IMG/VR virus record: IMGVR_UViG_3300025853_000472
Location: 1 to 29,312 of that record
From: a virus
Length of the DNA stretch: 29,312 nucleotides
Direction: 5' to 3' (one strand)
Shown here piece by piece: positions 1 to 29,312 of the stretch; position 1 is the first letter of the stretch, and each line of letters starts with the position of its first letter. Position numbers and translations under genes: made by a program. Under the pieces are notes generated by a model. The model saw only the letters and a list, made by a program, of their open reading frames with translations, had not been told where the DNA came from and searched no databases.

Positions 1-176
1 ATAAGGAGCGGGTTATACGTTACGGTATCGGTATAAACCTCTTCTGCGTGCGCATCGTCTACCGATGTTCCACCGTCTGCCGCAACACGAGCGAGGTAGG
101 CTCTAACTACGAATGAGAGTAGGCTTACGCCCGCGATCGTAGCCGCTCCATAAATCAATGCGTAGGCGTAGCCCAT
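1..176 (-). CDS. Partial CDS, probable virion-associated protein (N-terminus only)
   Basis: The reading frame opens with ATG at 176 and runs off the left edge, giving 58 visible residues. It begins MGYAYALIYGAATIAG and has a hydrophobic first third that could be a membrane or buried segment. A short ARVAADGGTSVDD motif follows. Such ADGGT stretches occur in small structural proteins of many siphophages, but that resemblance is from memory and weak. The ATG overlaps the stop codon of the spike base gene upstream (TAATG), so the two are translationally coupled, which supports a real gene and a structural role. No function can be assigned from the fragment. Confidence 0.55.
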   Translation of the reverse strand, partial: MGYAYALIYGAATIAGVSLLSFVVRAYLARVAADGGTSVDDAHAEEVYTDTVTYNPLL

Positions 177-418
177 TACACAAAAGCGACGATATTAGAA
201 GCGGTTGTATCGGTAGAGGAGATCTTGCTTACGCTGAGGTAAACGGTAGATCCCTGCGGTACGGCTATAAGCGTTACTGCGCTGCTATCGAGAGGCGTGA
301 TGTTTATATCGCCTCCGGTGCCGACGTAGAACGCTCGCGTAGGAGAGCTGAGGTTCGAGGAGTCGGAAGGCGTAACGGCGTAGGCAATTGTTGCTACTCC
401 AAGTTCGGTTCTAGGCAT
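176..418 (-). CDS. Small spike base protein (RCAP_Rcc01079-like)
   Basis: This 80-residue protein matches the pattern of the small phage 'spike base protein' family. A short N-terminal segment leads to ARAFYVGTGGDINITPLD in consensus form (here TRAFYVGTGGDINITPLD), then a hydrophobic turn with VPQGSTVYLSVSKI, ending in TTASNIVAF. The family takes its name from a gene of the Rhodobacter capsulatus gene transfer agent and is thought to sit at the base of head or tail spikes. The gene starts 8 nt inside the end of the upstream glycosyltransferase gene. Family identity is recognised by motif; the exact virion location is inference. Confidence 0.7.
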   Translation of the reverse strand: MPRTELGVATIAYAVTPSDSSNLSSPTRAFYVGTGGDINITPLDSSAVTLIAVPQGSTVYLSVSKISSTDTTASNIVAFV

Positions 419-1100
419 GATTCAAGATTTGTTTGCACCGCTTGATGAACGCGTCGCGGTTGCGACCGTGTCGGATCTGAAATGCGTGGTAGGTCATCTC
501 CGTTTCCGTCTTGGCCTCTGAGCCGTGGTCGATCAGACCGAACGTCGTCTGACATCCAAAGTTACGGTACGGAAACGCCGTCTGCCAATACTCCGCCTCG
601 ATTGGCGATGCTTCGTATCGGAGTGGTTCCAGGAAGTTGATTGGTAGCCGGAGGCCCTCCGCGAGATACGACAACTCCTCGCCCACATCTCCCCTGGGCG
701 TGGCCGCGAACGAGGGTCGTCCCAGCAGTTTATAAGTCTCGATAGTTAGGCACATACAAGATGGAGCAACGAACAGATGACTCCCGTTGTCGATATGGTT
801 CGATCGTTGCAGATTCCCAGCCAGGCCATCGAGCCCACGCACCAGCAACCACATGATCGCGTCAAAGTTGAGCGGGATCGCGTCGATGTCAAAAAAGAGT
901 ACCTGGGTGAACCCACTCTCCTCGGCCTGGCGCATGACCTGGTCCATGCCCCGTGCGTGATCGCTCGCCTTGTATTGGAGGGTCTTCATGCCCGTTCCGA
1001 ACGTGATCGTCTTGATCGTCTCGCGCTGGTAGTTGCGGAGGTCTGGGTCAACGTTGTCCATATAGATCGAAGCGATCAGCGGTTTTGCTTGCATTATCAT
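411..1100 (-). CDS. GT-A-like glycosyltransferase, 229 aa
   Basis: The protein shows a GT-A-type nucleotide-sugar binding signature. A hydrophobic beta strand leads into FFDIDAIPL with the DXD motif at D71-I-D73, which in this fold coordinates the divalent metal and sugar nucleotide. It follows KTLQYKASDHARGMDQ, a typical helical lead-in. The C-terminal half contains a hydrophobic strand (HLFVAPSCMCL) and an acidic GDVGEELSYLAEGL segment that could supply a catalytic base. There is no classical Shine-Dalgarno; ATGs at 1100 and 1094 are both possible. It follows another glycosyltransferase and an inverted-repeat element and overlaps the spike base gene. Candidate acceptors are virion proteins, host surface glycans or modified DNA; the sequence does not decide. 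Confidence 0.65.
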   Translation of the reverse strand: MIMQAKPLIASIYMDNVDPDLRNYQRETIKTITFGTGMKTLQYKASDHARGMDQVMRQAEESGFTQVLFFDIDAIPLNFDAIMWLLVRGLDGLAGNLQRSNHIDNGSHLFVAPSCMCLTIETYKLLGRPSFAATPRGDVGEELSYLAEGLRLPINFLEPLRYEASPIEAEYWQTAFPYRNFGCQTTFGLIDHGSEAKTETEMTYHAFQIRHGRNRDAFIKRCKQILNHA

Positions 1101-1112
1101 GTCTGTTTGTGT

Positions 1113-1206
1113 GTTTCTTTTGCCCTTCCTCGTGCGCTGGCCTTCGCCGTTGTGCTAGGCCCGGCGGACCACGTCGAACGCGAGGGAAGTCAAAGGAGAC
1201 CCCAAG
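1113..1206 (+). repeat. Inverted-repeat element, copy A
   Basis: This ~95 bp element fills the gap between two glycosyltransferase genes. Its arms are imperfectly complementary: TTTTGCCCTTCCTCGTGCG on the left and GCGAGGGAAGTCAAAGGAG on the right. The core carries TGTGCTAGGCCCGG. The same sequence occurs on the opposite strand at 13246-13343 with about 80% identity, including an identical 27-nt run (1180-1206 here). The element could fold as a long hairpin in RNA or act as DNA; its function is unknown. Confidence 0.7.
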
Positions 1207-1217
1207 GAGATCCCCTC

Positions 1218-1904
1218 TCAATCTTGTGATCTCCTCTTCGAGTACGACTTAAAAAACTCCTCCAAGCGAGGAGGCGCTGTGTACATCATCGAGTGATAGC
1301 CGGTCCCGGCGGCTTGTAGCTTGGCCGGTCCATATGTGTAAAGCATATGGTCCGTCAACAGCCGGTCTGCGCCCCAATTTCCGCAGATATGGACCGCGTT
1401 GTGGACGTGGTCGTGCCGAAAGCACCACGTGCTCGTGTCGACCAGCGAGTAGCCGACATAGCTGGGATCGCAGATCGCCTCGAAATCGTCGTGACAGATG
1501 AACTCGTCGTCTTCCGTATAGATCGACCGCCTGGACCACGAGAATCCGTGAACGGACGCATGGACGACCGACCGCTCGACGTGAGTGGGCCCGTAGACGT
1601 TGTCCTGGTCGAGGAACAGCACATAGTCCGCGTCGACCAACTGCGAGTAGTAGGCATAGACACGATGTCCGTACCAGTTATCGCCCCGGTGCTGGCCAGT
1701 TTTGTGGGGTAGCTGGATCAAGTACGACCCGGGCCCGATCTTCCAATCTTCGAACCGGCCGTCTGCTACCACGTGGTGCTCGACCGCCCAGCCTGGCGGA
1801 TATACTTGGTTAAGTACAGACGCGTTGGCCCTCATCGCCATCGTAGGATCTGTGACCGGCGTGATGACAACGACTCGGAGTGGCAAGTTGCTCTTAGTCC
1901 TCAT
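1218..1904 (-). CDS. Glycosyltransferase family 2-like, 228 aa
   Basis: The N-terminus LPLRVVVITPVTDPTMA is the first beta strand of a GT-A Rossmann-like fold. It is followed by RANASVLNQVYP, matching the R..S(V)..Q.YP pattern of family 2 enzymes, then VVADGR. The DXD motif is LFLDQDNVY (D99-Q-D101). A later CGNWGADRLLTDHMLY region may contribute the catalytic acidic residue. The frame stays open to 2087, but that extension is read through the small-terminase-like gene in another frame. I therefore place the start at the ATG at 1904, which overlaps the upstream stop by 11 nt. The protein probably transfers a hexose from a nucleotide sugar; the acceptor is unknown. Confidence 0.78.
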   Translation of the reverse strand: MRTKSNLPLRVVVITPVTDPTMAMRANASVLNQVYPPGWAVEHHVVADGRFEDWKIGPGSYLIQLPHKTGQHRGDNWYGHRVYAYYSQLVDADYVLFLDQDNVYGPTHVERSVVHASVHGFSWSRRSIYTEDDEFICHDDFEAICDPSYVGYSLVDTSTWCFRHDHVHNAVHICGNWGADRLLTDHMLYTYGPAKLQAAGTGYHSMMYTAPPRLEEFFKSYSKRRSQD

Positions 1905-2256
1905 GCTCGTCCCGCTGGGAATCGTCCTCCAACACGACCACCAGTCGTTTAGGTTGCTCGTTGACAGCTTCTGTCTCCATGCGCTCCACATATCCTCGGT
2001 GCTTGCCCCGTGTTTTGAGAAAAAAGATCGTGGACGCCGGGTTTCCCGCCTTGATCTGCTCGAACAGGGCCGACTCCCCGAAATCAACCGCCACGTCGTT
2101 CAAACTCCGTACGGCGGCGGCGTACTCTGCGTCCTTGCTCATCCAATCGTAGTGTGTGGACCTTCCCACGCGGGCCATCTGACACGCTGTCGTGACCACG
2201 CCCAGGCTCTTCTCGAGAGCGTCCAGCATTCTTTTTTTGTCGTCCAAAATGTCCAT
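1894..2256 (-). CDS. Small terminase subunit-like protein (phBC6A51/HTH type)
   Basis: The 120-residue protein opens with DKKRMLDALEKSLGVVTTAC and continues QMARVGRSTHYDWMSKDAEY. This is a homeodomain-like helix-turn-helix with the 'GVVTTAC..ARVGRSTHYDW' signature of small terminases related to phage phBC6A51. After the helix-turn-helix come FGESALFEQIKAGNPAST and IFFLKTRGKHRGYVE, also typical of that family. The C-terminus is acidic. Small terminase would bind the packaging site and regulate the large subunit. It is far from the large subunit (27298-28593), with nucleases and glycosyltransferases as neighbours. A transcription regulator with the same fold is the main alternative. The start lies 2 nt after the previous stop. 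Confidence 0.72.
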   Translation of the reverse strand: MDILDDKKRMLDALEKSLGVVTTACQMARVGRSTHYDWMSKDAEYAAAVRSLNDVAVDFGESALFEQIKAGNPASTIFFLKTRGKHRGYVERMETEAVNEQPKRLVVVLEDDSQRDEHED

Positions 2257-2258
2257 CC

Positions 2259-2531
2259 TTAGTCCCCGTGCTCGTCCAATAAGTCCTTGATGTCCTCCTC
2301 CTCCATCTCGCCCACTATGATCGGTGTCATCTCCCCGACGTAGGCTCCGACGATGTTATAGTCTATCCACTCGATCGCCTCTTCATGGTCCATACCCTGT
2401 GATACGAAGCTGTCCACCAGAGCCCAGTATCCATACACAAGAGCTCCGGAACGGGCGTCCATGCCGATGATAGCGGAGTCGTGCCCGTCGATTTTGATAG
2501 GTGGGTTGTCGGCGTTTAGTGTGATCGTCAT
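2259..2531 (-). CDS. Hypothetical acidic protein, 90 aa
   Basis: I do not recognise this family. The protein starts MTITLNADNPPIKIDGHDSA and has a central amphipathic stretch (GYWALVDSFVSQGMDHEEAI) followed by EWIDYNIVGAYVGEMTPIIV. The C-terminal tail is strongly acidic (EMEEEDIKDLLDEHGD). The last part resembles small phage proteins that carry an EAIE-(Y/W)IDYN pattern and have no known function. The ATG overlaps the stop of the VRR-NUC gene (ATGA), so it belongs to the same operon. An acidic small protein beside nucleases might bind a DNA-binding partner, but that is only a guess. Confidence 0.6.
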   Translation of the reverse strand: MTITLNADNPPIKIDGHDSAIIGMDARSGALVYGYWALVDSFVSQGMDHEEAIEWIDYNIVGAYVGEMTPIIVGEMEEEDIKDLLDEHGD

Positions 2532-2893
2532 TTTTCAACTCCGAGATCTCGCTCGACCTCGTCTACATAGGTGATAAAATCGTCGATAGTCCGGATCACC
2601 ACATAGGCGTATCCTTGTGCTACGACCGTTCGTTCAAAGGTACGTTGGCTGAGTGTTTGCTTGCCACCCGGGATCTTCATCTCGATAAAATGACCGTGTT
2701 TATTGAGCCCTGGGCGAGCCAGGAACAAATCGGCCACGCCGGCCAGGACTCCCTCGGCTTTGAGCTTGCCCGCTGTCGCCTTGTTACGCGCTCCCCCGTT
2801 CGGGATAGCAAATAGGCACCGCTCCGTCTTGGGATAGCACAGACGATAGTACTTGATACAAGCAACCTGGAGATGATGCTCATCTTGGCGCAT
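2528..2893 (-). CDS. VRR-NUC domain nuclease
   Basis: The whole 121-residue protein is a compact VRR-NUC domain, a PD-(D/E)XK-fold nuclease often carried by phages. After an N-terminal helix (EHHLQVACIKYYRLCYP) come FAIPNGG, the conserved lysine-rich helix and LAGVADLFLARPG with D55. The catalytic strand HFIEMKIPGGKQTLSQ contains E71 and K73. The D-(E)xK layout, the preceding PNGG and the following SQ helix are the family hallmarks. Relatives act as structure-specific nucleases and may resolve branched replication or packaging intermediates. The gene overlaps the upstream nuclease gene by 14 nt, suggesting the two are translated together. Confidence 0.85.
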   Translation of the reverse strand: MRQDEHHLQVACIKYYRLCYPKTERCLFAIPNGGARNKATAGKLKAEGVLAGVADLFLARPGLNKHGHFIEMKIPGGKQTLSQRTFERTVVAQGYAYVVIRTIDDFITYVDEVERDLGVEK

Positions 2894-3392
2894 GGACTTG
2901 ATCGAACTTGTTGTGGGTGAGGCGTGTGAGGGCCTGGGCGTCGTCCTCCGCGATGGAGCAGACCGTTCGCATGGATTCCAGCGGGAAAAAGATGATCTCC
3001 TTCTGTACGATAGGGTAGATCAGATCTCGATATCCGACTCGTATCTTGCGTGGTTGGTCCATGACGTCGAGCCAGTTACCATAGATCTCCCGCTTGCGCT
3101 CGTCTACGAAGAACACGTACACCCGGAGGTTGTGCGCTTCCTGGACGCGCTGGTAGTCCCGGTAGTTACGCAAATTGAACCCGGTGTCCGGGTAGGTGGT
3201 TCTCGAGCGCTTTGTCTTGACCTCGGCGGCGAAGATGGTCTGCTTATCCCGAGTCACGCACAGCGTGTCGAAAGGATGGGCTCCCGTGTGTTCTGGCCTA
3301 TACATGATCGCGCCTCTACGTCGGAGGTAGTCGCCAACCAGCCGCTCGCCCAGATCGCCTTTGCGGTTCCTGTCGTCTATTCGTCGTCGCAT
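2880..3392 (-). CDS. PD-(D/E)XK nuclease, Holliday-junction-resolvase-like
   Basis: This 170-residue protein shows the core of a restriction-endonuclease-like fold. Helix one is KGDLGERLVGDYLRRRG with E16. After it come HPFDTLCVTRDK with D42 and the strand FAAEVKTKRSR with E57 and K59. This E...D...ExK arrangement resembles Hjc-type resolvases and other endonucleases of the superfamily. The C-terminal half, including FFVDERKREIYGNWLDVM, is not typical of a resolvase and may be a specificity or dimerisation part. It lies immediately before a second nuclease of a different family. Either could cut recombination intermediates or protect against host DNA; the sequence does not decide. Confidence 0.72.
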   Translation of the reverse strand: MRRRIDDRNRKGDLGERLVGDYLRRRGAIMYRPEHTGAHPFDTLCVTRDKQTIFAAEVKTKRSRTTYPDTGFNLRNYRDYQRVQEAHNLRVYVFFVDERKREIYGNWLDVMDQPRKIRVGYRDLIYPIVQKEIIFFPLESMRTVCSIAEDDAQALTRLTHNKFDQVHAPR

Positions 3393-3619
3393 ATGTTGTA
3401 CTTGTCCAAATCGTGGTGGATCATGAGCCAGTTAATGCGGCGTGCCACTTCCAGGAACGCGGCCCGGTCCCGGGCGGTGTCGGCGTCCTGGCTCCTGGCC
3501 AACACCCACTCACTCAAATCGTGGATCACCGCATAGAAGGACAGCCCGTTCTCGAAAAACTCGTGCGCCCCGGCGTCGTTCTCCGTGTCGAATTCGTACG
3601 TGATCTTCATGGTCGTCAT
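3377..3619 (-). CDS. Hypothetical phage protein, ~80 aa
   Basis: The protein reads MTTMKITYEFDTENDAGAHE at its start and then ENGLSFYAVIHDLSEWVLAR. This pattern, a short beta strand followed by an acidic tail and a helix with a (D/E)xWL motif, recurs in small phage replication-region proteins of unknown function. A frame-matched ATG at 3631 exists, but I prefer 3619 because it overlaps the stop of the upstream replication gene as ATGA. The end overlaps the next nuclease gene by 16 nt. No catalytic motif is visible. Confidence 0.6.
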   Translation of the reverse strand: MTTMKITYEFDTENDAGAHEFFENGLSFYAVIHDLSEWVLARSQDADTARDRAAFLEVARRINWLMIHHDLDKYNICDDE

Positions 3620-4584
3620 TTTCTGATCCATAACTTCTTACCCCTCTCGTCCTCACCGCCGATCTCGAACGCTGTCTGTGGTACTCCCTCCTTCGACATG
3701 ATCGCAAGCATCTCGTTATAAGTAAGTAGGAAACCGTCGCCTCCTCCACCCGGAGACCCGCGCCGGGCCGTCGTGCCCTTGCGTATGCTGACAACGTCCT
3801 CGACCCTCCGCTTGTACAGGCCGATCAGATCGACCACGTTGGTCGGCTTGTAGCCGGCGGCCAGCCATTCAGCACAGACGGCCCGCCAAAGTTCGAGCTT
3901 ATCGCCCTCGATCCTGGCGGCGTTGATCAAATCCGCGTAGTAGTGGTGGATCGACGATTGTCGCAACTCCCGGAGGTAGACTTGAACGGGCTCTGAATGC
4001 GAAGCATTGATCGAACCAGCGGCGTCCGCCCGGTGCGCGTGGTCGTGATCCCTTTTTTGAATTTCCTTTTCTTTACTTTCCTTTTCTTTCCTTTCCTTTC
4101 CTTTTCTTGCTTGAGTATCGCTTAGGTCGGACTGAGGCCCAGCTTGACTGGGACTTAAACCTGACTTCGGTCCAGCCGAAGCGGGACCGGGCGGTAGCTT
4201 GATCTGTACTTTGCCAGAATTGGACTCAGACCTTAGCCGGGCCGCCGCTCCCTTCTTGCCAGCTTCCGATCTGCGCTTGCGGCGAGCGTCGATGGCCGAC
4301 ATACGCCTCGACAGCGCTGGAGACCAGAACGACTCGTCGTCGTTGTCGAACAGGCCGTAGCGCGAGACGACCGCTTTGATCTTCTCCTCGGTCGTGTTGT
4401 ACCTCCTGGCCAACGCCCTCAACAACCGCACCGGTGCCTGGTAGTCCGGCTGGTCACGGAGCGTCTCGATCAGCACCCAATAAATCCCGTATCCTTCCAG
4501 GCCCAACTCCTCGATCACATCGATGATCTTAGGGTCGTCCTTGGCGTTCGAGTCATGCGGGAAGTAGTAGGCGTCCTTCGTCAT
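3616..4584 (-). CDS. DUF4373 (Lin1244/Lin1753-type) replication organizer-like protein
   Basis: The first ~95 residues match the DUF4373 domain. AYYFPHDSNAKDDPKIIDVI leads to LGLEGYGIYWVLIETLRDQP, RALARRY and a YGLFDNDDESFWSPALSRRM block. This winged-helix-like domain occurs in phage replisome organizer and DnaD-like proteins that open the origin and help load the helicase. Residues ~100-185 are low complexity, rich in Arg/Lys, Ser, Pro and then Lys-Glu repeats encoded by a purine tract. The C-terminal ~110 residues are helical (SIHHYYADLINAARIEG), ending in a Gly-rich segment. The length (322 aa) suits an initiator with a linker. It lies beside the Rad52-like and nuclease genes. The function is inferred from the domain. 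Confidence 0.75.
   Translation of the reverse strand: MTKDAYYFPHDSNAKDDPKIIDVIEELGLEGYGIYWVLIETLRDQPDYQAPVRLLRALARRYNTTEEKIKAVVSRYGLFDNDDESFWSPALSRRMSAIDARRKRRSEAGKKGAAARLRSESNSGKVQIKLPPGPASAGPKSGLSPSQAGPQSDLSDTQARKGKERKEKESKEKEIQKRDHDHAHRADAAGSINASHSEPVQVYLRELRQSSIHHYYADLINAARIEGDKLELWRAVCAEWLAAGYKPTNVVDLIGLYKRRVEDVVSIRKGTTARRGSPGGGGDGFLLTYNEMLAIMSKEGVPQTAFEIGGEDERGKKLWIRK
4063..4108 (+). repeat. Polypyrimidine microsatellite inside the replication gene
   Basis: The plus strand is an almost pure C/T tract with one interrupting A, built from TTTCC, TTTTC and TTTAC units (for example TTTCCTTTCCTTTCC). On the coding strand it is an AAAGG-type purine repeat encoding the Lys-Glu-rich linker. Just downstream on the plus strand lie several AGTC/GACT-containing short words (4119-4185). 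A repetitive segment in the middle of an initiator gene recalls lambdoid phages, whose origin lies within gene O. An origin here is inference only. Confidence 0.5.
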
Positions 4585-4844
4585 CCTACTACCTCCTCCC
4601 AGTCGTCGCGTCTGGCCTGTTCAACCTCGATCCTGTGGACCTTGCGTAGCTGGGAAACCCGCATGGGCTCCGGTGCCAACTTGTTGTACAGATCGATCAG
4701 CGTGTTGAAGTGTACCTCCTCGCTCATCCACAATCGGTACAGCGGTTCGGTGTTCATGCAGACGGACACGAATTCGTGCGTCTCCCGATTCTTCCACCCG
4801 AACGTGTCGTCGGATGTATTTCCTTTGCTCTTCCTTGTATCCAT
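4581..4844 (-). CDS. Hypothetical protein, 87 aa
   Basis: The protein starts MDTRKSKGNTSDDTFGWKNR and contains THEFVSVCMNTEPLYRLWMS, with a helical C-terminal half (LIDLYNKLAPEPMRVSQLRK). I do not recognise the family. The end overlaps the start of the replication-organizer-like gene (ATGA), so it is probably translated with it and could be an accessory replication or regulatory protein. There are no membrane segments or catalytic motifs. The upstream 41-nt gap to the next gene shows no strong regulatory feature. Confidence 0.55.
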   Translation of the reverse strand: MDTRKSKGNTSDDTFGWKNRETHEFVSVCMNTEPLYRLWMSEEVHFNTLIDLYNKLAPEPMRVSQLRKVHRIEVEQARRDDWEEVVG

Positions 4845-4885
4845 GGTCTCGTCAATATGTTAAGCCCGGTGAAACGTCTCGCGTG

Positions 4886-5131
4886 TCACGAAATACGCTT
4901 TCCGTTCCTCGGAGATATATAGGCGTCGTAGCGGCTCCCGATCTTGCGACCTTCGTACTCCTCAAACGCCCTCAAAAAATGCTTGAAAGCCAGGGACCAT
5001 CTCATGTGGTCTACCTCTGCTGTGGTGGTCCTCACCCGCCAGCCCGGGTAGATTCGGTATAGATGGATCGGCCCGTGCTTGGCGATCATGGTCGGAGGTC
5101 GTCGCGACTTCTTTGCGTCTTGTGTCTTCAT
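4886..5131 (-). CDS. Hypothetical basic protein, ~81 aa
   Basis: The protein starts MKTQDAKKSRRPPTMIAKHG and is rich in Lys and Arg at both ends. It has an aromatic middle (LYRIYPGWRVR) and a helix (LAFKHFLRAFEEYEG), ending KIGSRYDAYISPRNGKR. No family is recognised. The ATG at 5131 lies 2 nt after the stop of the Rad52-like gene; an in-frame TTG at 5137 is less likely. The position between an annealing protein and a replication organizer, together with its basic charge, suggests nucleic acid binding, but this is inference. Confidence 0.55.
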   Translation of the reverse strand: MKTQDAKKSRRPPTMIAKHGPIHLYRIYPGWRVRTTTAEVDHMRWSLAFKHFLRAFEEYEGRKIGSRYDAYISPRNGKRIS

Positions 5132-5133
5132 GG

Positions 5134-5817
5134 TCAAAATGGTAGATTATCTGTGGGACCGTCTTGTCCCGGATGGTGTGATGGTCCCGCCTCTGCACCC
5201 AGGGACTCCAGCCTCTGCTGGTCCTTTCCGCTGATACGGTACTCGGCGTGTAGTTGGTTCAGTGTGATCTCGCCAGCCTTGACTCTACGACAGATCTCCT
5301 CTCCGAGAGTCGTCATCTTGCCCTTGCGATCCGTGATGTTCAGCCAGGGTAGGCCGGCATTCGCCGCCGGAGATCCGCCGGATGGTCTGCTCCGGTCCTG
5401 TATCGCTGGGCCGCGAGCGCTTGGCGTGCTGGGCCGACCCGTAGGTGCCTTGCCTTTCCAAACATCGGCCCCGATGCCGAGGAATGAACCGATCTTGGTC
5501 AGAGCGTCCGTCATCGCGCCCTTATAGGCGTCGCCACGGTCGTCGTTGTCGTTACCGCCATAAGCCTCGAGTTTGACCATATCGGCACCGTCTACTGGCG
5601 AATAGGCCCAAAAATGGACCTTCAATACGACCATCTTACTCGAGTTCTCTATGATCTCGGAAGTGGTCCCCCATCTTCCCACGCCGAACACGTCGTTGAG
5701 CCTCTCCGTGACATAGATGGAATTGATGGTTGACAGAAAGTTCTTGCTGGGATGAGGCTTGATCGCCTCCGCCGGAAGCGGGGCGTCAAGCAACTCCCTC
5801 ATCTGCTGTGCTGTCAT
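5134..5817 (-). CDS. Rad52/Rad22-like single-strand annealing protein
   Basis: The N-terminal ~125 residues carry Rad52-family features. These include SKNFLSTINSIYVTERLNDV with FGVGRWG, the strand VVLKVHFWAYS, and the GDAYKGAMTDALTKIGSFLG block, which is the most diagnostic part of phage Rad52-type annealing proteins. A disordered Pro/Ser/Gly linker (residues ~122-160) leads to a small C-terminal helical segment. The last residues, DNLPF, resemble the acidic C-terminal tip of SSB proteins. The protein probably promotes strand annealing in phage recombination. It starts on an ATGA overlap with the upstream small gene. A Gam- or Erf-like alternative is less consistent with the YKGAMTDALTK motif. 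Confidence 0.8.
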   Translation of the reverse strand: MTAQQMRELLDAPLPAEAIKPHPSKNFLSTINSIYVTERLNDVFGVGRWGTTSEIIENSSKMVVLKVHFWAYSPVDGADMVKLEAYGGNDNDDRGDAYKGAMTDALTKIGSFLGIGADVWKGKAPTGRPSTPSARGPAIQDRSRPSGGSPAANAGLPWLNITDRKGKMTTLGEEICRRVKAGEITLNQLHAEYRISGKDQQRLESLGAEAGPSHHPGQDGPTDNLPF

Positions 5818-5954
5818 GATACGTAGTAGATAGTCGAGTTGGTGATGTCGTCAAAGACCACGCGGACCACGTGTCGTCCCAGTTCCTCGAAATGATTCAG
5901 AATCTCGGAGATCTGCTCGTGTGGTGTGCTGTACTTGAAACGTAGCTTTATCAT
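5814..5954 (-). CDS. Small hypothetical protein, 46 aa
   Basis: The gene encodes MIKLRFKYSTPHEQISEILN followed by HFEELGRHVVRVVFDD and a beta-strand tail (NSTIYYVS). The alternating strand-helix-strand pattern suggests a tiny folded alpha/beta domain. The start at 5954 lies 1 nt after the upstream stop (TAAGATG). Its end overlaps the Rad52-like start by 4 nt. A longer in-frame form would lie inside the upstream gene and is not favoured. The tight coupling on both sides makes the gene credible; the function is unknown. Confidence 0.6.
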   Translation of the reverse strand: MIKLRFKYSTPHEQISEILNHFEELGRHVVRVVFDDITNSTIYYVS

Positions 5955-5955
5955 C

Positions 5956-6366
5956 TTAGTAGGGTAGATAGTCTCGAAAATCAGCCAGGATAATGGCGTA
6001 CTCCGCCTCCAGGACGTCATTGTCTCGCGAACTGCTGAAATGAACGTGGAGTGGTGGCATGGCGCACCGGGCCATCACGAAATCCAGCGTTCGCTCCTTG
6101 GCGTGAATTAGAGCCAAGGCCGCATTATAGAGTGACTCGACTGCCTCATCGTGCGACGCTACGTGCTGGTACTCGATCCCTCCTGGGAGCGGATTCATCG
6201 GCCGATAGCCTCGAGCCAGGCACATATCCGGAGCCTTTTGTACGACTGCAATCAGATCAGTTATGTCCTTGGCAAGACGGGCGAGATCCTGTCTGATCGG
6301 GTGAACTACTCCCTCTGCGCTATATAGCGCGCGTAGGCTGGCGATTTCCTCCTTCGATAGAATCAT
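5956..6366 (-). CDS. Hypothetical protein, 136 aa
   Basis: The protein begins MILSKEEIASLRALYSAEGV and continues with helices (IRQDLARLAKDITDLIAVVQ). A central loop contains ARGYRPMNPLPGGIEY, and the C-terminal half (EAVESLYNAALALIHAKERT) is helical again. No family or catalytic motif is recognised. I place the start at the ATG at 6366 because ATGAGGT provides a Shine-Dalgarno-like GAGG about 7 nt upstream; the ATG at 6378 would add four residues. It is the first gene after the DatZ-like gene, and its leader carries a CACCTAAA sequence resembling the leaders of the small-gene train. Confidence 0.6.
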   Translation of the reverse strand: MILSKEEIASLRALYSAEGVVHPIRQDLARLAKDITDLIAVVQKAPDMCLARGYRPMNPLPGGIEYQHVASHDEAVESLYNAALALIHAKERTLDFVMARCAMPPLHVHFSSSRDNDVLEAEYAIILADFRDYLPY

Positions 6367-6433
6367 GATATACCTCATATTTAGGTGGTTGTGGTGGCGT
6401 AATTGCCTACCATAAAATACGAAAGACGAGCCC

Positions 6434-7108
6434 CTAGGACAAGTCCTTCACAGAGCCTTCACGCTCCATGGCGATCGCTCCAAGGACTGGGTCTGTCAAC
6501 CTGGACGGACGTTCTATGTCGTCGATATGGTTCCAGACCGCGCTCGAGACAACACGATAGGCCTGGTCTGAGAAAACCTTGCGTACCCGGTCAAGTCGAG
6601 GTCCCATGTGCTTCTTTAACGAGTCATATACGAACCTGACCTCCTGGACGCCGTTGTACTTCAATTCACCAAGAAACGTTATGGCATCCAGCAAATCGGC
6701 GATCTTGACGATACATAAGGCCCGCATTTGGTCGGCCTCACCGTGCAAACGCTCCTGGTGCTGTTGTCGGTACCACGCGTGCTCTCGTCCCATCGCCTCG
6801 TCGATCACCGACTCGTCCACCCGGGCCGCCTTTTTGAACGGCGTCGGGATGTCGCCGCTGAATCGCTCGCCGATGTCGTGCCAAAGGGCCTCGCGTACAG
6901 CGTATTGGTGCTCGTCAGGATCTAGGCCCACCAGCGAGCCCAGCCAGTCCGTGTATAGAGCGACGAAGTACGAGTGCTCCGCGACCGACTGCTGGCGATA
7001 CGTGCGAATGATCGCCCAGCGAGGAATTTGTGCTATGTCTCGTACCTCGCGTTCCAAGTATGGATATCCGATTGTCTTATTCATGGGTCTGTTTGTGTTG
7101 TTGTTCAT
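6434..7108 (-). CDS. datZ: HD-domain dATP triphosphohydrolase DatZ-like
   Basis: The protein has a YfbR/HD-type phosphohydrolase core. With the ATG at 7108, R30-W31 (QIPRWAII) precedes RQQSVAEHSYFVALY with metal ligand H45. Next come ALWHDIGERFSGD with H77, D78 and E81, and CIVKIADLLDAI with D138. This H...HD...D order, with RW before it, is that of YfbR-like enzymes. Phage DatZ belongs to this group and removes triphosphate from dATP. An ATG at 7084 is an alternative start and is also preceded by no clear Shine-Dalgarno. The gene overlaps mazZ by 32 nt (or 8 nt). Adjacent PurZ and MazZ make the dATP role likely; a general 5'-nucleotidase is the alternative. Confidence 0.85.
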   Translation of the reverse strand: MNNNTNRPMNKTIGYPYLEREVRDIAQIPRWAIIRTYRQQSVAEHSYFVALYTDWLGSLVGLDPDEHQYAVREALWHDIGERFSGDIPTPFKKAARVDESVIDEAMGREHAWYRQQHQERLHGEADQMRALCIVKIADLLDAITFLGELKYNGVQEVRFVYDSLKKHMGPRLDRVRKVFSDQAYRVVSSAVWNHIDDIERPSRLTDPVLGAIAMEREGSVKDLS

Positions 7109-7376
7109 AGGTCTGTGCCAGGATCATCGCGAAGTTCGCGACGTCGGCGGCTTCCTTCCACACGTCCTCCGGTACTCCTTCACGCTGAATCTCTTCGAAC
7201 AGCTCGATCGCCTCTTGCATTAAGCGTTTGAAAGCGTACATGGGCTCCACGTCCTCCCACTTGCCCTTGTGTATGTTCTCGGCCAGCTTGGCCATCTGAA
7301 CCCGGGACAACGCCAGGACGGACTCGTGGTACTCCTCCAGGAGCTGTCGCTTCTCTTTGTACTCGCGTACGTTCAT
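7077..7376 (-). CDS. mazZ: MazG-like nucleotide pyrophosphohydrolase (MazZ)
   Basis: This 99-residue all-alpha protein carries the MazG-family magnesium motif ExxE-(16)-ExxD: E55-A-I-E58 with extra E61/E62, then E75-A-A-D78. The helical context (YAFKRLMQEAIELFEEIQR and WKEAADVANFAMILAQ) fits a dimeric all-alpha NTP pyrophosphohydrolase. In Z-genome phages the MazZ member converts dGTP to dGMP (also acting on GTP), supplying the substrate of PurZ. The ATG overlaps the purZ stop codon (TAATG), so purZ and mazZ are translationally coupled. The clustering, rather than any unique residue, identifies it as MazZ. Confidence 0.82.
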   Translation of the reverse strand: MNVREYKEKRQLLEEYHESVLALSRVQMAKLAENIHKGKWEDVEPMYAFKRLMQEAIELFEEIQREGVPEDVWKEAADVANFAMILAQTYEQQHKQTHE

Positions 7377-8416
7377 TAGATTACCTTCGTGTTTAGATAT
7401 CGTCGTACGTCCTTGACCGAGGGCCCGTAGCCAATGAGGTCCGGGATCTTGATCTCGCTCATCACGCGTGCCAGTTCGCGTAGCTCATTGTCGTACATAT
7501 AATTCCCGAAATTGAGGAACACGTAGTCCGGGCGGACGAGATGATACGCGTACTTGTACTGCTCGAACGAGAACGTGGCCACGCGCCGCACCCGCTTCGT
7601 CACGGTCGTTAGCTCCGGCGATACGCCGATGTCCTCCCAGGAGAGCTCGTCGCTGTCTGGGTAGAATGGACCGCTATGGCCGATCATCTCGCCGCTCTCA
7701 TCGTACACGTGGCCCACCCGGATCGGATAGGTCCGCACCGACATATAAACGTCCCCGAGATAGTAAGGATGGAGCTGGGCGTCCGACAGGGCCTGGCTCA
7801 CGCTGATCTCACGACTCGTGACAAACGGATAGAAACCGCTGTTCACGCCCAGGCCCACGCCCTGTGGTACCTCCATCAATGCGGGCCGCTTCCCGATCTT
7901 GCGTAGCTCATCCCGTAGGTCCAGCGCCGCGATCTTGAATCCATGCTGTTTCAAAATGCGGGACTCCTTAGCTACGTTTCCTCTCCTTGTAATTTTGGCC
8001 GACAGCGACGCACCGGTGCCTTTCATGGTTGAACCATGCTTTGCATAGGATGTCGCGATCTTCTCCTCCCGTCTATGCTCGTCCTCAACGACGGCGGCGT
8101 GTGGATGGATGACCACACGTGTGGGGTCGACGTCGTACTGCGCGCACTCCGAAATCAGCACGAGCGGATCTATGATAGACCCGGCCGTGAGATAGACCGG
8201 CGGTTCCGACCGCGTGCACAGCGCGCTACTCGGGATATGATAGGTGACCATCTTACCCCGGCTGTCGGCGTAATCGACGGTATGTCCGCTGTTGGGCCCG
8301 GCGTTTGTCACGCATAGTCCCAGCGGATCTTCGTATCGGGTAGCCAAGTAGCCTCCGAGGAGGCCCTTGCCCGTGCTCCCGAACTGACCGTCAATAATGA
8401 TATCTAGCTTTTGCAT
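7376..8416 (-). CDS. purZ: PurZ, 2-aminoadenylosuccinate (dSMP) synthase
   Basis: The 346-residue protein is an adenylosuccinate-synthetase homologue, shorter than cellular PurA (~430 aa), as expected for phage PurZ. The GTPase-like start is IIIDGQFGSTGKGL. PurA has a catalytic Asp in GDEGKG at this position; here it is S14, the substitution known in PurZ enzymes that lets dGMP replace IMP. Further conserved blocks are TNAGPNSGHTV, YHIPSS, AGSIIDPLVL, KHGSTMKGTGASLSAK and VPQGVGLGVNSGFYPFVTSR. PurZ joins aspartate to dGMP, and host PurB then releases dZMP. I chose the ATG at 8416 because AAGGAG lies about 8 nt upstream; longer in-frame extensions lie inside the preceding gene. Confidence 0.95.
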   Translation of the reverse strand: MQKLDIIIDGQFGSTGKGLLGGYLATRYEDPLGLCVTNAGPNSGHTVDYADSRGKMVTYHIPSSALCTRSEPPVYLTAGSIIDPLVLISECAQYDVDPTRVVIHPHAAVVEDEHRREEKIATSYAKHGSTMKGTGASLSAKITRRGNVAKESRILKQHGFKIAALDLRDELRKIGKRPALMEVPQGVGLGVNSGFYPFVTSREISVSQALSDAQLHPYYLGDVYMSVRTYPIRVGHVYDESGEMIGHSGPFYPDSDELSWEDIGVSPELTTVTKRVRRVATFSFEQYKYAYHLVRPDYVFLNFGNYMYDNELRELARVMSEIKIPDLIGYGPSVKDVRRYLNTKVI

Positions 8417-8420
8417 AGAA

Positions 8421-8705
8421 TTACTCCTTGTCTTTGTTACGAATATGGTCGGCGACCAGCGTCGCATAGCCAGCGATGTCGACCCAATTATCCAAGATGT
8501 CCGGATCTCCGGCCGTGATCCTGGCCAGCTTCGTCGCGATCATCTCGAACGCTTCTAAATGGACCAAATGCTCGGGTGATCGATCGATGGTCGACCCTCT
8601 CGTCGTAGATTTTATGATCTGGGCTCGTCGCGCCAGACGGCTGAACGATCCATAATCCGATCCTCGCGAGTCGAGCAGATCCTTGAGTGTGTCTTTCTTG
8701 TTCAT
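8421..8705 (-). CDS. DUF6378-like protein, possible MazG relative, 94 aa
   Basis: The protein carries the pattern of phage DUF6378 proteins. An N-terminal SRGSDYGSFSRLARRAQIIK is followed by a helix with HLVHLEAFEMIATKLARI and the closing NWVDIAGYATLVADHI. The (E)A.EMIA.KL.R...GDPD..DNW.DIAGYA.L signature resembles helical MazG-like folds. The exact metal motif differs from MazZ, so the activity is uncertain. A strong AGGAGG (plus-strand CCTCCT at 8709-8714) precedes the ATG by ~4 nt. The gene directly precedes purZ with a 4-nt gap, so it likely belongs to the nucleotide-metabolism operon. Confidence 0.72.
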   Translation of the reverse strand: MNKKDTLKDLLDSRGSDYGSFSRLARRAQIIKSTTRGSTIDRSPEHLVHLEAFEMIATKLARITAGDPDILDNWVDIAGYATLVADHIRNKDKE

Positions 8706-8724
8706 GATCCTCCTGTGTTTGAGT

Positions 8725-8772
8725 AAAAAGGCGGAGGCCCGCCTATTGCGGCGGGAAAAACGGCGGACCTCC
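8725..8772 (-). terminator. Rho-independent terminator of the small-gene train
   Basis: On the minus strand GGAGGTCCGCC and GGCGGGCCTCC form an outer stem, and an alternative inner stem CCCGCC-GCAATA-GGCGGG is also possible. The structure is followed by GCC and then TTTTT (plus-strand AAAAA at 8725-8729). It sits between the end of the 8816-9163 gene and the strong ribosome-binding site of the DUF6378-like gene. It would separate the small-gene train from the Z cluster. Confidence 0.8.
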
Positions 8773-8815
8773 TATCGCCGAGTGTTAGTCAGCGAATGTT
8801 GTGGCTCGTCCCGGC

Positions 8816-9163
8816 TTACAGCGTGTAGGCGTTATGGAATCCTACTGACTTGATCTCGTCGATCATCGTCATCGTACGTTCGACGTTGTTTTCGGCTAGG
8901 ACGATCAGCGCATGGACGTGATGCTTTGACGCGTAGTCTTGCTGGTCTGCCGCGTCAGCTTGTTTGATGTCCCAGACGAGCTGGCGGATTTCATTGTGGA
9001 TGTACTCGAGCTCGTTGAACTCGGCGATCCCTAGGATTCTTTTAGCCTCATCCTTGACGTGGAACTTCGTGAGCTTTTTCAGCGCGTTCCATTGCGCCGT
9101 CATCGCCTTAAACGTCTTGTCGCTTGCTTTGTCGAGGTGGTAGACTGATGAGAAGTTGTCCAT
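8816..9163 (-). CDS. Hypothetical protein, 115 aa (small-gene train)
   Basis: The protein starts MDNFSSVYHLDKASDKTFKA and is predominantly helical, with AKRILGIAEFNELEYIHNEI and a Gln/Ala/Asp-rich segment (IKQADAADQQDYASKHHVHA). No family is recognised. It has its own promoter-like block (9201-9271) and a leader ending CACCTAAACGGAAAATACC before the ATG, with no classical Shine-Dalgarno. A terminator follows. It is an isolated transcription unit of unknown role, in a genome position typical of early accessory genes. Confidence 0.62.
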   Translation of the reverse strand: MDNFSSVYHLDKASDKTFKAMTAQWNALKKLTKFHVKDEAKRILGIAEFNELEYIHNEIRQLVWDIKQADAADQQDYASKHHVHALIVLAENNVERTMTMIDEIKSVGFHNAYTL

Positions 9164-9200
9164 GGTATTTTCCGTTTAGGTGGTGAAATGGTGGGTTTGT

Positions 9201-9271
9201 CCCCGTTTCTAATGAAAAGATAAGCATTGAGATATATATTGCGCAATATTCTTCACAAAAGCTTCACAGAA
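9201..9271 (-). promoter_or_regulatory. Promoter-like block P1
   Basis: On the minus strand a conserved upstream box GTGAAG...TTGTGAAGAATATTGCGC is followed by 18 variable bases and then TATCTT (plus-strand AAGATA at 9217-9222), followed by TTCATTAGAAACGGGG. The -35-like TTGCGC is at 9241-9246. The same boxes at the same spacing recur at P2, P3 and P4, which is the pattern expected of a promoter. TGTGAAG direct repeats upstream may bind a regulator. Confidence 0.65.
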
Positions 9272-9278
9272 GATATAA

Positions 9279-9300
9279 GGCCCGCCCCGGAGGGCGGACC
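9279..9300 (-). terminator. GC-rich hairpin (terminator-like)
   Basis: On the minus strand GGTCCGCCC and GGGCGGGCC pair around a TCCG tetraloop, with TTATAT following. It lies 8 nt after the stop codon of the 9308-9544 gene and directly before block P1. A long U-run is absent, so termination may be partial or the hairpin may protect the mRNA end. Confidence 0.6.
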
Positions 9301-9307
9301 TGGACTT

Positions 9308-9544
9308 CTAGCCTACCTGGCGATTGTAGCAAACGATCCAGCCAAGATCGGCGTGGTCATATGCGACCCGGACCATCATCGGCTCGTCTCCGGGCTCGAC
9401 CGTTTCCGCGTGGCGCGCCGCCGTCGCTATGGCCTCGTCCATATCGAAAATGAAACAGTCGACCAGTTGGCCGTCTGTCGGATAGTAACCTTTGCCTTCC
9501 GTAACATAGACCGAATAGGTCGTGGGCATCTTACCTAAAATCAT
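9308..9544 (-). CDS. Hypothetical protein, 78 aa (small-gene train)
   Basis: The protein begins MILGKMPTTYSVYVTEGKGY and is acidic with an Ala-rich helix (DEAIATAARHAETVEPGDEP) and a C-terminal strand (DLGWIVCYNRQVG). Strand-helix-strand order suggests a small alpha/beta fold. The ATG is preceded by ATGAGGATG, which offers a GAGG about 5 nt upstream; an internal ATG five codons later is an alternative start. A hairpin lies both before and after the gene. The family and function are not recognised. Confidence 0.6.
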   Translation of the reverse strand: MILGKMPTTYSVYVTEGKGYYPTDGQLVDCFIFDMDEAIATAARHAETVEPGDEPMMVRVAYDHADLGWIVCYNRQVG

Positions 9545-9577
9545 ATCATCCTCATGGGTTTAGGTGGTGGCGGTGGT

Positions 9578-9597
9578 GCCCGCCCCACAGGGCGAGC
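9578..9597 (-). terminator. GC-rich hairpin (terminator-like)
   Basis: On the minus strand GCTCGCCC and GGGCGGGC pair with one mismatch around TGTG. It follows the stop of the 9605-9841 gene by 7 nt. It is a diverged copy of the hairpins at 9279, 10370 and 11001. Confidence 0.5.
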
Positions 9598-9604
9598 GTT
9601 AGGA

Positions 9605-9841
9605 TTATCGGTTCAAGACACTATTCGTTCGGCGAACGATTTCGTGTGTCAGAATTCTCAAATTTGGCGTCAGCACATCCTCGAAATGACCATGCATTGC
9701 GATGATTCCATCGTTAATGTCTTCGAGAGCCAATTCCAATTCGATCTCACGCTTCATACTCTTGTTGACATCGAGAGCCTCGCATACTGCGTTTTCGAGG
9801 TCTTTTAGGTCGCGTAGGGCTTCTATCTTGGTGAAATGCAT
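9605..9841 (-). CDS. Hypothetical helical protein, 78 aa (small-gene train)
   Basis: The protein starts MHFTKIEALRDLKDLENAVC and is an almost continuous series of charged helices (NKSMKREIELELALEDINDG and AMHGHFEDVL). It could form a helical bundle or coiled coil. It has its own promoter-like block (P2) and a CACCTAAACGG leader, with no clear Shine-Dalgarno. No catalytic motif or family is recognised. Confidence 0.6.
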   Translation of the reverse strand: MHFTKIEALRDLKDLENAVCEALDVNKSMKREIELELALEDINDGIIAMHGHFEDVLTPNLRILTHEIVRRTNSVLNR

Positions 9842-9879
9842 TGTCGTTACCGTTTAGGTGGATCGGTGGTGGGGTCTCT

Positions 9880-9949
9880 CCCCGTTTCTAATGAAAAGAT
9901 ACGAATCGGAACCTATGTTGCACAATATTCTTCACAAACGCTTCACAGA
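9880..9949 (-). promoter_or_regulatory. Promoter-like block P2
   Basis: The block has TTGTGC (plus-strand GCACAA at 9920-9925), 18 bases, then TATCTT (9896-9901), with the upstream TGTGAAGCGTTTGTGAAG and downstream TTCATTAGAAACGGGG shared with P1. The upstream gene's TGA stop (9943-9945) is part of the first GTGAAG repeat, so gene end and promoter overlap. Confidence 0.65.
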
Positions 9950-10323
9950 CGAATCATCATGGCCGTCTCCGCTCTGCAAGATCCGGCGGGCAATAGGCCG
10001 ATCTCCTTGTCCTGTCTCCAGGCCCATCCCACGCCAGCATTCTTAAAATCGCCAGTCATATCGTCCAAAGGACGGGTTCGCAAAAATGGGTCGTCGTTCT
10101 CTATCTGCTTAAAATGCAAGGACGAGCACAAGAGATTCGGAACGGGCTCCACTACGTCCGACCCAGGCCGACGCCATATCAAGGTAACGTACTCCTTGTT
10201 CTTAGACATTAGGAAGTAGAGCTCCTTATCGCCCTCGCCTACTCGGGTCCACAGCTTCTTGATCTCGGCGGCGACTTTGACGACGTGTCGGTCGCGGTTC
10301 TTGAAAAAGTAGAAATCTGCCAT
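9943..10323 (-). CDS. Hypothetical protein, 126 aa (small-gene train)
   Basis: The protein starts MADFYFFKNRDRHVVKVAAE and has a strand (KELYFLMSKNKEYVTLIW) followed by a basic turn, then LLCSSLHFKQIENDDPFLRT. The C-terminal part (DFKNAGVGWAWRQDKEIGLL) is aromatic. The composition suits a small soluble alpha/beta protein. Its leader reads ATCTAAACGGACAATACA before the ATG, without a Shine-Dalgarno. It follows a hairpin rather than a promoter block. The stop lies within block P2. The function is unknown. Confidence 0.6.
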   Translation of the reverse strand: MADFYFFKNRDRHVVKVAAEIKKLWTRVGEGDKELYFLMSKNKEYVTLIWRRPGSDVVEPVPNLLCSSLHFKQIENDDPFLRTRPLDDMTGDFKNAGVGWAWRQDKEIGLLPAGSCRAETAMMIRL

Positions 10324-10369
10324 TGTATTGTCCGTTTAGATGGTGGTGGTGGGTTTGTGTCCCTGTGGT

Positions 10370-10389
10370 GCCCGCCCCGGAGGGCGGGC
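10370..10389 (-). terminator. GC-rich hairpin (terminator-like)
   Basis: On the minus strand GCCCGCCC-TCCG-GGGCGGGC is a perfect 8-bp stem with a TCCG loop, 6 nt after the stop of the 10396-10611 gene. There is no U-run. The same sequence recurs at 11001-11020. Confidence 0.6.
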
Positions 10390-10395
10390 CTGGAA

Positions 10396-10611
10396 TTACA
10401 ATCTGGTCCGCGTCCGCTCCCGGTATACGTCGGCGAAAGTCCATGCCTGGTCCTCATAGAATCCCTCTTTCACGGGATTGTGGGTCCGCATGGCGTCGGC
10501 CGCTTCGCGACAATCTCGGATGATGTGCAGTAACTGCTCGATGGTGCAAGCCTCAGCGGCTTTGCGCCATGCTGCGAAATCGGCGTCGGTTGCTGCTTCG
10601 GTCTGTCTCAT
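10396..10611 (-). CDS. Hypothetical protein, 71 aa (small-gene train)
   Basis: The protein starts MRQTEAATDADFAAWRKAAE and is helical and Ala/Glu/Arg-rich (CTIEQLLHIIRDCREAADAM). A middle MRTHNPVKEGFYEDQAWTFA leads to an Arg-rich tail. The pattern resembles small phage proteins with a DCREA-type helix, but no function is known. It is driven by block P3; an ACGAGG motif lies about 8 nt before the ATG. Confidence 0.58.
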   Translation of the reverse strand: MRQTEAATDADFAAWRKAAEACTIEQLLHIIRDCREAADAMRTHNPVKEGFYEDQAWTFADVYRERTRTRL

Positions 10612-10650
10612 GGCGTACCTCGTGGGTCTGGTGGTGATGGTGGGGTCAAT

Positions 10651-10721
10651 CCCCGTTTCTATTGAAAAGATACGAACGACGATAGGTATCGCACAATATC
10701 CTTCACAAACGCTTCACAGAA
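10651..10721 (-). promoter_or_regulatory. Promoter-like block P3
   Basis: TTGTGC (plus-strand GCACAA at 10691-10696), 18 bases, TATCTT (10667-10672). Upstream TGTGAAGCGTTTGTGAAG and downstream AGAAACGGGG match the other blocks, while the spacer sequence is different. It lies just after the stop of the 10724-10969 gene and before the 10396-10611 gene. Confidence 0.65.
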
Positions 10722-10723
10722 GC

Positions 10724-10969
10724 TTACTCGATAGTGGATTTGACCGGGTCTTTCTCCCTGGGATCACATTGGCTGACCGCCTCGTGCGCTCCGGAGGAGA
10801 CCAATGACCAAAACGCCTTGGCCTCGTCGTTCCCAGCCTGGGCCGCCCAGGACGCGTATCGATCGGCCGAGTGGGCATTCTGGGCCTTCCATACAGGAGA
10901 GCATGAATTGATCAAACGTCGCATTGCCTCGACCGAAAACTCCATATAGTCGGTAAAATAAATTTCCAT
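10724..10969 (-). CDS. Hypothetical protein, 81 aa (small-gene train)
   Basis: The protein starts MEIYFTDYMEFSVEAMRRLI and continues with a Trp/Ala-rich helical part (WKAQNAHSADRYASWAAQAG and EAKAFWSLVSSGAHEAV). The end is charged. The aromatic content and Ala/Ser helices suggest a small helical protein. The leader (AACCAGGATAATACAATG) has an AGGA about 9 nt upstream, better than its neighbours. No family is recognised. Confidence 0.58.
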   Translation of the reverse strand: MEIYFTDYMEFSVEAMRRLINSCSPVWKAQNAHSADRYASWAAQAGNDEAKAFWSLVSSGAHEAVSQCDPREKDPVKSTIE

Positions 10970-11000
10970 TGTATTATCCTGGTTGTTGAGTGGGAATGGT

Positions 11001-11020
11001 GCCCGCCCCGGAGGGCGGGC
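11001..11020 (-). terminator. GC-rich hairpin (terminator-like)
   Basis: The minus strand reads GCCCGCCC-TCCG-GGGCGGGC, an 8-bp perfect stem identical to that at 10370-10389. It is 6 nt after the stop of the 11027-11248 gene. Confidence 0.6.
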
Positions 11021-11026
11021 GGTGAT

Positions 11027-11248
11027 TTATGATTCGCGGCTCTCGACTTGCGCCATGTACTCGTCGTATATGGCCTGTAATTGCGGGATGGCGTCCTTTT
11101 TAGTTCGGGCCTTGATCCCGTAGAGCTCGCGGGCGTTCGAAAGGAGAGGCTGTCTGCTTACCTTCAATCCTGTCTCGGCCTCGATCTTGAGGGCGGCGAT
11201 CAGAGTCGCTAATTGGAAGCAGTTGATCCATGTGTATGAAATTCTCAT
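11027..11248 (-). CDS. Hypothetical protein, 73 aa (small-gene train)
   Basis: The protein starts MRISYTWINCFQLATLIAAL and runs into a basic segment (KVSRQPLLSNARELYGIKAR) and a helix (DAIPQLQAIYDEYMAQVE). The first helix is moderately hydrophobic but too short and charged to be a clear membrane segment. The leader has the CACCTAAACGGACAACATA sequence shared with other members of the train. No family is recognised; a small DNA-binding or host-interaction protein is possible but unsupported. Confidence 0.58.
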   Translation of the reverse strand: MRISYTWINCFQLATLIAALKIEAETGLKVSRQPLLSNARELYGIKARTKKDAIPQLQAIYDEYMAQVESRES

Positions 11249-11298
11249 TATGTTGTCCGTTTAGGTGGTGAGATGGTGGTGCTGGTCCTGGCGAGCAA

Positions 11299-11577
11299 TT
11301 ACCACCGCTTAAAGCTGAAGGGCTCGTCAAATTCAGGAGCGTTTTCCTTCATGTACTTCTTGGTGACTCGTTGTGACACGTTCATTAGCGCGACCACGTA
11401 GTCAGCCTTGCGCCATTGAGGTGCTTTCGATAGAACGTTGTCTAGCTCGACCTCGACTGCGGTTGTGCACTCAGCCCACTGTTCTTCGCTGTACCATCCT
11501 CTTAGCCATCTTTTCACGAGGGCTTCGCATTCGGCGGTGGTGATTGCTCTTGGTGCTTCGTCTACGATGTGGATCAT
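11299..11577 (-). CDS. Hypothetical protein, 92 aa (first gene of the train)
   Basis: The protein starts MIHIVDEAPRAITTAECEAL, with VKRWLRGWYSEEQWAECTTA and VALMNVSQRVTKKYMKENAP, and is charged throughout. A longer in-frame form would reach up into block P4 and is rejected. The leader CACCCAAACGGACACCACA precedes the ATG without a Shine-Dalgarno. It is the first gene after P4 and is followed by another train gene with no terminator between. The function is unknown. Confidence 0.6.
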   Translation of the reverse strand: MIHIVDEAPRAITTAECEALVKRWLRGWYSEEQWAECTTAVEVELDNVLSKAPQWRKADYVVALMNVSQRVTKKYMKENAPEFDEPFSFKRW

Positions 11578-11614
11578 TGTGGTGTCCGTTTGGGTGGTAA
11601 GTGGTGGGGCGTGT

Positions 11615-11683
11615 CCCCGTTCTGATAGAAAGATAAGCATTCCGGATTATATGGCACAATATTCTTCACAAACGCTTCACAGG
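11615..11683 (-). promoter_or_regulatory. Promoter-like block P4
   Basis: TTGTGC (plus-strand GCACAA at 11654-11659), 18 bases, TATCTT (11630-11635). It is flanked upstream by TGTGAAGCGTTTGTGAAG and downstream by a slightly diverged TCTATCAGAACGGGG. It is the most upstream block of the train and follows the decayed phosphoesterase gene. Confidence 0.65.
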
Positions 11684-11938
11684 AGCAGCACTATGCGTTG
11701 TATGCCTTGACCGTGAGACCCTCCGCCCTTCCGGGCCTTCCCTCCGCCCAGCACATATCTATCCACACGCCGCCCAGGGCCGCTGGTCCATGTGCTTTGC
11801 GAGAAGACGCCGGTCGCACTCCGGACTGTCGAAATGGACGTCGGAGAGAACCAGCAAGGAGAAGACGCTGTCCTTTGTCGGCTGGTGACTCTTGACCCGG
11901 TGTACAGATGGGTGCAACTGCTCGACGAGCCAGTTCAT
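11677..11938 (-). pseudogene. Decayed metallophosphoesterase (internal deletion and frameshift)
   Basis: The frame from the ATG at 11938, which overlaps the holin stop as ATGA, encodes 59 residues. They include DSVFSLLVLSDVHFDSPECD and RRLLAKHMDQ, a typical calcineurin-like phosphoesterase start with the first metal motif D-x-H (SDVHF). The frame stops at 11759-11761. The +1 frame then reads DRYVLGGGKARKGG and GIQRIVLLL, ending at a TGA inside the GTGAAG repeat of block P4. That is exactly where a neighbouring gene also ends its frame at P2. I read this as N- and C-terminal remnants of a much longer enzyme joined by an out-of-frame deletion. The C-terminal assignment is inference. The short N-terminal peptide might still be made. 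Confidence 0.5.
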
Positions 11939-12372
11939 GGTCTGTCTTGTTGCGATTCGCGAGGGTCCTGCTGTAGCGTTCGTACGATCGCCGGTGCTGT
12001 CTTCTCTATACCTCGGCTGATGACATAACCGCCGATTCCGACTTGCAAGAGATCCCACATATCCTGGGTAATTGCGATCTCCAATAACCCGAGATGGTGC
12101 ATGACCACAAGCACCAAAAATGTGAGCATGGTCACGGGACGCCAGGATCTCTGAATCCAGCTCTCGCCCTTGGCCTCCGCTTCGATTATGGACGCTCTTC
12201 GCTGAACCAGCTCGGCCTCCATTTCCAGGACTCGCGCCGCGAGGGCGAGTCGCACCGATTCCATCTCCGCCCGGATCTTGTCCCGCTCCTCGTCCGACGT
12301 GACCAGCTCGTCGAGACCCGCTACGATCTCGCCAAGTGAATCAAAGATCGTCCGAAAGAGTCCCAGTTTCAT
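11935..12372 (-). CDS. Holin, 3TM family (GTA-type)
   Basis: The 145-residue protein resembles the Holin_3TMs family. The N-terminal half is an amphipathic coiled coil (LDELVTSDEERDKIRAEMES). Next comes WIQRSWRPVTMLTFLVLVVM, the GxxQRxWRPxTM signature, with a membrane segment at ~79-97. A second hydrophobic segment is DMWDLLQVGIGGYVISRGIE (~106-120). Relatives occur in gene transfer agents and temperate phages and open the inner membrane for the endolysin. It starts on an ATGA overlap with the membrane coiled-coil gene and lies directly downstream of the lysozyme, forming a lysis cassette. Confidence 0.8.
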   Translation of the reverse strand: MKLGLFRTIFDSLGEIVAGLDELVTSDEERDKIRAEMESVRLALAARVLEMEAELVQRRASIIEAEAKGESWIQRSWRPVTMLTFLVLVVMHHLGLLEIAITQDMWDLLQVGIGGYVISRGIEKTAPAIVRTLQQDPRESQQDRP

Positions 12373-12695
12373 CTTCTCAGATCACCTCGGTGAATCATCT
12401 GTTCGATGGTCTGGATGGTAGGACCGAACCGGGCGATGAACTCCTTTATTTCATCCAGCCTCGAGATGACATCCTTCATATCGGCGTCGATCCGGTCCAT
12501 GCGCCGCGCCCTCTCCTCTATTACGTCGGTCCTCCTCTCGAGTGATGTCAACCGGTCGTCCTGGCCGCCGTTCTTCGATTCCAGCGCTTGCAACTTGTCG
12601 CGGGTCGACTTGACGAGGATCCCCACCGCCAACATCAACAGCGCGTTGAGTAGCGAGATCATCGCCGATGTATCTATTATACTCTCTTCAACCAT
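12369..12695 (-). CDS. Membrane-anchored coiled-coil protein, lysis-cassette (spanin-like)
   Basis: The 108-residue protein has one N-terminal membrane segment (AMISLLNALLMLAVGILV, residues ~10-28) and then a long coiled coil with KLQALESKNGGQDDRLTSLE and MKDVISRLDEIKEFIARFG. That topology, an N-terminal anchor plus periplasmic coiled coil, is what an inner-membrane spanin or holin accessory shows. It overlaps the lysozyme gene by 19 nt and the holin gene by 4 nt. No lipoprotein partner (outer spanin) is visible inside the same gene, so an accessory holin remains possible. Confidence 0.65.
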   Translation of the reverse strand: MVEESIIDTSAMISLLNALLMLAVGILVKSTRDKLQALESKNGGQDDRLTSLERRTDVIEERARRMDRIDADMKDVISRLDEIKEFIARFGPTIQTIEQMIHRGDLRR

Positions 12696-13192
12696 CCCCT
12701 AATGAACCGCCTCTGTGTCGGCCGCTGGTGGGCCAGATTCAGATAATGTGCTCCTTGAAACGTTCTACACATGAGCAAAATACGAAGACGGTCCCCGGAC
12801 GACAAGGACTTGTAGGCGGTCAGCGTGCGATTGCCAATGACCCCGTCCTCCTCCAGCGCGTTTGATCCTGTTAGGATATTGAGCGACATCTGAAACCACC
12901 GCCCGGAACGGAACGCGCCACAATTTACGGCCGTATCGAATAGCTCGGCCGCCAGTTGTTCGTCTATATTGGCGATCGCGTCCAGGTTCAGCTCGTCCCA
13001 GTAGTCCGACTTGTAGATCGCCGCCGCCGTGGCGACGGTCAGATCTCGCATATCGCCCATATATCCGTGCGACCGGGCGACACTCTCTGTGATTCCGTGA
13101 TTTGTAGCGCCGCCCGCGTCGTGTGGATCGTTGACGTAGCCTCCCTCGTGCTTAAGGGTAGCCGCGAGGGCTCGGTCGAATGCTGTCTTCAT
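12677..13192 (-). CDS. GH108 N-acetylmuramidase endolysin
   Basis: The N-terminal domain contains ATLKHEGGYVNDPHDAGGAT followed by NHGIT, the hallmark of glycoside hydrolase family 108; E16 of HEGGY is the expected catalytic acid. Downstream, YWDELNLDAI and ELFDTAVNCG match the family core, and a C-terminal putative peptidoglycan-binding segment (DGVIGNRTLTAYKSL) completes the protein. At 171 residues the length is usual. No signal peptide is seen, so release probably depends on the holin. The start overlaps a 19-residue upstream ORF (ATGA), which carries the only good ribosome-binding site nearby. Confidence 0.9.
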   Translation of the reverse strand: MKTAFDRALAATLKHEGGYVNDPHDAGGATNHGITESVARSHGYMGDMRDLTVATAAAIYKSDYWDELNLDAIANIDEQLAAELFDTAVNCGAFRSGRWFQMSLNILTGSNALEEDGVIGNRTLTAYKSLSSGDRLRILLMCRTFQGAHYLNLAHQRPTQRRFIRGWLKRV

Positions 13193-13248
13193 GACTTGTG
13201 GGGTTCATTCTTGAAGTCGCCAGGATCGAGGTGGTGAAAAGACGTCAT
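13189..13248 (-). CDS. 19-aa upstream ORF coupled to the lysozyme
   Basis: An AAAGGAG sequence supplied by repeat element B lies 8 nt before the ATG at 13248. The ORF reads MTSFHHLDPGDFKNEPHKS and ends in TGA overlapping the lysozyme ATG. It may be a leader peptide coupling translation to lysozyme, or simply a by-product. The peptide itself has no recognisable function. Confidence 0.4.
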   Translation of the reverse strand: MTSFHHLDPGDFKNEPHKS

Positions 13249-13343
13249 CTTGGGGTCTCCTTTGACTTCCCTCGCACGCGAGACTGCTCACCGGGCCTAG
13301 CACAGCGGCGAAAGCCCACGTGCAAAGGAAGACAAAAGAAAAC
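13246..13343 (-). repeat. Inverted-repeat element, copy B
   Basis: It is read on the minus strand in the same sense as copy A on the plus strand. The arms are TTTTGTCTTCCTTTGCACG and CGTGCGAGGGAAGTCAAAGG, and the core carries TGTGCTAGGCCCGG as in A. The identical 27-nt run occupies 13249-13275. It is placed between the glycosyltransferase gene and the lysozyme. The right arm ends in the AAAGGAG used by the 19-residue ORF. Confidence 0.7.
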
Positions 13344-13361
13344 GCAACGGTGTTTGATGGC

Positions 13362-14204
13362 CTATGGTTTCTTTATTTCGGTATCGGTCGGAATCTCGAC
13401 GACCTCGGGCGTGGGGAAGGACTGCGCCTCCCCGTGTTCACCCGGTTGGAGCTTACTATCGGCCGCCTCGCGTAGCGCCTGGACCTTGTCGGTCGGAACG
13501 GGCGCACCATCCCGCCAGCGGTTCAGCAAATCCGTGGCCGTCTCTATGATCAGATTATCGGAGGTTGGATAAGCCATGCGGCCTATGTGCTGTGTGATTA
13601 TCGACTTGTCGAGGTAGGTCTTGATCCCGAGATCGCCAGCCAGTTGACAGAAAAAGTAGTCCTCCGACAGATACCGCCCGTTTCTCACGCCGACCCGGAA
13701 CCAATCGTATCCTTGCTTCTCCTTGCCACCGACCTCGTCGTCGTCGTACGCGTAGTGGTGCTCGGGCCACCGCGCCGCGATCGCCCCGAGTACGTCGCGC
13801 CGGATCATCATGAACCCGGTCCCGATCTCCCGCATGACAGACAGCTCGCCCTCGTCGGCCAGGGCGTGATTCATGACTGGCGAGTAGGGTAGCTTCTTTT
13901 TCAAGTAAACGCCTCCGACTATGCCCTTATCGTGCTGTCGCAATCTGGTGATCATGTGCCGATTGAAGACGATGTCGCTATCTACGAACATCAAGTACTC
14001 GAACTCGCTGTCGAGGAACATCTGGGCGATCTTGTTGCGGGCCCTCGGGATGAGACTGTCGCCGTTATAGTACTGTACGGTCGCCACCGGGCACATGGGG
14101 TCGTTTACCGCTCCCAGTAGTTCTTGTAAAATGCCGACCTCCGACTTGTTGTCGTAGCATGGGAAGCCGACCATGACGTCTTTCTTGATCTTGTTTTGTT
14201 GCAT
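13362..14204 (-). CDS. Glycosyltransferase (GT-A fold), 280 aa
   Basis: The N-terminus VMVGFPCYDNKSEVGI is a first-strand motif of GT-A enzymes. The region IPRARNKIAQMFLDSEFEYL leads to the DXD motif MFVDSDIVF (D75-S-D77). Next come GIVGGVYLKKKLPYSP and TGFMMIRRDV, typical of Anp1/GT2-like phage glycosyltransferases. The SEDYFFCQLAGDLGI segment carries the acidic residues expected near the active site. The C-terminal ~50 residues are hydrophilic and proline-rich. It starts 5 nt after the stop of a distal tail gene, so it belongs to the late operon, which hints at glycosylation of a virion or surface component. The substrate is unknown. Confidence 0.8.
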   Translation of the reverse strand: MQQNKIKKDVMVGFPCYDNKSEVGILQELLGAVNDPMCPVATVQYYNGDSLIPRARNKIAQMFLDSEFEYLMFVDSDIVFNRHMITRLRQHDKGIVGGVYLKKKLPYSPVMNHALADEGELSVMREIGTGFMMIRRDVLGAIAARWPEHHYAYDDDEVGGKEKQGYDWFRVGVRNGRYLSEDYFFCQLAGDLGIKTYLDKSIITQHIGRMAYPTSDNLIIETATDLLNRWRDGAPVPTDKVQALREAADSKLQPGEHGEAQSFPTPEVVEIPTDTEIKKP

Positions 14205-14208
14205 AGGT

Positions 14209-15708
14209 TTACAGGATTTCGTAGGCGGTGAGGACGATCTTGTCGTTTTTTAGATCATATTCGATCTGGCTCGGCCGATAATGCCTACCCGAGAATCTCG
14301 CGAGCGTTGAATCGAATTTGATAGTCTGATAGGGTCGGACCTTGCTGATCCCGTGGATCGTGGCCTCCACACGCGTTTGGTCGATCCGTGCGCTGTCCGC
14401 CCCGGTTGCTGTTTTGTACGCCTCCATCGACCCCGCCAGGTTGATCCCCTCGACGTCGAGGTATTGCATATTCGGAGTAGCCGCGATGGTCTGCGCTCCC
14501 CACGTTCCAGGGTCGGCGTAGAAATTCGCGTCTCCGTACGTGGTGTTATACTCTGCCCGGTTCAGTACGGGAAAAGCCTGGGCGAACCCGATGTCGACCC
14601 GCTGTTCGCTGTACGGGAATCCCGCCTCGATTACGTTGACTGGTAGCCCGGGTGTGACCCCGCCCGATCCTATGTCGCCGAAATACGGTAGACTGTTCGA
14701 CGTGTACGTTAGCGACGGAGTGTTCTGTATTGTTAGATTTACCGACCGTACGGTCTTGGGCACGATAGTAAACTTGATATCCTCCACCGCGTCGGCACTT
14801 ATCGTCGTGTTGTTCGTGTTGCGGTTGCGGTGTGTCCAAAAATTGACCCCGAAGGCCGTCCCGAAGATCGACCCGTCAAGAGCGGCGAGGGCTCCGACCA
14901 CGTCGAACGCTCGTTGGTTGGTCGCGTTTGCGAACGTGTTCGCGTCGTCCGTTCCGAGGTAACTGCTGCTCAACTCGGCTGGGTCTACCACCAGCGGCAT
15001 GACGTTTCCGTCGAGCGGTTCGGTCGGCGGCGAGGTTCCGTATACGGGTTGTGTCGTGTTCTGCGTGCCGACATTGCCGAACGCCGTGTCGAGGTAGTAG
15101 GGCTCAAAGAGGGTCGTGGCACCCGCCTCGAGATTCGAGACCACGGCCTGTATGAAATCGCCCGTCAACGCCGCCGTGGCTATCGATCCTCCGCCTCCGG
15201 TTCCGCCTTCGTAGTGGAAGTTCATCTTCTTGCTTGCGGCGATGTTCTGTACGAAGCAAGTGTGCGTGTTCTGACTGGTTATATATGGATCGAGTTGGAG
15301 CGCTAGATGTTTGTTTCTCTCGTCGTATGATACGCCAGGCCAATCAAGCACGAACCTTGTGGGCGTGAACGTCGCAGATCCTCTCTCGCGCAGATACATC
15401 GTAACGTTCGCGACCGGTAGGAGCCCCGAGTTTGTGGCCGCGACCGAGTAGGTACCGATCTCGTTAGACAACGCGTCATACAATGTACCGAGATTTGACA
15501 GCTCGTCCTCGACCGTGAGCGTCATCGCGCCGGGCATGGCCGAGACCACATCTATCAGCGATGATGACCCATATAGGTCGAACATATATCGTAGGGATGA
15601 TATGTCCAGGATGTCGACGTTGGCTCCAGGACTCGCCGTTCCCTGTGTCTCGAACGAGAAGTAGATATCCCCGGACGCGATCGCCGCCGTGTTTGTGTAG
15701 ATCAACAT
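14209..15708 (-). CDS. Distal tail/baseplate hub protein, 499 aa
   Basis: The protein follows the tape measure and one distal tail gene in the usual siphophage order. Its composition is rich in Asn, Thr and Gly with repeated beta strands (for example LLPVANVTMYLRERGSATFT and LTVEDELSN). The C-terminus GRHYRPSQIEYDLKNDKIVL ends like tail hub and tip proteins, which often close with a 'Y+.sIeYd..nd.v.Lta.e' strand. The Asn/Thr-rich NRNTNNTTISADAV stretch may be a loop. It is a candidate central hub or tail tip. No enzymatic motif is seen. Confidence 0.6.
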   Translation of the reverse strand: MLIYTNTAAIASGDIYFSFETQGTASPGANVDILDISSLRYMFDLYGSSSLIDVVSAMPGAMTLTVEDELSNLGTLYDALSNEIGTYSVAATNSGLLPVANVTMYLRERGSATFTPTRFVLDWPGVSYDERNKHLALQLDPYITSQNTHTCFVQNIAASKKMNFHYEGGTGGGGSIATAALTGDFIQAVVSNLEAGATTLFEPYYLDTAFGNVGTQNTTQPVYGTSPPTEPLDGNVMPLVVDPAELSSSYLGTDDANTFANATNQRAFDVVGALAALDGSIFGTAFGVNFWTHRNRNTNNTTISADAVEDIKFTIVPKTVRSVNLTIQNTPSLTYTSNSLPYFGDIGSGGVTPGLPVNVIEAGFPYSEQRVDIGFAQAFPVLNRAEYNTTYGDANFYADPGTWGAQTIAATPNMQYLDVEGINLAGSMEAYKTATGADSARIDQTRVEATIHGISKVRPYQTIKFDSTLARFSGRHYRPSQIEYDLKNDKIVLTAYEIL

Positions 15709-15716
15709 TGAGCTAC

Positions 15717-16421
15717 CTAAAATGTGAAATACGTTGGGACGACGTTGGAGACCTCGACGCCCGAGAAGCCGATCGTGATCGGGTTGTTCACGATAGTACT
15801 GTCGATAGCGGCCCGCCAGGCCACGTCATCCAAGACGATCTCGAAGTTGGTGGTAGGTACGTCCACGTTTGGATAGAACCTAAGGATCGGCCGCATATTG
15901 GACCTGGTCGTGACTGTGACCGACGTACCCGATCCGGTCGTCGTGGCCGCGTCGACGATGATCGTCGCGTTTGCAGAATACGAGTCCGTGATGTTCCTGG
16001 CGAACGCCCCGATCTGTACCTTCATGCCGTTGTAGGCGTCGTTGAAGGGTACGTAATTCACGACGATGTTTGTATTGAGAGTGTGTGCGCTCGCTGTTTG
16101 GAGCGAGAACGCCGTGAGCTCTTTCCCGGTTGGTGCTTGGTTGACGATCTCCAGGAGGTTTGTCGTGTTTAGAAGCCTGGACCATGTTAGTGATCCTTCG
16201 AGTCGATACCCGCCGTGTTGAGATCGGCGTCTGCCGGACAGGGTCTCGTCGTAGGCCGACCCGGTGTAGAAATAGGGCGTCCACCCGAACTCTCCCACGT
16301 GCAACTTGACCGCTTTCGGAGCCAGCGTGTCGGCCGCCGTGTTGTATCCCTGGAAGAAAGTCTCGACCGTTCCGTTGTTCGTGCTGACTGATAGGCCGCA
16401 AGAGGTGATCTGTCGCTCCAT
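15717..16421 (-). CDS. Distal tail protein candidate, 234 aa
   Basis: The protein lies immediately after the tape measure gene and before the hub candidate, the position of the siphophage distal tail (Dit) protein. Beta-rich stretches include TLAPKAVKLHVGEFGWTPYF and TVTTRSNMRPILRFYP. ELTAFSLQTASAHTLNTNIV and NFEIVLDDVAWRAAIDS are further strands. Its length is in the range of Dit or small adaptor proteins. No lectin or enzymatic motif is clear. The assignment rests on order and fold type. Confidence 0.55.
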   Translation of the reverse strand: MERQITSCGLSVSTNNGTVETFFQGYNTAADTLAPKAVKLHVGEFGWTPYFYTGSAYDETLSGRRRSQHGGYRLEGSLTWSRLLNTTNLLEIVNQAPTGKELTAFSLQTASAHTLNTNIVVNYVPFNDAYNGMKVQIGAFARNITDSYSANATIIVDAATTTGSGTSVTVTTRSNMRPILRFYPNVDVPTTNFEIVLDDVAWRAAIDSTIVNNPITIGFSGVEVSNVVPTYFTF

Positions 16422-16424
16422 ATG

Positions 16425-18593
16425 TTACGAGTAGCTGAATTGCTGTGATTGGATCTGTTTCTCGCCTTCACGAACGGCGACCGCCACGCCCCGCTGGTCG
16501 ACGGTTGCGCTCACATATACGTCGCGATCCTGTGGTCCAGACCTTGCGCCGACGCTTCCCGCCAGGATACGTTGGGCTCCCACGATGTCGTCGTCGTCCT
16601 GGACGAACTTGATCCCTGTGAATGTCCTCTGCTGGGATGAACCTCCACCGCCCGCGCCGCCAGGAGCGCCCTTGTCGGGTGAGTCGCCAGGCTCCGTACC
16701 AACTATCTTTTTGATCGTCGCCAGGCCACCCGCTATGACCGTCGCCGCCGCCAGCTTAGCGAGGGCTACGTTGCCCAAAGTGGTCGCCATGACGCTCGCG
16801 TACGTAATCGCCGCGTTCGTATAGGTCTCGACTGTGGCCGCCGCGATTGCGATCGCCTTATTGTCTCCAAATAGCTGGTTGGCGATCTGTGTAATGAGCT
16901 GTGCGGAATACATCCGTGCCTCGACCTGGGCGGCGGCCAGATCAAATGCGAATTGTGCCTCCGCCGCGTACGCGTCCTCGCGTTCGTGCATGGCCTGGAC
17001 TCTTAACGCCTCGGACGCCGCGATACCAGCCTCCTCCGCCGACAAGCCTTCATCGATATACTGCTGTTGGATCTGTAACCTGCGCTGAGCGAGACGTATG
17101 TCGGCCGCCTCGACGAACTTCCCTATCTCTTCCAGACGCTGGGCCTCCCGCTCCGCCTCCGCGGTGAGTTGTTCACCGCGTATCCGGGCCAGTACGTCTG
17201 CCAATGAGAGCGTTTCGGCAATCTCACGGGCCGCCATGTCCGCCAACGTCTTGCGGGTTCCATATAGCTCCCGCATTCGCATAGCCGCCTCCTCCTGGGT
17301 TCGTATGTATTCCGCATACGCCTCGTTCTCTGCACGAACGGCCTCCCTGTTGGAGTGCGTGAGCTTGTTCTCTTCCTGCAAGAGGAGATAGCGCATTTCA
17401 GCCACCGCTTCTTGCTGTTGTCCCAACTGCTCCTCAGCTCGTATGGCTTGCTCCAGCGCCCTCTGCCGATCCTGTACGGACTTCGTCTCGTCCTGCGCCT
17501 CCAGCCTCGCCTGTGCCGACTGCGCACGCAGATCGGCTCTCGTTTTGATCAGCGCGATCTCCGCCTTCTCCAATCTGACCTGGGCATTCGAGAGCTCCCC
17601 GGCGGCTTTTATGTTGTCGGTTATCGAGACGTATTCCTCATCTAAGATGCCAAAAAAGACGGCCGCGTTATGCGCGAGACTGCTAAATCCGGCCGACAGC
17701 TGGGATGTGATCCTGTTCACGGCGTCGATCACCGGCTGAAACTCATTCATCGCAGACGTGAGCGTCGCAAATGCCGTACCTATCGCGACGACCAGCGCAC
17801 CGATACCGCTTGTGATGAGCGCCGTTTTTAGCCCTTGCACGCCGGCGGTGCTTGCTCCAAGCCCGCTGACAAGCGAGCCGAGGAGAGGATTCATCCCCCC
17901 AATCGTTTTCTTGAACGTCCCGCCTACCTCCTCCCACACGCTACCGTAGTTACCCACGTTTCGCTGGTGGTTGCCGAGCGAGGCGTCAAAGTCTTTTAGC
18001 TTCTGATTGTTCGAGTCATACTGCTTCTGTAACGCCTGTAACTGACCGCTCGTATCGTCCAGCGGAATCTGTTTCATCGTTAGAGCCAAGGCCCGGTTCT
18101 GCTCCTCGAGTTCCCTGTACGTGTTGGCTGTTTCAAAGAGCTCAGAATTTAATATGCTGACCTCTCGCTGTTGCCTGTTGTATTCGCGGCCGAGCTCCTT
18201 GTTCTGCACCAGGAGCGCCTCGATACGCTCCGCCGACTGCTGGTCTATCTCGCCCGTCTCCTTCGCAAGATCCCGTCTCTCCTTGATCTCCTTCTTGTTG
18301 GCCTGAATCTGCCTGGTTAGATCGGCCAGCGACTTGGTCGACGCCAGCGCCGCCTTGTCGAACGCCATGGTCGAAGCCATGGACCGCTCGGACTCTTGTG
18401 CCAGATCCTGCGACGCCCGAGCCGCGTCCTCCGTGGCCTGGGCGACCTGCTCCATGGTCTGGACGATCTCGCCGCCCTGGGTGATCTGGCCCATGCTCTG
18501 CCCGATGTCCCGGATCGCCTGTGCTATCGACTGGTAGCTGGCCCCGTCGACCTCGAACTTGACGGTATAGATCAGCTCATCTGCTTGTGCCAT
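16425..18593 (-). CDS. Tape measure protein, 722 aa
   Basis: This is the longest protein of the window and has the features of a tape measure protein. Long coiled coils are rich in Gln, Glu and Lys (SLADLTRQIQANKKEIKERR and SQLQALQKQ-type segments). A hydrophobic middle (MNPLLGSLVSGLGASTAGVQ, GIGALVVAIGTAF) and an Ala-rich helical C-terminal region (AIAIAAATVETYTNAAITYA) follow. It would set tail length; 722 residues at the usual ~1.5 angstrom per residue suggest a tail of roughly 110 nm, an approximation. Its ATG lies inside the frameshifted end of the tail assembly chaperone, with 17 nt of overlap. Confidence 0.85.
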   Translation of the reverse strand: MAQADELIYTVKFEVDGASYQSIAQAIRDIGQSMGQITQGGEIVQTMEQVAQATEDAARASQDLAQESERSMASTMAFDKAALASTKSLADLTRQIQANKKEIKERRDLAKETGEIDQQSAERIEALLVQNKELGREYNRQQREVSILNSELFETANTYRELEEQNRALALTMKQIPLDDTSGQLQALQKQYDSNNQKLKDFDASLGNHQRNVGNYGSVWEEVGGTFKKTIGGMNPLLGSLVSGLGASTAGVQGLKTALITSGIGALVVAIGTAFATLTSAMNEFQPVIDAVNRITSQLSAGFSSLAHNAAVFFGILDEEYVSITDNIKAAGELSNAQVRLEKAEIALIKTRADLRAQSAQARLEAQDETKSVQDRQRALEQAIRAEEQLGQQQEAVAEMRYLLLQEENKLTHSNREAVRAENEAYAEYIRTQEEAAMRMRELYGTRKTLADMAAREIAETLSLADVLARIRGEQLTAEAEREAQRLEEIGKFVEAADIRLAQRRLQIQQQYIDEGLSAEEAGIAASEALRVQAMHEREDAYAAEAQFAFDLAAAQVEARMYSAQLITQIANQLFGDNKAIAIAAATVETYTNAAITYASVMATTLGNVALAKLAAATVIAGGLATIKKIVGTEPGDSPDKGAPGGAGGGGSSQQRTFTGIKFVQDDDDIVGAQRILAGSVGARSGPQDRDVYVSATVDQRGVAVAVREGEKQIQSQQFSYS

Positions 18594-19139
18594 GGAGCCC
18601 CTTTTTTGGCTTAACGTATTCTGCCGCCAGCTTCGAGACGTACGCCTCGGCGATTACGTGTGCTGGCTGATCAAAAATACGATCGGCGACCACCGGGTCG
18701 AAACCCGCCAATACCAACGAGTAGTAACGATATGGCGTGATGTAGTCGATCCATGCTTGGCGATTCGGGTCTCCTTGGCCGCCCGAAATAAACGCGAAGG
18801 ACCGGTTCCAGGCCAGCGCGGCCCGTTTTAAAGATAGAGACGCTGACTCACGAAAAAAGACTCTGACTCTTGGAGCAAGCTGACCTCAAAGTCGGCGTCC
18901 CGGAAAAAGTCAATGCCTGGGAACACGTCGCTATGCCACAATACCTGGGCCTTGCGCATATACCAATCGGCCTTGCGTTTCGGATCGATCTCGTCGAACC
19001 GTTTATCCATGTTCTCCTGTACGTACTCGCGGATCTCCTTGTTGATCGTTTCGAGTTCGCCGAGACGCTTCTCTGTGTAGGGTCGCAGACGGAATGATTT
19101 CCCGTTTACGAGCACCGTCTTCTCGAACATACTCTGCAT
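18577..19139 (-). CDS. Tail assembly chaperone GT-type fusion, by -1 frameshift
   Basis: The upstream frame (18828-19139) runs in-frame to T-TTT-TTC (18858-18852), a canonical -1 slippery heptamer in the correct phase. After a one-base backward slip the ribosome reads R-E-S-A-S-L-S-L-K-R-A-A-L-A-W and continues as IDYITPYRYYSLVLAGFDPV, ending at TGA 18577-18579. The new frame has no start codon of its own at a sensible place, yet stays open for 91 codons right up to the tape measure start. The predicted fusion is 187 residues, 96 from the upstream frame. This is the G/GT arrangement of siphophages, in which the fusion binds the tape measure protein during tail assembly. Confidence 0.85.
18828..19139 (-). 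CDS. Tail assembly chaperone G-type, short form (103 aa)
   Basis: The protein starts MQSMFEKTVLVNGKSFRLRP; an internal ATG three codons later is an alternative. It has a beta-rich N-terminal part and a helical, highly charged middle (TEKRLGELETINKEIREYVQ, RFDEIDPKRKADWYMRKAQV). It ends SESFFVSQRLYL. In lambda-like phages the short chaperone G and the frameshifted GT coat the tape measure protein. Position, size and the downstream slippery site support that role. No single residue is diagnostic. Confidence 0.75.
   Translation of the reverse strand: MQSMFEKTVLVNGKSFRLRPYTEKRLGELETINKEIREYVQENMDKRFDEIDPKRKADWYMRKAQVLWHSDVFPGIDFFRDADFEVSLLQESESFFVSQRLYL
18852..18858 (-). promoter_or_regulatory. 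Programmed -1 frameshift slippery site
   Basis: On the minus strand T TTT TTC is in phase with the upstream frame (TTT = F95, TTC = F96) and matches X-XXY-YYZ. Slippage would leave tRNA-Phe paired with TTT and TTT. The stop of the short form is 7 codons later, so the fraction that slips makes the fusion. A downstream GC-rich segment (GGGCCGCGCTGGCC) may help. Confidence 0.85.
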
Positions 19140-19161
19140 AGGATTTGTTCGGGTTTGGGTT

Positions 19162-20094
19162 TTAGATGGTGAATGCGGTCCTCCCGCCGACGGATATCAT
19201 CGGTTCGAAGAATGTAAGACCATCCCCGGCCGTAGGCGATTGTAACCTGGTCGAGAGCACCACATATCGTAGGCTGTTGTTAACCGGGCTTATATTGCGC
19301 GTGACCGCTCGAAATGGCGCTGATCCGAATGTGGTGGAGAGCGAGACGTAGTTGCTACTGATCGTTCCCGTCGCGACACTGCCTCCATATCCCGTATTGT
19401 CGAGATATTCTATGCCTATCTGTACTGATCCAACCGTCGCTGGGTCTTCACCCAGGGCCGATACGTCGTAGCTGGCCGTGACCTCCACGCCCTGCCATGG
19501 AAACGGAATATACCACGATTCGAGGCGAACCGACGCGCCGGACGTCGCGACGGCTGTTTGACTGCCCCCGGACTGCGTCAACGTTAGGCCGCCCGTCGAT
19601 CTGTATCCATTAAGAAGGGCCGCGTTTCCGGTCGTCACATCGTGCGACATGAGCGCATTGTCGCCAGCGTAGACGGGTACCGCCGCGTTGGCGGTCGTGC
19701 TGTCCGGGTAGCCGCTGGGCGAAGTGATCGTCGCCCGGATCGGATTAACTTGTAGGACGTCCAACTGCTCCGTGTACGATAACAGCGACGCGTCCATCCA
19801 CGTGAGCACGCCGTTCGGCGAGATTCCCGCGATTTGGACCGGCCGCTGATTCTCGACGATCGATTTCAGTACCGCGACGTTGGCGTCATCCGTTTTGAGT
19901 ACGCGGATGTCCAGCGTGTCTGTCGTGGCGTATTGGTAGGTCTGGTTGTCCTCGATCTGGACTGTCGCCGTCTCGCGAGTCAGACCAAAGACCGCCGCTC
20001 CATCTACGCCCTCCATTACGTTGTCCAGGAACACGACCGTCGGCGTCGTATTGGTGACGTCGAGGATCGCAACGTTCGATAGTAGGTTAAGCAT
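19162..20094 (-). CDS. Tail tube-like protein with C-terminal beta domain, 310 aa
   Basis: The N-terminal ~120 residues contain ATVQIEDNQTYQYATTDTLD and a beta-strand sequence resembling the 20113-20532 protein. The C-terminal ~180 residues form an additional beta-rich domain (SWYIPFPWQGVEVTASYDVS, QIGIEYLDNTGYGG, ITPG-like turn segments) that looks like a jelly-roll or lectin-type fold. Its place between a tail-tube candidate and the tail assembly chaperones suggests a tail-tube-associated protein, perhaps decorating the tail. No catalytic motif is seen. Which of the two paralogues is the major tube protein is undecided. Confidence 0.55.
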   Translation of the reverse strand: MLNLLSNVAILDVTNTTPTVVFLDNVMEGVDGAAVFGLTRETATVQIEDNQTYQYATTDTLDIRVLKTDDANVAVLKSIVENQRPVQIAGISPNGVLTWMDASLLSYTEQLDVLQVNPIRATITSPSGYPDSTTANAAVPVYAGDNALMSHDVTTGNAALLNGYRSTGGLTLTQSGGSQTAVATSGASVRLESWYIPFPWQGVEVTASYDVSALGEDPATVGSVQIGIEYLDNTGYGGSVATGTISSNYVSLSTTFGSAPFRAVTRNISPVNNSLRYVVLSTRLQSPTAGDGLTFFEPMISVGGRTAFTI

Positions 20095-20112
20095 CAGCCC
20101 CCTCTTGTTTGA

Positions 20113-20532
20113 TTAGGCGAGCGTGATCCCTAGGTCGACGTTTGTCGTGCGCTTGGTCCCCGTTAGGCGGACCGCCGTTCGGTTTCCGTCAAAAACCTTG
20201 GTCCCATTGATGATCACGCCATCTATAACGACGTTCTGTGCTCCGGTCGTTCCCAGGAAGGCAATGTTGCCCTTTTGAGGAGACGCGGACGCGTCCTTGT
20301 AAACGACAGCGTCGTCGATCAGCGATACGTTGTAGCAGTTGACAGCGAACGAGACGTCGTACGCCGAAACCAGCGTCTGATTGTCCTCGACCACATCTGT
20401 GACCGGCGTCAAAGTGACCTCCGCCGATTCCGTCAAGTGTAGCGCGAACGAATTGGCGGTGCCTCCCAGAGCGGCCGTTCCGGCCGGTGCAATGTTGAGT
20501 CCCGTAAAAACGAGGGTCTTACCGATAGCCAT
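20113..20532 (-). CDS. Major tail tube protein candidate, 139 aa
   Basis: I place the start at the ATG at 20532 (MAIGKTLVFTGLNIAPAGTA), since the in-frame extension further upstream lies in the previous gene. The remaining sequence is all beta (SAEVTLTPVTDVVEDNQTLV, YNVSLIDDAVVYKD) and ends TNVDLGITLA. EDNQT followed by strands also occurs in the next gene. The gene sits directly after the tail terminator candidate and 2 nt after its stop. Size and order suggest a small tail tube subunit; confirmation would need structure prediction. Confidence 0.6.
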   Translation of the reverse strand: MAIGKTLVFTGLNIAPAGTAALGGTANSFALHLTESAEVTLTPVTDVVEDNQTLVSAYDVSFAVNCYNVSLIDDAVVYKDASASPQKGNIAFLGTTGAQNVVIDGVIINGTKVFDGNRTAVRLTGTKRTTNVDLGITLA

Positions 20533-20534
20533 GG

Positions 20535-20996
20535 TTAACTTTGCGTTGAGTGTAGATCTCGAATAGCGGTGAATGCGAGGGTCATGGTAACGTATCGGGC
20601 GGTGCGGGTGATCCCCGTGTTGCCGTCGTATCCAAACGTGTAGATACGCTGGCCCGTGATCGTCGACGCATTCAGCGACCTGGCCCAATCTACGACAGCG
20701 TCGCGTATGTCTGCAAGTGGTAACTCGCCCTGGCTGGCGTCGTCGTTGGTGTAGGCACGTACGACCGAGATGTCCATGCCGTACCTGGCCCGGGATAGGT
20801 TGGCCTTCTCGTCGTCCACCCGGACGTCTACTACCTCCGATTGCTCATATAGGGCCACCCGGGCTCGCGGGATGTCCTCCCGCTGTTCTATCTCCGCTAC
20901 CGACTGCCGATATCTCTCATAGATGATCGTGTTGTCCTGCAAGTAGACCGCCAAACTGTCGAGCGTTGATTCTATGATGTCGCGGCTAGACCCCAT
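20535..20996 (-). CDS. Tail terminator-like protein, 153 aa
   Basis: The protein starts MGSSRDIIESTLDSLAVYLQ and has a charged helical N-terminal part, then beta strands with DISVVRAYTNDDASQGELPL and a helix DAVVDWARSLN. The final part (YDGNTGITRTARYVTMTLAF) is a beta strand rich in Thr/Arg. The order alpha-beta-alpha-beta and placement between connector genes and tail tube fit a phage tail terminator. No catalytic motif is visible. A different head-tail joining protein is possible. Confidence 0.55.
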   Translation of the reverse strand: MGSSRDIIESTLDSLAVYLQDNTIIYERYRQSVAEIEQREDIPRARVALYEQSEVVDVRVDDEKANLSRARYGMDISVVRAYTNDDASQGELPLADIRDAVVDWARSLNASTITGQRIYTFGYDGNTGITRTARYVTMTLAFTAIRDLHSTQS

Positions 20997-21016
20997 GTGT
21001 TGACCCTCGTGCGTGC

Positions 21017-21032
21017 TGTTTCACGTGAAACA
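21017..21032. promoter_or_regulatory. Exact chromosomal parS consensus (TGTTTCACGTGAAACA)
   Basis: A perfect 16-bp palindrome occupies most of the 36-nt gap between two structural genes, starting directly after a stop codon. It equals the consensus of bacterial chromosomal parS sites bound by ParB (Spo0J). The sequence itself is certain; whether it binds a ParB is inference. A near-identical second site is at 27280-27295. Confidence 0.75.
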
Positions 21033-21494
21033 CTATTTCGTCATGGTCTCGAACACGAGCTCCTTGATCGTGCGGCGTAGGGACTCGTCTATGCTGTCTG
21101 CGCTCGCTGGAAAAAGAGACCTCTGGCGGAACCCGGCTTTTGAGTAGGTAATTCCCTCTTGGTGATATCTGAACACGACGGCCATCTCGGGGTCGTCAAA
21201 TCGTATCGTCGCTCCTGTTCCGGCGGTGAACTCGATCCTGGTCTTTTCGATCCTCTTCTTACCCGCACGCATTTCGACCGGGTAAGTTGACAACCCCCGC
21301 CTCTGTCGACGCCTCGCATAACGTTCTACGTACTCGTCGTCGTATCGGTCGTTCCCGAACGCTCGTCCTTCGAGTGACTGCTCCTTCATGCGGTTCGCGA
21401 TCAATTCGGCCGTGGGCGCGGCGGCGGCTGGAACGAGCCGCGTCCGGTTCTCCATCGACTTCGTGAATTGGATCGCCAGGCTTTCAGATGACAT
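21033..21494 (-). CDS. Head-tail joining protein, Mu gpG/virion-morphogenesis-like
   Basis: The protein starts MSSESLAIQFTKSMENRTRL and contains PAAAAPTAELIANRMKEQSL, a basic RYARRRQRRGLSTYPVEMRA region and FRYHQEGITYSKAGFRQRSL. This arrangement (helix, basic loop, HxxG-type aromatic turn, Arg-rich segment, C-terminal helix LRRTIKELVFE) resembles phage virion morphogenesis proteins of the Mu gpG/HK97 gp10 group. It overlaps the upstream connector gene and is followed by the exact parS-like palindrome. It would help join head and tail. Confidence 0.6.
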   Translation of the reverse strand: MSSESLAIQFTKSMENRTRLVPAAAAPTAELIANRMKEQSLEGRAFGNDRYDDEYVERYARRRQRRGLSTYPVEMRAGKKRIEKTRIEFTAGTGATIRFDDPEMAVVFRYHQEGITYSKAGFRQRSLFPASADSIDESLRRTIKELVFETMTK

Positions 21495-22128
21495 ACTTCA
21501 TGTACGATTGGAGTAAGTGTCGAGCCTCGATACTTAGACCATTTACGCTGACCCGGCTCGGCTGTCCGGTTGACTGTCGGTTCTTATATTGCAAGGAGAT
21601 CTCTTGCAAGATCGCTCCTCTGATCGCTGGCGGGCACGACCCCGACTGGTATCCACTCTCGTAGGTTACTCGTAGAAACTGCCCGTCGCTCGGGTTGTCT
21701 ATCATGATAGACTTGAATTGAAGTCCCTGAACGTAGTAGTCCGTTCCAGCGACGAGATTCGTGACCACGTTATCGTATGTGATCGACTGGACCGAGGTCA
21801 CGTCGCCATGCGGTCCATATGGAAGTGAGACATACTGTCCGAAACGATCCCATTGGCTCTGCCTGGTCCGCTCGTATGTGTCACGCCCGATATATTCCTC
21901 GATCTGGTTGGAGACCGCTTCAATGAGCGTCTCGATGTAGTTGTCGTCGATATTCCCGCTGACCCGTAGGAACGATTTCGCGTCTGCCAGGGTGATCGCC
22001 CAATCGACGTTCGGGATCGTGACGACGGTGTCGACTGGAAAATTCTGTGCGGTCCACACGCCCGTGAGGCTGGTGTGCTCCCGGTACTGAAAAGGACTAC
22101 CCGAGGTCGTCTTGGTCGAGCTGATCAT
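21484..22128 (-). CDS. Head-tail connector (HK97 gp6-like), 214 aa
   Basis: The protein carries the gp6-type connector pattern. WAITLADAKSFLRVSGNIDD leads to NYIETLIEAVSNQIEEYIGR, with TYERTRQSQWDRFGQYVSLP afterwards. Beta strands (SVQSITYDNVVTNLVAGTDY, FLRVTYESGYQ) follow, and PAIRGAILQEISLQYKNRQS closes the family core. The LADAKxFLRV start is the family hallmark. The protein would form the ring attaching to the portal. It starts inside the end of the upstream small gene. Confidence 0.78.
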   Translation of the reverse strand: MISSTKTTSGSPFQYREHTSLTGVWTAQNFPVDTVVTIPNVDWAITLADAKSFLRVSGNIDDNYIETLIEAVSNQIEEYIGRDTYERTRQSQWDRFGQYVSLPYGPHGDVTSVQSITYDNVVTNLVAGTDYYVQGLQFKSIMIDNPSDGQFLRVTYESGYQSGSCPPAIRGAILQEISLQYKNRQSTGQPSRVSVNGLSIEARHLLQSYMKYVI

Positions 22129-22285
22129 CGGTCTGTACCTCCACCGCGTATCCGGCGTTCGTCATGACTAAAAAATAAGCCTCCTCTGCTGGGCTCTGTG
22201 ACGTATACTCGACCTTGGCCTGGTAGGACCGGGCGAGCGTGTTGGTCTCTTGCCAATACCATGGCTTGTCGAAAGTGACCGTCAT
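22097..22285 (-). CDS. Small hypothetical virion-region protein, 62 aa
   Basis: The protein reads MTVTFDKPWYWQETNTLARS with a middle of YQAKVEYTSQSPAEEAYFLV and an acidic C-terminus (DDQLDQDDLG). It starts on an ATGA overlap with the preceding gene and overlaps the connector gene by 32 nt. It may be a small connector or head-completion factor. No family is recognised. Confidence 0.55.
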   Translation of the reverse strand: MTVTFDKPWYWQETNTLARSYQAKVEYTSQSPAEEAYFLVMTNAGYAVEVQTDDQLDQDDLG

Positions 22286-22500
22286 TTCTTGCTCCTCGGC
22301 GTTCTGACCTTGTTTGACTTGGTCGCCGCTGGTTTGGTGCCAGCGACGATCGCGGTGCCGTTTTCCAGGGCCCGCTTGAATAACAACCGCTCGTGTGCGT
22401 GGCCTGGCTGGTACGCTTCTCCCGCCTTGTATTCCTTGGCCGTGACGCCGTCGAATGCGAGCGTCGTGTCCTTCTTGAATTCTATCGGTTGGTCTTTCAT
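22282..22500 (-). CDS. Small basic structural-operon protein, ~72 aa
   Basis: From the ATG at 22500 it reads MKDQPIEFKKDTTLAFDGVT and ends in a Lys-rich tail (NKVRTPRSKK). An in-frame TTG at 22560 would add 20 residues (MSAGKGKRKGKEIYEKQRDV) and lies within hairpin element C, so the start is uncertain. AAGGAG (24 nt before the ATG) instead precedes a tiny ATG AGA AAC AGC GCG ACG TGA frame whose stop overlaps the ATG at 22500. The motif EYKAGEAYQPGHAHERLL is typical of small head proteins. The exact role is unknown. Confidence 0.55.
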   Translation of the reverse strand: MKDQPIEFKKDTTLAFDGVTAKEYKAGEAYQPGHAHERLLFKRALENGTAIVAGTKPAATKSNKVRTPRSKK

Positions 22501-22536
22501 CACGTCGCGCTGTTTCTCATATATCTCCTTGCCCTT

Positions 22537-22617
22537 CCGTTTGCCCTTCCCCGCACTCAAACAAGTGGCCCCCTATGCAAGGCCCCCCGAAAGATCATGT
22601 GCGAGGAAAGGCAAAGG
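22537..22617 (-). repeat. Hairpin element C (diverged relative of A and B)
   Basis: The arms CCGTTTGCCCTTCCCCGCAC and GTGCGAGGAAAGGCAAAGG are nearly complementary, with one small bulge and G-U wobbles, and resemble the arms of copies A and B. The central ~42 bases are G/C-rich (AAGGCCCCCCGAAAGATC on the plus strand) and differ from A and B. On the minus strand the right arm is followed by AAGGAG. It lies between the decoration and basic protein genes. Confidence 0.6.
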
Positions 22618-22626
22618 AAATGTCCC

Positions 22627-23031
22627 TTAGGAGGTCGTCGGGACAGTTTTGGCGTAGCCAAGGGCCGCCGTTACAGCGACGTTGGCCGCTACGGCCGCCG
22701 CCGGTACGAATTCAGCGAATAGATATCGCTTCTCCGGAACGACGGACGCCCAGAACGCCGTGTTTGTGCTGTTTAGGGTCGGATTGTAGACCACCCGCGC
22801 GGCGGCCACCGCTGTGGCGTTTGCGCGTGTGTTGTCGTCCGACTCATAGAAAGACAGCGTGACGTCGTTAGCCGTGCCGATATTCGAATCTCCGATCGAC
22901 GTGACCACCGCCACTCCCTCGAAACCTGCCGTATCGACAGCTACCGAGTTGATGTTGGCGGAGAACGTGCCAGATCGTGGCGTTATCGCTACGGCGTAAG
23001 ACGTGATCTGCCCGAAATCAAATGATGCCAT
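22627..23031 (-). CDS. Probable capsid decoration/structural protein, 134 aa
   Basis: The protein starts MASFDFGQITSYAVAITPRS and is all beta: TFSANINSVAVDTAGFEGVA followed by VVTSIGDSNIGTANDVTLSF. The last third is hydrophobic (LFAEFVPAAAVAANVAVTAA). It directly follows the capsid gene, the usual place of decoration proteins, and has an AGGTG ribosome-binding site. A composition rich in Ala, Thr and Val is typical. The identification rests on gene order. Confidence 0.6.
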   Translation of the reverse strand: MASFDFGQITSYAVAITPRSGTFSANINSVAVDTAGFEGVAVVTSIGDSNIGTANDVTLSFYESDDNTRANATAVAAARVVYNPTLNSTNTAFWASVVPEKRYLFAEFVPAAAVAANVAVTAALGYAKTVPTTS

Positions 23032-23049
23032 TGTTTTTCACCTTTTGGT

Positions 23050-24210
23050 TTAGGATCCCATCGTAAGTTGAGCGATCGCCTCGCTACGCACGACAGCACC
23101 ACCCACACGCGTCATGGCGTATAGGTTGGTTACGAACGCCGCTCCCTCGGTGTATGGATCTCGGATCATGTAGAAATCCGTGTGTCGAGGTATGAGGTAT
23201 CCGTAGTTGAAGTCGCCGTAAAGCACCGGTGCTTGACCGCTCACGAAGTTGCCCGATACGAGACCAACGAGATCCGGTGCTTCATAGACCGGAGCTCCTA
23301 GGAGTCGTGACGGCATGCCAGCCTGGAAGTTAGGCTCCCACGTGTACTCGAGACCGTTGGTCGAGCTGAGCACCAGAGATCGGATATATGCCATCGTTAG
23401 ACGGTTGACCATCCATGAACCATTCCGCTGATAGTGCGTCTTGATCTGCTGGGTGAGTCGAATCAACATATCCGTGGTTAGAGCCAATCCACCGGCCGTG
23501 TAGGAGGTCACGTTGCCCACGATTCCCTTGGGCTTGTTGACTCCGTCGCCGTTGATGAACGCCGTTCCCAGCGCTTTCTCGAACTGCTCACGAATTGACG
23601 TCGTGATCTCGTTCTCGATGTCGAACGCGCTGTCCTGCTCTTGCTGGATAGAGAATGCCACGCGTGCTCCCAAGTCGTGGACCGGGATCTCCTCGAATCC
23701 GAACGTGTCGTTAGTCTTCGCTAGCGTGGACGCCTCGCCGAACCAGCTGGCCGACAGCGACGTGTTGCGCTGTGCCTGGCGATAGGATGGCGCGGACGTG
23801 TTGACCACTTTGGCCACTTGCATGACCGGGCTGATCTCAACGATCTGCTTGTTGATGTCGGACGACATCTCATAAGGCATGAGCAAAGCGCCCGCGCTCT
23901 CGATGTCGTAACGTACGAGCGTCGATTTCTGGCGGTCCGGCGTGTTGCTGGTTACCTTGACTCCTTCCATCTTCGCGTTGACGGCGGCGATCCCGCCCTT
24001 TCCGAATAGGCGTACAGCCTGGCCAAAGGTCTTGGCCTCTTCGCCTCGAGTCGTTTTGGGCTCGACAGTTGCGACTCGCTTCACTTGGAATTCGAGCTCG
24101 TCGAACCGCTTCTGCCATTTGGCCTCGGCCTCCTTGTTCCCGGTTAGGACCGCTTGCTTCAAGCCGTCCACCGAGGATCGGATGCTGTCGACCACTTTGA
24201 TGTTTGACAT
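23050..24210 (-). CDS. Major capsid protein, HK97 fold, 386 aa
   Basis: The protein has an N-terminal ~80-residue charged helical delta-like region (VDSIRSSVDGLKQAVLTGNK, AEAKWQKRFDELEFQVKRVA). It then runs into the HK97 core, with YDIESAGALLMPYEMSSDIN, the EISPVMQVAKVVNTSAPSYR strand, ASTLAKTNDTFGFEEIPVHD and GARVAFSIQQEQDSAFDIEN. GTAFINGDGVNKPKGIVGNV is a highly characteristic HK97-type motif. The gene follows the protease and precedes the decoration gene. The protease would remove the N-terminal delta domain. An AGGAC lies ~5 nt before the ATG. I see no clear Lys-Asn crosslink evidence. Confidence 0.93.
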   Translation of the reverse strand: MSNIKVVDSIRSSVDGLKQAVLTGNKEAEAKWQKRFDELEFQVKRVATVEPKTTRGEEAKTFGQAVRLFGKGGIAAVNAKMEGVKVTSNTPDRQKSTLVRYDIESAGALLMPYEMSSDINKQIVEISPVMQVAKVVNTSAPSYRQAQRNTSLSASWFGEASTLAKTNDTFGFEEIPVHDLGARVAFSIQQEQDSAFDIENEITTSIREQFEKALGTAFINGDGVNKPKGIVGNVTSYTAGGLALTTDMLIRLTQQIKTHYQRNGSWMVNRLTMAYIRSLVLSSTNGLEYTWEPNFQAGMPSRLLGAPVYEAPDLVGLVSGNFVSGQAPVLYGDFNYGYLIPRHTDFYMIRDPYTEGAAFVTNLYAMTRVGGAVVRSEAIAQLTMGS

Positions 24211-24221
24211 GGTCTGTCCTC

Positions 24222-26012
24222 TTAGTAAGTTAGAGTGTCTATTAATTGTTTGAGGTCTCTGTCGAGTGCGACCAGCGCGTCTCGCAGATCTGGACTGCCT
24301 TTTGGCGCGTCGTTTGGTGCTGGAGCCGTCTTTTTCCTCGCCGGCGTCTGCCAGGCTCGGCGTTTGCGCTCCAGATTCGATTTGCGGTTCTTGGCCGCCG
24401 TGATCATCGCCTCCGTGTTCATCGGAAACGGCGTGATCGATATTTCATGTAGTGCCAGCTCTTTCAAGCGTCGAGTCCCGTCCGGACCGGGCTCCGACTT
24501 GACCGTGTCGTATCCGATCGATAGTCCCATCTTGACTCCCCGGTCCATCAAGAACTTGATCCGATTATAGGCGGCCTGGACCTCCGGAACGTCGAGCGGC
24601 ATTTCCGCCTTCATATATAGGCCCTTGTCTCGATCCTCCAACCGGGCTACCCCAGCGACGTCTCTGCTGTTGTATCCGTGATCAAGCAACAACGGGACAA
24701 TGCCCTCCTTGTGGTTGAGCGTCTGCTTGAACGCGCCCTTCTCCACGACGTCCCCGCCGAGGTCTGTGTTGCCGTAGGTCGAGGCGTAGCCCTCGATATA
24801 TCCTGTCTTGGCGTCCTCATCGATCTCGACGTCGAGCTCCTTGACTTTTGCCATGATCCGGCTCTTAGGCGCGTCCACCGTTTCGAGGTCGTCCGTCTTG
24901 GTCAGAGCGTCGAACCTGTGTCCAACCATCACGCCGCTGGCGGTCCATCCGCCCTCGGCTCGCTCGTATACCTCGATCAGAGCGGCTGGGTTGTCCTCGG
25001 ACGCCTCGAGCGTGAAATCCGTGTCCGGTACTTCGAGGGTTCCACTCGCCATGATCTCTTCGATCCTCCCGTAAGCTTCACCGCCAGCGGATTCCCATCG
25101 CACGAAATCGCCAACAACGAGCTCATCTGGCTCGGCCTTCGTCTCCTCCTCCTCTGCGCGGTCGTCCATCTTGCTCCGTTCGGCCTCTAGCTCGTCGTAC
25201 TTGCGGTTCGCCCATTCCATCCCCGGATCACCGCCCCACAATTTCCATGCAATGAGACCCGCTGACGGATATCCGTCGTCGCCAGGACTCGCGCCCTCGG
25301 CTTGTAGGTCTTGTTCGTGTCGTGCGAAGTACGAGACCATGCGTCCTATCGTGTCCGGTGATAGATTGCGCCGATTCATGATGTCGCGTGCTCTTGCAAC
25401 GCCGACCTCCGTACCACCGCGTCCGTGCTCGTCCCGCATTTCCAGGCCGATTCTGGCCTCCTCCGCCATCTCCTCCGTCGGTTGCAGATCCACGTCTTCG
25501 ATGGCCTTCATCTCGTCTTCGTCCTCCTCTTTCTCCTCGTCCTCCTCGCCGTGAACGGCGGCCACCTCCTCGATCTCCATTTCGTCCTCGTCCTCCAGGA
25601 ACTCGACGTCCTCGTCGATCTTCGACATCGCGTACGTCATGTAGTCGTGCACATCCTCGAAAGGTAGCACCAGTACGTCGTCCGTCGCTACGAACTCGGT
25701 CTCCGTCTCGGCATATACGCGTACGTGATAGACGCTCTGATCCGGGTCGACGTGTTCGATGATCCCGATTCCCTCTGTCCCGCCCTCGCGGTCGAAGAAA
25801 TGGACCATAGTCTCCTCCGACATCGTGTGCGTGTCCTCTTGCTTGAGTCCTTCGGCCTCTTCCATGATCGATACTGCGGTGTGTGCCGATTGCTCATCCA
25901 TATGGCAAGCTACCTGGTCGCGACTGCCGTCCTCGTTGATCTTATAGATCATTGCGCCGCCCTGGCGACCGTCGGCGGTCTGGCAACTTTCCTTGATGAC
26001 TTCGTATGGCAT
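24222..26012 (-). CDS. Multidomain prohead protease (HK97/S78 type), 596 aa
   Basis: The C-terminal ~170 residues are an HK97-type (S78) prohead protease. GYIEGYASTYGNTDLGGDVV with KGAFKQTL leads to LLLDHGYNSRDVAGVA with catalytic H445, then GVKMGLSIGYDTV with S498, and HEISITPFPMN with E523. This is far longer than the usual ~200 residues. The N-terminal extension includes a short Cys-containing domain (VIKESCQTADGRQGGAMIYK), a TUDOR-like strand segment (~75-120), an acidic stretch (~133-170), an RGGTEVGVARARDIMNRRNL / DDGYPSAGLIAWKLWGGDPG domain (~198-275) and another beta domain (VGDFVRWESAGGEAYGRIEE, ~300-350). It lies between portal and capsid as expected. Confidence 0.88.
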   Translation of the reverse strand: MPYEVIKESCQTADGRQGGAMIYKINEDGSRDQVACHMDEQSAHTAVSIMEEAEGLKQEDTHTMSEETMVHFFDREGGTEGIGIIEHVDPDQSVYHVRVYAETETEFVATDDVLVLPFEDVHDYMTYAMSKIDEDVEFLEDEDEMEIEEVAAVHGEEDEEKEEDEDEMKAIEDVDLQPTEEMAEEARIGLEMRDEHGRGGTEVGVARARDIMNRRNLSPDTIGRMVSYFARHEQDLQAEGASPGDDGYPSAGLIAWKLWGGDPGMEWANRKYDELEAERSKMDDRAEEEETKAEPDELVVGDFVRWESAGGEAYGRIEEIMASGTLEVPDTDFTLEASEDNPAALIEVYERAEGGWTASGVMVGHRFDALTKTDDLETVDAPKSRIMAKVKELDVEIDEDAKTGYIEGYASTYGNTDLGGDVVEKGAFKQTLNHKEGIVPLLLDHGYNSRDVAGVARLEDRDKGLYMKAEMPLDVPEVQAAYNRIKFLMDRGVKMGLSIGYDTVKSEPGPDGTRRLKELALHEISITPFPMNTEAMITAAKNRKSNLERKRRAWQTPARKKTAPAPNDAPKGSPDLRDALVALDRDLKQLIDTLTY

Positions 26013-26013
26013 T

Positions 26014-27264
26014 TTATTTCTCGATTAGATCATCGATCTCTTGTGCGCCTCCGCCCGAATCAACGAAAGCCTCCTGGTCTAGGCGTGAGGCCTCGAACGA
26101 ACGAGCGAGTGCGTCTGCGGTTGCGTCCTCCGATCTTGTGTATCCGAGTTCATTCCTCGCCTCGTTAGGCGTGATGATCCCCGAGTTCACGGCCTCGACG
26201 AGTCGTTTGACTCTCAACGCCCGATCTTCCTGGATCACGTCGATGGCGTCAACGTCCACCAAGATCTTCGGTTTATCAAGATAATAACGACTGAGGCGTC
26301 GTGACAACTTGGCGTAGAAGCGCCGCGCGAGCGGGATGCAAGTCTCGAGATAGAGAGCCTTCCTGGCCTCCTGGTAGTTAGAGTAGGTCTTGTTCGCCGC
26401 GTCGTTCATGAGTTCGGACGAGACCCCGAGAGCCATGAAAATGGAACGCATGGACTGCATGATCGCGTTGCTCCACTCTGCGTCGTTCGGGTTCACCGCC
26501 AGCTTCTCGAATGTGATGTTCTCCGAAACGACCTTCAACCGATGACTATGGGTCGCCCCGGATTGATTCTGCCACGAGTCCTTAAGCCGCTCCGCCTCCT
26601 CCTGTGTTATGCCCGGTGCCTTGACCGCCAGACTTGGTACTCCGCCCCCGAGGGCGATGTTCTTGTTCCACGTGATCGCGGCGTTGTTTAGGTCGAGTAG
26701 CTCGCCCAGCGCCACGCCCGGACTGATCCCGTGAAAGTACTGGCGCAGATCCTGGAATCGCCAATAGATGATCTCATCGGTCGAGAACTCGATCTCCGTG
26801 TTGTCCCTGTACAGGTAGCCCGCGATCGGCTGTGTGGGCGTGCCCAGCACTGGGTTGATGTTCTGCGACGGTAGCACGACCAGCCCCAGCGGCCGCCCGT
26901 TGCCCGTGGATTCGATGATCTGGGCGTACGCTTCGCCTGTTACTAGCCAATACGACATGAGCGCCTCTACCAGCTCCTCTTGTCCCTCGTCGCGATCCAA
27001 CATATCGATCACCGGATGGTTCGCCGAACTCAAACGTCGGCCGCCGCTGTCGTACTCCACCAGGATCGGCATCGACGCTACGGTCTGAGCTATCAAATTC
27101 ACCGCCCGATAGAACGCGGCGTTGCGCTCGTATCCTTGCTCGATCAGACGCCTCTTGTCCCAGCGGTTATAGTCTTCCCAGCCTCTGCCCGCGATCATGG
27201 CTCGGTAGGCCCGCGACGGGAGGGCTTTTTTCAGAATGTCGCCTATGGACCCTAACAATCCCAT
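26014..27264 (-). CDS. Portal protein, HK97 type, 416 aa
   Basis: The protein starts MGLLGSIGDILKKALPSRAY and has the classical portal blocks: NAAFYRAVNLIAQTVASMPI, EELVEALMSYWLVTGEAYAQ, the QDLRQYFHGISPGVALGELL segment and WSNAIMQSMRSIFMALGVSS followed by ELMNDAANKTYSNYQEARKA. These define the HK97 portal family. Twelve copies would form the DNA gate at one capsid vertex. The gene lies between the large terminase and the prohead protease. A second parS-like palindrome sits in the gap just upstream. Confidence 0.92.
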   Translation of the reverse strand: MGLLGSIGDILKKALPSRAYRAMIAGRGWEDYNRWDKRRLIEQGYERNAAFYRAVNLIAQTVASMPILVEYDSGGRRLSSANHPVIDMLDRDEGQEELVEALMSYWLVTGEAYAQIIESTGNGRPLGLVVLPSQNINPVLGTPTQPIAGYLYRDNTEIEFSTDEIIYWRFQDLRQYFHGISPGVALGELLDLNNAAITWNKNIALGGGVPSLAVKAPGITQEEAERLKDSWQNQSGATHSHRLKVVSENITFEKLAVNPNDAEWSNAIMQSMRSIFMALGVSSELMNDAANKTYSNYQEARKALYLETCIPLARRFYAKLSRRLSRYYLDKPKILVDVDAIDVIQEDRALRVKRLVEAVNSGIITPNEARNELGYTRSEDATADALARSFEASRLDQEAFVDSGGGAQEIDDLIEK

Positions 27265-27279
27265 GATCGATCTGTGTTT

Positions 27280-27295
27280 TGTTTCACGTGAAACG
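27280..27295. promoter_or_regulatory. Near-exact chromosomal parS (15/16)
   Basis: TGTTTCACGTGAAACG differs from the parS consensus only at the last base. It lies in the 33-nt gap between the large terminase and portal genes. Its spacing relative to the preceding stop and the next start resembles the exact site at 21017-21032, 6.3 kb away. Confidence 0.7.
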
Positions 27296-27297
27296 TC

Positions 27298-28593
27298 CTA
27301 TACGATAAAATAGTGGTTCTTCGAGCCCGGATAGTGACGCGAGAAAAAGTACCACAACGCATACCTGGCCGTGTCTGCGTCGTGCGTGCGAACCGCCTCG
27401 GCCTTGTAGTCTTGTGTCTTGTCCAGATCTCCGTATTTGTCCAGCTTGGCCGCGTTCAGAGATCGAACCACGTGCTTCTCGTCCCGGTCAAAGAACACGA
27501 GCCCCTTGCCCAGCGCCCAATTGACGCATTGAACCGTGTCCTTCACGAGCGGGTTTGAATCTGGGACTTGGAACCGGAGCATTGCACCATATGAATCATA
27601 GAAGATGTCGCGGACGCCCTTCCACATAGAATCTGTCGAAATCGCCGTCCTGTTAGACCCGCTGGCGTCCCCAATTAAAATACAAAGACCCCGGTGAGAT
27701 CGCAACTCCTGGACCAGCGACCGTGCGTTGTCATACACCGTCGGTTCGCTTAATTGCCAGGACCTCACGCACGCCACAATCGGGTGAGCCGTTTCGGCCA
27801 GGCCGATCTCTTGCCATCCGCTGACTGCACAGTACTCGACGTTGAAGTCCCACGACAGGATCAACGGTTTGTTCGGGTCGTATGGCTGGGCGACCACCGC
27901 CTCTCCTGGAATCTGGAACGCGCCCGTTCCTCCGATCGACACCCGCGCTCCGTCGAGATATCGTCGTAACTGCGAGCCGCTGTACGTGCTCCGGAGGATC
28001 TGCGTATAGGAATCGACGAACGACCCGTCCGGGTTGGCGTCCAGGCCGACTTCGAAGATCTGCCCCCGTCCCGCCTCGCACAGACCGTCCGCCATGCGAT
28101 AGATGAACGCGTCGGGCTCGTCCGGCATTGAAGTGATACGAATCAATCGCGGCCCCTTGCGTATCCTGGAAACGAACGTGCGTAGGCTCTCGTGCTTGTA
28201 ATAGCTGGCCTCGTCCGCCCATCCCCAATCATATTCTATCGATTCGATCCTCTTGATGACCTCCGCGTCGGACGATCTGAGATGAACCAGGGCCCCGTTG
28301 TTGAAGACCAGGTTCATCGCTACGCCCGGGCCGTCGTACACGTAGCCAAACTCCTTTAATAATGGCTCCAGGCTCTGAACGAAAATATCTCGCACTTGTG
28401 AGTAGCTGTTCAGCAGAATCAAGCCCTTGCGGCCTTGCTCGATCTGCGATAGCGCGAAGTGCGCACCCACGAACGTCTTGCCCGATCCTTTCCCGCCGAA
28501 CACGCACACGACGCGGTTGGATTCCCGCATGAACGCCGATTGATAGCCCTTGAACCGGACCACCCGTGTTTCGGCATGATCGACCGTGCCCAT
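27298..28593 (-). CDS. Terminase large subunit, 431 aa
   Basis: The ATPase domain has Walker A GGKGSGKT (G33-T40) and Walker B-like YDWGWADEA (D127, E128). The C-terminal RNase H-like nuclease has its acidic residues at LILSWDFNV (D249), ILIGDASG (D309) and HDADTARYAL (D405/D407). The order of ATPase then nuclease and the length match tailed-phage large terminases that translocate and cut concatemeric DNA. It precedes the portal gene. The small subunit candidate is in a different region of the genome. Confidence 0.93.
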   Translation of the reverse strand: MGTVDHAETRVVRFKGYQSAFMRESNRVVCVFGGKGSGKTFVGAHFALSQIEQGRKGLILLNSYSQVRDIFVQSLEPLLKEFGYVYDGPGVAMNLVFNNGALVHLRSSDAEVIKRIESIEYDWGWADEASYYKHESLRTFVSRIRKGPRLIRITSMPDEPDAFIYRMADGLCEAGRGQIFEVGLDANPDGSFVDSYTQILRSTYSGSQLRRYLDGARVSIGGTGAFQIPGEAVVAQPYDPNKPLILSWDFNVEYCAVSGWQEIGLAETAHPIVACVRSWQLSEPTVYDNARSLVQELRSHRGLCILIGDASGSNRTAISTDSMWKGVRDIFYDSYGAMLRFQVPDSNPLVKDTVQCVNWALGKGLVFFDRDEKHVVRSLNAAKLDKYGDLDKTQDYKAEAVRTHDADTARYALWYFFSRHYPGSKNHYFIV

Positions 28594-28595
28594 GT

Positions 28596-29009
28596 CTACC
28601 TCATGACGTCGATCGTGCCTGATACCAATGAGAAATAATTTGCGGTGACGTTCTTTTTGCCAAGCAACGTAAACGTGTATGACCTCGGTGTGAGGTTCAT
28701 CTGCGTTGCCGGAATGTCAATGTCGAAGTGGTCGCCGTGCTTGTGGATAGCCGTGTAGTCCACTCCCGATCCATGCGTTTTGCTCCCCCAATTTATGTAA
28801 CCGATGTTCGTCCATGAATCGACGCTCACAAGTACGGTTGAGTTCGTGCCTGTCGTGATCTGCAACACGACGTTCGTAAAGTCGTCTGCGAGGTTTTCCA
28901 CGCCCGCATCGTCCGTGATCGCTAGCTGAAAGATCGCCCGATAGGCGCTCTTGCATTGAACGCTTGCGTAGCCGATAGACGGGAATACTGTCGTCGGAGT
29001 GTAGCTCAT
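28596..29009 (-). CDS. Small beta-sandwich virion protein (BppU-like), 137 aa
   Basis: The protein starts MSYTPTTVFPSIGYASVQCK and has strands with AIFQLAITDDAGVENLADDF and TNVVLQITTGTNSTVLV. The motif DIDIPATQMNLTPRSYTFTL, ending SLVSGTIDVM, resembles the 'ltpgsYtY.v' Ig-like domains found in phage tail and fibre proteins such as BppU N-terminal domains. Its place upstream of the large terminase is unusual for a fibre protein. It starts directly after the previous stop (TAGATG). The role is inferred from fold. Confidence 0.55.
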   Translation of the reverse strand: MSYTPTTVFPSIGYASVQCKSAYRAIFQLAITDDAGVENLADDFTNVVLQITTGTNSTVLVSVDSWTNIGYINWGSKTHGSGVDYTAIHKHGDHFDIDIPATQMNLTPRSYTFTLLGKKNVTANYFSLVSGTIDVMR

Positions 29010-29312
29010 CTATAACCACATATTCTGAGGCGAAGCCGGTATCGGATCCATAGCCGTAGCGAAGACTGTCTCTGAGCGCATCCTTGCATTGGCGTGAAAG
29101 AGCGTATCGAATACCGCAGGAGTGATCACCTCGCCCGTATCCGGATTAATCACCGCAGGCGTTTCGATCAAGTGTTCCAAGTAAATACAAGAACCAACGC
29201 CACGGACGCTTGCCACTTCCATCCGCTTTGGATCGCGCGTACCCGTAGGATTACCCATATCGTCGGTGTCGTACCATTCAAAACCTTTGGATCGCAAGTC
29301 GGCAAGGATTGC
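29010..29312 (-). CDS. Partial CDS, unknown structural-region protein
   Basis: The frame is open to the right edge, so the true start lies outside; a TTG at 29297 is a weak alternative. The visible part reads RSKGFEWYDTDDMGNPTGTR then DPKRMEVASVRGVGSCIYLE and PAVINPDTGEVITPAVFDTL, ending PIPASPQNMWL. It contains ordered acidic and hydrophobic parts but no recognised motif. It is in the same operon as the next genes, with the stop adjacent to the next ATG. Confidence 0.55.
   Translation of the reverse strand, partial: AILADLRSKGFEWYDTDDMGNPTGTRDPKRMEVASVRGVGSCIYLEHLIETPAVINPDTGEVITPAVFDTLFHANARMRSETVFATAMDPIPASPQNMWL

Follow-up and report, generated by a model that had tools for sequence, protein, structure and literature searches.

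Phages that replace adenine by 2-aminoadenine (Z) rely on three known enzymes, which supply dGMP (MazZ), synthesize the precursor of dZMP (PurZ) and remove dATP (DatZ) (PMC8342488, PMC12884076). In bacteria (E. coli), the Z-cluster replaces about 4% of chromosomal and 12–23% of plasmid adenine (PMC8342488), and the polymerase of phage S-2L makes no selection between A and Z (PMC8065100). Two further proteins, DUF5664 (PF18909) and DutZ, have been assayed and are diphosphohydrolases that convert dATP, dGTP and dUTP to monophosphates (PMC12884076). These two, from the Z-phages Wayne and Ghobes, would hold the same place in the pathway that we propose below for DUF6378 (PF19905), a family with no described function.

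The window analysed here is a whole IMG/VR record of 29,312 bp without end repeats. It has the same three enzymes, gene order and key residues as the Z-clusters of S-2L and phiVC8, and its MazZ is of the phiVC8 type (MazZ-2). Unlike those clusters, it has no PolA polymerase beside the cluster. A DUF6378-like gene directly precedes purZ in the window, whereas the corresponding gene lies past datZ in phiVC8, ZP6, Bm1 and BUCT555 and elsewhere in the genome in S-2L. The nearest isolate, Ochrobactrum phage vB_OspP_OH (OH; MT028492), has a PurZ 42–44% identical to that of the window and, like the window, MazZ-2, DatZ and a previously unrecognised DUF6378 gene, p31, separated from the purZ that follows it by 2 bp; it encodes a PolA polymerase and a protein with a primase-polymerase domain, whereas the record analysed here encodes a DnaD-like initiator but no polymerase. 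The three-gene part of this locus is a new member of an already known cluster, and DUF6378 as a fourth gene is the new part.

The purZ, mazZ and datZ genes and the gene ahead of them

The four genes form a tight tandem on the minus strand, 8705-6434, in the order DUF6378-purZ-mazZ-datZ; the tight or overlapping arrangement, the ORF coordinates and the catalytic residues named in the preliminary description are all present. First in the run is the DUF6378-like gene (8421..8705, 94 aa), assigned from PF19905, a family alignment, a structural model and its adjacency to purZ, with a full AGGAGG ribosome-binding site (8709..8714, minus strand) only 3 nt upstream of its ATG. After its stop, a 4-bp gap leads to the ATG of purZ (7376..8416, minus strand; succino-2-aminodeoxyadenylate synthase, 346 aa). 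The purZ ribosome-binding site, AAGGAG (8424..8429, minus strand), is 7 nt upstream of the purZ start codon and is embedded in the final two sense codons of DUF6378, so that translation of purZ is likely coupled to that of DUF6378. The purZ stop and the start of mazZ (7077..7376, minus strand; MazZ-2 type, MazG-like dGTP diphosphohydrolase, 99 aa) have TAATG in common, a 1-nt overlap, and mazZ overlaps datZ (6434..7108, minus strand; HD-domain dATP triphosphohydrolase, 224 aa) by 32 bp. Stem-loops occupy the stretch between the upstream gene and DUF6378 (8729..8772, minus strand; z = -3.6 against shuffles), and the one at 8744-8729 is terminator-like, so that the transcription unit very likely opens with DUF6378.

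No tRNA or Rfam family was detected in the window. An intergenic repeat of 81–100 bp, present in four copies that are 74–100% alike (9193-9273, 9872-9952, 10643-10723 and 11606-11686), sits between small ORFs and may represent promoter or operator repeats. A second pair of about 100 bp, 80% alike and unrelated to the four-copy repeat, lies far apart at 1107-1206 and 13249-13347.

Translated from the ATG at 8416, PurZ begins MQKLDIIIDGQFGSTGKG. Serine 14 had been noticed in place of the PurA catalytic Asp (Asp13, GxxGK motif), and the substitution holds across the family, S14-T15-G16-K17-G18 being invariant in 10 PurZ proteins. Among solved structures, those of S-2L PurZ (PDB 7odx) and phiVC8 PurZ come closest; Ser14 and Thr270 of the window correspond to Ser23 and Thr273 of the S-2L enzyme. 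NCBIfam NF038379 matches the protein at 6e-63 and 212.8 bits, ahead of every PurA model. This score does not reach the curated 300-bit cut-off, which is a naming threshold rather than a biochemical feature and appears simply to be narrow, because OH PurZ (241 bits) and the PurZ of environmental contigs in this clade (216–225 bits) also fall short. In a 79-row PurZ tree, the window falls in a 57-row clade (support 99/98) composed mostly of environmental contigs together with phage OH; this clade is contained in a 73-row branch (support 98/91) and is separate from phiVC8, S-2L and SH-Ab 15497 and from the PurZ0 group.

The survey of PurZ loci also brought up unusual forms. At L021, a DUF6378 gene is immediately followed by a 477-aa ORF (4977-6410) that is hit by the PurZ profile and the MazZ profile alike and is likely a PurZ-MazZ fusion. 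PurZ-like genes of the window's subclade occur on bacterial MAG contigs as well (L307 and L308, one of 994 kb) and may be either proviral or cellular; the assemblies, of 1.6–1.8 Mb, are without DatZ and DUF6378.

The MazG-like gene is weak on its own (Pfam MazG, 0.0034, under the cut-off). By phmmer, its relatives are the MazZ-2 proteins OH p33 (1.6e-9), ZP6 gp22 (2e-7) and phiVC8 p26 (4e-5), and it has both the ExxE...E/DxxE/D metal site and the gene position between purZ and datZ that characterize MazZ-2. The ExxE-16-ExxD motif recognised at the outset maps to E55xxE58-16-E75xxD78, and all four acidic residues are invariant in 8 MazZ proteins. Arg83 of S-2L has no clear counterpart in the window MazZ, in a C-terminal region where the alignment is poor.

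DatZ matches the PHROG dATP triphosphohydrolase family phrog_7076 at 4.3e-20, and its closest PDB entry is S-2L DatZ (6zpa). The HD-domain residues picked out earlier, H45, H77-D78 and D138, are invariant in 10 DatZ proteins. For the S-2L enzyme, the metal ligands and the dATP-specificity residues R19, W20, I22, P79, K81 and K116 have been described, and the isoleucine (S-2L I22, window Ile33) is the residue that excludes 2-amino purines (PMC8065100). Window residues R30, W31, I33, H45 and H77 correspond to S-2L R19, W20, I22, H34 and H66, and D78, P90, K92, K135 and D138 to D67, P79, K81, K116 and D119, so that all ten aligned metal-, phosphate-, sugar- and base-contact residues are identical. 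In its PurZ residues, its DatZ determinants, its MazZ-2 relatives and its gene order, the locus is consistent with published Z-phages (PMC8342488, PMC8065100), and the purZ/mazZ/datZ cluster first read from this sequence is almost certainly a real Z-cluster.

Association of DUF6378 with purZ and exchange with DUF5664

We scanned profiles of the four proteins over 80 IMG/VR PurZ contigs (the best 80 of 386 by similarity to the window), nine isolates and the window. A first DUF6378 profile missed OH and several environmental loci; an iterated profile recovered them with motifs intact. Of the 89 loci in this set of best-80-of-386 contigs, isolates and window, a copy of the window's contig left out, 59 have a DUF6378-like ORF close to purZ. 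After redundancy was removed from the PurZ rows at 85% PurZ identity, and with a few PurZ loci from bacterial assemblies added, 40 of 72 have DUF6378, against one of 120 control loci (1.05 Mb) retrieved by a PolA DNA-polymerase motif (Fisher p ~3e-20, uncorrected for relatedness). These 72 rows leave out the window, loci retrieved via DUF6378 itself and the PurZ0 phages, and S-2L is scored positive.

In many positive lineages the gene touches the purZ start, often with a gap of -25 to +4 bp (2 bp in OH); phiVC8, BUCT555, Bm1, ZP6 and a set of further contigs have it on the far side of datZ, 1.2–3.3 kb past purZ. At least five changes on the PurZ tree are needed to account for the upstream state and at least four for the downstream state, so the link between DUF6378 and purZ is not a single inherited accident. 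The isolates that carry DUF6378 are phiVC8, ZP6, Bm1, BUCT555, OH and cyanophage S-2L (L318 / MW334946.1), where an unannotated 92-aa ORF (7325-7600, plus strand) runs antisense to the annotated S2L_16. A link between DUF6378 and Z-DNA did not appear in the open-access literature searched, nor did an assay of any DUF6378 protein; the three papers there that name the family do not, by their titles and abstracts, deal with Z-DNA, and a 2026 survey of Z-phage nucleotide enzymes makes no mention of DUF6378.

Some loci that lack DUF6378 carry DUF5664 instead. Across 100 PurZ loci, 60 have DUF6378 only, 15 have DUF5664 only, none has both and 25, including some truncated contigs, have neither. Among non-redundant rows, DUF6378 is found in 43 and DUF5664 in 14 of 78, with none shared (p ~2e-6 if rows are taken as independent, without correction for the tree). 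In eight loci (L024, L030, L053, L054, L057, L059, L067 and L068), DUF5664 stands directly ahead of purZ, in the slot of DUF6378. Well-supported sister pairs differ in just this gene, both in the slot ahead of purZ (L059 with DUF5664, L065 with DUF6378) and in the slot past datZ (L037 with DUF5664, L028 with DUF6378). Each of the three PurZ0 phages has a dUTPase-family gene (PF00692), and so do five of six large PurZ records without DatZ, but such a gene is rare alongside DUF6378 (1 of 26 records) or DUF5664 (1 of 12). These six large records, of 67–287 kb (L031, L041, L044, L050, L051 and L055), have a PurZ of the window's subclade and no DatZ in the whole record.

Because these genes displace one another, DUF6378 is most simply read as taking over the work of DUF5664 and DutZ; this reading does not come from sequence, as DUF5664, though often found in the same gene slot, has no detectable sequence similarity to DUF6378. 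Homology of DUF6378 to MazG/MazZ or to DUF5664 was considered and rejected, with hhalign probabilities under 1% even with deeper alignments.

We considered whether DUF6378 is instead a general replication-module gene, brought near purZ by the clustering of nucleotide and replication genes and with no special role in Z-DNA. Many phages without purZ do carry DUF6378, in many cases beside exonuclease, helicase and DNA polymerase genes, and purZ is present in only 5 of 80 contigs retrieved by DUF6378 alone. Against this, it occurs in only the single PolA-bearing control locus noted above as opposed to more than half of the PurZ rows. Further, it abuts purZ or lies just past datZ, with several gains or losses on the PurZ tree, and it and DUF5664 strictly exclude each other from the slot they share. 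We consider this explanation unlikely, though it is the strongest of the alternatives, and DUF6378 is probably a working member of the Z-cluster. The co-location survey, in which the association recurs in independent lineages, and the DUF5664 exclusion together give strong support to the preliminary description, which had proposed the gene as an undescribed fourth member of the operon and suggested that its neighbourhood in other Z-phages be surveyed.

Among the contigs without purZ, no single functional hint emerged from the neighbours of DUF6378. In five of them (L119, L121, L162, L176 and L194), a MazG-like ORF adjoins or overlaps the gene, hinting at a general pairing.

Sequence and fold of the DUF6378-like protein

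The window protein matches PF19905 at E=1.2e-6 and 29.1 bits, above the gathering cut-off of 27.1 bits. In an 85-row family alignment, G19, K59, R62, G66, D72, D76, G79 and Y80 are invariant and R14 nearly so, and the window protein has all of the invariant residues; K59, R62, D72 and D76 are also invariant across all 59 Z-locus members. An apparent difference at W74 between Z and non-Z members was set aside, the non-Z set having been retrieved with a pattern that demands W.

An AlphaFold model (pLDDT 93) has four helices, at residues 3-18, 21-36, 44-65 and 71-93. Going by the order of the helices, the polar residues that are conserved would gather at one end of the four-helix bundle, as might be expected if they bind a substrate or a metal. 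Neither sequence nor fold searches of the PDB gave a convincing match to DUF6378. In BFVD, the best Foldseek matches are DUF6378 proteins, one of them named 'nucleotide modification associated domain 1', and lower matches include DUF6378-like folds within viral HAD/PNKP-type phosphatase proteins (A0A9E7RZL9, A0A514A8Q3 and A0A482MGX6), which would fit a role as a nucleotide hydrolase. A model of DUF5664 likewise contains long helices, three in number; the first closes with YG, the next carries RH close to its end and the last opens with His. Among PDB entries this model most resembles a small helical protein (2p06; Z 7.8, 77 residues, 3.4 A), and MazG-related chains rank lower (Z 4.2–4.6), scores that are within reach of unrelated helical proteins.

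A small, helical protein could also act without catalysis, as a partner or regulator of PurZ, MazZ or the polymerase, for instance, and such a role would sit well with the likely coupling of the purZ start to DUF6378 translation and with the position of DUF6378 directly after a MazG-like gene in some non-Z contigs. Conservation of R, K, R, D, D and Y in 85 diverse members is more like that of a substrate or metal site, however, and the genes that replace DUF6378 in the same slot encode proven enzymes; a partner or regulator is, in our judgement, somewhat less probable still than a general replication-module gene. The prediction that DUF6378 is a dNTP diphosphohydrolase stands at even odds or slightly below. 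We put forward more tentatively that it is a third such enzyme, unrelated in sequence to DUF5664, that has been swapped with DUF5664 in place and with DutZ in function.

A proposed route to Z-DNA

The gene content suggests that the virion DNA contains Z. By homology, MazZ would convert dGTP to dGMP, PurZ would join dGMP and aspartate into the succinyl precursor of dZMP, and host PurB and kinases would complete dZTP, while DatZ would degrade dATP to deoxyadenosine. DUF6378 may convert dATP, and probably also dUTP and dGTP, to monophosphates, keeping dATP out of the phage DNA and filling the role held in other Z-phages by DUF5664 or the dUTPase-like DutZ. Its catalytic site would be the cluster of invariant R14, Y/H18-G19, K59, R62, D72, D76 and Y80.

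Polymerization would probably fall to a host polymerase or to one encoded outside the record. The DpoZ that the preliminary description envisaged elsewhere in the genome did not come to light, no PolA-type polymerase (PF00476 match) being present in the 29.3-kb record, which is possibly incomplete. A second, near-identical contig examined for sequence beyond the window (IMGVR_UViG_3300006916_000464) lies wholly inside it (432-22214, 99.9%) and added no polymerase. Because the small (1894-2256) and large (27298-28593) terminase genes are near opposite contig ends, the missing stretch may be short. The replication genes found include the DnaD-like initiator (3616-4584) and a weak match to an annealing protein (5134-5817). 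If the record is near complete, the phage may copy Z-DNA with the host polymerase, relying on control of the nucleotide pool in much the way that S-2L does with its non-selective polymerase (PMC8065100).

It is very improbable that the product of the PurZ-like enzyme is ordinary adenylosuccinate or some other compound and that virion adenine is normal. The score of 213 bits against the 300-bit NCBIfam cut-off and the lack of a DpoZ in the record would fit such a reading, as would a literature search that turned up no Z-DNA measurement for this PurZ clade and a term search of the paper on OH, the only isolate found in the clade, that turned up neither 2-aminoadenine nor diaminopurine. Against it, Ser14 and Thr270 are as in S-2L PurZ, MazZ-2 is present, the co-encoded DatZ retains the Ile33 that spares 2-amino purines, and OH and environmental PurZ of the clade, at 216–241 bits, show the cut-off to be narrow.

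We slightly favor the full reading of the locus as a compact four-gene operon that replaces adenine by 2-aminoadenine, with DUF6378 as a second dNTP diphosphohydrolase. Since DUF6378 and DUF5664 replace each other in place, one simple assay could test the proposed activity. If it is confirmed, DUF6378 would be a component overlooked in all model Z-phages that have one, including S-2L, and its absence could help to explain why the three-gene S-2L cluster replaces A by Z only partially in E. coli. The Z-cluster has hitherto been described as three genes, and a widely conserved fourth would be a direct candidate for a missing activity; a role in Z-DNA would also give a function to a phage family that has none described.
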